Shown: positions 1 through 53,826 of the stretch, piece by piece
Numbering within the stretch: the stretch's first letter is position 1
Layout: each line of letters begins with the position of its first letter
Assembly (NCBI GenBank): GCA_944325065.1
Contig: CALUYS010000012.1
Location: 1-53,826, forward strand
DNA length: 53,826 nucleotides
Reading direction: 5' to 3'
Origin: Candidatus Gastranaerophilales bacterium
GTDB lineage: Bacteria > Cyanobacteriota > Vampirovibrionia > Gastranaerophilales > Gastranaerophilaceae
The notes under the pieces: generated by a model
Databases searched by the model: none
What the model was told of the DNA's origin: nothing
The model's input: only the letters and a program-made list of their open reading frames with translations
Position numbers and translations under genes: made by a program

Positions 1-120
1 GTTTGATTATTTCCTACCCCTAAAATCCGCTACACAAGCCGATTGCCCGAAATAATCGCACCATCTGTCATACGCAAAACACTCACTTTATTACACATAT
101 CTAGGTATATTAGTAAAATA
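1..120. other. Window-edge stretch, unassigned
   Basis: The first 100 bases contain 40 G/C, clearly richer than the rest of the window. On the plus strand one frame is open from base 2 to a TAA at 53-55 (17 codons ending A-D-C-P-K) and could be the tail of a gene that begins outside the window. On the minus strand a 22-codon ORF beginning M-C-N-K-V-S-V is also open. Neither is recognised and neither has a ribosome binding site that would decide between them. Confidence 0.3.
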
Positions 121-125
121 TATTA

Positions 126-158
126 AAAGAGAGTTTCAAAAAACCTGAAACCCTCTTT
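126..158 (-). terminator. Intrinsic terminator after tRNA-fMet
   Basis: Read on the minus strand, a hairpin pairs AAAGAG-GTTTC type arms (126-131 with 153-158, and 133-137 with 147-151; one mismatch at 132/152) around a 9-base loop. It is followed by a short T-run. It lies 8 bases past the CCA end of the tRNA, so it most likely ends that transcript. Confidence 0.7.
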
Positions 159-165
159 AATTAAT

Positions 166-242
<77 letters not shown>

Positions 243-262
243 ATATATTTTATAATTATATT

Positions 263-290
263 ATTATACACTAAAAAATAAAAATCAAGT
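263..290 (-). promoter_or_regulatory. Probable promoter of tRNA-fMet
   Basis: A perfect minus-strand -10 hexamer TATAAT lies at 263-268, about 20 bases before the tRNA 5' end. A -35-like ACTTGA lies at 285-290 with a 16-base spacer. The -10 is convincing and the -35 is weak. Confidence 0.5.
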
Positions 291-360
291 ATTTTTTTTA
301 AAATGCTGGTAATATAAAATAAAATATTGTATACTAAAAAAAATAAATAAAGGAGAAACT

Positions 361-615
361 ATGTTACCATTAGTAAGTGAAGAACATTCATCATTAGCTT
401 TTGCTGAAATATTTCAAGATGTGAATGCTTTTAGGAAACAAATGATACATTATATTAAAGAACAAAACCCTGAAATAAATACTTCAATTATTGAAATAAC
501 AAATAATACAGACCTTGACCCTAAAGCTGTTGCACTTGGGGCATATATGACTTATAGATTGCTTGAACTTGCAAGTGAGGACTCTATCAATTTAGATGAA
601 AGTTTTATTGAATAA
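361..615 (+). CDS. Small acidic protein of unknown function
   Basis: This 84-residue protein is not recognised. It is acidic, has no membrane segment or signal peptide, and seems mostly helical, with a conserved-looking centre (D-P-K-A-V-A-L-G-A-Y-M-T-Y-R-L-L-E-L-A) and an acidic tail ending in E-S-F-I-E. The start is well supported: an AAGGAG ribosome binding site sits 7 bases before the ATG and a TATACT -10-like box lies at 330-335. It is a stand-alone gene that ends immediately against the convergent metY. The helical, soluble character would suit a small partner or regulatory protein, but that is only a guess. Confidence 0.7.
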   Translation: MLPLVSEEHSSLAFAEIFQDVNAFRKQMIHYIKEQNPEINTSIIEITNNTDLDPKAVALGAYMTYRLLELASEDSINLDESFIE

Positions 616-1893
616 TTACTTTATAGCTATATTTAAAGCTTTGTCTAAATCTTGAATTATATCATCAACATTTTCCAATCCAACAGATAATCTGATAAAA
701 TCATCGCCTATACCACATTTAATTTTGTCTTCCTGTGATAGCTGTTTATGAGTAGAAACTGATGGGTAGGTAACAATTGTTTTTGTATCCCCTATATTAG
801 TAACGTGAAATGGTAGAGTTAGATTTTCAACAAATTTTACACCTTGTTTAAAACCACCTTTTATTCCAAAACTTACAATTGATGAAGCTCCCTTGGGGGT
901 ATACTTTTGTGCAAGATTATAGTTTTCATCAGTTTCTAACATTGGATATTTTACCCAGGCTATATTTTTATTATTTTTTAAATATGTTGCCACTTTTAGT
1001 GCATTTTCACAGTGCCGCTGCATTCTCAAGTGTAAAGTTTCAAGCCCAATAAGAGTTAAATATGCATTAAACGGACTTATTGTACAACCTAAATCTCTAA
1101 GTAGTTGTACACGTGCTTTAACTATATAAGCTGCTTTTTTAAAATTTTCAACATAACTTACACCATGATAACTTTCATCAGGCTCAATAAGTTGAGCAAA
1201 TTTTTCCTTATTCTTTGCCCAATTAAAATTCCCACTATCGATTATTGCTCCACCCATTGCATTTCCATTTCCCGAAATATATTTAGTTGTTGAATAAATA
1301 ACTATATCGGCACCAAATTCAAATGGTCTTAATAAATATGGCGTTGCTATAGTGTTATCTACAATTAATGGTATATTGTATTTATGAGCAATCTTCGCTA
1401 TATTTTCAATATCACATATTGAAACTTGTGGATTTGTTATACTTTCAACAAATATACATTTTGTTTTGCAAGTAATTAATTTTTCATATTCATTTGCATC
1501 ATTTGAGTTGCATAATATAGTATTAATTCCATATTTTTTTAATGTTACTTTAAATAAGTTAAAAGTTCCTCCATATATTGAAGAAGAAGCTATGATTTCA
1601 TCACCTTGACTTGTTATATTTAAAATACTTATTAAACTTGCACTTTGACCAGATGATACACACAATGCACCAACACCGCCTTCAAGTTTGTTTAACCTTT
1701 CTTCTAGTATTGAAGTTGTTGGATTTGATATTCTAGTATATATATGACCTTCTTCTTTTAAATCAAAAAGGTTTGAAACATGCTCAATACTTTCAAATTC
1801 AAATGCTGTTGTTTGATATATCGGTGGGCTTATTGCATTTTGGCTATCTTTTGGATTTAAACCACCATTAACTGCTATTGTTTCGATATTCAT
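616..1893 (-). CDS. metY: O-acetylhomoserine sulfhydrylase (O-acetylhomoserine aminocarboxypropyltransferase)
   Basis: A cytoplasmic PLP enzyme of the Cys/Met metabolism family that makes homocysteine from O-acetylhomoserine and sulfide for methionine synthesis. The PLP lysine is K204 in Y-S-T-T-K-Y-I-S-G-N-G. The family signatures Y-x-R-x-x-N-P-T (about 52-60), S-S-G-Q-S-A (about 80-86) and P-L-I-V-D-N-T-I-A-T-P (about 175-185) are present. The length of 425 residues fits MetY better than the shorter MetB/MetC/MetZ. An AAAAGGT site precedes the ATG. It shares strand with the acetyltransferase 54 bases upstream and meets the small acidic gene end to end. No SAM riboswitch is visible in the short leader. 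Confidence 0.93.
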   Translation of the reverse strand: MNIETIAVNGGLNPKDSQNAISPPIYQTTAFEFESIEHVSNLFDLKEEGHIYTRISNPTTSILEERLNKLEGGVGALCVSSGQSASLISILNITSQGDEIIASSSIYGGTFNLFKVTLKKYGINTILCNSNDANEYEKLITCKTKCIFVESITNPQVSICDIENIAKIAHKYNIPLIVDNTIATPYLLRPFEFGADIVIYSTTKYISGNGNAMGGAIIDSGNFNWAKNKEKFAQLIEPDESYHGVSYVENFKKAAYIVKARVQLLRDLGCTISPFNAYLTLIGLETLHLRMQRHCENALKVATYLKNNKNIAWVKYPMLETDENYNLAQKYTPKGASSIVSFGIKGGFKQGVKFVENLTLPFHVTNIGDTKTIVTYPSVSTHKQLSQEDKIKCGIGDDFIRLSVGLENVDDIIQDLDKALNIAIK

Positions 1894-1947
1894 AATTTGT
1901 ACCTTTTAAATTATATTTATTATTATATTTTATAATATAAATAAGTG

Positions 1948-2457
1948 TTATTTGCAAATTGAATATATAAAATGTAACATGTCAATATTGTAATAATGTT
2001 TGATAAATTCTCCTTTAAATGTCATACCTATTCTTTTTGCAACATTTTGGGATTTTTTATTTGTATCACGAATAATAGAAAATATTTCGTTGATATTTAA
2101 ATTATTGAAAGCATAATCTTTACATGCAGCTGCCGATTCAGTTGCATAACCATTATGCCAGAATTGTTCTTTAAATAAATATCCTATTTCATAAACCTTA
2201 GTATCATTAATATTTTGAATTGTTATTCCACATTGTCCAATTTCTTCATTTGTTTCTTTTAAAATAACTTTTAGAAGACCAATATTATGTTCAAAATAAC
2301 TATTAAGCTGCTTTTGAAGCCATGATTTAACTTCATCATCTGAAAAAGCATGTTCATATGCATACATTACATTTGGATTTTTTAAAATAGAACATAAAAA
2401 ATCATAATCATTTATATCCATCTTTTTTAAAATTAATCTTTTAGTTTCAATATACAT
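1948..2457 (-). CDS. GNAT family N-acetyltransferase (RimJ/RimL type)
   Basis: A 169-residue acetyl-CoA-dependent acyltransferase of the Acetyltransf_3 class. The opening M-Y-I-E-T-K-R-L-I-L-K-K is the usual RimJ/RimL start. The Y-E-I-G-Y-L-F strand followed by W-H-N-G-Y-A-T-E-A-type acetyl-CoA binding turn is present near residues 90-108. The C-terminal half contains N-K-K-S-Q-N-V-A-K-R-I-G-M, also typical. Members acetylate ribosomal protein N-termini, amino sugars or antibiotics; the substrate cannot be told from the sequence. It may be co-transcribed with metY downstream. Confidence 0.88.
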   Translation of the reverse strand: MYIETKRLILKKMDINDYDFLCSILKNPNVMYAYEHAFSDDEVKSWLQKQLNSYFEHNIGLLKVILKETNEEIGQCGITIQNINDTKVYEIGYLFKEQFWHNGYATESAAACKDYAFNNLNINEIFSIIRDTNKKSQNVAKRIGMTFKGEFIKHYYNIDMLHFIYSICK

Positions 2458-2488
2458 TTTTTATATAATATAGAATAATAAAAATAAC

Positions 2489-2923
2489 TTAAAAGATATT
2501 ACCTTTAATAACATTTGATACCCAAGGTATATAAACGTATCTGCCTCTTAATGTACCAATTGATAAATATATTATAAATAAAAATATAAAAATATTAATT
2601 ATAGACATATGAAATGGTCCCAAATTAACTAATGATATATTCAAGAAAAAGTTTAAAGTACTTATAATTGCATTGAAAAAAGGGACATATGCCAAAATAT
2701 TTAATATGAATATTAATAAATGTGCAGCCAAGTAATACAAAAGCATTAAAAAAATAGACTGCATTATGTGGTATTTTAAAAATGGTTTTAAATTGGATTT
2801 AGTTATTGTAGCTAAGAGCAACCAAATAATGCCAACAATACCACTTGTAACATAAGAAAGAACTGCTATAATGCGTTCAGACATTGTAGGTATATTGTTT
2901 TGATAAGAATAACAAGGTGGCAT
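2489..2923 (-). CDS. Tic20-family membrane protein
   Basis: A roughly 144-residue polytopic membrane protein with three to four hydrophobic helices. It matches the cyanobacterial Tic20/Ycf60 family pattern as I know it: an N-terminal S-E-R-I-I-A-V-L-S-Y helix, a loop K-P-F-L-K-Y-H-I-M-Q-S-I-F-L (compare the family's phenylalanine-rich F-x-R-F-N-x-M-Q-A), and a C-terminal R-G-R-Y-V-Y-I-P-W-V-S-N. Plastid Tic20 is part of the inner-envelope import machinery; the bacterial function is unknown. The start is set at the ATG at 2923 because a CGGAGAT site lies just upstream. An in-frame ATG 8 codons earlier lacks one. This gene is one of the better hints of cyanobacterial ancestry. Confidence 0.72.
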   Translation of the reverse strand: MPPCYSYQNNIPTMSERIIAVLSYVTSGIVGIIWLLLATITKSNLKPFLKYHIMQSIFLMLLYYLAAHLLIFILNILAYVPFFNAIISTLNFFLNISLVNLGPFHMSIINIFIFLFIIYLSIGTLRGRYVYIPWVSNVIKGNIF

Positions 2924-3012
2924 TTTTATCTCCGTAAAAAAATACAAAAATACAAAAACAACTTAACAAAAAAAATAAGTAATGATTAAGCTGTTTTTGC
3001 ATTAAAACATTA

Positions 3013-3246
3013 TTAATTATCTAATACATAACCAATGATTGATGCTTCACGAGAACGTTTAACAGCACGTGCTATCATTCTTTGATGCTCAGCACAAGTT
3101 CCAGTAATACGACGTGGCAATATTTTACCAGCTTCTGTTAAATATCTTTTTAACTTTTGTCCATCTTTATAATCTATACTTGTTACTTTATCTGCACAAA
3201 ATGTACAATTTTTTCTTTTTTTCTTATCTTGTTGTTCTCTTGCCAT
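3013..3246 (-). CDS. rpsR: 30S ribosomal protein S18
   Basis: A 77-residue S18. The N-terminus is lysine-rich with a C-x-x-C pair (N-C-T-F-C-A-D), followed by the family core I-D-Y-K-D-x-x-x-L-x-x-Y and the highly conserved [13 protein letters not shown]-x-H-Q-R. It binds S6 on the platform of the small subunit. It is the last gene of rpsF-ssb-rpsR, 52 bases after ssb, the standard bacterial order. The retained cysteines suggest a zinc-binding form of S18. Confidence 0.97.
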
Positions 3247-3298
3247 TATTTTTTCCTTTTTTTATTACCTTTACTTTTAGTTTTATATATACAATTAA

Positions 3299-3721
3299 TT
3301 AAAAGGGGATTTCATCTTCACCTAAAAGTTCATCACTAAACTCTTCTTCAGCAAACTCCACAACCTGATTGCTCTGTTCTTGAATACTATTGGAATTATT
3401 ATTTGCTGAAGCACTAATACTTTGAATTTTTTCAAACGAACTTATGTCTATTTCAGCGACTTTACGTTCTGTTTGTCCATCTTCTGACTTGATACTTATC
3501 ATTAAAAGACGCCCTTCAACAACCACTTTGTCATTTTTCTTTAGCTGTTCAAATACTTTCTGAGCTAAATTACCAATAGCTCGAACGTAAATAATATTTT
3601 GTTCGCCATCAACTTCTGAAAAATCAAGTGGAAAAGAGGCTATTGCTACATTGTTTGATGTAAACCTCTTCTCTGGAGATTTTATTATTGTGCCTGAAAT
3701 AGTAGCTTTTGCTAAACTCAT
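3299..3721 (-). CDS. ssb: Single-stranded DNA-binding protein
   Basis: A 140-residue SSB. Residues 1-105 form the OB-fold (opening S-L-A-K-A-T-I-S-G-T-I, then F-x-L-D-F and K-V-V-V-E-G-R-L). A short Asn/Ser/Gln-rich linker follows. The acidic tip ends E-D-E-I-P-F, the conserved docking tail for replication and repair partners. It sits between rpsF (6 bases upstream) and rpsR, the normal location of the main replicative SSB. The linker is shorter than in E. coli, so the protein is smaller than the 178-residue enterobacterial version but within the family range. Confidence 0.95.
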   Translation of the reverse strand: MSLAKATISGTIIKSPEKRFTSNNVAIASFPLDFSEVDGEQNIIYVRAIGNLAQKVFEQLKKNDKVVVEGRLLMISIKSEDGQTERKVAEIDISSFEKIQSISASANNNSNSIQEQSNQVVEFAEEEFSDELLGEDEIPF

Positions 3722-3727
3722 ATTTTT

Positions 3728-4024
3728 TTATACTCCAACTTTTGACATTTCCATAAACATTGTTCTAATTATTGCATCATTTAATCTTAATTGACGCTTA
3801 AATTCTGCAACTTTTTGCTCAGGAACTGATAGTTGTATCGCTGTAAAATATGCATCTCTAAATTTTTGTACTTCATAAGCCAATTTTTTCCGCCCCATTT
3901 TGTTTATATTTTTTACTTCTCCATTATAAGATTTTACTAATTCGCTTAATTTGTCAATAATACTGTCAACTTCTTCCGAATCCATGTTTGGCCTTATAAT
4001 TGCCAATAACTCATAAGTTTTCAA
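3728..4024 (-). CDS. rpsF: 30S ribosomal protein S6
   Basis: A 98-residue S6 with the typical opening K-T-Y-E-L-L-A-I-I-R-P, the core G-R-K-K-L-A-Y-E-V-Q-K and the closing R-L-N-D-A-I-I-R-T-M. S6 pairs with S18 on the 30S platform. The start codon is TTG: an AAAGGAG site lies 8 bases before it and no in-frame ATG precedes the conserved sequence. It is the first gene of rpsF-ssb-rpsR. A perfect minus-strand TATAAT at 4064-4069 is the probable -10 element, about 40 bases upstream; no good -35 is seen. Confidence 0.96.
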   Translation of the reverse strand: MKTYELLAIIRPNMDSEEVDSIIDKLSELVKSYNGEVKNINKMGRKKLAYEVQKFRDAYFTAIQLSVPEQKVAEFKRQLRLNDAIIRTMFMEMSKVGV

Positions 4025-4124
4025 CTTCTTATCTCCTTTACCATATTAATTTATTATTTTTTTATTATATCAATAATATAAACTTTAACATAAACAAAAA
4101 AATTATACAAATTTAAAATTTATA

Positions 4125-4155
4125 TTGTTACAATTTTGTTAATTTGTAATATAAT
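4125..4155 (+). promoter_or_regulatory. Probable glyS promoter
   Basis: A perfect TATAAT lies at 4150-4155, preceded by TTGTTA at 4125-4130 (19-base spacer) overlapping TTACAA at 4128-4133 (16-base spacer). It is divergent from the rpsF promoter region. A ribosome binding site GAAAGGTG precedes the glyS ATG at 4199. Confidence 0.5.
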
Positions 4156-4198
4156 TTTATTTATAAAGTAAAAATTTATTTGAAAGGTGTAATATATT

Positions 4199-6223
4199 AT
4201 GGATTATTTGATTGAAGTAGGAACAGAAGAGTTGCCTTATAAGTTTATACTGAGTGCTAAAAAACAACTTGAAAATTCTTTTAAAAAACTTTTTAAAGAA
4301 AATGTCATATTTTTTGATAATATTTTGTTTTATGCAACCCCAAGACGTTTAACGGTCATTGTCAAAAACATTGCTCAGAAACAAGAGGATGTCCAAAAAA
4401 TAATTAAAGGGCCAAAAGTTTCTGTATTTTATGATGAAAATAATAAACCAACCAATGCAGCTGTAGGATTTATGAAAAAAAATGATATTACACTTAATGA
4501 TATTTTTGTTAAAGATGACTATATTCAATCTAAAATAAATATAAAAGGACGTTTAACATCAGAAATTATAACTGAAAATATTGAAAAAATATTTCTTTCA
4601 TTGGAAGGTAATCACTTTATGAGGTGGGCAGATTTATCCTACAAATTTCAAAGACCTATCCGTTGGATTGTTTCTATGCTTGATAATAAAGAATTGCCTA
4701 TTTCAATTGCAAAAGTAAAATCTTCTCAATATTCTCGTGGACATCGTTTTAAATCAGATTCTTGTTTTATTCCATCAATTGATGAATATGAAAATATTTT
4801 ATTTAAAAATAATGTTATTGTTAACGAAAATAAGCGTAAACAAACTATTATTGATGAAACTATAAAACTTGCTAAAACTATTGATGCAGATGTTGTTTTT
4901 GACGAGGAATTGTTGGAAGAAGTTTGTGAACTTTGTGAATGGGTTAAGCCTGTTTTGTGCTCTTTTGATCCAAAATATCTTTCTATTCCAGAAAAAGTTA
5001 TAGTTACTGTTATGGCAGCTCATCAAAGGTATTTTCCGCTTTATAAAAATGGTAAATTGTTAAATAAATTTATTACTGTTGCTAATTATCTAGGTGATGA
5101 TGTTTCAAATATTATTGATGGTAATGTTCGTGTTATTAAAGCAAGGCTTGAAGATGCTATTTTCTTTTATGAAGATGATATTAAAACTAAACTTGAAGAT
5201 AAGTTAGATGAGTTAAAGGGAATGACTTTCCAAAAAAATTGTGGGAATATGTTTGATAAAACTATGCGTTTAATTGAAATTTCAAAATTTTTAATCACAA
5301 TGCTTAAGGTGGATAATAAAAAAGAAGACATCTTAAGAACTGCAAAGCTTGCAAAATGTGATTTGGCAACAAAACTTGTCTTTGAATTTACAGAACTTCA
5401 AGGCTTTATCGGGCAAAATTATGCTAAATCATCCAATGAAAATGAAAATGTTGCCTTGGGAATCTGCGAACATTATTTCCCGCTTAATGCAAAAAGTAAG
5501 ACACCTACTCAGATTGAAGGGCAAATTGTTTCAATTGCTGATAAAATTGACAATATTGTTTCGATATTTGCTCAAGGCAAAAAACCTACAGGCTCTGCTG
5601 ACCCACTTGGTGTCCGACGTCAAGTTTTAGGAATAGTAAGAACTATTTTAGATAATAAATTAAATATTGATTTAGTTTCTTTAATTGATAAAACTATTGA
5701 TATATCACCTTGTAAAATTGATAATAAAACTCAACTTAAAAATCAAATTATTAAGTTTATTGAACAAAGACTTAAAATATACTTAAATGAAAACTATCGT
5801 TATGATGTTCTTGATTGTGTTTTATCAAATGAAAATTCAATAAAGAACATCAATAATTTAATATTAAAACTTGAGGTTGTTACAAAACTTACTAAAAATA
5901 GTGATTTCGATGTATTTTGTGAAAATGCAAACAGAATAATTCGCATTTTAAAAGATGATAAAAATGATAATATCGATACATCTTTATTTACAAACCAAAG
6001 TGAAAAAGATCTTTATAATAAATTAGATTCTTTTGTTGACAATAAAGATTATGATAAAATAGCTATATTTTTAAAAGAATTAACTCCATATATTATTAAT
6101 TTTTTCGATAATGTTCTTGTTATGGATAAAGAGGAAAGTGTTAAGAATAATCGTATAGCACTTTTAACAAAAGCAAAAAATATTTATTTTATACTTGGTG
6201 ATTTTACTAAAATTGTAAATTAA
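4199..6223 (+). CDS. glyS: Glycyl-tRNA synthetase beta subunit
   Basis: At 674 residues this fits the beta chain of the bacterial alpha2-beta2 glycyl-tRNA synthetase, which carries tRNA recognition while the alpha chain (GlyQ) binds glycine and ATP. Family signatures are clear: the opening L-I-E-V-G-T-E-E-L-P, the R-W-A-D-L-S-Y-K-F-Q-R-P-I-R-W segment near residue 145, V-M-A-A-H-Q-R-Y-F-P near 275, and A-D-P-L-G-V-R-R-Q near 470. The C-terminal part is the helical anticodon-binding region. glyQ is not in the window, so the two subunits are unlinked here or glyQ lies elsewhere. Confidence 0.95.
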   Translation: MDYLIEVGTEELPYKFILSAKKQLENSFKKLFKENVIFFDNILFYATPRRLTVIVKNIAQKQEDVQKIIKGPKVSVFYDENNKPTNAAVGFMKKNDITLNDIFVKDDYIQSKINIKGRLTSEIITENIEKIFLSLEGNHFMRWADLSYKFQRPIRWIVSMLDNKELPISIAKVKSSQYSRGHRFKSDSCFIPSIDEYENILFKNNVIVNENKRKQTIIDETIKLAKTIDADVVFDEELLEEVCELCEWVKPVLCSFDPKYLSIPEKVIVTVMAAHQRYFPLYKNGKLLNKFITVANYLGDDVSNIIDGNVRVIKARLEDAIFFYEDDIKTKLEDKLDELKGMTFQKNCGNMFDKTMRLIEISKFLITMLKVDNKKEDILRTAKLAKCDLATKLVFEFTELQGFIGQNYAKSSNENENVALGICEHYFPLNAKSKTPTQIEGQIVSIADKIDNIVSIFAQGKKPTGSADPLGVRRQVLGIVRTILDNKLNIDLVSLIDKTIDISPCKIDNKTQLKNQIIKFIEQRLKIYLNENYRYDVLDCVLSNENSIKNINNLILKLEVVTKLTKNSDFDVFCENANRIIRILKDDKNDNIDTSLFTNQSEKDLYNKLDSFVDNKDYDKIAIFLKELTPYIINFFDNVLVMDKEESVKNNRIALLTKAKNIYFILGDFTKIVN

Positions 6224-6257
6224 AGCGATGAGGTTCAATCCTTGCTTTTTATTTTTT
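6222..6257 (+). terminator. Intrinsic terminator after glyS
   Basis: The glyS stop codon is the start of a hairpin: AAAGC (6222-6226) pairs with GCTTT (6244-6248) around an inner GAGG/CCTT stem, and it is followed by TTATTTTTT. It separates glyS from the lptC gene, so the latter needs its own promoter within the next 25 bases. Confidence 0.65.
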
Positions 6258-6280
6258 AATTATGTTAAAATTATTATACG

Positions 6281-6886
6281 ATGAAAAATAAAAAAAAACG
6301 CATAAAAAAAAGAAAAGTTGCTATTGTAAGTGTTTTGCTTATAATATTTATATCTTGTATTTGGGCATTTGTTGCAGCTAATATAATTACCAAAAGTATA
6401 AAACGAGATATTTCCTCAAACGATTTAGAAAAACAAGTAGTTTCAATTGACAGTCTTTTGCTTACTGAAACAAAAGAAGGAAAAAAACTTTGGGAGCTTT
6501 ATGCAGATAAAGGTGAGTATGAAAGTAGTAGCAAAATTATTATTTTAACAAATATTATAGCCAATTTTTATCAAAATGGAGTTGTTGTTGCATCTGGAAA
6601 ATCAACACGAGGAACATACGATACTGAAACAAAAAAAGTAATAATTTATAACGATAGTTATATTGTTTATAAAGATGGGACTTCAATTCGTGCTGATCTA
6701 ATCCAATGGGAAGGTAAAGATAAAGATATTAAAGCAAAAGATAATGTTGTTGTTATTAAACCAAATGAGTTTATTATTAAATCACAAGAAGCCGTTTTAA
6801 CTAATAATATGACTTTATTCAAAGTTATTGGTAATGTCGAAACAAAGGTTTATAGTAATGGTAAAAATGGGAATATTTTAAAATGA
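6281..6886 (+). CDS. lptC: LptC-like lipopolysaccharide export protein
   Basis: A 201-residue protein with a lysine-rich cytoplasmic start, one membrane anchor at about residues 12-36, and a periplasmic beta-rich domain resembling LptC (DUF1239). That domain includes K-K-L-W-E-L-Y-A-D-K-G-E-Y and repeated short beta strands such as G-T-Y-D-T-E-T-K-K-V. LptC recruits LptA to the inner-membrane LptBFG exporter and passes LPS to it. It overlaps the following LptA-like gene by 4 bases (ATGA), supporting joint function. No ribosome binding site is seen before the ATG; the AT-rich bases just upstream resemble a -10 box, so the mRNA could be leaderless. Confidence 0.8.
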   Translation: MKNKKKRIKKRKVAIVSVLLIIFISCIWAFVAANIITKSIKRDISSNDLEKQVVSIDSLLLTETKEGKKLWELYADKGEYESSSKIIILTNIIANFYQNGVVVASGKSTRGTYDTETKKVIIYNDSYIVYKDGTSIRADLIQWEGKDKDIKAKDNVVVIKPNEFIIKSQEAVLTNNMTLFKVIGNVETKVYSNGKNGNILK

Positions 6887-7842
6887 AGAAAATAATATAT
6901 ATATTTATTTTAACTTTTTTATCAGTAAATGTTGTATTTGCAGCCAATCTTTTTATTGATGCAAATAAGCAAGAGCTTGATGTTGAAAAGAATCAAATTA
7001 ATCTAGAAGGGAATGTTAAAATTAAAATGAATGACATGACCTTAGTTGGACCTCGTGCTGTTGGGAAAATTAATCCCAAAACAAATAAACTTGAAGAAGC
7101 AATATTCCCCGATAGTCCTTATGCTTTTCAACAAAATGGTAATAAAAAAAGTGAAATAAAAGCAAAAATAATAAAAGCATCGTTGCTAAATAAAGTTGTT
7201 AAAGCAAGTGGTGATACTCAAAGTGTTACTATGGTGAATAATCAACCTGTTTTAATTATTAATGCTGATACTCAAGAGTATGACACTCAAATTGAACAAA
7301 TGAGAGCAAGCGGCTCTGTTATTGTTCACTATCAGGATATGGTGGCTTTTGGAGATAAAGCTATTGTTGATGTTAATAAAAAAGGCGATGTTAGAAAAAT
7401 GCAGTTAATTGGTAATGCAAAAATAAATCAGAAAGATAACAGAGCTTATGCTGATAGATTTGTATATACTGCTTCAAATCAAGAGATTGTATCAATTGGC
7501 AATACATATTCAAAGATGATTATGGATAATGGTAAACAAATCGAAGTATGGGCACAATATCAACAGTATAATAAACCATCAAATACAATACTTGCAAGCA
7601 ATAAAGTAACTATATATTATGATGACTATAAGGCTTATGGACCAAAAGTTACTGTTTTCCCAAATAAAACAACGAATAAGTTTAATAAAATAGTGTTTTT
7701 AGGACGTGCTAAAATTGTTGAAAAAAATCGCTCAATTGATGCTGATAAAATTATAATTACCTTGGAACCTAAAAACTTTACTGCTTTAGGAAATGTTAAG
7801 ACTATTATAACAAATATTGATGATATGAAAGATGACAATTAA
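6883..7842 (+). CDS. lptA: LptA/OstA-like periplasmic lipopolysaccharide transport protein
   Basis: A 319-residue secreted protein with a signal peptide of about 21 residues ending V-F-A-A. The rest is built of short repeating beta-strands typical of the OstA/LptA jellyroll: L-E-G-N-V-K-I-K near 45, then A-S-G-S-V-I-V-H-Y-Q-D, L-I-G-N-A-K-I-N and F-L-G-R-A-K-I-V. LptA forms the periplasmic bridge carrying LPS to the outer membrane. At 319 residues it is longer than the roughly 185 of enterobacterial LptA, suggesting two fused jellyroll modules, as seen in cyanobacterial homologues. The gene overlaps lptC by 4 bases and yraN by 11. Confidence 0.82.
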   Translation: MKKIIYIFILTFLSVNVVFAANLFIDANKQELDVEKNQINLEGNVKIKMNDMTLVGPRAVGKINPKTNKLEEAIFPDSPYAFQQNGNKKSEIKAKIIKASLLNKVVKASGDTQSVTMVNNQPVLIINADTQEYDTQIEQMRASGSVIVHYQDMVAFGDKAIVDVNKKGDVRKMQLIGNAKINQKDNRAYADRFVYTASNQEIVSIGNTYSKMIMDNGKQIEVWAQYQQYNKPSNTILASNKVTIYYDDYKAYGPKVTVFPNKTTNKFNKIVFLGRAKIVEKNRSIDADKIIITLEPKNFTALGNVKTIITNIDDMKDDN

Positions 7843-8194
7843 TAATCGTTCAAAAGGAGCTAAAGGCGAAAAAATAGCTTGTGATTATCTTTTAAAAAAC
7901 GGCTATAAAATTCTTGAAACTAATTATCATTATTCAAAGTTTGCAGAAATAGACATTATTGCCTCTAAAAATAATGTTTTAATATTCGTAGAAGTAAAAG
8001 CACGTTCCACATTAAATTATGGTCATCCGTTGGAGTCAATAAGCCCCAATAAGCTAAAGCGGATTTATATGGCAATGTTAAATTACTTGGAACATTCAAG
8101 TCAAAACTATTTAAACTATCAGCTTGATATTGTTTCAATTATTGGGTTTGACAATTCAAAAATCGAGCATTTGGAAAATGTGGGGTTCGAATAA
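7832..8194 (+). CDS. yraN: YraN family (UPF0102) endonuclease-like protein
   Basis: A 120-residue protein of the UPF0102 family with the restriction-endonuclease-like fold. The opening R-S-K-G-A-K-G-E-K-I-A-C-D-Y-L and the nuclease core A-E-I-D-I-I-A...V-F-V-E-V-K-A-R (residues about 38-60) match the family, with the expected E, D and E-x-K metal ligands. The substrate is not established for the family, although roles in DNA processing have been suggested. It overlaps the lptA-like gene by 11 bases and has no ribosome binding site of its own, so it is probably translated by coupling. Confidence 0.9.
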   Translation: MTINNRSKGAKGEKIACDYLLKNGYKILETNYHYSKFAEIDIIASKNNVLIFVEVKARSTLNYGHPLESISPNKLKRIYMAMLNYLEHSSQNYLNYQLDIVSIIGFDNSKIEHLENVGFE

Positions 8195-8197
8195 TAT

Positions 8198-8380
8198 TTA
8201 TAAATTTGCATTTTTTAGATTATCTTCAAAATCAAGCATTAATTGATAAAGTGCTTTAATATATTGCTTATGAGCTAAATTAATAGTCGTTTTATCATTA
8301 TTAAGTATTGTAAATAATATTTTAAAATTTTTGTTTATTTCTATGACTATATCAAGTAGTTGGTTTTGTTGGGTTTTCAT
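8198..8380 (-). CDS. Small protein of unknown function
   Basis: A 60-residue, helix-rich protein with no recognised domain. The start is supported by an AAGGAAC ribosome binding site 8 bases before the ATG. It ends just 3 bases from the convergent yraN. It is transcribed divergently from the XRE regulator 65 bases away and shares the intergenic region holding a 12-base inverted repeat. That arrangement would suit a regulated partner or a toxin-antitoxin-like pair, but nothing in the sequence shows toxicity. Confidence 0.6.
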   Translation of the reverse strand: MKTQQNQLLDIVIEINKNFKILFTILNNDKTTINLAHKQYIKALYQLMLDFEDNLKNANL

Positions 8381-8415
8381 TTTTTAGTTCCTTTTGTGTT
8401 CTTATAGACTACAGA

Positions 8416-8448
8416 CATATTTTTATTATATATAAAAATAAAAATATG
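8416..8448. promoter_or_regulatory. Inverted repeat at the start of the XRE gene (possible operator)
   Basis: CATATTTTTATT at 8416-8427 is matched exactly by its reverse complement at 8437-8448, 12 of 12 bases with a 9-base spacer. The right arm contains the ATG of the XRE regulator and the spacer is TA-rich like a -10 box. A regulator bound here could repress its own gene and the divergent small gene. Both arms are almost pure A/T, so chance is possible. Confidence 0.4.
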
Positions 8449-8673
8449 ACAAATGAGGCTACAAAATTACAAAATTTAGGAAAAAATATTGCTAAATATC
8501 GTAATATTAATTCTTATACTCAAAATCAGTTGGCTGAAAAAGTTGATGTAGGGCGGGAACATATAGCTAAAATAGAAACCGCTAAAAAATGTGTTAGCTT
8601 AAAACTTTTATTTAAAATTGCTGAAGCATTAAATGTAAATGAAAAAGATTTGTTTAATTTTGAAAATATGTAG
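8446..8673 (+). CDS. XRE-family helix-turn-helix transcriptional regulator
   Basis: A 75-residue protein made almost entirely of one Cro/C1-type helix-turn-helix domain: I-A-K-Y-R-N-I-N-S-Y-T-Q-N-Q-L-A-E-K, then V-D-V-G-R-E-H-I-A-K-I-E (the recognition helix) and a closing I-A-E-A-L-N-V-N-E-K-D-L-F. It would bind DNA as a dimer, like small phage or plasmid repressors. There is no ribosome binding site before the ATG, so translation may be leaderless. An exact inverted repeat overlaps the start codon, consistent with self-control. Confidence 0.88.
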   Translation: MTNEATKLQNLGKNIAKYRNINSYTQNQLAEKVDVGREHIAKIETAKKCVSLKLLFKIAEALNVNEKDLFNFENM

Positions 8674-9040
8674 TTTTTGATATATTGAAAACAGAAGAAA
8701 GATGATATAATAAATTAGTATATTAAATTAGGTTGGTACCTGATTTTAACTTTATAGCTTTTACAGATGGTTTTATTAGTGCTTTTTAAGTATCAAATAG
8801 ATAATTAAAATCTCAACATTATTTTTACTTCCTACTTTAAATAACCAAAATGAAATAAGTTTTTTAATCATGCACATCATTATCCTTGCTTCGATTTCTT
8901 ATAAAATAAGATGAAAGAAAAAGAGTTTTTTGCATATTATAGAAATTAAACCTTACTTTTTTATAAATATTTTTAAATTTAAATGTACAACAAAATTGTT
9001 ATATAGAAAATACGTATAATTATAGAGATTTTATTAAGTG

Positions 9041-9173
9041 TTGCAAAAACTAAAAAAAAGTGTATAATAAAAATAAAATGTGTGATTTAATTAAGTCCCA
9101 TATTTTAAACCCCATAATTTTTTAGTTTTAAAAGCGTTATTAATATAAACAAAATAATTATTAACGCTTTTTA
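9041..9173 (+). ncRNA. Candidate small RNA (promoter to terminator unit)
   Basis: A strong promoter (TTGCAA at 9041-9046, 16-base spacer, TATAAT at 9063-9068) is followed about 60 bases later by a terminator hairpin (AAAAGCGTTA at 9130-9139 with TAACGCTTTT at 9162-9171, then T). The RNA would begin near 9075 and be about 100 bases long. It contains no convincing ORF. I do not recognise a known RNA family in it. Confidence 0.35.
9130..9173 (+). terminator. Hairpin terminator in the intergenic region
   Basis: A perfect 10-base stem AAAAGCGTTA / TAACGCTTTT, separated by 22 A/T-rich bases, ends in a short T-run on the plus strand. It follows the promoter-like pair at 9041-9068 with no gene between. 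Confidence 0.55.
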
Positions 9174-9334
9174 GCTTGTTTTTATTAACACTTGTGACAT
9201 CAACTTCTTTATTGTTATAATGATATACCAATTTTATAGTTCGTTTCATACAACTTTTGAAGGTTTGTCACAGAAGTTACTTTATTTATTTTACCATACC
9301 AAAAGTATGTATAATTATAAATAGATATTTGAGT

Positions 9335-10069
9335 TTAACCTAAATAAAATAATAGATTAATAATAAAATCAGCAACAAGTAAATAAATTGTACATTTTAT
9401 AGCAGATTTAGTTGTTGAAATTCCGACATCGGCTGCACCACCATTTGTTATATAGCCTTGTGTTGCACATACACAAGCAATGACTATACCAAATATAACC
9501 CCTTTGAATAGACTTATATAAATATCTTTTGGTTGAATAAACAGCCAAACAGAATTCATATAACGATATGGATGAAGGTCTATTGTGAAATATGCAATTA
9601 TTAATCCGCCAATAATACCAATAAGTTCGGCTAGAATAACAACCATAGGAACAGTAATGGCTGCAGATAAAATACGTGGTGCAAAATAATAACCAACAGG
9701 ATCAACTTTTAGTGTTTTTATTGCATCAATTTGGTCTGTAACCTTCATATTTGCTATTTGTGCACAAACAGCTGTACCAGCTCTTGCTCCAATAGCTAAT
9801 GCTGCAAAACCTGGAGCTATTTCTCTTATCATAGCTACAGCTATGAAACCACCTACATAAGCTTCAGCACCTGACATTAAAAACTGTTTTGAAATCTGAA
9901 GTGCAATAACAGTCGATGCTATAAAAACAATTGTTATTGCAATTGACAACGAATCATAACTTATTGAAGCTGCTTGTTCAATAGTTGCACTAAAAGATAA
10001 ATTACCATTTTTTATATATTTAAAACTTGTTATGAGATTTTGAATGCATTTACCCAAAAAATTAATCAT
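9335..10069 (-). CDS. mlaE: MlaE-family ABC transporter permease
   Basis: A 244-residue inner-membrane permease of the MlaE/YrbE family, which works with an MlaF-type ATPase and an MCE (MlaD-type) protein in moving phospholipids between the membranes. It has five to six membrane helices. The conserved cytoplasmic coupling segment E-I-A-P-G-F-A-A-L-A-I-G-A-R-A-G and K-V-T-D-Q-I-D-A-I lie near residues 90-125. The start is placed at the ATG overlapping the ilvE stop (ATGATTAA, 8 bases), a coupled start. A longer upstream reading frame runs through ilvE and is rejected. No MlaF or MCE gene is in the window. Confidence 0.9.
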   Translation of the reverse strand: MINFLGKCIQNLITSFKYIKNGNLSFSATIEQAASISYDSLSIAITIVFIASTVIALQISKQFLMSGAEAYVGGFIAVAMIREIAPGFAALAIGARAGTAVCAQIANMKVTDQIDAIKTLKVDPVGYYFAPRILSAAITVPMVVILAELIGIIGGLIIAYFTIDLHPYRYMNSVWLFIQPKDIYISLFKGVIFGIVIACVCATQGYITNGGAADVGISTTKSAIKCTIYLLVADFIINLLFYLG

Positions 10070-10985
10070 AAACAGGTGTACACCATTTTTTATATTTTTC
10101 GTTATTTCCTTTAACAACATCAAAATATGCATTTTGAAGTTTTTTAGTGATAACACCTACTTTACCATTACCTAAATTACGGTTATCAATTGACACAATA
10201 GGACTTATTTGAGCTCCTGTTCCACAATAAAATGCTTCATCTGAAATATAAAGCTCAGTTCTATCAACTTCACGTTCGATAACTTCAATACCTAAATCAA
10301 TACTAAGTTCTTTGATTGTATTACGAGTAACACCAACAAGAATATTATCTGTCGTTTTTGGAGTGATAAGTTTTCCTTTTTGAACAAGGAATAAATTCAT
10401 AGCAGAACCTTCTGTTACATGTCCATCAGGTCCTAAAACAATTGCTTCATCAAAACCTGCAAGCCTTGCATCTGTGATTATTAAAGCAGTATTTGCATAG
10501 CATCCGCTTATTTTAGCTCGTGGCGGTATAGCATTATCATCAGAACGTTTCCAACTCGATACACATACTTTTAAACCGTTATCTATATCAACATAATTAC
10601 CAAGTTCCATAGTAAACATCATTGTTGAATCTTCAATACCTTCTAAATGAGGGCCTATTTTTTTTGCTGAAGATTTATAAATAGTTGGTCTTATATACGC
10701 ATCAGTTTTATGTTTATTTTTCTTCAATAGCTCAACAGTAAAATTACACAATTCATCAATGCTATATGGTGTTTGCATATGCATTATTTTTGCACTATTT
10801 AAAATACGTTCATAATGCTCTTTCATTCGAAATACATATAATTGATTATCTTTATCATTCCAATAAGCACGTATCCCTTCAAAAACAGAAGTTCCATATA
10901 GAAAAGCATGGGTTTTAACTGATAATTTAGCTTCATCTATCAACTTAAATTCACCGTTTAAAAATACATATTCCATGCATTCCAT
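10062..10985 (-). CDS. ilvE: Branched-chain amino acid aminotransferase
   Basis: A 307-residue PLP transaminase of fold type IV that interconverts valine, leucine and isoleucine with their keto acids using glutamate. The family signatures are present: F-L-Y-G-T-S-V-F-E-G-I-R-A-Y near residue 30, the PLP lysine in P-R-A-K-I-S-G-C-Y-A-N near 160, and E-G-S-A-M-N-L-F near 195. A GGAGGGA site lies 9 bases before the chosen ATG. It lies between rpoZ upstream and mlaE downstream in one minus-strand transcription unit. Confidence 0.93.
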   Translation of the reverse strand: MECMEYVFLNGEFKLIDEAKLSVKTHAFLYGTSVFEGIRAYWNDKDNQLYVFRMKEHYERILNSAKIMHMQTPYSIDELCNFTVELLKKNKHKTDAYIRPTIYKSSAKKIGPHLEGIEDSTMMFTMELGNYVDIDNGLKVCVSSWKRSDDNAIPPRAKISGCYANTALIITDARLAGFDEAIVLGPDGHVTEGSAMNLFLVQKGKLITPKTTDNILVGVTRNTIKELSIDLGIEVIEREVDRTELYISDEAFYCGTGAQISPIVSIDNRNLGNGKVGVITKKLQNAYFDVVKGNNEKYKKWCTPVYD

Positions 10986-11043
10986 AAGCTTGTCCCTCCA
11001 TTTTTTTATTTTAAATAATCACTTTAATTTATGCTAAAAAAAA

Positions 11044-11286
11044 TTAACCAACAAGACGACTTTCATCAATTTCTGATGCCTTTACCATAATAGCATGTTC
11101 AACCGGATTTTCTTTTTTTATTGAGCTATCAAAATTATAATCTTCAAATCCAAATTCATCTTTTGGACGTTTTAATTGATATTCATCAACAAGTCTTTTT
11201 GCTAATTCAGCTATTTCGTATACAAGACGATATCTGTTATCTGTTTGTTCATTTAAATCCCAAGCAATTTTTATTATTTGGTTCAT
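11044..11286 (-). CDS. rpoZ: RNA polymerase omega subunit
   Basis: An 80-residue protein resembling omega of RNA polymerase (RNA_pol_Rpb6 fold), which helps assemble beta-prime. The segment N-R-Y-R-L-V-Y-E-I-A-E-L-A-K-R-L and the closing P-V-E-H-A-I-M-V-K-A-S-E-I-D...L-V-G line up with cyanobacterial omega (N-R-Y-R-I-T...P-V-I-R-A-I-I-E-M-S). It is first in the rpoZ-ilvE-mlaE run; a mild ribosome binding site (GGAGAAT) precedes the ATG. Similarity is moderate rather than strong, so a divergent omega is the best reading. Confidence 0.75.
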   Translation of the reverse strand: MNQIIKIAWDLNEQTDNRYRLVYEIAELAKRLVDEYQLKRPKDEFGFEDYNFDSSIKKENPVEHAIMVKASEIDESRLVG

Positions 11287-11460
11287 TTTATTTATATATT
11301 CTCCTGACTTTAAAATTTATAATATGATTGTACTACTTATTTTAATAATTTTCAAGTTTTTCTGTAATTTTAGTGAATATTAAATAAAGTTATTGTTCTA
11401 AATTAACTAAGTTGCATATATTGCACCATTTACTTGGTCTAGTATTTAAAACAAATTTTT

Positions 11461-11512
11461 AAGTATAATTAAGTAAAAATTAAGATTTTATGTTATAATA
11501 ACAATTATACTT
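11461..11512. promoter_or_regulatory. Promoter region of the R-M gene with a flanking inverted repeat
   Basis: A TATAAT at 11494-11499 lies 35 bases before the R-M start codon. Around it AAGTATAATT (11461-11470) is matched exactly by AATTATACTT (11503-11512). A 10-base inverted repeat spanning the -10 box is what an operator for a controlling protein would look like, although no controller gene is adjacent. Confidence 0.4.
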
Positions 11513-11533
11513 ATAACAAAATGGAGATTTTAA

Positions 11534-13879
11534 ATGGTCAGTAAGTATATAGTAAAAGCTCCTCTTGAAGCATATACAAGACAATTAATAGAAAAAAAAT
11601 TAGAGAATTTGAAATATTGTATCGATGAAATGAATCCTAATTGCAATATATATAGAGAAAGAGCAAAAATGGAATATCAGGATAAATTGCTTGATTCAAA
11701 AAATCCTGATTTTTTGATTTATGAATCTGGTACAGATAGAATTCTTGCTTTAATTGAAGCTAAAAGACCTTCTATTTCAATAGATATAGCAAAAAAACAA
11801 GCAATTGAGTTTTATGCTAAACCTTTAAATATTCCGATTATATTTTTATTCAATGGTAATTCCTTTTTAGCAATTACAAAAGATGAAAAAGCTATTAAAA
11901 TTGATAATATTGAAATATCAGATTTTGTTAATGAACAAACATTAATTAAGCTTATTGAAAATAATTTTGAAATAGATTCAATTCCAAACGGTATTGGTAT
12001 TTCAAAAGATGAATTGTTAAAAAAATTTAAAAAAGCAAATGATTTATTAAGAAAAGCAGGATTGAGAGATGGATATGAAAGATTTTCTGTATTTTCAGAT
12101 TTATTATTTCTTAAATTAAAAGATGATTTTGAAGATTACGGAGAAATTTCGATATCAAACATTGACATCGAAAAAGCATGTAATTGGAAGAAGCTCATGT
12201 CAAAAACTCCCAAAATAATGAAAGAAAACTTTCAACTTTCATCATCTGAGGTAAAATCGTATTTGGAGGATACTATCAAACCAAAGCTTAAACAAAAATA
12301 TGGTGATGTATTCGAAAGTTCTTTAAATATTAAAGATGAAGGGATTCTAATTGAATTAATAGAATTAATTGATAGTATACCATTTACTCAAATAGATAGT
12401 GATGTGAAAGGGGATGCTTTTGAATATTTTTTAAAAAACGTTACAAATGGAAATAAGGGGTTGGGCGAATATTATACACCAAGACACATTATTAAAATGA
12501 TTATACAATTGCTTAATCCGGTATTTGGAAATAAAATATATGATTCCTGTTGTGGTACAGGAGGGTTTCTATTGGAATGCTATAAATATTTGGCAAAAAA
12601 TTCAGATATGACAAAGCAACAAGTAAAAGATGTAATACAAAAAGAATCAATATATGGTTGTGAATTAACATCAACTGCTAGAATATCTAAAATGAATATG
12701 GTTCTATTTGGAGATGGTCATTCTAATATAGTACAAGATAATTGTTTATTACAAAAAAACATTAAAAAAGAATATTTTGACATAACTGTTTCTAATATAC
12801 CCTATTCACAAAATGTTGATGAAGGTAATTTCTATAAATTCCCAAGCAAAAAAGGGGATAGTGTTTTTATTCAACATCTATGGGAATCGACAAAAAAAGG
12901 CGGTAAAATGTGTGTCATTGTGCCAGATACTTTTTTATATGACTTAAAAGATGTGTCAAAAATTAGACAAGAAATCATTAATGAGTCAATGGAACTTATT
13001 ATTATTTCCCTTCCAAGAGGAGTCTTTAATCCATATACTCCTACAAAAACAAGTATAATTTATGCAAGAAAAAGAACAGATGAAGAAATATCAAAAAATA
13101 AACATTTTCAACAAGCATATTTTTATGTAATAGACAATGATGGTTTTGAATTAGATTCAAAAAGAAAACCAATTGAGGGGCCTTCTGATTGTACTAAATT
13201 TTTAATGAGTTATAATGATAATCCAGATTATCGATATATTGAACAAGGAAAAGCTACTAATGTATCTTATGATATGATAAAGTTAAATAATTATAATTTG
13301 TTCCCATATATGTATATGGAAGATAAACCTCAAAATTTATATACAAAAACTTTGAAAACTTTATCGGATTTTATTGTAGAAAGGAATGAAAAATTTAATA
13401 TTAAAAAATTTAAAAATTTATCAGAAGAATGCGCTATATTATCAGTAACAAAAAATGGTATATATATAAACGAAATATATACAGCTGAGGAAATTTTTGA
13501 ATTATCTCAAAAATATATAAGGGTTTATAACAATGATTTTGTATATAATCCTCATAGAGTTAATATTGGAAGTATAGGTATTGTGCCTAATTTACATAAA
13601 AATATGTATGTACCTCAAATATATCCTGTTTTTTATCTAAATAATAAAAAAATTCCAAATTATTACCTACTAAAATTATTAAAAAAAACAGAATATAAAA
13701 AAATTATTAACCATTATTGTTTAGGAGGTGCAAGAGCCGATTTGAAGCTAGATTGGTTAAAAAAAATTCAAATTGAATTACCAACTGAACAAGAAGAAAA
13801 ACAAATCAGTCAATTATGTAGGGAGTTAGATAGTAAATATAAAGAATATTTAGAGCTATATAATAAAATTATGACATAA
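11534..13879 (+). CDS. Single-polypeptide restriction-modification enzyme (nuclease plus N6-adenine methylase plus specificity domain)
   Basis: A 781-residue fusion. Residues 1-150 form a PD-(D/E)xK endonuclease domain of the type I HsdR N-terminal kind (N-P-D59-F, then I-E75-A-K77). Residues 150-300 are helical. About 300-560 is an N6-adenine methylase with G-E-Y-Y-T-P-R and SAM motif D-S-C-C-G-T-G-G-F near 337, and motif IV N-I-P-Y near 420 (more often N-P-P-F/Y). Residues 590-781 look like one target recognition domain. No separate hsdR, hsdM or hsdS gene is near. A GGAGA site precedes the ATG. This fits a type IIG/IIL-like enzyme cutting and methylating from one chain. Confidence 0.85.
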   Translation: MVSKYIVKAPLEAYTRQLIEKKLENLKYCIDEMNPNCNIYRERAKMEYQDKLLDSKNPDFLIYESGTDRILALIEAKRPSISIDIAKKQAIEFYAKPLNIPIIFLFNGNSFLAITKDEKAIKIDNIEISDFVNEQTLIKLIENNFEIDSIPNGIGISKDELLKKFKKANDLLRKAGLRDGYERFSVFSDLLFLKLKDDFEDYGEISISNIDIEKACNWKKLMSKTPKIMKENFQLSSSEVKSYLEDTIKPKLKQKYGDVFESSLNIKDEGILIELIELIDSIPFTQIDSDVKGDAFEYFLKNVTNGNKGLGEYYTPRHIIKMIIQLLNPVFGNKIYDSCCGTGGFLLECYKYLAKNSDMTKQQVKDVIQKESIYGCELTSTARISKMNMVLFGDGHSNIVQDNCLLQKNIKKEYFDITVSNIPYSQNVDEGNFYKFPSKKGDSVFIQHLWESTKKGGKMCVIVPDTFLYDLKDVSKIRQEIINESMELIIISLPRGVFNPYTPTKTSIIYARKRTDEEISKNKHFQQAYFYVIDNDGFELDSKRKPIEGPSDCTKFLMSYNDNPDYRYIEQGKATNVSYDMIKLNNYNLFPYMYMEDKPQNLYTKTLKTLSDFIVERNEKFNIKKFKNLSEECAILSVTKNGIYINEIYTAEEIFELSQKYIRVYNNDFVYNPHRVNIGSIGIVPNLHKNMYVPQIYPVFYLNNKKIPNYYLLKLLKKTEYKKIINHYCLGGARADLKLDWLKKIQIELPTEQEEKQISQLCRELDSKYKEYLELYNKIMT

Positions 13880-13919
13880 GTTAAGTAGTATCTGACAAAT
13901 ATATAGGTAAAATTAAAAG

Positions 13920-14468
13920 CTAAGATAAAAATGTTTTTATAACTCCAAAAATAGCACTTAATATAATTAAAAAAATTGGTCCTTTTTTTAAATATAATCC
14001 CAAAAATCCAAATATTAATAATATAATTAAATATTCATAGTTTGTTGAAGCTAATGATTTATTATTGAATATTAAATTATTCATCAAGTCTAAAAAAACA
14101 GAAGCCAATAAAGCACATCCTGCAGGTTTTAACGAATATAATATTGTTTTAAAATAAAAATTATCACAATATTTATTTATTAGTTTTGAAAGAATAACAA
14201 CATTAATTAAGGAAGGCAAAACAATAGCACTTGTAGCAATAAGTGCACCTAAAAATCCTCCTGTTTTAAATCCTGCAAAAGTTGCCATATTTAATCCTAT
14301 TGGCCCTGGAGTCGCAGATGAAACTCCAAGCATTATCATTAGCTCATTTGATGTAAACCAGTTATATTTTTGAGTTAAGTAAAATAAAAAAGGTAATGTT
14401 GCAAGCCCACCTCCAAGTGAAAATAAACCTATTTTAAAAAACTCGTAAAATAATAAAATAAACTTCAT
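13920..14468 (-). CDS. chrA: Chromate transporter half, ChrA family
   Basis: A 182-residue half-size chromate transport protein (PF02417). It carries the CHR signature F-K-I-G-L-F-S-L-G-G-G-L-A-T-L-P-F near residues 11-27 and the second motif S-A-T-P-G-P-I-G-L-N-M-A-T near 52, with about five membrane helices. Its partner half directly upstream overlaps by 4 bases (ATGA). Short-chain ChrA proteins act as a pair of two different halves. The role may be chromate efflux; many homologues have no demonstrated substrate. It ends 41 bases from the convergent R-M gene. Confidence 0.9.
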   Translation of the reverse strand: MKFILLFYEFFKIGLFSLGGGLATLPFLFYLTQKYNWFTSNELMIMLGVSSATPGPIGLNMATFAGFKTGGFLGALIATSAIVLPSLINVVILSKLINKYCDNFYFKTILYSLKPAGCALLASVFLDLMNNLIFNNKSLASTNYEYLIILLIFGFLGLYLKKGPIFLIILSAIFGVIKTFLS

Positions 14469-15046
14469 TGTAATTTATTAACTCCTTTAAGTTTTTTTAT
14501 TAAAGAAACAATAAAACCTAAAAATATGCTTATAAATATTATTACAAATGGTGTAATTTTTAAAATTAAGATTAAATATAAACAGAATACAAATAAAAAA
14601 AATGTTGTTTTATCAACAATGCATTTTGGAAACATATCTTTTAATGTTATTAAAATTAAAACAATAACACTTAAGTTTACGTAATCAAAAATATTATTAA
14701 TTATTATATTATTAAAAATAATAGATAAAATGTTTGCAATTGAGATTATTGTAATAAAAGCACTTATTGTTACACCGACTATTGCTGCTATTGCACCTAA
14801 AAATCCTCTTAACTTATAGCCAACAAATAAAGCAGTGTTTGCTACAATTATTCCAGGTATACACTGAGAAAGGCAATACTTGTCCAAAATATCATCATAA
14901 CTCATCCATCTTTTCTTTTCGACTATCTCACTATTTAAAAGTGGCAAAATAACATATCCTCCACCAACAAGCACAATGCCTATTTTTAAAAATACGTAAA
15001 AAATATCAAAAAGATTTATTTTATTATTTTTATTTTCAGTTGTCAT
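14465..15046 (-). CDS. chrA: Chromate transporter half, ChrA family
   Basis: A 193-residue half-size ChrA protein with the G-G-G-Y-V-I-L-P-L-L motif near residue 28 and C-I-P-G-I-I-V-A-N-T-A near 60. It has about five membrane helices. It is the first gene of the ChrA pair, starts 7 bases after the mutS stop, and overlaps its partner by 4 bases, so both halves are made together. That it follows mutS closely suggests co-transcription rather than shared function. Confidence 0.9.
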   Translation of the reverse strand: MTTENKNNKINLFDIFYVFLKIGIVLVGGGYVILPLLNSEIVEKKRWMSYDDILDKYCLSQCIPGIIVANTALFVGYKLRGFLGAIAAIVGVTISAFITIISIANILSIIFNNIIINNIFDYVNLSVIVLILITLKDMFPKCIVDKTTFFLFVFCLYLILILKITPFVIIFISIFLGFIVSLIKKLKGVNKLQ

Positions 15047-15053
15047 TTATATT

Positions 15054-17630
15054 CTAATCGTTAATATTAAATTTTAATTGACCACTTATTTGTGATTTTT
15101 GACTTAGAATTTTTTTACTTGCAGTTAAGTTGCTAGAATAGCTTTTTTGCATGTTTATCATAACATTATTTGCAAATTTAATAACTTCATTTGGAAGCCC
15201 GGCCATTTTAGCAACGTGAATGCCATAGCTTTTTGAAGCTTGACCTTCTACTACTTTTCTTAAAAATTCAACTTCGCCATCATTTTCAGCAACCAAAACT
15301 TTATAGTTTTTAATTTCAGGATATAAGTTTGCAAGTACATTTAATTCGTGATAATGAGTTGTAAAAATAGTTCTGGCTTTAATGTTTTGGGAAATATACC
15401 AAGCAACTGCATAAGCAATAGCTACACCATCATAAGTAGACGTTCCTCTTCCTATTTCATCAATAAGAATCATACTTTTATCACTTGCTGTATTTAATAT
15501 GTAAGCAGTTTCAGTCATTTCAAGCATAAAAGTTGATTGACCGACTGATAAATCATCACTTGCCCCGACACGGGTGAATATTTTATCAAAAATTCCTATT
15601 TTGGCATATTTTGCACTAACATATCCACCCATTTGTGCCATAATAGCAATCAATGCATTTTGACGCATATATGTCGACTTACCTGACATATTTGGTCCGG
15701 TAAGTACCATAAATCTTGTATTTTTACCATACTTATATAAATTAAAATCATTTGCTATATATTCACCCATTGGTATCATTTTTTCAATAACAGGATGACG
15801 TCCTTCAATAACTTCGAATTCATAACCATCGACAATTTGAGGTTTTGTATAGTTATTTTCAATAGCAACAATAGCAAGCGATACAATAACATCAATAACT
15901 GATAGTTTTTGTGCTAAATCAAAAATTTTTGATATAAATTCTTTTGAATAATTTTTTAGGTTATTATAAATTTCAATTTCTAAATTAATAGCTTTTACGG
16001 ATGCTTGTACGATGGCTATTTCATGTTCTTTCAATTCTTGGGTTATAAATCTTTCAGCACCTTTTAACGTTTGTTTTCTTATGAAATATGGCGGGATTTT
16101 TTTTAAAAAAGAAGTCGTAACTTCAATAAAGTACCCAGCATTTCGGTTGTAATCAACTTTTAGTTTTATACCCAGTTCATTTTTTAATTTTTCCTCATAA
16201 TCCTTTATAAATTTATCTGAATTATTAAGTTTGTTACGAAAGAAATCAAGTTCAGAGTTTACATTTGTCTTTATAACATTACCATCTTTTATAACATTTG
16301 GAGGGGCATCATTAATTGTTTTATCAAGAATATATGCAAAATCAATTAATTCATCATAATCTTTAATACAATTTAAAATAGGTGATTTCAAAACATTTAA
16401 AATTTCTTTATAATCTTCAAGTAACATCAATGAATTTTTTAATCTAACAAAATCGCGTGGATTAATGGTATTATTTGCAAGTCTCATACCAATTCGTTCA
16501 ATATCGTTTGTATTTGATAATATTTTTTTTAATTTAGTCCGAGCATTATTATTTGAAATAATTTCACTGATAGCTTCTTGACGAATTTTGATATTTTTAA
16601 TATCAAGTAATGGCTGAGATAGCCATTTTTTAATAAGTCTTCCACCCATATTAGTTGATGTTCTATCAATAGCCCAAAGTAAACTACCTTGACGTTTTTT
16701 TTCTCTCATTGTTTCCAATATTTCCAAATTACGTTGTGTGTTTGAATCGATAATTACATAATCGTTAAGATTATATTGAATAATTGTTGAAAATGTTGGT
16801 AAATTATGCATTTGTATTTTTAAAATATAGTATATTATAGCTGAAGAAGCTATAAAACCAAGTTTACAGGTATCAATATTAAATGCATTAATGCTTTTTA
16901 TTTTAAATAACAATTCTAAATTATCTTCAATATTTTTAACATTATAAGCTTCAATGGGCAAAGTTGTAATATTATAAAATTGGGTTATACAATTTGGAAG
17001 TATAATTTTTTCATCGGGTACTATTTGAAACGGTTTTAGTTTTTGAGGTATACCAAGTGCAAGTATTTCAGCAGGTGAAATACGTGATAATTCTGCCATA
17101 AGTTGATTTAAATTTGCTTGTGTACATTTAAATTCACCTGTTGAAATATCTGTATATGCAAAGCCAAATAGACCTGTTTTTTCATCTTCCCATATTGAAG
17201 CAAGATAATTATTTGAGTTGGAAACAAGAAGATTATCATCTGTTAAAGTTCCAGCTGTTATTGTTTTGACGATATCTCGTTTTATTATACCTTTAGCATC
17301 TTCGGGTTTTTCCAGTTGTTCACATACTGCAATTTTGCGGCCTTTTTCTAAAAGTTTTGCAACATAAACATCTACACTTTTAACAGGAATACCTGCAAGG
17401 GGTACTTTGCCAATTTTCCCTGCATCACGTGATGTTAATACAATATCTAAATCTCGAGAAATTGTAATTGCATCTTCAAAAAATGTTTCATAAAAGTCAC
17501 CCATACGGTATAAAAGAATTATGTCAGGTTTCGTTTTACGTCGTATATTTATATACTGTTTCATACCTGGTGATAGTTTTTCAATATCAACTTCGTAAGA
17601 ATTAAGGTTGTTGATTTTGTTTTTTTCCAT
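15054..17630 (-). CDS. mutS: DNA mismatch repair protein MutS
   Basis: An 858-residue MutS1-type protein that finds mismatches and calls in MutL. The N-terminal mismatch-binding motif D-F-Y-E-T-F-F-E-D is seen near residue 45 (the conserved F-Y-E). The ATPase domain carries Walker A G-P-N-M-S-G-K-S-T near 642, then D-E-I-G-R-G-T-S-T and the later T-T-H-Y-H-E-L signature. The length is normal. A TATAAT-like box lies directly upstream of the ATG. The two chrA halves follow within 7 bases. Confidence 0.97.
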   Translation of the reverse strand: MEKNKINNLNSYEVDIEKLSPGMKQYINIRRKTKPDIILLYRMGDFYETFFEDAITISRDLDIVLTSRDAGKIGKVPLAGIPVKSVDVYVAKLLEKGRKIAVCEQLEKPEDAKGIIKRDIVKTITAGTLTDDNLLVSNSNNYLASIWEDEKTGLFGFAYTDISTGEFKCTQANLNQLMAELSRISPAEILALGIPQKLKPFQIVPDEKIILPNCITQFYNITTLPIEAYNVKNIEDNLELLFKIKSINAFNIDTCKLGFIASSAIIYYILKIQMHNLPTFSTIIQYNLNDYVIIDSNTQRNLEILETMREKKRQGSLLWAIDRTSTNMGGRLIKKWLSQPLLDIKNIKIRQEAISEIISNNNARTKLKKILSNTNDIERIGMRLANNTINPRDFVRLKNSLMLLEDYKEILNVLKSPILNCIKDYDELIDFAYILDKTINDAPPNVIKDGNVIKTNVNSELDFFRNKLNNSDKFIKDYEEKLKNELGIKLKVDYNRNAGYFIEVTTSFLKKIPPYFIRKQTLKGAERFITQELKEHEIAIVQASVKAINLEIEIYNNLKNYSKEFISKIFDLAQKLSVIDVIVSLAIVAIENNYTKPQIVDGYEFEVIEGRHPVIEKMIPMGEYIANDFNLYKYGKNTRFMVLTGPNMSGKSTYMRQNALIAIMAQMGGYVSAKYAKIGIFDKIFTRVGASDDLSVGQSTFMLEMTETAYILNTASDKSMILIDEIGRGTSTYDGVAIAYAVAWYISQNIKARTIFTTHYHELNVLANLYPEIKNYKVLVAENDGEVEFLRKVVEGQASKSYGIHVAKMAGLPNEVIKFANNVMINMQKSYSSNLTASKKILSQKSQISGQLKFNIND

Positions 17631-17695
17631 GATTATAATATTAACATAAACTTTTTTATTATAAAAGACGTAGAGCTTATAAAGGTATTTTATAT

Positions 17696-18298
17696 ATGCG
17701 TTTGATTTTCAAATTAATAGTGTTGGGTTTAATTATCTTTGGTTTAAATTATTTAGGGCTTTTTAAATATTTTCCCTCAAAAAATGTTGACAATATAAAA
17801 CGAATTGAACGTGCTGCAAGTGTTGTTGATTTATCAAAAATAAGTGATGAATTTAAAATAAATTATGTTTTTAAGTTTTTACAGTATAACTTGATAAGTA
17901 TTTCTCATATTGGTGCAAATCAAAAATTTTATATAATAAAATGTCCCAAAAATAGACTATTTAAAGAAGAAGATTTTAAAAATGGGATTTTAGAAAGAAA
18001 AATGACTGAGTTCAATAAAAATACCCAAACATGTTTTATTCATTTAGAAAATTTTAAGTTTATACAAAAAAACAATTTAAAAACTGCTAATTTTATAATG
18101 CCGTATGCTACATTTCAAACCGAAGTTATAAATATGCCAACATACGGCAGGATAAGAGGTATCATTGGAGCTTCTAACAATTTAAAAGATTCAAATCTTG
18201 TATTTATCGCTTATAACGATAGTCAAAAATATTCAAATATTTTGACAAATGAGTTTTTTAAGTCACTTGGTACAAAAAAGCAAAATAATAAAAAATGA
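17696..18298 (+). CDS. Membrane-anchored protein of unknown function
   Basis: A 200-residue protein with one membrane helix at about residues 5-25 and a soluble C-terminal domain (no cysteine-rich or catalytic motif seen). The domain holds a few aromatic and basic patches and is mixed alpha/beta in appearance. An AAAGG site precedes the ATG. It overlaps ribD by 4 bases (ATGA), so it is probably co-translated with it, yet nothing links it to riboflavin synthesis. It is not recognised; orientation suggests the domain faces the periplasm. Confidence 0.7.
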   Translation: MRLIFKLIVLGLIIFGLNYLGLFKYFPSKNVDNIKRIERAASVVDLSKISDEFKINYVFKFLQYNLISISHIGANQKFYIIKCPKNRLFKEEDFKNGILERKMTEFNKNTQTCFIHLENFKFIQKNNLKTANFIMPYATFQTEVINMPTYGRIRGIIGASNNLKDSNLVFIAYNDSQKYSNILTNEFFKSLGTKKQNNKK

Positions 18299-19392
18299 AA
18301 AAATATAATAATATAATGAAAAAGTGTATTCGACTTGCATCAAAAGCCATCGGAAAAACTCTACCTAATCCTATGGTTGGTGCTTATGTGTTGGATGAAT
18401 TTGATAATATTGTGGGGTATGGTTATCATAAATGTTACGGGAGTTTACATGCTGAAGTTGAAGCAATTAAAATGGCAGGAGAAAAGACAAAAAATGGAAC
18501 TTTAATTGTTAATTTAGAACCTTGTTCTCATTATGGAAAGACTCCGCCTTGTGTTGATTTAATTATTAAATCAGATATTAAAAAAGTTGTAATAGGAATG
18601 GTTGACCCAAACCCAATCGTTAGAGGAAATGGGATTAAAAAACTTGAAGAAGCTGGAATTGAAGTCATAAAAAATGTATTAAATGAGCAATGTCAATTAT
18701 TAAATGCAACATTTATCAAAAATATGGAAGAACAAAAAATTTTTGTGGCTATAAAAACAGCTACAACATTAGATGGCAAGATTGCGACTTCAAATAATTC
18801 ATCAAAATGGATTACAAGCCCGAAAGCAAGAAGGATTGTTCAAAAAATAAGAAATAGTTATGATGCAATTTTAACGAGTGCTAACACTATAATAAATGAT
18901 AATCCATATTTAAATTGTCGTGTTAAAAATTATAAAAGCCCAATTCGTGTTGTTCTTGACTCTAATTTGAGAACAACAAATGATTATAATGTTTATAAAG
19001 ATGATGGAGTTAAAGTATATCTTTTTACATTGAATGATAATTTTAAAAATATTTATTTCAACAAAAATGTAACTATTGTTAAAGCTCCTTGTGACAAGTC
19101 AAAAAAACATATTAATTTAGAATTTGTACTTAATTTTTTATATAAAGAAGGTATCCGAAATGTTCTTATTGAAGCAGGTGGAACTTTAAATGGTGCTTTT
19201 ATTAAAGAAAATTTATGTGATAAGCTTTATCATTTTATATCTCCCAAAGTGATATCGGATAATAAGGCAAAAAGCTGGGCTAATGGGTGTGATGTTTTTG
19301 ATATTAATAACGCTAAAAAATTAAGCATAAAAAAAACAAAGTTTATCGACCCTGATTTATTTGTTATTGCATTTTTTGAAAAATTAAGTTAA
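18295..19392 (+). CDS. ribD: Bifunctional riboflavin biosynthesis deaminase/reductase
   Basis: A 365-residue two-domain enzyme for the second and third steps from GTP to riboflavin. Residues 1-150 are the zinc deaminase, with the ligands in L-H-A-E-V-E-A and E-P-C-S-H-Y-G-K-T-P-P-C. Residues about 150-365 are the reductase domain with K-T-A-T-T-L-D-G-K-I-A and a C-terminal E-A-G-G-T-L-N-G. Length and order match the family. ribE, ribBA and ribH are not nearby, so the riboflavin genes are dispersed. The start overlaps the upstream gene by 4 bases. Confidence 0.96.
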   Translation: MKKYNNIMKKCIRLASKAIGKTLPNPMVGAYVLDEFDNIVGYGYHKCYGSLHAEVEAIKMAGEKTKNGTLIVNLEPCSHYGKTPPCVDLIIKSDIKKVVIGMVDPNPIVRGNGIKKLEEAGIEVIKNVLNEQCQLLNATFIKNMEEQKIFVAIKTATTLDGKIATSNNSSKWITSPKARRIVQKIRNSYDAILTSANTIINDNPYLNCRVKNYKSPIRVVLDSNLRTTNDYNVYKDDGVKVYLFTLNDNFKNIYFNKNVTIVKAPCDKSKKHINLEFVLNFLYKEGIRNVLIEAGGTLNGAFIKENLCDKLYHFISPKVISDNKAKSWANGCDVFDINNAKKLSIKKTKFIDPDLFVIAFFEKLS

Positions 19393-19430
19393 AATTAACC
19401 TTAAATAATTTGATTTTAAGGAGTTATATT

Positions 19431-20756
19431 GTGGAATTTTTCATGAGTTTTATAGAAAATAATGCAATGATTGTTTCAGGTGTTATTTTGCTTATTGCTT
19501 ATATATTTATTGCGATTGAAAGAATACCTAAAGTGACAATAGCATTGGTTGGTGCTGCTGTTACAATTCTTTTAGGTCTTGTTGCTCAAAGTCGCGGGGC
19601 TAGTGAAATTAATCCTCATTATTTTGCCAACTTTATTGATTTTAATGTAATATTTCTTCTTGTATCAATGATGATAATTGTCCATATTGCAGCACAAAGC
19701 GGTATGTTTAATTTTATGGCAAATGAATTATTAAAACACACAGGCGGCAGACCTATGCGTATTTTGGTTGCATTGGGAATTTTTACAGCTATTGTATCAG
19801 CTTTTTTAGATAATGTAACGACTGTAATTTTAATAATGCCTGTTACATTTGCAATTGCTAAACAGCTTGATATTGATCCTGTGCCATATTTGATTACTGA
19901 AATTTTATGTTCAAATATTGGTGGTACGGCTACTTTAATTGGCGATCCTCCAAATATTATAATAGGAAGCAAAGCTGGTTTTTCTTTTATGGATTTTATT
20001 TATGAACTTACTCCTGTTGTAATTGTTATAATGATTGTTACAATTGCTATTTTAGTTATGATAAATAGAAAACGATTGACAACAACTGATGATAAAATGG
20101 AAGCTATTGCAAAACTTGATAATAGTCATACAATAATCGATAAAAAACTTGCTACAAGATCCGGCGTGACACTTCTTCTTGTTATTTTAGGATTTGTAAC
20201 TCATGATATAACTCATATCGAAACATATCTAATTGCAATGTTAGGAGCAAGTTTTTTGTTATTATTTGAAAAACCAAAAGAAATTTTTGAAAGTGTTGAA
20301 TGGAATACAATATTTTTCTTTATTGGATTGTTTATTATAATTGGTGGTTTGGAAGCATCAGGTGCGATAAAAGTTATGGCTGATTGGTTGTTAAATGTGA
20401 CAAATGGTAGTGAAAGTGCTACTGCCATGATTATTTTATGGGGGTCTGGTATATTATCAGGTATAATAGATAATATACCTTATACAGCAACAATGGCACC
20501 TTTAATTTATCATATTCAACAAGTTGAAGGTGTAGCTTATGCTCATCCTCTTTGGTGGTGTTTGTCATTAGGTGCTTGTTTGGGTGGGAATATGACAATA
20601 ATTGGGGCAGCAGCTAATGTTATAGTATCTGAAACATCAAATGCTAAAGGTTATAAAATTTCATTTATTAGATATTTAAAATATGGTGTTGCTTTTACTT
20701 TTATCGCATTAGTTTTAAGTTCATGTTATATTTATATTAGATTTTTAAAAGGATAA
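19431..20756 (+). CDS. ArsB/NhaD-type (SLC13-like) membrane transporter
   Basis: A roughly 441-residue transporter with about eleven membrane helices. It shows the ArsB/NhaD/P-protein pattern: L-D-N-V-T-T-V-I-L-I-M-P-V near residue 125, I-G-G-T-A-T-L-I-G-D-P-P-N near 165, and in the second half I-I-D-N-I-P-Y-T-A-T and G-G-N-M-T-I-I-G-A-A-A-N. This pseudo-symmetry is typical of the ion-transporter superfamily. Substrate (arsenite, sodium/proton or anion) cannot be told. The start is a GTG at 19431, with AAGGAG ending 7 bases before it; an ATG 12 bases later is too far from that site. Confidence 0.85.
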   Translation: MEFFMSFIENNAMIVSGVILLIAYIFIAIERIPKVTIALVGAAVTILLGLVAQSRGASEINPHYFANFIDFNVIFLLVSMMIIVHIAAQSGMFNFMANELLKHTGGRPMRILVALGIFTAIVSAFLDNVTTVILIMPVTFAIAKQLDIDPVPYLITEILCSNIGGTATLIGDPPNIIIGSKAGFSFMDFIYELTPVVIVIMIVTIAILVMINRKRLTTTDDKMEAIAKLDNSHTIIDKKLATRSGVTLLLVILGFVTHDITHIETYLIAMLGASFLLLFEKPKEIFESVEWNTIFFFIGLFIIIGGLEASGAIKVMADWLLNVTNGSESATAMIILWGSGILSGIIDNIPYTATMAPLIYHIQQVEGVAYAHPLWWCLSLGACLGGNMTIIGAAANVIVSETSNAKGYKISFIRYLKYGVAFTFIALVLSSCYIYIRFLKG

Positions 20757-20767
20757 GCTAAATCTAA

Positions 20768-20812
20768 GTTTGTGGTATTGTTTTATATACAGACAGTATA
20801 CAAAAAACAAAC
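20768..20812 (+). other. Inverted-repeat hairpin in the ruvB leader
   Basis: GTTTG (20768-20772) and CAAAC (20808-20812) bracket a stem TTTTATATAC / GTATACAAAA (20781-20790 with 20796-20805, one mismatch) with an AGACA loop. It ends 112 bases before ruvB. It may terminate the transporter transcript or be a regulatory site; the T-run needed for a terminator is missing. Confidence 0.3.
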
Positions 20813-20923
20813 GAAGTCTATAAAAATCGCTATAGTTACATAGCTATATAAAAGTTAAGATAACAAGCCTCAGACGGTAGATAAAACTTATTACAAAGCA
20901 GAAAAGAAAGATTTTCATTAGAA

Positions 20924-21997
20924 ATGGCAATTTTTGAGGATAAAATAAAAGATAAAGAAATAACAAAAAAAACTAATGAGAGAAATATTAACACTTGTTC
21001 AGATATAGTTTTATCAAAAATTGATTATGATACAAGTTATGAAAACAATATACGTCCCAAAGGATTTGATGATTATATAGGTCAAGACAACATAAAAGAA
21101 TTATTAAAAGTTGCGATTAAAGCATCGAAAAAACGTAATGTGTCTTTAGACCATATTTTACTTTATGGCCCACCAGGACTTGGAAAGACTACATTAGCTC
21201 AAGTTATTGCTAATGAGTTAAAGGCAAATATAAAAATTACATCAGCTCCCACATTAGAAAGACCACGTGATATAATAGGCATCTTAATGAATCTTGAAGA
21301 AGGTGATGTTTTATTTATTGATGAAATCCATCGGCTGAATAGGGTGACTGAAGAATTATTATATCCGGTTATGGAGGATTTTATACTTGATATAACTTCT
21401 GGGAAAATTCAAACTTCAAAGATAATAAGATTTCCTGTTAAAAAATTTACGTTAATTGGAGCGACTACAAAAATCGGGTCAATATCTGGGCCATTAAGAG
21501 ATAGGTTTGGTATAGTGCATCGTCTTGAGTTTTATAATGATGACAATTTGGCAAAAGTGGCAAAAAGGACTTCAAATGTTTTAAATATAACAATAAGTGA
21601 TGATGCTGCATATGAAATAGCCAGACGTTCACGTGGAACTCCTCGTATTACAAATAGATTTGTTAAAAGAGTTTGTGATTATGCTATTGTTAATGATAAT
21701 AATAAAATAGATATAAATATTGTAAAACTAGCGTTAAATGCTTTGAATGTTGATGATTATGGTTTAGATGATATAAGTCGCAAACTTCTTGAAACAATAA
21801 TACAAAAATTTCAAGGCGGACCTGTTGGTATTGAAACACTTGCTGCTATTTTATATGAAGATGTAAAAACTATTGAGGAAGTTTATGAACCTTTTCTAAT
21901 ACAAAAAGGATTTCTTGAAAGAACAAGTCGTGGTAGATGTGCGTCAAAACTTGCATATAAATATTTAAAAATTTATGATAAATGTTCTTTATTTTAA
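20924..21997 (+). CDS. ruvB: Holliday junction branch migration ATPase RuvB
   Basis: A 357-residue AAA+ motor that drives branch migration of Holliday junctions with RuvA. The order is normal: N-terminal [11 protein letters not shown] near 45, Walker [13 protein letters not shown] near 84, Walker B D-E-I-H-R-L-N-R near 127, sensor/arginine finger G-P-L-R-D-R-F-G near 190, and a C-terminal winged helix with [10 protein letters not shown]. The first 40 residues are a lysine/asparagine-rich extension. The ribosome binding site is weak. ruvA and ruvC are not in the window. Confidence 0.97.
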
Positions 21998-22067
21998 AGT
22001 TTTATTTATTTTTGTCGACAAATAAATTGCTAAGGATTTAATTAAATATAAAAAGGAATATTGTTTT

Positions 22068-22460
22068 ATGTCAATAGAATTTAATAATTTTGGTGGCAGT
22101 TATAGAACTAGTGGTATTGATAGTGCAAAAGGTAAGAAAAATGATGGTGGTTCATCAGGCGGCACAGGTTATATGCGTCAACGTAAAAAACAGCAAGATG
22201 ATGTACAAGAAGATTTTGATATAAATGGAAGTATTTTTACTGGTGAAGGCGGTATGGGATTTCATCTGCCAAGTGATGAAGAACTCGAAAAAATGCTTAA
22301 TAGTCAAAATGAAAAAAGTATTAATTCTTCGATTCAAGATAATCCTCAGCATTCACAAAATAAAAATATTGAAATGCAAGATCATAAAGAAAATGATAAA
22401 TCTACAACAAATTTCTTTAATGAATATGTTCATAAAGAAGATGGAAATTTTTTTAAATAG
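22068..22460 (+). CDS. Low-complexity protein with an F-N-N-F-G-G tag, unknown function
   Basis: A 130-residue hydrophilic protein, not recognised. The start I-E-F-N-N-F-G-G-S-Y resembles the N-terminal F-G or F-S-G motifs of several other unknown proteins here (33.7-36.3 kb and 45.9 kb). A basic stretch follows near 35-45, then an acidic and Asn/Gln-rich tail that looks disordered. An AAAAGGAA site precedes the ATG. The last 8 bases overlap the convergent glycosyltransferase gene. It follows ruvB by 70 bases but is not likely to act in recombination. Confidence 0.6.
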   Translation: MSIEFNNFGGSYRTSGIDSAKGKKNDGGSSGGTGYMRQRKKQQDDVQEDFDINGSIFTGEGGMGFHLPSDEELEKMLNSQNEKSINSSIQDNPQHSQNKNIEMQDHKENDKSTTNFFNEYVHKEDGNFFK

Positions 22461-23463
22461 TATTTAAAAGTTTATCAATAGTTGGTTTTAAATCTAAAAA
22501 TGTAATATTTTTAATGCAAAAATGTTGTTTCTTGCATTTATTTGGGTTGTTACAGGGTGAACAATCTAAGTTAAGAGAAAAATTAATGCTTTTTTTCCCT
22601 AATAATCCCCATTGATTTATTGGGGTATGTCCAAAAATTGATAATGTAGGAATATTAAAAGCACTTGCAACGTGACAAAATCCAGTATCTACTCCAAGTA
22701 CCATATCCATTTTGTTTACAAGTGATATACATTCTTTTAAATTTAATATGCCGCAAAAATTGTAAACATAAGTGTTATTTACAATTTTTGCGGCTATGTT
22801 ATTATAATACTCTTTTTCTTTTTCAAGACCAATAAAGTATATTGCGACATTTTTATTTTTTTTCAAATAATCAATTATTTTAATCCAAACATCACTATTA
22901 ATTTCTTTATCATCTCTTGTAGATTTTGCAATTATAAGTATTTTTTTATTTTCGTTATCGATGTTTAATAAATCAATTATTTTGTTTTTTGAATTAATAT
23001 CTTCATACATTTCCAAATTAAAGTTAGAAATAGGGATATTTATATTGTATAACAAATCAAGAAATGCAAAGGCTTCAGGTTTTTCACCTTTTATATATTT
23101 AACAGGATTCGTTAAAAAAGGTTTTCTAAATTGCGTATCAAATCCTATAATTTGTGAAGCTTTGACGTTAAAGGTCATTAATGCTGAAGATAAAGACCTT
23201 TTTAAAAGAAAAATAATATTATAATTTTGTTCTTTAATAAATTTTCTTGTTTTTATAATACTTTTATCGACATATCCAAAAACATTATTAACATGAGGAA
23301 AAAGTTCATAAATAGGTTTTACATTGTTTTTTGTTATGACATCAATTTGAGAATTTTTATAAAATTTTTTTAAATTTTTAAAAAATATTTCACTTAATAC
23401 ACTATCACCTAAAAAATTAGGAGCAATAACAAGTATTTTAGGAATTTTTAAATTTGTATTCAT
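22453..23463 (-). CDS. Family 9 glycosyltransferase (heptosyltransferase-like)
   Basis: A 336-residue enzyme of GT9, related to WaaF/WaaC, which add heptose to the inner core of LPS. The start I-L-V-I-A-P-N-F-L-G-D-S-V-L-S-E is the family donor-site opening, and the closing G-V-D-T-G-F-C-H-V-A-S-A-F-N and S-I-F-G-H-T signatures near 260-285 fit the nucleotide-sugar domain. A cysteine cluster near 305-320 (C-S-P-C, then C-K-K-Q-H-F-C) may bind metal or form disulfides and is common in this family. It supports an LPS-bearing outer membrane along with lptC/lptA. Confidence 0.9.
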   Translation of the reverse strand: MNTNLKIPKILVIAPNFLGDSVLSEIFFKNLKKFYKNSQIDVITKNNVKPIYELFPHVNNVFGYVDKSIIKTRKFIKEQNYNIIFLLKRSLSSALMTFNVKASQIIGFDTQFRKPFLTNPVKYIKGEKPEAFAFLDLLYNINIPISNFNLEMYEDINSKNKIIDLLNIDNENKKILIIAKSTRDDKEINSDVWIKIIDYLKKNKNVAIYFIGLEKEKEYYNNIAAKIVNNTYVYNFCGILNLKECISLVNKMDMVLGVDTGFCHVASAFNIPTLSIFGHTPINQWGLLGKKSINFSLNLDCSPCNNPNKCKKQHFCIKNITFLDLKPTIDKLLNTI

Positions 23464-23540
23464 AATGGAATTTTATAATAAAAAAATTAAAATACAAAAT
23501 TATCCAAAAACATTAATATTTAATATTTGTTAACTTTAAG

Positions 23541-23569
23541 TTGACTTTTAGATATGCTTTTGATATTTT
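23541..23569 (+). promoter_or_regulatory. Probable promoter of the pyr operon
   Basis: TTGACT at 23541-23546 is close to a consensus -35; a 17-base spacer leads to TATTTT at 23564-23569. Transcription would start near 23576, just before the leader ORF and about 120 bases upstream of pyrK. Confidence 0.55.
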
Positions 23570-23576
23570 AAAAATT

Positions 23577-23642
23577 ATGAAAAGTAAATTTAAGCAAAGA
23601 AATTTAAGTTTAAACATTGATTATAAAAGAAGAGAAAAATAA
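23577..23642 (+). CDS. Candidate 21-residue leader peptide of the pyr operon
   Basis: A 21-codon ORF (start M-K-S-K-F-K-Q-R, lysine and arginine rich) begins at or beside the expected transcription start and stops at 23640-23642, inside the left arm of the terminator at 23631-23660. It has no visible Shine-Dalgarno site, so it would need leaderless initiation. By analogy with leader-peptide attenuators, such as that of enterobacterial pyrBI, a ribosome closely following polymerase would cover the arm and prevent the hairpin. This is inference from position alone. Confidence 0.3.
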   Translation: MKSKFKQRNLSLNIDYKRREK

Positions 23643-23668
23643 CACTCGTTACTTTTCTCTTTTTTTTT
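23631..23668 (+). terminator. Strong intrinsic terminator before pyrK (possible attenuator)
   Basis: AGAGAAAAATAAC (23631-23643) pairs with GTTACTTTTCTCT (23648-23660), 12 pairs and one mismatch, with a 4-base ACTC loop, followed by eight T. It lies between the operon promoter and pyrK, so full transcription of the operon requires readthrough. The hairpin is textbook quality; attenuation is inferred. Confidence 0.75.
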
Positions 23669-23696
23669 AATTAAACTAAGGAAAAAGATATTAATA

Positions 23697-24419
23697 ATGA
23701 CATTAGAAAACAAAAATCATATAGGAATAGTAATATCAAATGAAAAAGTTGCAAATGAAACTTATAAATTGGAATTTTTATCAGGTGATATAAAAAATAT
23801 TAATCCAGGTCAATTTGTATCAATATTATGTCCAAATTTAACACTTCGTAGACCTTTTTCAGTTGCAAATTTTAATTGTCAAAAAAAGGAAATAACTGTA
23901 TATTATCGTAAAAAAGGTCAAGGGACAGAATACTTAACAACATTGAAAAAAGATGATGAAATTATTTTTTCAGGTCCATTTGGCAATGGATTTAATATTG
24001 AAAATGATAAAAACAGTTTGCTTGTTGGAGCAGGAATTGGAGTTGCTCCATTATTTTTCTTAAAAAAGAAAATAGAAAAAAGTATTTTTATTGCTGGTTT
24101 TAAGTCAGAAGATGAAGTTTTTAACAAATATGACTATATAAAAATAGGTGGAAGTATAGTTGATGATGTTGAAAGAATAATATGGGAAAATAATATACAA
24201 AAAGTTTATAGTTGTGGTCCTAAAATAGTTTTGGAAAAAGTTTATGAAATATGTAAAAAATTAAAAATTTCTAATGAAATTGCGTTTGAAAAAGTTATGG
24301 CTTGTGGCATCGGAGTTTGTAAAGGTTGTACAATAAATATCAAAGACGGTAAAATAATTAGAAATGTAACTGTTTGTAAAGACGGGCCTGTATTTAAAGG
24401 AGAAAGTATTATATGGTAA
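23697..24419 (+). CDS. pyrK: Dihydroorotate dehydrogenase electron-transfer subunit
   Basis: A 240-residue iron-sulfur flavoprotein that passes electrons from the class 1B dihydroorotate dehydrogenase to NAD. The FAD motif R-R-P-F-S-V-A near residue 49 and a pyridine-nucleotide segment L-L-V-G-A-G-I-G-V-A-P near 112 are present. The 2Fe-2S ligands lie in A-C-G-I-G-V-C-K-G-C near 203-211 and V-C-K-D-G near 227. It is the first gene of the operon and overlaps pyrD by 7 bases. A run TAAGGAAA is the likely ribosome binding site. Confidence 0.95.
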   Translation: MTLENKNHIGIVISNEKVANETYKLEFLSGDIKNINPGQFVSILCPNLTLRRPFSVANFNCQKKEITVYYRKKGQGTEYLTTLKKDDEIIFSGPFGNGFNIENDKNSLLVGAGIGVAPLFFLKKKIEKSIFIAGFKSEDEVFNKYDYIKIGGSIVDDVERIIWENNIQKVYSCGPKIVLEKVYEICKKLKISNEIAFEKVMACGIGVCKGCTINIKDGKIIRNVTVCKDGPVFKGESIIW

Positions 24420-25315
24420 GTTTGGAAACAGATTTAAATGGATTGATACTTAAAAATCCTATAATAGCGGCTTCTGGAACTTATGGGTATAATTTTGAGT
24501 ATACAGTATTTAATGATGTAAAAAAACTTGGTGCTATTGTTACAAAAGGTGTAACATTGGAAGTCAGAGGTGGAAATCAAGGTGAACGTCTTTTTGAAAC
24601 TTATGGTGGTATGATTAATAGAATTGGGCTTGAAAATATAGGTATTTATGAGTTTTTAAAAAATCAGCCTAAAGATCTTGATTATATTTTAAATATTGCA
24701 GGTGCTTGCATTGAAGATTATGTTACTTGTGCAAAGATATGTGAAGAAAATCATATAAAAGCTATTGAATTAAATGTAAGTTGTCCAAATGTTAAAGCAG
24801 GTTGTATGGAGTTTGGTACAGATGAGAACCTTTTATATGATTTAATAAAAAGGTTTAAAAAAGAATATTCTGGGTATTTAATCATTAAATTGACTCCAAA
24901 TGTGACATCTCCTGAAAAAATAGCACAAGCTGTTCAAAAAGCAGGTGCAGATGCAATTTCTGCAATAAATACTGTAAAAGGTATGGGGGTAAAGTTAAAT
25001 TTTGAAAATGGTCGTTTTTTAAAATCAATTGTTGAAGGAGGATTATCGGGAAAATGTATAAAGCCTATAGCACTTTCTTTTATAAATCGTATTTCAAAAG
25101 TTGTCAATATCCCAATCATTGGTATGGGTGGAATATATTCATTAAATGACGTATTTGAGTTTTTATCGGTTGGGGCTAGTGCTGTTGAGGTTGGTACTGC
25201 AAACTTTACAAAACCTGATATTTGTTCATCTTTGGTTGATGAACTTGAGCTTTTTATGCAAAAAAATAATTTTAAAACCATTGAAAGTTTATGTGAGGCA
25301 TTGAGAAATGGATAA
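24413..25315 (+). CDS. pyrD: Dihydroorotate dehydrogenase, class 1B catalytic subunit
   Basis: A 300-residue TIM-barrel flavoenzyme oxidising dihydroorotate to orotate. The catalytic cysteine lies in N-V-S-C-P-N-V-K near residue 125, as in class 1 enzymes, and the FMN-phosphate end shows G-M-G-G-I-Y near 240. The adjacent pyrK shows it is the NAD-linked class 1B form. Photosynthetic cyanobacteria generally use the membrane-bound quinone-linked class 2 enzyme, so this form fits an anaerobic fermenter. It overlaps pyrK by 7 bases and pyrE by 8. Confidence 0.96.
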   Translation: MVSLETDLNGLILKNPIIAASGTYGYNFEYTVFNDVKKLGAIVTKGVTLEVRGGNQGERLFETYGGMINRIGLENIGIYEFLKNQPKDLDYILNIAGACIEDYVTCAKICEENHIKAIELNVSCPNVKAGCMEFGTDENLLYDLIKRFKKEYSGYLIIKLTPNVTSPEKIAQAVQKAGADAISAINTVKGMGVKLNFENGRFLKSIVEGGLSGKCIKPIALSFINRISKVVNIPIIGMGGIYSLNDVFEFLSVGASAVEVGTANFTKPDICSSLVDELELFMQKNNFKTIESLCEALRNG

Positions 25316-25898
25316 TGAAAATAATAACGATGTGATGGAAATATTGAAACAATACGAGGGAGTTTTGAAAGGTCATTTTTGTTTGACATCGGGGCTTCAT
25401 AGCGATACATATTATCAGTGTGCAAAATTATATCAATATCCACATGTTGTTGAAAAACTTGCTAAAATGTTATGTGAGAAAATAAATGCAAATGAAATTG
25501 ATACAATTATATCACCAGCAATTGGAGCTATAATTTTTGGGTATGAAATTGCAAAAAATTTGAATAAACGAAATTTGTTTGTTGAAAGAAAAGACGGCAT
25601 TTTACAACTTCGACGAGGTTATAGCCTAAAAGAAAATGAACGAGTTTTTATTATTGAAGATGTCGTTACAACAGCAAAAACAATAGGTGAAACAATTGAA
25701 GCAATAAAAGAATACCATGTCAATGTTGTTGGTTATGGATGTATTGTTGATAGAACTTGTGATAAGACACCATATAACTTTACTTCGCTTTTAAAACAAA
25801 CTCCAAAAGTTTATGACCCAATAGATTGTCCTTTGTGTAAAGCAGGTGTTGAAATTGTGAAACCAGGAAGTCGTGTTGAAAAAAAGGATATGGTTTAA
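25308..25898 (+). CDS. pyrE: Orotate phosphoribosyltransferase
   Basis: A 196-residue type I phosphoribosyltransferase that joins orotate and PRPP into OMP. The PRPP-binding motif F-I-I-E-D-V-V-T-T-A-K-T lies near residues 115-126 and the substrate-side loop V-E-R-K-D-G near 90. The N-terminal G-H-F-C-L-T-S-G-L-H-S segment is also typical. It overlaps pyrD by 8 bases and is separated from pyrB by a single base. Confidence 0.95.
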   Translation: MDNENNNDVMEILKQYEGVLKGHFCLTSGLHSDTYYQCAKLYQYPHVVEKLAKMLCEKINANEIDTIISPAIGAIIFGYEIAKNLNKRNLFVERKDGILQLRRGYSLKENERVFIIEDVVTTAKTIGETIEAIKEYHVNVVGYGCIVDRTCDKTPYNFTSLLKQTPKVYDPIDCPLCKAGVEIVKPGSRVEKKDMV

Positions 25899-25899
25899 T

Positions 25900-26799
25900 A
25901 TGACTTTTAAACATTTAATTGATATAAATAGTTTAACATTAAAACAAATTGATGATATATTTAAGCTTGCTCGTGATTTTCAATTAAATAAAATAAAGTC
26001 ATCTGTTGTGGGTAAGAATGCTGCAATATATTTTGATGAAAATTCAACAAGAACTCGATTTAGCTTTGAAATGGGCTGTCATAATCTTGGATTAAGAATA
26101 TTTAATTTTAATAAAGAAACATCTTCAATACAAAAAAATGAATCTTTTTTCGATACTATAAAAACACTTGAAGCTTTGGGTATTAATGTGTTAATAATGC
26201 GAAGTGGAAATGAGCAATTTTTTAATGAAATTTTAAATAATGAAAGTTTTAAAATTAAAGTTGTTAATGCTGGTTGTGCAATAAAATCTCATCCGACACA
26301 GGCTTTAACTGATTATTATACTTTAAAACGTCATTATAGTTCATTAAATGGTAAAACAATTGCGATAGTGGGTGATATAATGCATTCACGTGTTGCAAAG
26401 TCTGATATTGAGTTATTTAAAAAACTTAATATGAATATAAATTTAATAGCACCTCCATATTTTCAAGATATAAATATTAAAGGCGTAAATTGGTATAATA
26501 ATTTGGAAGAAGGATTAAAAAATGCAAATGCTGTTATTGCATTAAGAATCCAAAATGAACGTATTAATGGCACTGTCCCTATTATACATTATGTTAAAAA
26601 TTATCGTTTGGACACAAATAATTTTCCTAAAAATGCACTCCTTCTTCATCCGGGACCGCAAAACCGAGATATAGAAGTATCAAATGAATTATTAAACACA
26701 AAAAATGCAAACACTATTTTAGAACAGGTTGCAAATGGTGTATATGTTCGTATGGCAATACTTGAAAAAATGTTAAAAGATGATAATGAAACGGTTTAA
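25900..26799 (+). CDS. pyrB: Aspartate carbamoyltransferase catalytic subunit
   Basis: A 299-residue enzyme joining carbamoyl phosphate and aspartate. The carbamoyl-phosphate motif E-N-S-T-R-T-R-F-S-F-E lies near 45-56 and the aspartate-side L-L-H-P-G-P-Q-N-R near 247. The start is set at the ATG at 25900, one base after the pyrE stop, with AAAAGGA upstream; a frame extension 9 codons earlier runs inside pyrE and has no support. No regulatory chain (pyrI) is present, so control is more likely at transcription. Confidence 0.95.
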   Translation: MTFKHLIDINSLTLKQIDDIFKLARDFQLNKIKSSVVGKNAAIYFDENSTRTRFSFEMGCHNLGLRIFNFNKETSSIQKNESFFDTIKTLEALGINVLIMRSGNEQFFNEILNNESFKIKVVNAGCAIKSHPTQALTDYYTLKRHYSSLNGKTIAIVGDIMHSRVAKSDIELFKKLNMNINLIAPPYFQDINIKGVNWYNNLEEGLKNANAVIALRIQNERINGTVPIIHYVKNYRLDTNNFPKNALLLHPGPQNRDIEVSNELLNTKNANTILEQVANGVYVRMAILEKMLKDDNETV

Positions 26800-26801
26800 A
26801 A

Positions 26802-27950
26802 ATGATAATTAAAGCAAAAAATATTACTCTTAAAATAGAAAATGGCAAAATTATTCAAATAGGGAATGATTTGTCACAGAATTCTTCCGAAGTTTGCGAT
26901 TTAAATCAATATACAATAATTCCTGGAATTATTGATATGCATTGTCATTTAAGAGAGCCTGGGTTTGAATATAAAGAAGACATAAATTCTGGAATTCAAT
27001 CAGCTTTAAATGGTGGAATTGTGGGTATTTGTCCCATGGCAAATACAAATCCTGTTAATGATAATATTTTTATTTTGAATAAAATGATTGAAAAAGCCGA
27101 TAAAAAAATCGGTTTTTTCCCTATTTGTGCTATTACAAATAATCTTTATGGCGATAACTTAACGGATTTTAAAAAGTTAAAAGAAAATGGAGCTATTGCT
27201 TTTTCTGACGATGGTATGCCACTATTGAACAAAGAATTATTTAAAAATGCATTAAAAACAGGAGAGCTTATTATTTCTCATTGCGAAAATGAAACAAAGG
27301 AAGTTAAGTGGCAGCTAGAAATCTTGAAAGAAGTGGGTGGTCGGCTCCATTTTGCACATATTTCTAAAAAAGCCTCTATTGATTTAATTCGTAAAGCAAA
27401 AAAAGAAGGAATACAAGTTACATGTGAAACTGCACCTCACTATTTTACATTTAACACTGATAATTTAAGCAAGGATTTTTTTAAAAATGGGGTATATAAA
27501 ATGAATCCACCAATTGGCACAAAGAAGGATATGGAAGCGGTGATTGAGGGGTTGTTTGATGAAACTATCGATGTTATTGCAACGGATCACGCTCCACATA
27601 GTATAGATGAGAAAATAAAAGATTATACTATTTCTCCAAACGGCATTGTGGGTTTTGAAACGGTTATTGGTGCGACTTTATCTAAGTTTAATTTAGAATT
27701 ACTTGTTAAAAAAATGGCGATAAACCCTGCAAAAATTTTGGGGCTCAACGATTTTAACAATTTAAAAACAGGCTCTTGGGCAAATTTGACAATTATTGAT
27801 GAAAATATAAAATGGAAAGTCGACCAAAATAAATTTAAATCAAAATGCAAAATTTCACCATTTAACGCAATGGAGTTTAAAGGCAAAGCCGTTGGAACTA
27901 TTATAAATGGCAAATTGAATATGATTGAAAATGAGGAAATTCAACAATGA
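26802..27950 (+). CDS. pyrC: Dihydroorotase
   Basis: A 382-residue zinc amidohydrolase closing carbamoyl aspartate to dihydroorotate. The metal motif D-M-H-C-H-L-R-E-P-G near residue 47, a later S-H-C-E near 157, F-A-H-I-S-K near 183 and A-T-D-H-A-P-H near 262 are all present, as in class I dihydroorotases. It begins 2 bases after pyrB and overlaps pyrF by 4 bases. Confidence 0.95.
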   Translation: MIIKAKNITLKIENGKIIQIGNDLSQNSSEVCDLNQYTIIPGIIDMHCHLREPGFEYKEDINSGIQSALNGGIVGICPMANTNPVNDNIFILNKMIEKADKKIGFFPICAITNNLYGDNLTDFKKLKENGAIAFSDDGMPLLNKELFKNALKTGELIISHCENETKEVKWQLEILKEVGGRLHFAHISKKASIDLIRKAKKEGIQVTCETAPHYFTFNTDNLSKDFFKNGVYKMNPPIGTKKDMEAVIEGLFDETIDVIATDHAPHSIDEKIKDYTISPNGIVGFETVIGATLSKFNLELLVKKMAINPAKILGLNDFNNLKTGSWANLTIIDENIKWKVDQNKFKSKCKISPFNAMEFKGKAVGTIINGKLNMIENEEIQQ

Positions 27951-28693
27951 CAATTCTAATAGACAAAAGTATAAAAGAAAAGATAGTACTTGCACTTGAT
28001 GTTGACACAATGGAAGAGGCTAAAAAGCTTATTAATGAATTGAAAGACTATGTTGGTGTTTTTAAAGTGGGGCTTCAGCTTTATACAAAATGTGGTAATG
28101 ATATTATTAAGTTTATGAATCAAGAAAATGTTAAATATTTTCTTGATGTAAAACTTTATGATATTCCAAATACAGTTAAAGAAGCATCTAAAAATATAAT
28201 TGAAAATGGAGCAAGTTTTTTTAATGTTCATGCTCTTGGTGGTTATAAAATGATGAATGAAGCTATTAATGCTGCAAATGAAGCTTATTTTAAAAAGACG
28301 AATCAAAATGAAATTAAGCCTATTATTTTAGGTGTTACAATTCTAACAAGTATAAATGATAATATTTTACACAATGAATTTAACATAGAAAACCAAGCTG
28401 AAAATATGGTTATAACTTTAGCAAAATTGTCAAAAGAAGCAGGTCTAACAGGTGTTGTTGCATCAGCACTTGAGGTGAAAAGAATAAAAGAAGCTTGTGG
28501 GAAAGAATTTAAAGTTTTATGTCCGGGGATTCGCCCCTCATTTTCCAATCTTGATGACCAAAAAAGAATATCAACGCCCAAAGAAGCTATAAAAAATGGT
28601 GCAGATTATATTGTTTTAGGTCGTGCCATCACAAAAGAAAACAATAAAATTGAAATAATGACTAAAATATATAAGGAGATTTTAAATGCTTAA
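27947..28693 (+). CDS. pyrF: Orotidine 5'-phosphate decarboxylase
   Basis: A 248-residue TIM-barrel enzyme that makes UMP from OMP. The substrate-binding strand V-L-A-L-D-V-D and the catalytic F-L-D-V-K-L-Y-D-I-P-N-T near residues 62-73 are present, as is P-G-I-R-P near 190. This group 1 form fits bacterial PyrF. It overlaps pyrC by 4 bases and the unknown gene after it by 8. Confidence 0.95.
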   Translation: MTILIDKSIKEKIVLALDVDTMEEAKKLINELKDYVGVFKVGLQLYTKCGNDIIKFMNQENVKYFLDVKLYDIPNTVKEASKNIIENGASFFNVHALGGYKMMNEAINAANEAYFKKTNQNEIKPIILGVTILTSINDNILHNEFNIENQAENMVITLAKLSKEAGLTGVVASALEVKRIKEACGKEFKVLCPGIRPSFSNLDDQKRISTPKEAIKNGADYIVLGRAITKENNKIEIMTKIYKEILNA

Positions 28694-29075
28694 TCAAGGT
28701 AGAATTAAATGTGTAAAGTTTTGTCCTCAAACTAAAATCATTGATTTTTATAAAGACGATAAGCCTATTTGGATAAGTTCATCAAAACAAAAAATTGAGA
28801 AAATAAAGCCATCTTGTGACGTTTTTATTAAAAGCAATAGTGAGAAATTAGATGAAGAAACAAAAAAAAATGATGAAATATTATCAAGGTTGGATAAAGA
28901 TGATTTTAATTCTACTCTACCTAGCAATAGGAAAAAACTAGAAGAGTTAAAAGAAGTTAATAAAAAATGGAAATTACAAATCGAAACAAGTAAAAATGAA
29001 CAAATATTAAATGAAGCAGATTTGCGTTCTGAAGAAATTTATGTAAATACAAGAAGATTATCTTCTTCTTTTTAG
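28686..29075 (+). CDS. Unknown protein inside the pyr operon
   Basis: A 129-residue protein that is not recognised. It has an N-terminal part with cysteines (V-K-F-C-P-Q, then S-C-D-V-F) and a lysine/glutamate-rich C-terminal half that looks like a coiled coil, ending R-R-L-S-S-S-F. No membrane helix. An AAGGAGA site lies 6 bases before the ATG, which overlaps the pyrF stop by 8 bases, so it is surely expressed with the operon. carA follows after 22 bases. It does not resemble PyrR or PyrI. A role in the pathway or its control is only suggested by position. Confidence 0.75.
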   Translation: MLNQGRIKCVKFCPQTKIIDFYKDDKPIWISSSKQKIEKIKPSCDVFIKSNSEKLDEETKKNDEILSRLDKDDFNSTLPSNRKKLEELKEVNKKWKLQIETSKNEQILNEADLRSEEIYVNTRRLSSSF

Positions 29076-29097
29076 CATATAACTATAGGAATAAATT

Positions 29098-30201
29098 ATG
29101 ACAAATAATAAAGCTTACTTAATAATTGAAGATGGAATCATACTAGAAGGTATTTCATTTGGTGCAGATGGAACAAGTTTGGGTGAATTAGTTTTTAATA
29201 CCTCAATGGTTGGTTATACTGAAATTCTTACTGATCCATCTTATGCACATCAAATAATCACTATGACATATAGTGAAATAGGAAACTATGGTGTCAATTT
29301 TAACGATGTTGAATCTCAAAAGATTTATGCAAAAGGGTTAATTGTGAAAAATTTATGTGAACATGAATCACATTATAATTCTCAAAAAAACTTAAAAAAC
29401 TTTTTGATAGATAATAATATAATTGGTATTTCAAATGTTGACACAAGATTTATAACTAAAAAACTAGCTAATGAAGGTTCAAAAATGTGTGCAATCACAA
29501 CTAAAAATCACAATTTTGATGAACTTTTGCATAAAATAAGACAGTATAAAATTCCAAAGGATGTTGTAAGTGAAGTTTCAAGAAAAAATATTATTAAATA
29601 TACAAAAGAAGATGTCTCAAAAACTTTAAAACTTGGCGTTTTGGATTTTGGTATAAAAAATAATATAATAAATGAAATTCTAAAACGAGATATTGAATTA
29701 ACATTATTACCATATAATACAACTTCAGATGAAATATTAAGTTATAAATTCGATGCTTTATTATTATCAAATGGTCCAGGGGATCCAAAAGACTGCAGTT
29801 TAATAATTGAAAATATAAAAAAAATAATAGGTAAAATACCATTATTTGGGATATGTTTAGGATATCAAATATTAGCACTTGCATTAAACGCCAAAACTGA
29901 TAAACTAAAATTTGGACATCGTGGTGGTAATCATCCTGTTATTGATTTAAAATCTGGGAAAGTTTTTATGACTTCTCAAAACCACGGATATAAAGTAATG
30001 GATGAAAATCTCCCTTATGACATTGAGGTAACTCATCGAAACTTAAATGATAATACAATTGAAGGATTTGAATCTAAAAAGTATAACATAAAAGCTTTAC
30101 AGTTTCATCCTGAGGCATCACCAGGACCATTAGATGCTTCAGTGATTTTTGATAAATGGATTAATGATATAGATTATAAAAAGGAAAAAATTAATGGATA
30201 A
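29098..30201 (+). CDS. carA: Carbamoyl phosphate synthase small (glutaminase) subunit
   Basis: A 367-residue glutaminase feeding ammonia to CarB. The N-terminal CPSase domain opens with L-I-I-E-D-G and F-N-T-S-M-V-G-Y-T-E-I-L-T-D-P-S near 32-48. The class I amidotransferase triad is visible: Cys in F-G-I-C-L-G-Y-Q near 252 and His/Glu in L-Q-F-H-P-E-A-S-P-G-P near 337. It overlaps the 53-residue ORF after it by 8 bases. Together with CarB it supplies pyrimidine synthesis and arginine. Confidence 0.96.
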   Translation: MTNNKAYLIIEDGIILEGISFGADGTSLGELVFNTSMVGYTEILTDPSYAHQIITMTYSEIGNYGVNFNDVESQKIYAKGLIVKNLCEHESHYNSQKNLKNFLIDNNIIGISNVDTRFITKKLANEGSKMCAITTKNHNFDELLHKIRQYKIPKDVVSEVSRKNIIKYTKEDVSKTLKLGVLDFGIKNNIINEILKRDIELTLLPYNTTSDEILSYKFDALLLSNGPGDPKDCSLIIENIKKIIGKIPLFGICLGYQILALALNAKTDKLKFGHRGGNHPVIDLKSGKVFMTSQNHGYKVMDENLPYDIEVTHRNLNDNTIEGFESKKYNIKALQFHPEASPGPLDASVIFDKWINDIDYKKEKING

Positions 30202-30376
30202 TAAATTTATGCAAGTCGAGTATGATATGCGAAATAAATTTAAACATGCAGATGTCAAAAAATTTTTTATAACAAAAGAAAACAAAATTAAGGTAAATAA
30301 TTTACGTCCAAAATACAAGAAACATGTTCAACTTGATGTTATAGAAATAAAATGAAATAAAAAGGAAAAAATTAAT
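30176..30376 (+). repeat. 20-base direct repeats flanking the small ORF between carA and carB
   Basis: ATAAAAAGGAAAAAATTAAT occurs at 30176-30195 and again at 30357-30376, identical in all 20 bases and 181 bases apart. Each copy supplies the ribosome binding site for the start codon after it (the small ORF and carB). Removing one copy plus the sequence between them would leave carA running into an overlapping carB start. Confidence 0.75.
30194..30355 (+). CDS. Small 53-residue protein between carA and carB
   Basis: A 53-codon ORF (start M-D-N-K-F-M-Q-V-E-Y, end Q-L-D-V-I-E-I-K) that is basic and not recognised. An AAGGA site sits 9 bases before the ATG. Its first 8 bases overlap the carA stop, the same spacing as several other junctions in this operon. 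carB starts 22 bases after its stop. The gene is bracketed by an exact 20-base direct repeat, so it could be an insertion or a duplication product that became translated. Confidence 0.6.
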   Translation: MDNKFMQVEYDMRNKFKHADVKKFFITKENKIKVNNLRPKYKKHVQLDVIEIK

Positions 30377-30377
30377 A

Positions 30378-33300
30378 ATGCCAATAAATGAAAAGATAAA
30401 GAAAGTTTTAGTAATAGGTTCCGGCCCCATTGTTATTGGTCAGGCTGCTGAGTTTGATTATGCAGGTGTCCAAGCTTGTAGGACATTAAAAGAAGAGAAT
30501 TTAGAAGTTGTACTTGTAAATTCAAATCCTGCTACAATAATGACTGATGAAATGATAGCTGATAAAGTTTATATCGAACCTTTGACTTTAGATTCATTAA
30601 CTCAAATTATAAAAAAAGAAAAACCACAAGGACTTATTGCGTCTTTAGGTGGACAAACTGCATTGAATTTGGCTTGCGAGCTTGATAAAGAAGGTATTTT
30701 AAAGGAATATAACGTAAAAGTTCTAGGCACTACAATTGATTCAATAAAAATGGCTGAAGATAGAGAGCTATTTAAAAATTTAATGCTTGAAATAAATGAA
30801 CCAGTACCTGAAAGTGCAATTGTTTCAAGTTTTGAAGAAGCAGATAAGTTCTATCAAAAAATAGGATTACCCATTATTATTCGACCTGCTTATACTCTTG
30901 GAGGAAGTGGGGGTGGTATTGCTAAAACTTATGAAGAATATGAAAAAATTGTAAATATTGGTTTATCTCAAAGCCCTATAAATCAAGTATTGGTTGAAAA
31001 AAGCATTGCAGGGTTTAAAGAAATAGAATATGAAGTAATTCGTGATTCAAACGATACTTGTATAATAATCTGTAATATGGAAAATATTGATCCGATTGGC
31101 ATACACACAGGAGACAGTTTTGTTGTTGCACCAAGTCAAACTTTAAACAACAAAGAATACCAAATGCTTCGTAGTTCAGCGATAAAAATAATACGTGCTT
31201 TAAAAATAGAAGGTGGTTGTAATGTTCAGTATGCTTTAAATCCGACATCAAATGAATATTATGTGATTGAAGTCAATCCACGTGTAAGTCGTTCATCAGC
31301 CCTTGCTTCAAAAGCAACTGGTTACCCCATTGCAAAAGTAACAACTAAAATAGCAATCGGATATAATATGCACGAAATAAAAAATGCAGTCACAAAGAAA
31401 ACCGTTGCAGCTTTTGAGCCTGCTATTGATTATGTTGTTACAAAAATTCCTAAATGGCCTTTTGATAAATTTTCTTATGGTGATAGAATTTTAGGTACAA
31501 AAATGAAAGCTACAGGTGAAGTTATGGCAATCGGTAGAACTTTTGAAAGTTCTTTTAAAAAAGCAATAACTTCTCTTGAGGATAAAAATACAGGGCTTTT
31601 AAATCGTGGATTTGAAAAACTTTCAGACGATGACTTATTTGAAGCTTTAAAAATTCAAGATGATATGAGAATATTTCGTGTAGCTTGTGCTTTATATCAA
31701 AATTTCGATATAGATACAATTAATAATGTCACACAAATTGATAAATGGTTTATATTTAAAATTAAAAATATAATAGATTTATATAAACAGCTTGAAACGT
31801 GTATTTTAGATGTTAATATTTATAAAAAAGCCAAAGAATTTGGTTTTTTGGATGAAGAAATTATCAGGATTGCTCAAGTTGATGAATTAACAATTGAGAA
31901 ATTAAAAGAAGAAAATAATATTAAGGCTTGTTTTAAAATGGTAGATACTTGTGCTGCTGAGTTTAATGCAGCTACGCCATATTTTTATTCAACTTACAAT
32001 GAAATTTGTGAATTAGATGATATTTTAAATAAAAAAGAAACAAAAAACAAAGAAAATATAATTGTTTTAGGCTCAGGTCCAATACGCATTGGGCAAGGTA
32101 TTGAGTTCGATTATTGCTCAGTTCATGCTTCTTGGGCTATAAAAAATAATAATTATCAATCAGTTATGATAAATTCAAATCCTGAAACATTGTCGACTGA
32201 TTTTGATATTGCTGATAGGTTATACTTTGAACCAATGAATATAGAAAATGTGATGAATATTGTTAAAAAAGAAAAACCATATGGTGTTATGGTTCAGTTT
32301 GGTGGACAAACAGCAATAAATCTTGCATCACAACTTGAAAAAAGAGGAGTTAAGATACTTGGTACATCATTAGATTCAATAAATGTTGTTGAAGATAGAA
32401 AGCAATTTGAAAAACTTCTTTCAAAACTTAATATTCCACAACCGAAAGGGATTGGGGTCTATAGTTTAGAAGAAGCAAAAGACATGGATAAGATTATCGG
32501 TTTTCCTGTTCTTGTTCGCCCTTCTTATGTTATTGGTGGGAGAGGTATGCAAGTTGTATATAACCAAAATGAATTGGAAACTTATTTAAATGAAGCGTTA
32601 AAATTTTCAAACGGTCACCCAATACTTATTGATAAATATATAGAAGGTCAAGAAGCAGAGCTTGACGCTGTTTCTGATGGATATGATGTTATAATCCCCG
32701 GAATTTGCGAACATATTGAAAGAGCAGGCGTTCACAGTGGTGACAGCATAAGCGTTTATCCTGCAATAAACATAAGTCAAAAAATAAAAAATAAAATGGT
32801 TGAATATACAGCCAAAATTGCTCGAGAGTTGAAAATAAAAGGATTAATGAATATTCAATTTATTATACACAAAGATATTCCATATGTAATTGAAGTTAAT
32901 CCACGGGCTTCAAGAACTGTGCCAATTATGAGTAAAGTTACAAATATTCCTATGGTAGATATTGCCGTTAATGCAATTTTAGGTAAATCAATAAAAGAGC
33001 AAGGATATAAAATAGGTTTAAATAAAAAAACATCACTTGTATGTGTAAAAATGCCTATATTTTCTTTTCAAAAGCTTAACCGCATAGACCCAGCTTTGGC
33101 ACCTGAAATGAAATCTACTGGTGAGGTTTTAGGTGTCGATTATAGTTATAAAAAGGCTCTTTTAAAAGCATTTATAGCTGCAAATTATAAATTCCCAAAA
33201 GATAAACAAAGAATATTGGTATCATTAAATGACCATTATAAAGAACCGGCACTTGATATTGTTCGTGGATTTTATGATTTAGGCTTTTTAATTATGGCAA

Positions 33301-33620
33301 CCTGGGGGACTCATAAGTTTTTGGAAAAAAATGGTGTGCCTTCAAAAATGATTGAAAAATTTATGATAGATAAACTTCAAAAGCGTATGAAAGAGGGAAG
33401 GCTTTCTTTTGTCATAAATACACCAACGTTGGGCAAAGACTCTCAAAGAAGTGGCTTTCAAATTAGAACAATTGCCGAAATGTATCAAATCCCCTGTTTC
33501 ACATCAATTGATACTGCTCGAGCCTATTTGGAAGCTTTTCAATATAAAGAAAAAAACTATAAATTACGTTACCGTACAATTGATAGTTATCGTAAAAACT
33601 TTTTTGATTTTTTTAATTAG
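30378..33620 (+). CDS. carB: Carbamoyl phosphate synthase large subunit
   Basis: A 1080-residue enzyme with two homologous ATP-grasp halves: K-V-L-V-I-G-S-G-P-I-V-I-G-Q near residue 9 and I-V-L-G-S-G-P-I-R-I-G-Q near 560, each followed by an ATP-grasp domain (R-P-A-Y-T-L-G-G-S-G-G-G and R-P-S-Y-V-I-G-G-R-G-M). The C-terminal part is the MGS-like allosteric domain, where UMP and ornithine act in other bacteria. The length is standard. AAAAGG precedes the ATG. It is the last gene of the pyr operon and is convergent with the 33.7 kb cluster. Confidence 0.97.
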   Translation: MPINEKIKKVLVIGSGPIVIGQAAEFDYAGVQACRTLKEENLEVVLVNSNPATIMTDEMIADKVYIEPLTLDSLTQIIKKEKPQGLIASLGGQTALNLACELDKEGILKEYNVKVLGTTIDSIKMAEDRELFKNLMLEINEPVPESAIVSSFEEADKFYQKIGLPIIIRPAYTLGGSGGGIAKTYEEYEKIVNIGLSQSPINQVLVEKSIAGFKEIEYEVIRDSNDTCIIICNMENIDPIGIHTGDSFVVAPSQTLNNKEYQMLRSSAIKIIRALKIEGGCNVQYALNPTSNEYYVIEVNPRVSRSSALASKATGYPIAKVTTKIAIGYNMHEIKNAVTKKTVAAFEPAIDYVVTKIPKWPFDKFSYGDRILGTKMKATGEVMAIGRTFESSFKKAITSLEDKNTGLLNRGFEKLSDDDLFEALKIQDDMRIFRVACALYQNFDIDTINNVTQIDKWFIFKIKNIIDLYKQLETCILDVNIYKKAKEFGFLDEEIIRIAQVDELTIEKLKEENNIKACFKMVDTCAAEFNAATPYFYSTYNEICELDDILNKKETKNKENIIVLGSGPIRIGQGIEFDYCSVHASWAIKNNNYQSVMINSNPETLSTDFDIADRLYFEPMNIENVMNIVKKEKPYGVMVQFGGQTAINLASQLEKRGVKILGTSLDSINVVEDRKQFEKLLSKLNIPQPKGIGVYSLEEAKDMDKIIGFPVLVRPSYVIGGRGMQVVYNQNELETYLNEALKFSNGHPILIDKYIEGQEAELDAVSDGYDVIIPGICEHIERAGVHSGDSISVYPAINISQKIKNKMVEYTAKIARELKIKGLMNIQFIIHKDIPYVIEVNPRASRTVPIMSKVTNIPMVDIAVNAILGKSIKEQGYKIGLNKKTSLVCVKMPIFSFQKLNRIDPALAPEMKSTGEVLGVDYSYKKALLKAFIAANYKFPKDKQRILVSLNDHYKEPALDIVRGFYDLGFLIMATWGTHKFLEKNGVPSKMIEKFMIDKLQKRMKEGRLSFVINTPTLGKDSQRSGFQIRTIAEMYQIPCFTSIDTARAYLEAFQYKEKNYKLRYRTIDSYRKNFFDFFN

Positions 33621-33674
33621 TTGGGTCAATGTCATATCCTGTTTTTATCAAAATACTCTATTATTTAATTGTAT

Positions 33675-34556
33675 TCAATCTTGCCATATTTTATAGGTTT
33701 GCAAAGGAACGTCAGTATTTAGTTCTTTTTCTTTTCTCTTTCTTGCTATTATTTCGGCATCACTTGGTATGATTACACATGATGAATATTCGGGTATTGA
33801 TGCTGCAATATTTTGAAGACTTCTTATCATAAATTCTTCATCAGACATTCTCATGTCAGGGTCTAGCAAAGGTTTAATTTCATAAAGTGTGTCAACTGAC
33901 AACATGTTATCTTTATTATACTCATTTTTATTTTTGTATTTTTTTAGTAATGAAAATTTATTTATTGTTTCAAGACTATCATAATTTTTTATTCTGTCCT
34001 TATCTATAAATTTTGTATTACCTGTTTTATAATTTTGTTTATCAATTTTATTATTTTTTAGTTTATTTTTGAGATATTTTGAAAATCTTTCACCTTTAAT
34101 TATATATCTTAAACAATCAATAGAATTTAAAAATATAAGTAAAGAGCTAAGTGGTATAACTATTTTACAAAAAGTGTTGCTAAGAACTTTGTCCATAAAT
34201 TTCTTTTTATCTTTAAAATACAAATTTAATAAAATAATATTGAGCATAAAACCAAAAACTACTTGCATCCAATTAGCTACTTCATTTTTTCTTCCCGTAA
34301 TGTCGTATTTAGCGTTTGCTCGAGACCACATAGTATCCTGTTTAAAATGATGGACAAATATATCGCTTTTTTCCCAATTAGGTATTGCAAGATTAAATGC
34401 TTCAACTTGACGTTGACCGTATCTGTCATTAACAATTTGCGGATTTTTCATTGCATAATAAACATAATCATTGTCTTCGGGACTATGGATTACCGTGTCA
34501 TCTTGATTATTATTGTTTTTGAATGTTATGGTTTTATTTATAGAGTTGATTTTCAA
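33675..34556 (-). CDS. Lineage-specific membrane protein, unknown function
   Basis: A protein of about 293 residues with two membrane segments (around W-M-Q-V-V-F-G-F-M-L-N-I-I and I-V-I-P-L-S-S-L-L-I-F) and a long hydrophilic C-terminal half rich in Lys and Asn. It is not recognised. The start is uncertain: the TTG at 34556 gives M-K-I-N-S-I-N-K-T-I-T-F-K-N-N-N-N, matching the N-terminal tag of its neighbours, while an ATG at 34607 overlaps the previous stop and adds 17 lysine-rich residues. It is the last gene of a four-gene minus-strand cluster. Confidence 0.6.
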   Translation of the reverse strand: MKINSINKTITFKNNNNQDDTVIHSPEDNDYVYYAMKNPQIVNDRYGQRQVEAFNLAIPNWEKSDIFVHHFKQDTMWSRANAKYDITGRKNEVANWMQVVFGFMLNIILLNLYFKDKKKFMDKVLSNTFCKIVIPLSSLLIFLNSIDCLRYIIKGERFSKYLKNKLKNNKIDKQNYKTGNTKFIDKDRIKNYDSLETINKFSLLKKYKNKNEYNKDNMLSVDTLYEIKPLLDPDMRMSDEEFMIRSLQNIAASIPEYSSCVIIPSDAEIIARKRKEKELNTDVPLQTYKIWQD

Positions 34557-34606
34557 TTGATATTTGCTCTTTATTATCTTTTTTATAATTTTGATAGACA
34601 ATTGCA

Positions 34607-35080
34607 TTATTTGCAATACTTGCAATTGCCCCCCAATCCTGTAATAATACCAAGACCAACGTTCATTGCTTTTTTATTGGGTAAATTTCTTTTGCTTAAC
34701 TTATTTATAGCAAAACATGAAAGTAAGCTAAAACTTAATTCAGTTAGTTGTTTTATTGCAAGCATTCCCTTAACTTTTTTTAGATTATTTTCTTTATTTT
34801 TATTATCTTTCTTTATATTTATTTCTCCAATATTTACAAATGCCAAAACAATTGATGCTAACACAAGTAAAGTTTTTAAAAATTTTTCATCCTTTTTTAA
34901 ACTTAAATATACTGATATTGCAGTCGGCAAATCAATCAATATATTTTTACCGTAATGAAACGGATATTTTAATTTAATATCCGCTCCATTATTATTTAAA
35001 TATTGTGTTTGATTATTTTTTTTATTTTGTCCAAAAGTATTATATTTATTATAAACTTGCATATGGTTTAAATTTATCAT
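34607..35080 (-). CDS. Lineage-specific membrane protein with Y-N-T-F-G tag, unknown function
   Basis: A 157-residue protein, not recognised. The N-terminal 35 residues are Asn-rich and contain Y-N-T-F-G-Q-N. Two membrane segments follow (about residues 50-85 and 110-130), and the tail G-L-G-G-N-C-K-Y-C-K ends in a C-x-x-C pair. An AGGAGAA site precedes the ATG, which is good evidence that the frame is real. It lies 30 bases after the 35.1 kb gene and within a cluster of similar tagged proteins. Confidence 0.7.
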   Translation of the reverse strand: MINLNHMQVYNKYNTFGQNKKNNQTQYLNNNGADIKLKYPFHYGKNILIDLPTAISVYLSLKKDEKFLKTLLVLASIVLAFVNIGEINIKKDNKNKENNLKKVKGMLAIKQLTELSFSLLSCFAINKLSKRNLPNKKAMNVGLGIITGLGGNCKYCK

Positions 35081-35110
35081 AATAAGTTCTCCTAAATAGC
35101 CTAATTTCCT

Positions 35111-35641
35111 TTACGAACAATTTTTTTGCTGCAAGTTTTTATTATATTTATCATATATTGATTTGTTTATTAACCCGCTAAAAATAAGATTTAAACCTGA
35201 GATAATCCCCAAACAAGCCAAAGTTTCTTTTGCATTGTTTTTCATATTTTCCTTTTTGCCTGATATCATACACCCTAATAATACAAGTGTTGGCACAATA
35301 ATTGTTTCAAAAATGGTATTTTTGATTAAAGTTTCTTTGACTTTTTCTTTTTCATTTTTATTATTTTCAATTTTTATTTCCTGTTTTAATTTTTTGCCAC
35401 CCGACTTCATAAAAGCTAATGCAATAGCCAATAAACCACCTCCAATTGCTTCAAATGGTGTCAATTGCTTTAAACTTTTAAAGCCTGAATTTGCAACCTT
35501 AATTGTTGCTAATTCGGCAGCAAAAAAAGCAGTATCTTTTATTATTTTCGTTTTAGGTTCTTCAAATATCACAATTTTTGGATTTTTACATTTAAAAGTA
35601 TTAATATTATTGTTTTTATAATTACCCGAAAAAGTTATCAT
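35111..35641 (-). CDS. Lineage-specific membrane protein with T-F-S-G tag, unknown function
   Basis: A 176-residue protein, not recognised. The start is I-T-F-S-G-N-Y-K-N-N-N-I-N-T-F, matching the tag seen in neighbours. It holds about three membrane segments (near 45-65, 95-120 and 135-155) and a basic linker between them. A GAGG site lies 11 bases before the ATG at 35641 (an adjacent TTG could also serve). It has cysteines at the end (K-N-C-S) like the gene after it. Confidence 0.7.
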   Translation of the reverse strand: MITFSGNYKNNNINTFKCKNPKIVIFEEPKTKIIKDTAFFAAELATIKVANSGFKSLKQLTPFEAIGGGLLAIALAFMKSGGKKLKQEIKIENNKNEKEKVKETLIKNTIFETIIVPTLVLLGCMISGKKENMKNNAKETLACLGIISGLNLIFSGLINKSIYDKYNKNLQQKNCS

Positions 35642-35666
35642 CAAAAATTTTCCTCATCTTCCATTT

Positions 35667-36278
35667 TTATGCGTGTCTTTTACAATATTTTATTGTAGCT
35701 TCTCCAATGGCTTTTGTGCCAGTTGTAGCAATAGACGTTTTTATAATTGTACCAATACCAGGAATTTGACTTGCAATTTGTGCAGTTGTTTCAGCAACTC
35801 CTCGAGCTGCAACTTCTTTTGCGCCTTCTCCAACAGCTTCTAAAGCTCCTTTTGCAAGATTACCTCCTACCAAAGTTGCTCCTAATCCAACATTTTTTAA
35901 TACTTTTGGTAATTCTCTTTCATTCATATGATAAGCACTCAATGCAATTTCTTTAACCATTTCACCTTGTTGGTTAGCTATAAAAGCCGCATCAGCAAAT
36001 GGAATTTGTCCTATGGTTGCAGCTGTTGAAAAAGACTTTGTTGCATATTTATTAACAATTTGTCTTGCTTTACGTTCTCGTGGGGTGTTTGGTTCTGTAA
36101 AAATCTCCTTTATCCCTTCATGAGCTGATGTTGTCAATTCTCCAAATCCTTCGGCAATATCATAGAAAAAATCCAAAACGTCGGTAAAGAAATCAAATGG
36201 TCTACCAAACGAAATCTTATCCTTTTGATTCATTGTTTGGTTATTCATCTTCATGCCAAAACTTGTTGCTTGCTTCAT
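35667..36278 (-). CDS. DUF697-like membrane-associated protein
   Basis: A 203-residue protein beginning K-Q-A-T-S-F-G and, 15 residues later, K-I-S-F-G-R-P. The C-terminal 130 residues resemble the DUF697/YcjF-type helical domain: T-I-G-Q-I-P-F-A-D-A-A-F-I-A-N-Q-Q-G-E-M-V-K-E-I-A, then Q-I-P-G-I-G-T-I-I-K and A-I-G-E-A-T-I-K-Y-C. Such domains sit next to GTPases or membranes in other bacteria. The true start is probably upstream, in another frame (see 36241-36342). Confidence 0.6.
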   Translation of the reverse strand: MKQATSFGMKMNNQTMNQKDKISFGRPFDFFTDVLDFFYDIAEGFGELTTSAHEGIKEIFTEPNTPRERKARQIVNKYATKSFSTAATIGQIPFADAAFIANQQGEMVKEIALSAYHMNERELPKVLKNVGLGATLVGGNLAKGALEAVGEGAKEVAARGVAETTAQIASQIPGIGTIIKTSIATTGTKAIGEATIKYCKRHA

Positions 36279-36342
36279 ATCTTTTTTTAATCTTGAAGCT
36301 ACGTTTGTTTGTTACTCCAAAACTAATGTTGTTAATTTTCAT
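36241..36342 (-). CDS. Short ORF carrying the tag M-K-I-N-N-I-S-F-G, probable 5' part of the DUF697-like gene
   Basis: A 33-codon ORF with a GAAGGGA ribosome binding site begins M-K-I-N-N-I-S-F-G-V-T-N-K-R. It overlaps the start of the 35667-36278 gene in a different frame and ends at a TAA at 36241-36243. A run of seven A (minus strand, 36282-36288) lies just before that gene's start codon. With one A fewer the two frames join into one protein of about 222 residues. This could be a slippage site, a real frameshift or a sequencing error. Confidence 0.45.
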   Translation of the reverse strand: MKINNISFGVTNKRSFKIKKRYEASNKFWHEDE

Positions 36343-36473
36343 TTCTCATTCCCTTCTATTAACTTTATACAAAATGCATACACTTATATAAAAACCGTAA
36401 AAAATAATTTGCTACTTAGAAAGTGAAATGTTAAGAAAAGTTTGTATAAGTGAATAAAAAATATATACAAATA

Positions 36474-39314
36474 TTACTTTTGCTCATCATATAATTTTTT
36501 CAAATATTCGCCCGTAAATGAGTTTTTATTTTGCATTATTTCAAAAACGGAGCCTTGAGCTACAATTTCACCGCCGTTTATTCCGCCTTCAGGACCAAGG
36601 TCAATAATATGGTCAGCTATTTTGATTAGGTCTAAATTATGCTCAATAATTAAGATACTGTTTCCATTATCGGCAAGCCTATTGAGTATTTGAATAAGTT
36701 TATCTAAATCATACCAATGAAGTCCAACAGATGGTTCATCAAGAATGTATAAAGTTTTACCAGTTGCTTTTTTGTTTAATTCCGAAGCTAGTTTTACTCT
36801 CTGTGCTTCACCGCCTGATAATGTTGTTGCACTTTGTCCGAGTTTTATATAGTCTAAACCTATATCATATAAAGTTTGAAGACGGGTTTTTATTGTAGGA
36901 ATATTTTCAAAAAACAATAATGCTTCCTTAACATCCATATTTAAAACATCAGAAATATCTTTACCTTTATACTTAACCTCTAAAGTTTCACGATTATATC
37001 TTTTACCTTCGCAAACAGGACATTTTACATATACATCAGATAAGAAATTCATTTCAATTTTATTGACACCATCACCTTTGCAAGCTTCACACCTGCCGCC
37101 TTTAACATTAAAGCTAAAGCGACCTGGTTTATAGCCTCTAAGTTTTGCTTCGTTTGTTTTTGAGTATAAATCTCGAATATAACCAAAGACATCAGTATAT
37201 GTAGCGGGGTTTGACCTTGGTGTTCTGCCTATCGGACTTTGGTCAATGTCAACAATTTTGTTAATATTCTCAAATCCTAAGATATCATCAACACCTTGTG
37301 GTTTTGGTTTATTGCCACGAAGTTTATGAAGTGCAAATTCATAAATCAAATCTTGAAGTAAACTCGATTTACCACTTCCTGAAACACCAGTTATTGCAAC
37401 TATTTTACCTAATGGTATGTCTACATTAATATTTTTTAAGTTATTTAAATGTGCATTTTTAACCTGTAAAAAATTTCCGTTCCCCTTTCGAGCACATATA
37501 TTAAATGGAATTTTTATTTTTCCGCTTAAATATTGTCCGGTTAAGGATTCTTTTGATTTTTTTATATCATCTAAATTGCCACTTGCAACGACTTTTCCAC
37601 CATTTATACCTGCATAAGGACCGATATCGACAATATAATCTGCATTTTTCATTGTATCTTCGTCATGTTCAACAACGATTAATGTATTGCCTAAATTTCT
37701 AAGTTTTAAAAGTGTTTTAATAAGTTTGTCATTGTCTCTTTGATGAAGTCCTATAGATGGTTCGTCAAGAACATATAAGACACCTGATAAACCTGATCCA
37801 ATTTGTGTTGCAAGTCTAATACGTTGTGCCTCACCTCCTGAAAGTGTTAATGCCATTCTTGATAAATTGAGGTATGATAAACCCACATCTAACAAAAATT
37901 TTAATCTATTTCGAATTTCATCCAATAATTGTTTGGCAATATTCATCTCATAATCGTTTAATGTTAAATATAAATTTGAGATAAATTCTAAACTTTTATC
38001 AATACTCATTTGTGTGAGTTGATATATATTAACATCGTTTATTTTTACAGCTAATGGAAAATCTTTTAATCTTGCTCCATTACAAGCTTTGCAAGGAATA
38101 AGCGTCATATACTTTTGTATTTCTTCACGTATATCATCCGAGTTTGTTTCGTTATATTTATTCATAAAATAAGGAATGACCCCGATAAATGGGGTATTAC
38201 GTGTATCATAACCGTCTTTGTTAAAACTTTGATAATATAACTTTATTTTTTCACCTTTTGAACCGTAAAGAATTATATTCTGTTCTTCGTTAGTTAATTC
38301 TTCAAACGGTTTATCCATATTAATATTAAAATGATTGCATACACAGGTTAAAATATCTGTATAGTATGGATTTCCAGTTTTTGCCCAAGGATATATAGCT
38401 CCTTTTCGAATACTTTTTGTTTTGTCGGGAACTATTAAATTTTCATCTATTTGAAAATGAGCACCTAGACCATTACAACTTTCACAAGCTCCATAGGGAG
38501 CATTAAAACTAAATATACGTGGGTTTAATTCTTCAAAACTTAAATTGCATTTTGGACAAGCCAACTTTTCCGAAAAAATTATTTCACGGTTTTCATCAAC
38601 TATATCAACAATTACAAGACCTTTTGACTTTTGTAAAGCAAGTTCGACACTTTGTGTTATCCGACTTTTTGCTTCTTTTTTGACAACTATTCTATCTATA
38701 ATTATGCTTATTGTATGTTTTTTAGTTTTTTCAAGTTTAACGTTATCTTCATCAAGCAAATATATTTGGTTATCTATTTTGACTCTTAAAAAACCTTCAT
38801 CTTTTAGCTCTTTTAAAAGATTTGAAAACTCTCCTTTTTTACCTTTAATTATTGGTGAAATGATTTGTAATTTTGAATTAATAGGTAAGTCTAAAATTTT
38901 ATTTGTTATTTCATCAATAGTTTGTGGTTTTATTGGTTCACCACATTTTGGACAAAAAGGATGTCCAATTCGAGCAAATAAAAGTCTTAAATAATCATAA
39001 ATTTCAGTAATTGTTCCAACAGTACTTCTTGGGTTATTACTTGTTGATTTCTGGTCTATCGATATAGCAGGTGAAAGTCCGTCGATGGATTCAACATCAG
39101 GTTTATCCATTTGACCTAAAAATTGACGAGCATATGTTGACAAACTTTCAATATAACGACGTTGTCCTTCTGCAAAAATTGTATCAAAAGCTAACGAACT
39201 CTTACCACTTCCTGAAACCCCTGTAAAAACAATAAGTTTATCCTTTGGTAAGTTTATACTTATATTTTTTAAATTATTTTCTTTCGCATTAACTATTTTT
39301 ATTTCATTATTCAT
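36474..39314 (-). CDS. uvrA: Excinuclease ABC subunit A
   Basis: A roughly 946-residue damage sensor of nucleotide excision repair with two ABC ATPase modules. Walker A is G-V-S-G-S-G-K-S-S in both halves, and the signature L-S-G-G-E-A-Q-R occurs in both. Zinc-finger cysteines are seen in C-P-K-C-N-L-S-F/C-E-S-C-N-G and C-E-A-C-K-G-D-G/C-P-V-C-E. The start is taken as the ATG at 39314 because the normal UvrA N-terminus begins there; ten extra codons upstream lack a site and overlap a palindrome. The palindrome at 39337-39356 may be an operator. Confidence 0.97.
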   Translation of the reverse strand: MNNEIKIVNAKENNLKNISINLPKDKLIVFTGVSGSGKSSLAFDTIFAEGQRRYIESLSTYARQFLGQMDKPDVESIDGLSPAISIDQKSTSNNPRSTVGTITEIYDYLRLLFARIGHPFCPKCGEPIKPQTIDEITNKILDLPINSKLQIISPIIKGKKGEFSNLLKELKDEGFLRVKIDNQIYLLDEDNVKLEKTKKHTISIIIDRIVVKKEAKSRITQSVELALQKSKGLVIVDIVDENREIIFSEKLACPKCNLSFEELNPRIFSFNAPYGACESCNGLGAHFQIDENLIVPDKTKSIRKGAIYPWAKTGNPYYTDILTCVCNHFNINMDKPFEELTNEEQNIILYGSKGEKIKLYYQSFNKDGYDTRNTPFIGVIPYFMNKYNETNSDDIREEIQKYMTLIPCKACNGARLKDFPLAVKINDVNIYQLTQMSIDKSLEFISNLYLTLNDYEMNIAKQLLDEIRNRLKFLLDVGLSYLNLSRMALTLSGGEAQRIRLATQIGSGLSGVLYVLDEPSIGLHQRDNDKLIKTLLKLRNLGNTLIVVEHDEDTMKNADYIVDIGPYAGINGGKVVASGNLDDIKKSKESLTGQYLSGKIKIPFNICARKGNGNFLQVKNAHLNNLKNINVDIPLGKIVAITGVSGSGKSSLLQDLIYEFALHKLRGNKPKPQGVDDILGFENINKIVDIDQSPIGRTPRSNPATYTDVFGYIRDLYSKTNEAKLRGYKPGRFSFNVKGGRCEACKGDGVNKIEMNFLSDVYVKCPVCEGKRYNRETLEVKYKGKDISDVLNMDVKEALLFFENIPTIKTRLQTLYDIGLDYIKLGQSATTLSGGEAQRVKLASELNKKATGKTLYILDEPSVGLHWYDLDKLIQILNRLADNGNSILIIEHNLDLIKIADHIIDLGPEGGINGGEIVAQGSVFEIMQNKNSFTGEYLKKLYDEQK

Positions 39315-39336
39315 TTTTATTAAAATATCCCCAACA

Positions 39337-39356
39337 ATATACATATTTATGTATAT
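39337..39356. promoter_or_regulatory. Palindrome upstream of uvrA (possible operator)
   Basis: ATATACATA (39337-39345) and TATGTATAT (39348-39356) form a perfect 9-base inverted repeat with a 2-base centre, 22 bases before the uvrA ATG and within the probable promoter. A damage-response repressor could bind here. A related but differently spaced TATAC/GTATA pair occurs before ruvB. Confidence 0.4.
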
Positions 39357-39405
39357 AAATAATTATACATTATTATAATATTATTGACGAATATTATATA
39401 AATAA

Positions 39406-40671
39406 TTATACAAAATTAGGTAAATCACCTTTAACTTCGGCTATTTCATCACTACCTAATGCAAAAGCTGAATGAAGAATTTGAATAGCTTTTTTAGCAT
39501 CATCTTTATTAACTAAACAACTTATTTTTATTTCACTTGTTGAAATCATTTTAATATTTATATTAGCTTTTGCAAGTGCGTTAAACATAGATGAAGCGAT
39601 CCCTGGATGGTCTATCATGCCTGCACCAACAATTGATACTTTTGCTATGTTTTCATCAACAAATATATTGCTAGCGTTTAATTCTTTTTTAACATTTTCA
39701 AGGATTGTTAAAGCATTAGTTAAATCATTTTTATCAACAGTGAAAGCTATATCATTGGTATTAAGATTATGACGAGCGTATGACTGTATAATCATATCAA
39801 CACTTATATTACTTTGAGCAAGTTTTTCAAAAACTTTACCAGCATTGCCTGGTTGGTCGGGGACATCACATATTACAATACGAACTTGTGTTGTATCAGC
39901 AGCTACACCCGTTACATTTTTATTAATTTCCATTTCATTAACCCCTATAATATATGTTCCTAAATTTTCTAATTTAAAAGTGCTGCGAACTCGAAGTGGA
40001 ACATTATAAACTTTTGCAGTTTCAACAGCACGCGGATGAAGAACATTAGCACCTGTTCTTGCTAGTTCAAGCATTTCTTCATATGATACCATTTTTAAAC
40101 GGCTCGCATTTGGAACAATCCTTGGATCTGTTGTATAAACACCTTCAACATCAGTATAGATATCACATCTATTAGCTTTTAAGCTTGCTGCAATCGCCAC
40201 TGCAGAAGTATCTGAACCACCACGACCAAGTGTTGTAATCTCACCATCTTCTGTTACACCTTGGAAACCAGCAACTACTATTATCTTTCCTTCGTTTAAT
40301 ATTTTATTTAATTTATCAGTTTTAATATCGATAATTCGAGCAGTTGAATGCACATTTTCTGTTATTATTCCAACTTGTGTTGCATTTAAACTTATTGCAT
40401 CATATCCTTCTTCTTGTATAGCCATTGTTAATAAAGCTATTGATACCTGTTCACCCGTTGATAAAAGCATATCCATTTCACGTTTATTTGGATTTTCAGA
40501 TATTTCACTTGATAGCTTGACTAAATAATCTGTTGTATGACCCATCGCTGAAACAATAACGACAACATCATTACCATTATTTTTTTCTTTTATTACTGCT
40601 TTTGCTACATTTTTTATTTTATTTGTATCAGCTAATGATGTCCCGCCAAATTTTTGAACTACAATACCCAC
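39406..40671 (-). CDS. lysC: Aspartate kinase with ACT domains
   Basis: A 421-residue enzyme phosphorylating aspartate at the head of the lysine, threonine and methionine pathway. The kinase opening V-Q-K-F-G-G-T-S-L-A-D near residue 5 and the substrate loop T-L-G-R-G-G-S-D-T-S-A near 168 are present. Two ACT domains fill residues 260-421 (I-V-I-C-D-V-P-D-Q-P-G and V-S-I-V-G-A-G-M). The start is GTG, with GAGG 9 bases upstream. It fits the monofunctional, feedback-regulated class. A good promoter lies in the gap before it. Confidence 0.96.
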   Translation of the reverse strand: MGIVVQKFGGTSLADTNKIKNVAKAVIKEKNNGNDVVVIVSAMGHTTDYLVKLSSEISENPNKREMDMLLSTGEQVSIALLTMAIQEEGYDAISLNATQVGIITENVHSTARIIDIKTDKLNKILNEGKIIVVAGFQGVTEDGEITTLGRGGSDTSAVAIAASLKANRCDIYTDVEGVYTTDPRIVPNASRLKMVSYEEMLELARTGANVLHPRAVETAKVYNVPLRVRSTFKLENLGTYIIGVNEMEINKNVTGVAADTTQVRIVICDVPDQPGNAGKVFEKLAQSNISVDMIIQSYARHNLNTNDIAFTVDKNDLTNALTILENVKKELNASNIFVDENIAKVSIVGAGMIDHPGIASSMFNALAKANINIKMISTSEIKISCLVNKDDAKKAIQILHSAFALGSDEIAEVKGDLPNFV

Positions 40672-40711
40672 TTTTTTCGCCTCGTTTTTTTATTTTAAAT
40701 TCGCAAATATT

Positions 40712-40740
40712 ATTATCCTCTATTTTGTAATAATAATCAA
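40712..40740 (-). promoter_or_regulatory. lysC promoter
   Basis: On the minus strand TTGATT (40735-40740) and GATAAT (40712-40717) are separated by exactly 17 bases. The transcript would start near 40705, about 35 bases before the GTG. The gap between the TPR gene stop and lysC holds nothing else of note, and no lysine riboswitch fits in so short a leader. Confidence 0.65.
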
Positions 40741-40747
40741 GCATTTT

Positions 40748-42310
40748 TTATATTTTTATTAACTTTTTTTGAGTTTCATAATCGTTTTCATCCAAAATTG
40801 GTTTGACTTCTTCAAGGAAATTGTCTGCATCCTTGCTTTTACCCAAACTTATTAAAACTTTTAATTTGCCAAATATTGCATCTTTGTTTAACTTATTTAT
40901 AGCTAAAACTTCATCATATTTTTCAATAGCAAACTTTGGATGATGTATATTTTCAAATATTTTACCATACATATAACAAACATCCTCGTCTTTTTTATTA
41001 ACTTTATATGCTTTTTTTATATATTTTAAAGCTGTTTCATTATCATTTTTATATATATAAATTTTTGCTAATTCTTTTAAACTTTTAATGTCATTAGGTA
41101 TTTTATTTAAGCTTTTATTATAAAAAATAATTGCATTATCTAAATCACGTTTTAAAAAATAAGCACTTGCTATATGATTTTCAACATTTATGCAATTGTC
41201 GGTTAATTGGAGTAGTGAATTTAACAAACTTATTGCCCTATCATATTGTTGCATATTTATTAATATTAACCCCATATTTATAATCGTATTTATATCATTT
41301 GGATTTATATTATGTACTTTTTCATAACAGATGTAAGCTTCATTTAAATTACCTTTTTCCATATGCAAGTTTGCTAAATAGTAATATGCAGGAGCATAAT
41401 TATTATCATGCTCTATTACCTTATTTAAATAATTATATGCTTCATCATAATTTTTATTTTTTATTAAAGCTTTTGAATATGAAACAAAAAATTCATTTCC
41501 TAAAATATTTTCAAATTCTTTCATAGCCGTTTCATATACATTTAATGCCTCATCAATTCGATTAAGTTCATATAAACTTTCAGCTATTATTATAAAACTT
41601 TGAATATTTTTATTAATTTTTAAAAACATATTTGCGTAATCAATAGCTTCATTATAATTTTTTATTTTTAAAGCACAATATGAAATAAGATTAATAGCAT
41701 CATAATGATTTTGTGTCATATTTAATATTGTTTTTAAGTTGTAATACGCATCATGAAAAAGTCCTATTTCTGTTTGAGTTGCACTTAATAAAAAAAGTGC
41801 TGCTATATTTTCATTATCATATTGATATGATAACTTAAACAATGTAATAGCATCTTGAGGTTTTTGCATTTGTAATGAAGTTATCCCCCATTTTAGATAT
41901 AAAAGTGGGTTTTTGGGATTAATTTTTTTTGCTTTTTCATAAAATTGAAATGCTTTTTCGTAATCTTTTTTTTCTCCCATTGTAAATCCAAGCAAGATAT
42001 AAGGTTTTGGATTATTTTTATCAATTTCAATAGCTTCATAAAAATTCGTAATTGCTTCGTCGTAATTGCCTGTTTGAAGATTTGATATACCATAATTTAT
42101 ATGTGCATTAGGACAAGCATTTGCCATATTTGAGGATGTTTTAAATGCTTCATATGCCATTTTATAATCACCAAGTTCAGTTAATGCAATCCCTAAATTT
42201 ACAAATGAATATGAAGGTATAAAAACTTTATTTGAGGATTGCTCATATAATTTTACAGAATTATCAAGTTTTTTTATATTATTAAAAAAGTTTTTAACAA
42301 AATTTTTCAT
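40748..42310 (-). CDS. Tetratricopeptide repeat protein
   Basis: A 520-residue protein built almost wholly of TPR units of 34 residues (about 13 copies), with clear consensus such as A-Y-Y-Y-L-A-N-L-H-M-E-K-G-N-L-N-E-A-Y and a regular A-I-x-x-Y/F pattern. No signal peptide or catalytic domain is seen, so a scaffolding role is most likely. The start overlaps the kdsC-like gene by 17 bases with a GAGG site inside that gene, showing it is read with it. TPR proteins are common partners in glycan or flagellar glycosylation clusters. Confidence 0.88.
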   Translation of the reverse strand: MKNFVKNFFNNIKKLDNSVKLYEQSSNKVFIPSYSFVNLGIALTELGDYKMAYEAFKTSSNMANACPNAHINYGISNLQTGNYDEAITNFYEAIEIDKNNPKPYILLGFTMGEKKDYEKAFQFYEKAKKINPKNPLLYLKWGITSLQMQKPQDAITLFKLSYQYDNENIAALFLLSATQTEIGLFHDAYYNLKTILNMTQNHYDAINLISYCALKIKNYNEAIDYANMFLKINKNIQSFIIIAESLYELNRIDEALNVYETAMKEFENILGNEFFVSYSKALIKNKNYDEAYNYLNKVIEHDNNYAPAYYYLANLHMEKGNLNEAYICYEKVHNINPNDINTIINMGLILINMQQYDRAISLLNSLLQLTDNCINVENHIASAYFLKRDLDNAIIFYNKSLNKIPNDIKSLKELAKIYIYKNDNETALKYIKKAYKVNKKDEDVCYMYGKIFENIHHPKFAIEKYDEVLAINKLNKDAIFGKLKVLISLGKSKDADNFLEEVKPILDENDYETQKKLIKI

Positions 42311-42803
42311 TATTTAGAATAACCTCATCAACCAACTCACGAAAAGCTCCATTTCCATTTTCACTTTTCTCAATAATTTGAATGTGTTCAACTTGCTTTA
42401 CTTTATAATTTGCATTTTTAACTGTAAATTTATTATTTACAAATTTCAAACATTCAATATCGTTAATATCATCGCCAATATAAACAATATTATCTAAATT
42501 CATATTATATTCATTAATTATATTTTTTAGAATATTTAACTTATTACGTATCCCTTCAAATACAATAATTTTAGGGAATTTATTTTTTAAATATGAAATT
42601 GCACCACTTTTTTCACCTGAAATTATAGCAAAATCAATATTATTTTTTATAAGTAATGAAATTCCCATAATATCTTTATACGATATTTTTTTGCATGAAG
42701 TTTGCCCATCATCACTAATAAATATTGAACCATCTGTAAAGATACCGTCAAAATCAGATATTACCAATTTAATTTTGTCGTTAAACTTAAAATTCTTAGA
42801 CAT
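42294..42803 (-). CDS. KdsC-like HAD phosphatase
   Basis: A 169-residue HAD hydrolase of the C0/YrbI class. Motif I is I-S-D-F-D-G-I-F-T-D-G near residue 16, followed by I-I-S-G-E-K and the metal motif Y-I-G-D-D-I-N-D near 105. Members remove phosphate from Kdo-8-P, or from nonulosonic acid 9-phosphates when next to a NeuB-type synthase, as here. The gene overlaps the synthase by 8 bases and the TPR gene by 17. The exact sugar cannot be told. Confidence 0.85.
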   Translation of the reverse strand: MSKNFKFNDKIKLVISDFDGIFTDGSIFISDDGQTSCKKISYKDIMGISLLIKNNIDFAIISGEKSGAISYLKNKFPKIIVFEGIRNKLNILKNIINEYNMNLDNIVYIGDDINDIECLKFVNNKFTVKNANYKVKQVEHIQIIEKSENGNGAFRELVDEVILNNEKFC

Positions 42804-43677
42804 TGACTGTAACTTTCCTACGAAGTTTTTTTATTATAGGTAATTCAGAATTATAAACCTTTTTAACACCATCACCAGAAACCACCGGCACTTGGCGAAT
42901 ATCTCGAACAAGTCTATACAATCCTTGAGGTTCAAGGCTTGCAACTTGATCACTTCCAAACATTGTTCTATCAAGTGTAATATGCCTTTCAACACTGACT
43001 GCTCCATATGCAACAGCCAATACACTTGGCATTACACCACGTTCATGTCCTGAATATCCAATAGGACAGCTATATCGTTCCTTTAATTCTTTTATTACAT
43101 TTAAATTAATTTCATTTAAATCTGTAGGATATGTAGAAGTAGTATGATATAAAACTAGATTATCTTCTCCTAAAATCCTAATGGCGTGATCTATTTGAAA
43201 TAAACTACTCATTCCGGTTGAAAGCAATATAGGCTTATTCTTACTTTTTATATATTTTAATAAATTATCATCCGTTAATGAAGCAGATGCTATTTTATAG
43301 CAAGGAACATTAAATTGCTCAATAAAATCAACAGATGCTTCATCCCAACAAGAAGCAAACCAAATAATATCTTTTTCTTTACAGTATTTATCTATTTCAC
43401 AATAAGCTTCATAATCAAATTCAAGTCCTTCTTTAAGTTGTCTATTAGTATTACCAAAAATACTCTCTCGAGGGATGTCAAGCTCTTCTTTTGTATAAAC
43501 AATATCAATAGTACGCTTTTGAAATTTAACAGCATCACACCCCATTGTTTTAGCAACATCTATCATTTTTTTTGCTATTTCAATCGAACCATTATGGTTT
43601 ATACCTATTTCAGCTATTATAAAACAAGGCTCATTACTACCTATAAATTTTTTCTCTATTTTAACCTTTTTTTCCAT
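42796..43677 (-). CDS. NeuB-family nonulosonic (sialic-acid-like) synthase without SAF domain
   Basis: A 293-residue TIM-barrel enzyme that condenses phosphoenolpyruvate with a sugar to give a nine-carbon sugar acid. Signatures are F-I-I-A-E-I-G-I-N-H-N-G near 19, D-A-V-K-F-Q near 50, and G-Y-S-G-H-E near 207, with E-R-H-I-T-L-D near 230. The usual C-terminal antifreeze-like SAF domain is missing (NeuB proteins are often about 345 residues). A KdsC-like phosphatase follows, so a 9-phosphate product is plausible. No CMP-sugar synthetase is nearby. Confidence 0.88.
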   Translation of the reverse strand: MEKKVKIEKKFIGSNEPCFIIAEIGINHNGSIEIAKKMIDVAKTMGCDAVKFQKRTIDIVYTKEELDIPRESIFGNTNRQLKEGLEFDYEAYCEIDKYCKEKDIIWFASCWDEASVDFIEQFNVPCYKIASASLTDDNLLKYIKSKNKPILLSTGMSSLFQIDHAIRILGEDNLVLYHTTSTYPTDLNEINLNVIKELKERYSCPIGYSGHERGVMPSVLAVAYGAVSVERHITLDRTMFGSDQVASLEPQGLYRLVRDIRQVPVVSGDGVKKVYNSELPIIKKLRRKVTVNV

Positions 43678-43696
43678 TAATATGCTTTTCCTTTAA

Positions 43697-44191
43697 TTAT
43701 AAATATTTATTACATATACGAATAAGCTCATTTAAATCTTCTTTTGTTGATTTATCTTTTTTAATAATAGGTTGTTGTTCTTCTTCTTTTTCTTCACTTT
43801 GATTGTTTATTTTTTTTTGAATATTTTGTTTCTTATTCTCAATTGCACTTTCATTTAGATTTAATTCTTTAATTAATGATATACTTTGTTCGCATACACC
43901 TAAAAGTAATGTTTTCCCATTAATTTCAACTACACATAAACTTTTATTACTTCCCAATGGTAAAGAAGATATAATATTTAATTTATTTTTATCAATTATA
44001 TCGTTTTTTGTATTATTTATCTTTTTTGATGCCACATTTGTTAATTTTTTATAAACATATGCACTAAGATATATTAAACCAATAACAAGTGCAAGCGATA
44101 TAAAAGCCTGAAGAATATATGTAACATCAGGGCTAAATATTATATTTTTTATTATTAATTTAATTTTAGCTAAACTAAAAGCATCTATCAT
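43697..44191 (-). CDS. fliO: FliO-like flagellar export membrane protein
   Basis: A 164-residue protein with one membrane helix at about residues 26-48 and the FliO core I-I-S-S-L-P-L-G-S-N-K-S-L followed by E-I-N-G-K-T-L-L-L-G-V and I-S-L-I-K-E-L. A Lys/Glu-rich tail follows. FliO assists assembly of the FliP-FliQ-FliR export gate. It lies 19 bases upstream of the neuB-like gene and follows ctpA, with no fliP, fliQ or other flagellar gene in view, so it is an orphan here. Related prepilin or type III-like export systems could use a similar protein. Confidence 0.75.
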   Translation of the reverse strand: MIDAFSLAKIKLIIKNIIFSPDVTYILQAFISLALVIGLIYLSAYVYKKLTNVASKKINNTKNDIIDKNKLNIISSLPLGSNKSLCVVEINGKTLLLGVCEQSISLIKELNLNESAIENKKQNIQKKINNQSEEKEEEQQPIIKKDKSTKEDLNELIRICNKYL

Positions 44192-44238
44192 ATAAATTTT
44201 ATTTTAACATATAAAAGTAAGAATATTCAACCTGTTTT

Positions 44239-45492
44239 TTAAGGGATATTCATACAAGTTTTACATTTTAAATTTAAAATATTTTTGGCTTTTTCAAGTT
44301 GTGGGTCTTTATGATTAAGATGGTCTTTATATGTATATTCAATTTTATAATCAGGTACAATACCAACTTTATTAATATCAGTTCCTTTTGGAGTTAAATA
44401 TTTTGCAATTGTCAAGTTTAAACCAGTTCTATTTGGAAGTGGATATATTTTTTGGATCATACCTTTACCAAATGTTTTTTGACCGACTAAAGTTGCAATG
44501 CCATAATCGCTTAAGGCACCTGATAATATTTCAGAAGCACTTGCTGTAGCTCCGTCAACCAAAATAACAGTTGGTTTCTCAACAATTAAATCTTGCCTTT
44601 GTGCATTTAAAGGCATTATTGAACCATTTCTATCCACAACGGATACTATTTCGCCATTTGGAATAAACAAACTTGCTATAAGTAATGCATTTGGCAAAAG
44701 ACCACCTGTATTTCCACGTAAATCAATTATTAAACCTTTTGAATTTTTTGTTTGCTCAATAGCTTGCAAAAAATGTTCAGCTACATTTAATCCAATAAAA
44801 CTTGAAATTTTAATATAACCAATATCATTATTAATCATTTCACTTTCAACACTTTGTATTTCAATTTCACGTCTTTGAATATTGTAGGATATTTTCTTTT
44901 TATCACGTATAAATTCAACACCAACAACACTTCCTATTGGTCCTCGAATAAGTTTTGAAACATCTGCTAAATCTAATCCGTGTACATCTTTACCGTTTAC
45001 TTTTGTCAAAATATCACCTGGTTTTATCCCTGCTTTATTAGCTGGTGTATTTTTTAAAACATCAAGTATCACAATTTTCCCTGAAATTGATGAAATTGTA
45101 ACACCAATACCTGATATTTTTGCATCAATTTCCTCATTTTGAGATTTAAATTCTTCTTCACTCATAAATCTTGAATATTGGTCATTTAAACTAGCAAGCA
45201 TTGTATTAATAGCAACATATGCATCTTCTTGAGTTTTTATTTTATCAATATATCGACTTCTCCAACGATACCAGTCTTGACGATTTAAAGTGGGGTCATA
45301 ATATTTTGATTTTACTAAACGCCAAGTACTTAAATATAAACGTTTTGGATTGTATCTTGCGTTGTTTACAAGTTCAGTTGCATTAATTGAATCGTTATTT
45401 GAAAGTTGGAACATATTTTTAGTTCCAAAATAATTTATAAGCAAAATGGTTAATATCACAATTATTCCAAAATAAATAATTTTTTTAATCAT
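44239..45492 (-). CDS. ctpA: Carboxy-terminal processing protease (S41, CtpA-like)
   Basis: A 417-residue periplasmic protease with a membrane anchor at about residues 5-22, a PDZ domain near 110-190 (G-I-G-V-T-I...A-G-I-K-P-G-D-I-L-T-K-V-N-G) and the S41 catalytic region. The nucleophile is the serine in A-T-A-S-A-S-E-I-L and the base is the lysine in K-T-F-G-K-G-M. CtpA proteases trim C-termini of exported proteins; in cyanobacteria they mature the D1 protein of photosystem II, which is not expected here. The gene heads the run ctpA-fliO-neuB. Confidence 0.93.
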   Translation of the reverse strand: MIKKIIYFGIIVILTILLINYFGTKNMFQLSNNDSINATELVNNARYNPKRLYLSTWRLVKSKYYDPTLNRQDWYRWRSRYIDKIKTQEDAYVAINTMLASLNDQYSRFMSEEEFKSQNEEIDAKISGIGVTISSISGKIVILDVLKNTPANKAGIKPGDILTKVNGKDVHGLDLADVSKLIRGPIGSVVGVEFIRDKKKISYNIQRREIEIQSVESEMINNDIGYIKISSFIGLNVAEHFLQAIEQTKNSKGLIIDLRGNTGGLLPNALLIASLFIPNGEIVSVVDRNGSIMPLNAQRQDLIVEKPTVILVDGATASASEILSGALSDYGIATLVGQKTFGKGMIQKIYPLPNRTGLNLTIAKYLTPKGTDINKVGIVPDYKIEYTYKDHLNHKDPQLEKAKNILNLKCKTCMNIP

Positions 45493-45638
45493 TTGTTTTT
45501 TTTAGCTCCAAACTTCCATTATAGTAAATTATAACTATATTTAATAACGAAAACCATATTAATACAACAGATATTTGATTATGTTAAAAACTAATATTTT
45601 AATGTTTAAAATTATAAATAAAATATTATGCAACAAAT

Positions 45639-45938
45639 TTAAAATCCACCATTTATCAGTGATATTGCATGATTAATTGCATCTTGACTGTTTTGTAAAA
45701 CGTATTCAGTTTGGGGGTTTATTTCATATATCTTTATTTGACGATAAGGTGATGGAATATAGTTATGTTCAATTTTATTTATTGATTGAGCATTTATTGG
45801 TGTTTTTATGTATTCATCATTATTTGTTGAATTTTCAAAAAAACTCTTAGGAAAAGGTGATGGAATATATGACCTTTTAGAATTATATATTTCATTTTTG
45901 TTAGTATTTGTTAAATTTATATTATTAATGTTATTCAT
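45639..45938 (-). CDS. Asn-rich small protein with repeated Y-I-P-S-P motif, unknown
   Basis: A 99-residue protein with two copies of Y-I-P-S-P-[F/Y] (near residues 24 and 63), each followed by a basic/aromatic patch. The N-terminus M-N-N-I-N-N-I-N-L-T-N-T-N-K-N is very Asn-rich like other unknowns here. No membrane helix or known domain. It starts 16 bases after the larger tagged protein's stop, so the two are probably co-expressed. It is not recognised. Confidence 0.55.
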   Translation of the reverse strand: MNNINNINLTNTNKNEIYNSKRSYIPSPFPKSFFENSTNNDEYIKTPINAQSINKIEHNYIPSPYRQIKIYEINPQTEYVLQNSQDAINHAISLINGGF

Positions 45939-45954
45939 AATCGATATTTTAGTT

Positions 45955-47904
45955 TTAACCTTGGTTTGTATATGAACTCATTCTTTGCAGTGCTTCAATT
46001 TTCTGTTGTTGTTTTTGATATTCGATTTGTTTTTTCTTTTCATCAGCTTCATCTAACATTTGAACAAGTAAAGATAGATCTTTATTTATAGCTTCTTGTA
46101 GCTGTGGACTTTGTTGAATAACTTCTCTTAATTCAGGATGTTGAGATAATCTTCCTGCAAGTTCTTTAACAATAATCTGATTTTCTTGGATTCTTTCTTG
46201 TCTTTCCATTATGGCATCTCTTTTAGCAATTTCCGTTTTATCTTTTGGTTTACCAAATAATTTATGAGGGATATATTCAAGAACTTTTGTCTTCTTATCA
46301 TCAATTACAAAAGTACCAATAATGCCTCTGCCAAGACCACCTACTAAGCCTGGAAGTGAATATGTGAATAATTTTTTAATACTACCCAAAAATCCTTGTT
46401 CGACAGGCTTAACATTTCCACGTCCCCAATGACATATATGACCAAGCCATTTAGCAGGGTAATGATACCATTTTAAAGCACCCTTTTCAATCTTTTTCAA
46501 TTCTTTTAAATTTTTATGAGCTTCTGCAAGTGTTGCACCACCAACTTTCCATTTCCCATTTTGAATAGCTTTGCTTGATATCGCATTCGCATTTGGGCCT
46601 TTAAAAATAGTATTATTTATATAATTAGTCTGATCTTGAAGAGCTTGAAATTGTGCTGATGACATTCCAATACCACGAAGTGATGCAAATTTATTTATAA
46701 CATTTATTGAAAAGCCTAAAGTCATTAATGAGCCTATTTCACGGAAAACACTTTCAGCAAGAACTTTACCACGATCTTCTTTGTCAGCAGTTGCTGTTTC
46801 TTCAATTACATTACTTAGAAAATATGCCTGAAGTGCCATTGAACCAAACCATCCCGCTGTATTATTCATTATTGCTTCAGTTGCGTATAATCCTGTTTTT
46901 GCAAGACCTTTGCCTAATTTAGATTTCGCAATATTGTCACGTCCTTGAATTACATCTAATTTATGAAGAGCTGTATCAAAATTACATTTACGACCGGTTA
47001 TTGTTTGTATAACTGTATTCCATAAACAAGATATTTTTTGAGGTAATGTCCTAGCTTTTTTTAAATTTTCAAGTCCACCTTTGCCATAATTCATTGAACC
47101 ATAACACCATTTACCTTTCAAATGTTGTGAATCATATATTTCTCGTATAACTTTTTCAAAATCATCTCGAGCTCCTGAAGCAGAATTGACAGCTTTTGAA
47201 GTTAAATCTTCTAAACTTAAATACTTATCACCACATACCTTTCTAAGACAATTTTCAAGGGCTTCCATTGTAATAGAATTTGCTTTATCTTTTTTGTAAA
47301 AAACACGACCATCACTTTTTCCACCTAAAGGATTTCTAAAAAATACATCAGCAAGTTCATTTATATATTGAGTTGATACCCCTCCTTCCATACTTTTTGC
47401 CAATGAGAAAGTAGCATGACTTTCTTTACCTGGGTCAATAAAGCAGCTAAAAAATGTATTATTTTTCGCCCATTTTCTTATATTAGCTTTCATATTAGAA
47501 TAGCCTGTTGAAATATTATCAGTTAAGTTTTTAAACCATTTAAATCTTTTACCTAATCCATCTATTCCGTTTTTAAAACCATCTGAAATGTTATCGCCGA
47601 TTGATCCAAGAAAGCTTAAATATGTTTTCTTACCATCTCCACTTCTTGCAAGATGATATTCAATGCCTTTACCTGATAACCATAAAAGTCCAAAAGTTCC
47701 TATGCCAATTGCCCACTTAAAAGCAGGTTTTTTAAATAAATTTTTTATACGTTTTGTATTTTCATAGTCTTCAACTTTTTCGACACTTTTTTGTTTCATT
47801 TGATTTAATTTTTGTTCTCGTTCATATCGTTTTGTGTCAGAAGTGTTATCATAGAAACTTGTAAAATTTTGATTTGTGTTTAATCCTGTATAATTAACCG
47901 ACAT
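45955..47904 (-). CDS. Large tagged membrane protein, unknown function
   Basis: A 649-residue protein that is not recognised. The start is M-S-V-N-Y-T-G-L-N-T-N-Q-N-F-T-S-F, resembling the N-terminal tag of the 33.7-36.3 kb proteins. A membrane segment lies near 62-80 (K-W-A-I-G-I-G-T-F-G-L-L-W-L), with further hydrophobic stretches near 350-400 and near 520-540. The C-terminal 90 residues are a charged coiled coil. The start lacks a strong ribosome binding site. It is divergent from the prepilin gene across a 180-base gap. Confidence 0.65.
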   Translation of the reverse strand: MSVNYTGLNTNQNFTSFYDNTSDTKRYEREQKLNQMKQKSVEKVEDYENTKRIKNLFKKPAFKWAIGIGTFGLLWLSGKGIEYHLARSGDGKKTYLSFLGSIGDNISDGFKNGIDGLGKRFKWFKNLTDNISTGYSNMKANIRKWAKNNTFFSCFIDPGKESHATFSLAKSMEGGVSTQYINELADVFFRNPLGGKSDGRVFYKKDKANSITMEALENCLRKVCGDKYLSLEDLTSKAVNSASGARDDFEKVIREIYDSQHLKGKWCYGSMNYGKGGLENLKKARTLPQKISCLWNTVIQTITGRKCNFDTALHKLDVIQGRDNIAKSKLGKGLAKTGLYATEAIMNNTAGWFGSMALQAYFLSNVIEETATADKEDRGKVLAESVFREIGSLMTLGFSINVINKFASLRGIGMSSAQFQALQDQTNYINNTIFKGPNANAISSKAIQNGKWKVGGATLAEAHKNLKELKKIEKGALKWYHYPAKWLGHICHWGRGNVKPVEQGFLGSIKKLFTYSLPGLVGGLGRGIIGTFVIDDKKTKVLEYIPHKLFGKPKDKTEIAKRDAIMERQERIQENQIIVKELAGRLSQHPELREVIQQSPQLQEAINKDLSLLVQMLDEADEKKKQIEYQKQQQKIEALQRMSSYTNQG

Positions 47905-48008
47905 AACTTACCAAACCTTATACTTTAATTCAACTATATAATAAATAAAGTATTTTTTTTAAAATTTATTGCTATTTGTATTATTTATTTCTTAATAAAA
48001 ATTAATAA

Positions 48009-48037
48009 TTTAAAAAGTATATAAAATATGATATAAT
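48009..48037 (+). promoter_or_regulatory. Promoter of the prepilin-like gene
   Basis: TTTAAA (48009-48014) and a perfect TATAAT (48032-48037) are separated by 17 bases. Transcription would start near 48044, followed by an AGGAG ribosome binding site at 48061-48065. Confidence 0.6.
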
Positions 48038-48084
48038 TTCTAACAAATAATTAGAAAAAAAGGAGTTTAAAAAAATGTTGAATA

Positions 48085-50229
48085 ATGTGCAAATCCTCGA
48101 GGGGGGGGGGTAAAAGTGCTTTAAATAAAGGGAGATTAGGTTTCACCTTTGTCGAAGTAATTCTTGTTATGGCTATATTAAGCTTTTTATATATTGTTAC
48201 TACAAAAGTTATTCAACACAATCTTGAAAAAAAAGTGCCAACTTATGTCTATTATCTATACAAAAATTTGGAAAATCAAAATAAGTGGTTATTAGAAAAA
48301 ATTAAAAAAGATAATCCTGATAAGAATGCTGAAGATGTTATAGCTTCTATGGATGCAAAAAGTTATTGCGAAACGTTTGCAAAAGATATAAATACAAGAG
48401 GTAAAAATAATTGTGCTATGTTAGATGATGCAGGTGATCAAGAAATTGTCTATAATTGTAATCGGACATTTAATCATGTTGTAAATTCTGATGGTTCTTT
48501 TTCGGCAACATATAACCCTACATTAAAAGAAAATGAATCGATTAGTGATTATAATTATTGTGATGAAATTAAAAATCTAAACAATTTTACTTGTAGATAT
48601 AAACCTAAAAAAGTATTTAATGAATTAGCAATACCAAATACTGATGAACAATTATATAATTGTACAACTTCGAGTGTTGAAAATATTGAAATCGATAATC
48701 GTAATCCATTAAATATAAAAACTCATTTTAAGTCGACAAACAATATTTATTTTAATATTTTAAAATTTAAAGCACATAAATATAATTTTACTTTAAATGC
48801 TACGCAAGGTGACATATGTAAAGCAAACTTTGCAAATGGAGGATCAGGTTGGGATAATCTTAAAGATAAGATTATTATTTATGACGCTACAAGTTCATCT
48901 GAAGTAAAAGGCTACCATATTTCATATTGTAAGGATGCAATGAATTTATGGAATGATCCAACTAATGAAAATTATAATTTTTCAAATAAAACAAATATAT
49001 CATGTTGTGGTACAACAAAAAATAAAAGTAAGTTATATTTAGGACTACTAACACCTCCAATAAATGGAAAATCAATTATAACATTGCCGAATGGGAGAAG
49101 TTATACAAAAACAAGTAGTACTACAAAAGATTATAAGGTTCAAAACTCTTCAAAGCGTATGACCTTTTATTGGTTTTACTATCGTCCAAGTAATGGTAGA
49201 AATACTGCTATAGTTGATGAAGCTCACCATTCATATCAACCACAAAAGTCAAGTGGGACTTCATGGACATATTATAGAAAAAAAAGTGAGTATAGAAATT
49301 TAGCAAGTGCTCTTGCTTCTGCTCCACTAAATTTAACGTCAGATTCACCACTAAAAGTTTATGCGAATGCCGCTTTTGCATATAACTATTCACCGCTAAC
49401 GTCTAAGCGCATTGATGTTGCGAATGTTGCTTATAGAAGATTTAGATATTATTATCAATTTGGTAATATGAGTGATTATTTAAATTCTCCTTGTCAAACG
49501 TATTTGAATTTTTTAAAGAAAGCTATTGATTATAAAGTATGGGAAAATAAAACTTTTGAAACAAATCCCCAAGTTGTTTCCTCAACATTTGAAAACGTTG
49601 ATACCTTTAAATTTCAAAATTCTATAATATTTAAAGCCAATAATGATACTGCACTTAAAAATAGTCTTGTTAATCAATATAATAAATGGACAAATTATTT
49701 TAAACAATCAGGTCAAAAAGTTGAAGCAAAAAAAGCTTTATCAAATAAAATATATAATGAAAATGATTCATTTAATTATGAAAAAAACAATCACATTATC
49801 TATGTATCAATTGATACTCCATTTGAAAAAGGCGAAATGAACAAAAACATTTTTGCTTTCGAGCAATTTGAGGACAGAATTATTCCTGTTGGATATTTAG
49901 CAAACAATTCAAATACACCCTTAAAATTTGATGTAATAACCCGTAATCCTAAAACATTTAAAATAGAAAAAGTTAATTATTATGAAGGTATGGAAAAAAG
50001 GCCACTAACCTTTTGTGAAGCAATGAGTTATACAGGAGAGGAATTTTCACCATATTGTGGATGTCGATGGCCCTCATCTGGAGTCTTAGTAACTGGTCCC
50101 AATGGAAAAGGAAATCCTACTTATTATAGAGAAAATGGTGATGGATACCCCCAAAAAATAAAACTTTGTGATAATAATTTTGGTTGTATAATTCGTCCTG
50201 TTAAACCTAGTTCGGGTGGTTGGTTTTAA
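48085..50229 (+). CDS. Large type IV prepilin-like surface protein with a G10 tract at its start
   Basis: A 714-residue protein with a class III signal: basic leader ending G-R-L-G, then F-T-F-V-E-V-I-L-V-M-A-I, with Glu at +5 after the expected cleavage at G19/F20. The rest is a large, Cys-rich, Tyr- and Asn-rich exported region, unlike the 130-200 residue major pilins, and may act as a tip or adhesin pilin. The best-placed start is the ATG at 48075, nine bases after AGGAG, but the run of ten G (48101-48110) puts it out of frame and it stops at 48111. The ATG at 48085 is in frame but lies 19 bases from AGGAG. Confidence 0.8.
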   Translation: MCKSSRGGGKSALNKGRLGFTFVEVILVMAILSFLYIVTTKVIQHNLEKKVPTYVYYLYKNLENQNKWLLEKIKKDNPDKNAEDVIASMDAKSYCETFAKDINTRGKNNCAMLDDAGDQEIVYNCNRTFNHVVNSDGSFSATYNPTLKENESISDYNYCDEIKNLNNFTCRYKPKKVFNELAIPNTDEQLYNCTTSSVENIEIDNRNPLNIKTHFKSTNNIYFNILKFKAHKYNFTLNATQGDICKANFANGGSGWDNLKDKIIIYDATSSSEVKGYHISYCKDAMNLWNDPTNENYNFSNKTNISCCGTTKNKSKLYLGLLTPPINGKSIITLPNGRSYTKTSSTTKDYKVQNSSKRMTFYWFYYRPSNGRNTAIVDEAHHSYQPQKSSGTSWTYYRKKSEYRNLASALASAPLNLTSDSPLKVYANAAFAYNYSPLTSKRIDVANVAYRRFRYYYQFGNMSDYLNSPCQTYLNFLKKAIDYKVWENKTFETNPQVVSSTFENVDTFKFQNSIIFKANNDTALKNSLVNQYNKWTNYFKQSGQKVEAKKALSNKIYNENDSFNYEKNNHIIYVSIDTPFEKGEMNKNIFAFEQFEDRIIPVGYLANNSNTPLKFDVITRNPKTFKIEKVNYYEGMEKRPLTFCEAMSYTGEEFSPYCGCRWPSSGVLVTGPNGKGNPTYYRENGDGYPQKIKLCDNNFGCIIRPVKPSSGGWF
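48101..48110 (+). repeat. Poly-G tract (ten G) near the prepilin start codon
   Basis: Ten consecutive G lie 26 bases after the ATG at 48075. In so AT-rich a genome a run of this kind is extraordinary. With nine or twelve G the ATG at 48075 is in frame with the prepilin signal; with ten it meets a TAA straight after the tract. This is the pattern of a contingency (phase-variable) locus. Confidence 0.85.
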
Positions 50230-50254
50230 AGAATCATATTAAAAAATTAATACA

Positions 50255-50288
50255 AAATATGGCAATGCATTATCACATTGCCATATTT
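50255..50288. terminator. Bidirectional terminator between prepilin and SLOG gene
   Basis: AAATATGGCAATG (50255-50267) pairs perfectly with CATTGCCATATTT (50276-50288), 13 base pairs with an 8-base loop. The A-rich left and T-rich right ends give short U-runs in both directions, so it can end the prepilin and the convergent SLOG gene transcripts. Confidence 0.8.
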
Positions 50289-50307
50289 ATTATAACTATA
50301 TTAAATA

Positions 50308-50868
50308 TTAATCTAAATAGAATACAGTAACAACTTTATGACTTTCTTCAGCGTGTTCAATAGCTTTATGAAGTGTAGAAGAAGTGTGAGAAAGGAAACA
50401 TATAAGCTGTTGACAATCATCAATAATTTCACGATTACATATGCGAGAAGCATCCGCTAAAGTCATCATAGCTCTATCAGCGTGTTCTATTATATTTGGG
50501 ACGCCAATAAGTTGATCTTGAACATCAGAAGGTTGTTGCCCGATTGTTTGAGGCAAAATAACTTTTAAACGACTTGGATTTGATTTCATAGCACCACGAA
50601 TAACAGCAGCATTAGTACCACTTGAACCTCCTGAAGTAATAATTGAATTACCCTGACGAATTAACGCTGTGGCAAGCATTTCAATAATTTGTTGATGAGT
50701 TATAGTTAAATTACGACTACCTATTATAGCAATTTTTTTAGCTTGTTGTTGAATAGTTGCTAACTCAAAAGCAAGTTCATCAAAAGTATTGGCATCTTCT
50801 TGTGAAACTGTATCCAAATCACTTATTGGTACCATAATTGAAGGTTTATTTTCTTTCTCATCAGCCAT
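50308..50868 (-). CDS. SLOG/DprA-like Rossmann-fold protein
   Basis: A 186-residue protein with a DprA-like fold: K-I-A-I-I-G-S-R-N-L-T near residue 44, then L-I-R-Q-G-N-S-I-I-T-S-G-G-S-S-G-T-N near 70-87, the nucleotide- or DNA-binding turn of the SLOG/LOG superfamily. It has no DprA C-terminal winged helix, so it is shorter than true DprA. Stand-alone homologues are common in cyanobacteria and are annotated as recombination mediator-like, but the function is not settled. It stands alone, convergent with the prepilin gene. Confidence 0.8.
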   Translation of the reverse strand: MADEKENKPSIMVPISDLDTVSQEDANTFDELAFELATIQQQAKKIAIIGSRNLTITHQQIIEMLATALIRQGNSIITSGGSSGTNAAVIRGAMKSNPSRLKVILPQTIGQQPSDVQDQLIGVPNIIEHADRAMMTLADASRICNREIIDDCQQLICFLSHTSSTLHKAIEHAEESHKVVTVFYLD

Positions 50869-50971
50869 ACGTTAATTTTCCTATCCTTTATTCTTTCACT
50901 ATAAAATCAAAACAAATAATTTTTTTATACTATAATATATATTAAAATACTATTATTTTGGGAAATTGTCA

Positions 50972-53491
50972 ATGGAAAATATTATAAATACATTAAACCT
51001 AGAACAAAAACAGGCTGTTAATCAATGTTTTGGTACCATGCTTATTTTAGCTGGAGCAGGTAGCGGTAAAACTCGGGTGTTGACAACAAGAATTGCAAAT
51101 TTAGTCCATAATGGTGTAAATCCATATTCAATTATGGCTGTTACATTTACTAATAAAGCTGCAAAAGAAATGCGTGAAAGATTAGGAAAAATTCTTGGTG
51201 ATAATACTGTTAAAAAAATGTGGGTTGGAACTTTCCATAGTATTTGTGGACGTATATTGAGGTATGATATTGATAAATATAAAACAGAAGAAGGACAAAG
51301 TTGGGATAATAATTTCGTTATTTATGATGAAACAGACTCCAATACTATTATTAAAAATAGTATAAAAAAATTGAATTTAGATGATAAAATTTATACCCCA
51401 AAACTTGTAAAAACTATCATTTCAAATGCGAAGAATAAAATGCAAAATGCTTATGCTTTTCAAACAAAAGCACGTGATTATAAAAGTGAAAAAATTGCTT
51501 TAATATATGAACAATATGAAAAAGAACTTATTTTAAATAATGCAATTGATTTTGATGATATGTTGCTTTTAACTGTTAAATTGCTTGAAAATAATGATGA
51601 AGTTAGAGAAAAATATTTTTCTCGTTTTTCACATATCCTAGTCGATGAGTTTCAGGATACAAACCCTTCACAATATTCTTTAATAAAAAGTATTTATACC
51701 AATAATTTATTGGAAAATGAACTTGAAGGAAGAAGTTTATGTGTTGTAGGTGATGTTGACCAATCAATATATAGTTGGCGAGGAGCTGATTTTAAAATTA
51801 TTTTAAATTTTCAAAATGATTTTCGTAATACAACATTAATAAAATTAGAGCAAAATTATCGTTCCGTTGAGACTATTTTGGAAGCAGCTAATTATGTTAT
51901 TCTAAATAACTCACAACGTATTGACAAAAATTTATATTCCAATATGGGAAAAGGTGAGAAAATAGAACATTATGAAGCAATTAACGAATCAAATGAAGCT
52001 AATTATATAGCTTCAAAAATAGAAAGTTTAAAAACCGATAACAAAAGTTGGGAAGATTTTGCAGTTTTATATAGGACAAATTCCCAATCCCGTGCTATTG
52101 AAGAAGCATTGATTTCTAAAGGTTTGCCATATAAAATGGTGGGTGGTTTAAAATTTTATGACAGAAAAGAAATTAAAGATATTATTGCATATTTAAAGCT
52201 TATGTATAATCCAAATGATGGTCAAAGTTTAAAGCGTATAATAAATGTACCTAAACGTGGTATAGGAGCTACTACTATAAAAAAACTTGAGTCAATAGCT
52301 CAAAGTCAAGATTTGTCAATTTTTAACACACTTTTAAATATTGATAAATATAATGAATTTAGTGCTGGAATAAAATTAAAACTAAAAGATTTTGTTAATA
52401 CCATTTTAAAACTTATTGATTTTTCAAAAGTGACACTTGAATTAAATGAAATAATTGGTTTTGTTATTGAACAAAGTGGATATTTAAGAGAATTAAAAGA
52501 AGATGAAAATAAAATAGAAGCTCAAAGTCGTATTGAGAATCTTCAAGAGCTTATAAATGTTGCACAAGCATTTGAACCACAGGAAGCCGATAATTTTTTG
52601 GGTGAATTTTTATCTCAAGTTGCACTTGTGAGTGATTTAGATAGTATAAAAAATGAAAATGAAGGTGATGACAGTATTACTTTAATGACACTTCATAGTG
52701 CGAAAGGGCTTGAATTTGATACTGTTTTTATAGCTGGTATGGACGAGGGAATATTCCCACATAGCAGATCATTAAATAACAATACTGAAATGGAAGAAGA
52801 ACGCCGACTTATGTATGTTGGAATAACAAGAGCTAAACAAAAATTATTTTTAACAAATGCAAAAAGTCGACAAATGTGGGGTGAATGCCACTTCTATAAT
52901 CCAAGTAGGTTTTTTAATGAAATACCTCAACATTTAATTGAAAACAAAAATCAGCAAGCCAACCAAATGGAGTTTTATGCAAAAACAAACGAAAATACAT
53001 TTAAAAGTGCTATTGACAAAATAAAATCTACAAATAGTTTTGGAAAATCTTTTGTCGTGCCAAATAATATAAAAAGCAAAACAGTTTTTATTAAAAAATC
53101 AAAAGATACAAGCAATAATTTTTCTTCAAGTACAAAATTTGGAAATGGGTCATTTGGTAAAAATTTTATAGCACCTGTTAAACTGCAAGAAATTGAACAA
53201 AAAGCAAAATTGAAAAAAGAATTAGATGAAGCAAAAATTAAAGATATTTTAGAAAATAATCCAATAAAAAAAATGCTTGAAGAAAAGCGTCAGATGGAAG
53301 CAATTGGCGTGAAAAATAAAGCTGTTTTAAAATTTAATATAGGGGATAGAGTTTTTCATCCACAATTTGGCATTGGGAAAATTGATGATATAATTAGTGA
53401 ATCGCAAGAAAGCGATATTTATATGATTGATTTTGGTAAGCTTGGACAAAAAGCCGTTGATGCAAATATTTCTAATTTAAAACGATTTTAA
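50972..53491 (+). CDS. pcrA: ATP-dependent DNA helicase PcrA/UvrD
   Basis: An 839-residue superfamily 1 helicase used in repair, replication restart and removal of recombination filaments. Motif I A-G-A-G-S-G-K-T near residue 28, motif II V-D-E-F-Q-D-T near 228, the later D-Q-S-I-Y-S-W-R-G and T-L-H-S-A-K-G-L-E-F are all present. The last 50 residues form the Tudor-like PcrA tail (G-D-R-V-F-H-P-Q-F-G-I-G-K-I). The start is the ATG at 50972, since GGGAAA lies 8 bases before it; an in-frame TTG two codons earlier is too close to that site. Confidence 0.95.
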   Translation: MENIINTLNLEQKQAVNQCFGTMLILAGAGSGKTRVLTTRIANLVHNGVNPYSIMAVTFTNKAAKEMRERLGKILGDNTVKKMWVGTFHSICGRILRYDIDKYKTEEGQSWDNNFVIYDETDSNTIIKNSIKKLNLDDKIYTPKLVKTIISNAKNKMQNAYAFQTKARDYKSEKIALIYEQYEKELILNNAIDFDDMLLLTVKLLENNDEVREKYFSRFSHILVDEFQDTNPSQYSLIKSIYTNNLLENELEGRSLCVVGDVDQSIYSWRGADFKIILNFQNDFRNTTLIKLEQNYRSVETILEAANYVILNNSQRIDKNLYSNMGKGEKIEHYEAINESNEANYIASKIESLKTDNKSWEDFAVLYRTNSQSRAIEEALISKGLPYKMVGGLKFYDRKEIKDIIAYLKLMYNPNDGQSLKRIINVPKRGIGATTIKKLESIAQSQDLSIFNTLLNIDKYNEFSAGIKLKLKDFVNTILKLIDFSKVTLELNEIIGFVIEQSGYLRELKEDENKIEAQSRIENLQELINVAQAFEPQEADNFLGEFLSQVALVSDLDSIKNENEGDDSITLMTLHSAKGLEFDTVFIAGMDEGIFPHSRSLNNNTEMEEERRLMYVGITRAKQKLFLTNAKSRQMWGECHFYNPSRFFNEIPQHLIENKNQQANQMEFYAKTNENTFKSAIDKIKSTNSFGKSFVVPNNIKSKTVFIKKSKDTSNNFSSSTKFGNGSFGKNFIAPVKLQEIEQKAKLKKELDEAKIKDILENNPIKKMLEEKRQMEAIGVKNKAVLKFNIGDRVFHPQFGIGKIDDIISESQESDIYMIDFGKLGQKAVDANISNLKRF

Positions 53492-53826
53492 AAAATATAT
53501 AATAAAAATATTTATATTCTTACTACAACAAACTTTATATTTGTATTTTTTATCAAGATTAGGTAAGTTTCTTTGGGTTTTACTTTCCGTTTAAACAGTA
53601 AATTATAATTAAAAATATTTATCCTAATTTATCATATATTAAATTGAGTGGTATTCTTTTTAAGTGTTTAGTTATTAAATAGTTTAAAGAACTTACCTGT
53701 TAAATTTGGTTGAAATTAGAAATAGTTTTTATTTTTTTTGCTAATTCTTAATTTTATATCACAAATTAGAATAAAAGAATTTTAGGATATATTGTAACGA
53801 AATATTAACTTGTTAACGCTTGTAAA
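53492..53826. other. 335-base region at the window end without a gene
   Basis: No convincing ORF is seen. The only notable structure is AGGTAAGTT (53561-53569) with its exact reverse complement AACTTACCT (53690-53698), 120 bases apart. This could close a long hairpin or RNA domain, or be chance. A recognised RNA family is not evident. Confidence 0.4.

Follow-up and report, generated by a model that had tools for sequence, protein, structure and literature searches.

A homopolymeric G tract in prepilin leaders as the probable basis of ON/OFF phase variation in Candidatus Gastranaerophilales

Repeat-driven phase variation is known chiefly from pathogens, e.g., Neisseria, Campylobacter and Helicobacter. 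In the Neisseria genes pilC1 and pilC2, a G/C run of 9–20 nt within the reading frame gives ON/OFF expression, and at least 9 nt has served as the threshold for poly-G/C phase variation in this genus (PMC5953494). The opa genes of Neisseria carry CTCTT repeats in the region coding for the leader peptide (PMC3960869), and some of the pilS alleles contain homopolymeric C tracts that may cause ON/OFF variation, simple repeats of any kind being present in 23 of 607 alleles (PMC5953494). Type IV pilin of Moraxella bovis is phase-variable by means of site-specific DNA inversion (PMC11868660). Cyanobacteria are absent from a 2025 review of phase variation, and in the open-access literature, to which the search was confined, we found no paper on phase variation in Gastranaerophilales and a single one on their prepilins, which merely lists pil genes in a termite-gut genome.

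Here we describe a large pilin-like gene in a window of 54 kb, that is, the whole stretch of DNA that was analyzed (53,826 nt), from a Candidatus Gastranaerophilales genome of 1.86 Mb (37 contigs, 98% complete). The relevant features are as follows.

45955–47904, minus strand: divergent upstream gene, 649 aa, assigned to no family, used as a synteny marker
48061–48065, plus strand: ribosome binding site AGGAG, read from the sequence, nine bases from the ATG at 48075
48075–48077, plus strand: main start ATG, which reads MLNNVQILEGGG and terminates at ten G
48085–48087, plus strand: second ATG, in the prepilin frame at ten G, 19 bases past AGGAG
48101–48110, plus strand: candidate contingency tract of ten G, ON from ATG 48075 at 9 or 12 G
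48111–48113, plus strand: TAA, which closes the frame of ATG 48075 at ten G
48111–48141, plus strand: remaining part of the prepilin leader, (G)KSALNKGRLG, its last residue being the glycine of the predicted cleavage site
48142–50229, plus strand: mature part of the large pilin-like protein, 695 aa plus stop
50308–50868, minus strand: downstream DprA-like (Rossmann) gene, used as a synteny marker

The original prediction had placed the ribosome binding site nine bases before ATG 48075 and the ten G immediately before an in-frame TAA, and both proved exact; it was also right that loss of one G or gain of two joins ATG 48075 to the prepilin signal, and that the second ATG shares the prepilin frame at ten G with poor spacing from AGGAG. 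At ten G, the codons for G-F-T-F-V-E, which start at 48139, are in frame with ATG 48085; from ATG 48075 this frame is reached at 9 or 12 G, with the product MLNNVQILE-Gly(n)-KSALNKGRLG-FTFVEV, and is cut off by the stop at 10.

We consider slipped-strand ON/OFF phase variation of prepilins to be the best explanation of this arrangement, and very probably the correct one. During replication, the G run would gain or lose bases by slippage. At 9 or 12 G, ribosomes from ATG 48075 would go on to read the prepilin and produce the protein (ON), whereas 10 or 11 G would bring them to a stop at or shortly past the tract (OFF). Since prepilin peptidase is predicted to cut downstream of the tract (at G-F), the glycines encoded by the tract would be removed, and one and the same mature protein would result from every ON length. 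We infer changes of tract length within the population here, export of the product as an adhesin of the pilus type, and an adaptive value of the switching in the gut.

The pilin-like protein itself has the prepilin motif G/A-F-T-x-x-E followed by a hydrophobic helix (GFTFVEVILVMAILSFLYIV), and matches TIGR02532 with 17.2 bits, above the cut-off of 16.3; the match to PF07963 is weak (18.5 bits, below the cut-off of 21.2). In the alignment of paralogues, the N-terminal helix and the Cys-containing C-terminal part of the mature protein are conserved and the middle is variable. The structure predicted for the 695-aa mature protein from a five-sequence input has a mean pLDDT of 33 and is too poor to use, and a likeness to 14-3-3 proteins in a profile search of solved structures was discarded, the matches being at chance level. 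The length of 714 residues given initially holds when counted from ATG 48085; from ATG 48075 at nine G the product has approximately 717 aa.

The ten-G tract is not a chance occurrence, because it is the only G/C run of at least 7 nt in the window, whose GC content is 27.6%, and because long runs are in excess throughout the genome: 7 runs of at least 9 nt and 5 of at least 10 nt are present in 1.86 Mb, with approximately 0.3 and 0.05, respectively, expected from the composition of the window. Three of the seven runs of at least 9 nt occupy the equivalent position of paralogous prepilin genes.

G/C runs are also found in other contexts, both in this genome (G000) and in a sister species of the same genus (G001). 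One of them is G10, in frame, approximately 22 codons past the start of a gene of 382 aa with no assigned function (L034:2082-3230, G000:C18:12081-13229), and its counterpart in the sister species (L113) has G9, out of frame by hand reading; this looks like a second type of phase-variable gene. A run of eleven C (L035, G000:C1:55885-55895) is located close to the 3′ terminus of a radical-SAM-like gene belonging to a locus of the surface-polysaccharide type, where slippage would alter the C-terminus of the protein. In the sister species, many runs of 9–13 nt lie inside short palindromic repeats (GGGGGGAGGCTTTGCCTCCCCCC; L094-L115), which are apparently non-coding and situated near a conserved CCGCCGTAGGAAAGACG, and G12 is present close to the 3′ terminus of a methyltransferase-like gene adjacent to a radical-SAM gene (L208:85-906, G001:C3), another possible phase-variable surface-glycan gene.

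The genome contains six large prepilin paralogues, with 31–49% identity to the window protein; the two ends are conserved, and the middle varies strongly. The leader design GGAG-TTTAAAA-ATG/GTG is common to four of the six, the window gene (contig C12) among them, and is repeated in the copies of the sister species; a start equivalent to ATG 48075, either ATG or GTG, is present in every tract-bearing paralogue, and relatives retain the leader part (G)KSALNKGRLG in the form (K)S(A/T)LN(K/Q)G. Similar tracts in paralogous prepilin genes, for which a search had been suggested in the original prediction, were found: pure tracts occupy the leader position in three of the six paralogues, and an interrupted one, in one more. 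The window gene, with G10, is OFF from the main start; the paralogue C1:147.5k has G13 at C1:147528-147540 and is ON; the paralogue C1:133k has a run of nine C at C1:133044-133052 after GTG and is OFF, being ON at eight or eleven C; and the paralogue C1:278k (L029, upstream of 278024) has the interrupted GGAGGGGG and is OFF. The paralogues on contigs C8 and C16 have ordinary short leaders without a tract, and the same holds for the corresponding genes of the sister species.

The open reading frame of 695 codons in the OFF window gene is open. Comparison of this gene with the OFF gene C1:278k yields dN/dS of 0.22 for the first 60 codons and 0.13 for the C-terminal part, and comparison with the syntenic orthologue in the sister species, 0.13 over 56 codons. 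Because dN/dS is 0.13–0.22, these OFF prepilin copies, by this measure, are working genes and not decaying ones. The paralogue C1:278k is locked out of frame, yet its ORF of 668 codons is intact and under purifying selection.

The syntenic orthologue (G001:C37) also has ten G and is OFF, because it would be ON at 8 or 11. The synteny is seen from both flanks: the upstream 649-aa gene has a 75% identical orthologue adjoining the G10 copy, and the DprA-like gene, 94% identical, adjoins a C-terminal piece of the pilin gene on another contig. The presence of ten G in both the window gene and the orthologue counts against a change of length, although the ON length of the orthologous leader differs. 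Other prepilin copies of the sister species have G11 (OFF), a run of twelve C (ON) and G11AGGGG (ON), and one copy, in which the tract has been lost, is ON, so that the length and type of the tract differ among homologous copies both within the genome and in the sister species.

The original prediction had proposed a switch between strong and weak expression with two different leaders, low from ATG 48085 at ten G and high from ATG 48075 at 9 or 12 G. ATG 48085 is indeed open and in frame at ten G, but it has no Shine–Dalgarno sequence at a usable distance, being 19 bases from AGGAG, and no such second ATG is present in the paralogues, the syntenic orthologue or the other copies of the sister species. 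Moreover, any in-frame start ahead of the tract is found in just 17 of the 63 OFF loci of the family-wide survey (see below), and the mature protein would be identical from either leader. Since the second ATG is unconserved and badly spaced, in-frame starts are rare, and the mature protein is the same, we regard ON/OFF switching as more likely; the strong/weak variant seems unlikely, and ATG 48085 is probably incidental.

One observation counts against a prepilin switch: neither a family search nor the sister-species protein as a query revealed an A24 prepilin peptidase in the assembly, which is 98% complete. As the peptidase is present in the sister species and in the four other genomes of the family that we checked, a gap in the assembly is a likely, though unproven, reason.

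The search for the combination of tract and prepilin motif (at least 8 G, then 10–40 bases, then the codons for F-T-x-x-E, with the reversed pattern as a control) identified it in 42 of 155 genomes of the family Gastranaerophilaceae, representing 16 of 41 genera, with zero matches of the reversed pattern in the same 155 genomes. In a sample of the class, the pattern is present in 27 of 117 genomes, every one of them from Gastranaerophilaceae, and in none of the 79 genomes outside the family; the control gave three matches, all in a single genome (G229), which had 130 matches of the pattern itself. Many genomes of the family have dozens of pattern counts, where those on the plus strand include overlapping windows and those on the minus strand, judging from the loci read, correspond to one per locus, and some have more than 20 loci. 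Matches on one strand alone number 21 in G097, 23 in G143 and 45 in G229, and 28 distinct places are seen in G022 among the matches listed.

The reading frames of these loci follow a common scheme. Between the tract and the motif, a stop codon occurs in the motif frame in none of the 76 loci, compared to 58 and 57 loci in the other two frames. In all 75 loci with a ribosome binding site and a start before the tract, a change of no more than one G suffices for an open leader: 12 are ON at their assembled length, 39 need the loss of one G, and 24, the gain of one. The lengths of the tract across the fetched loci are 8–14, and those of 9–14 agree with the Neisseria threshold of at least 9 nt (PMC5953494). 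Together with the paralogues and the syntenic orthologue, the many loci of the family lend strong support to the idea, already voiced in the original prediction, of a contingency tract governing the prepilin frame.

The share of ON loci, 12 of 75, is below one third with a nominal binomial P of 0.0006; independence of the loci does not hold, and an ON copy whose tract is shorter than 8 G would escape the search pattern. Unbiased switching would not produce such a share, and it counts against switching of this kind. The bias toward OFF could be caused by selection, by the limit of eight G in the search or by assembly error.

The same counts bear on two further explanations. Transcriptional slippage or ribosomal frameshifting would yield a fixed fraction of the product at any genomic length, making switching at the DNA level unnecessary. 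RNA polymerase slippage on homopolymers occurs in other bacteria, and such a mechanism would account for 63 of 75 copies being out of frame as assembled and for these copies staying intact and under purifying selection. However, both OFF phases are present, even within one genome (in G145, nine loci need the loss of one G, three, the gain of one, and one is ON), which speaks against a programmed frameshift of fixed direction, a reading that we rejected, and C runs replace G runs in some copies. Two-way transcriptional slippage is compatible with both OFF phases; overall, we find slippage or frameshifting quite improbable.

Assembly or sequencing errors, with real lengths in frame and genes always ON, are the other explanation, and short-read assembly does have difficulty with long G runs, a relative (G097) having NN gaps within the tracts. 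Still, errors would create neither the runs themselves nor the differences between the paralogues (G10, G13 and C9), and the run is found at the equivalent place in many independent genomes. As the out-of-frame copies within one genome need both the loss and the gain of one G, we reject a pure artefact and assign to errors in general a very low probability.

Returning to slipped-strand phase variation as the preferred explanation, a broader model may be suggested for the family. One sampled prepilin from another genus has a C-terminal Lcl_C-like domain (E 8e-6, short of the Pfam cut-off), suggesting adhesion, and the window protein may also function as an adhesin. Gastranaerophilaceae may possess a large combinatorial prepilin phasome, with more than 20 prepilin genes in some genomes, some of them with a lectin-like (Lcl_C) C-terminus. 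Each gene would have its own G-run switch in the leader, which is removed from the product. As the run would usually have an out-of-frame length, most copies would be silent, and any one cell would carry on its surface only a small selection of pilin-type adhesins, which would change. The case for this model, taken as a whole, seems to us evenly balanced.

If phase variation is confirmed, switching by repeats would be a regular feature of this multicopy prepilin family, whose hosts are uncultured relatives of cyanobacteria that do not photosynthesize and inhabit animal guts, and would provide a genetic handle on the surface variation of such gut commensals. It is also a warning that annotation and proteomics will overlook these prepilin genes, because most of them are out of frame in the assembly.

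Of the described systems, Neisseria pilC1/pilC2 is similar in the nature of the tract, since an in-frame G/C run of comparable length resides in a type IV pilus gene; however, PilC is a pilus tip/retraction protein and not a prepilin, the phylum is different, and one or two pilC copies are switched per genome, compared to many prepilins here. The opa genes are similar in that a repeat in the leader shifts the frame and leaves the mature protein unchanged, and in that members of a multicopy surface family are switched singly, but their repeat is a pentamer in the Sec signal peptide of an outer-membrane protein, in contrast to a mononucleotide run in a class III prepilin leader. The pilS alleles share a homopolymer within pilin-type sequence, but they are silent donor cassettes with tracts in a minority of alleles, whereas here the tract of the leader is conserved and the genes are standalone. 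Moraxella bovis also shows phase variation of a pilin, by inversion instead of slippage. The present case would differ in the target of the switch, which is the prepilins themselves and many copies of them, and in its setting in a commensal gut lineage.
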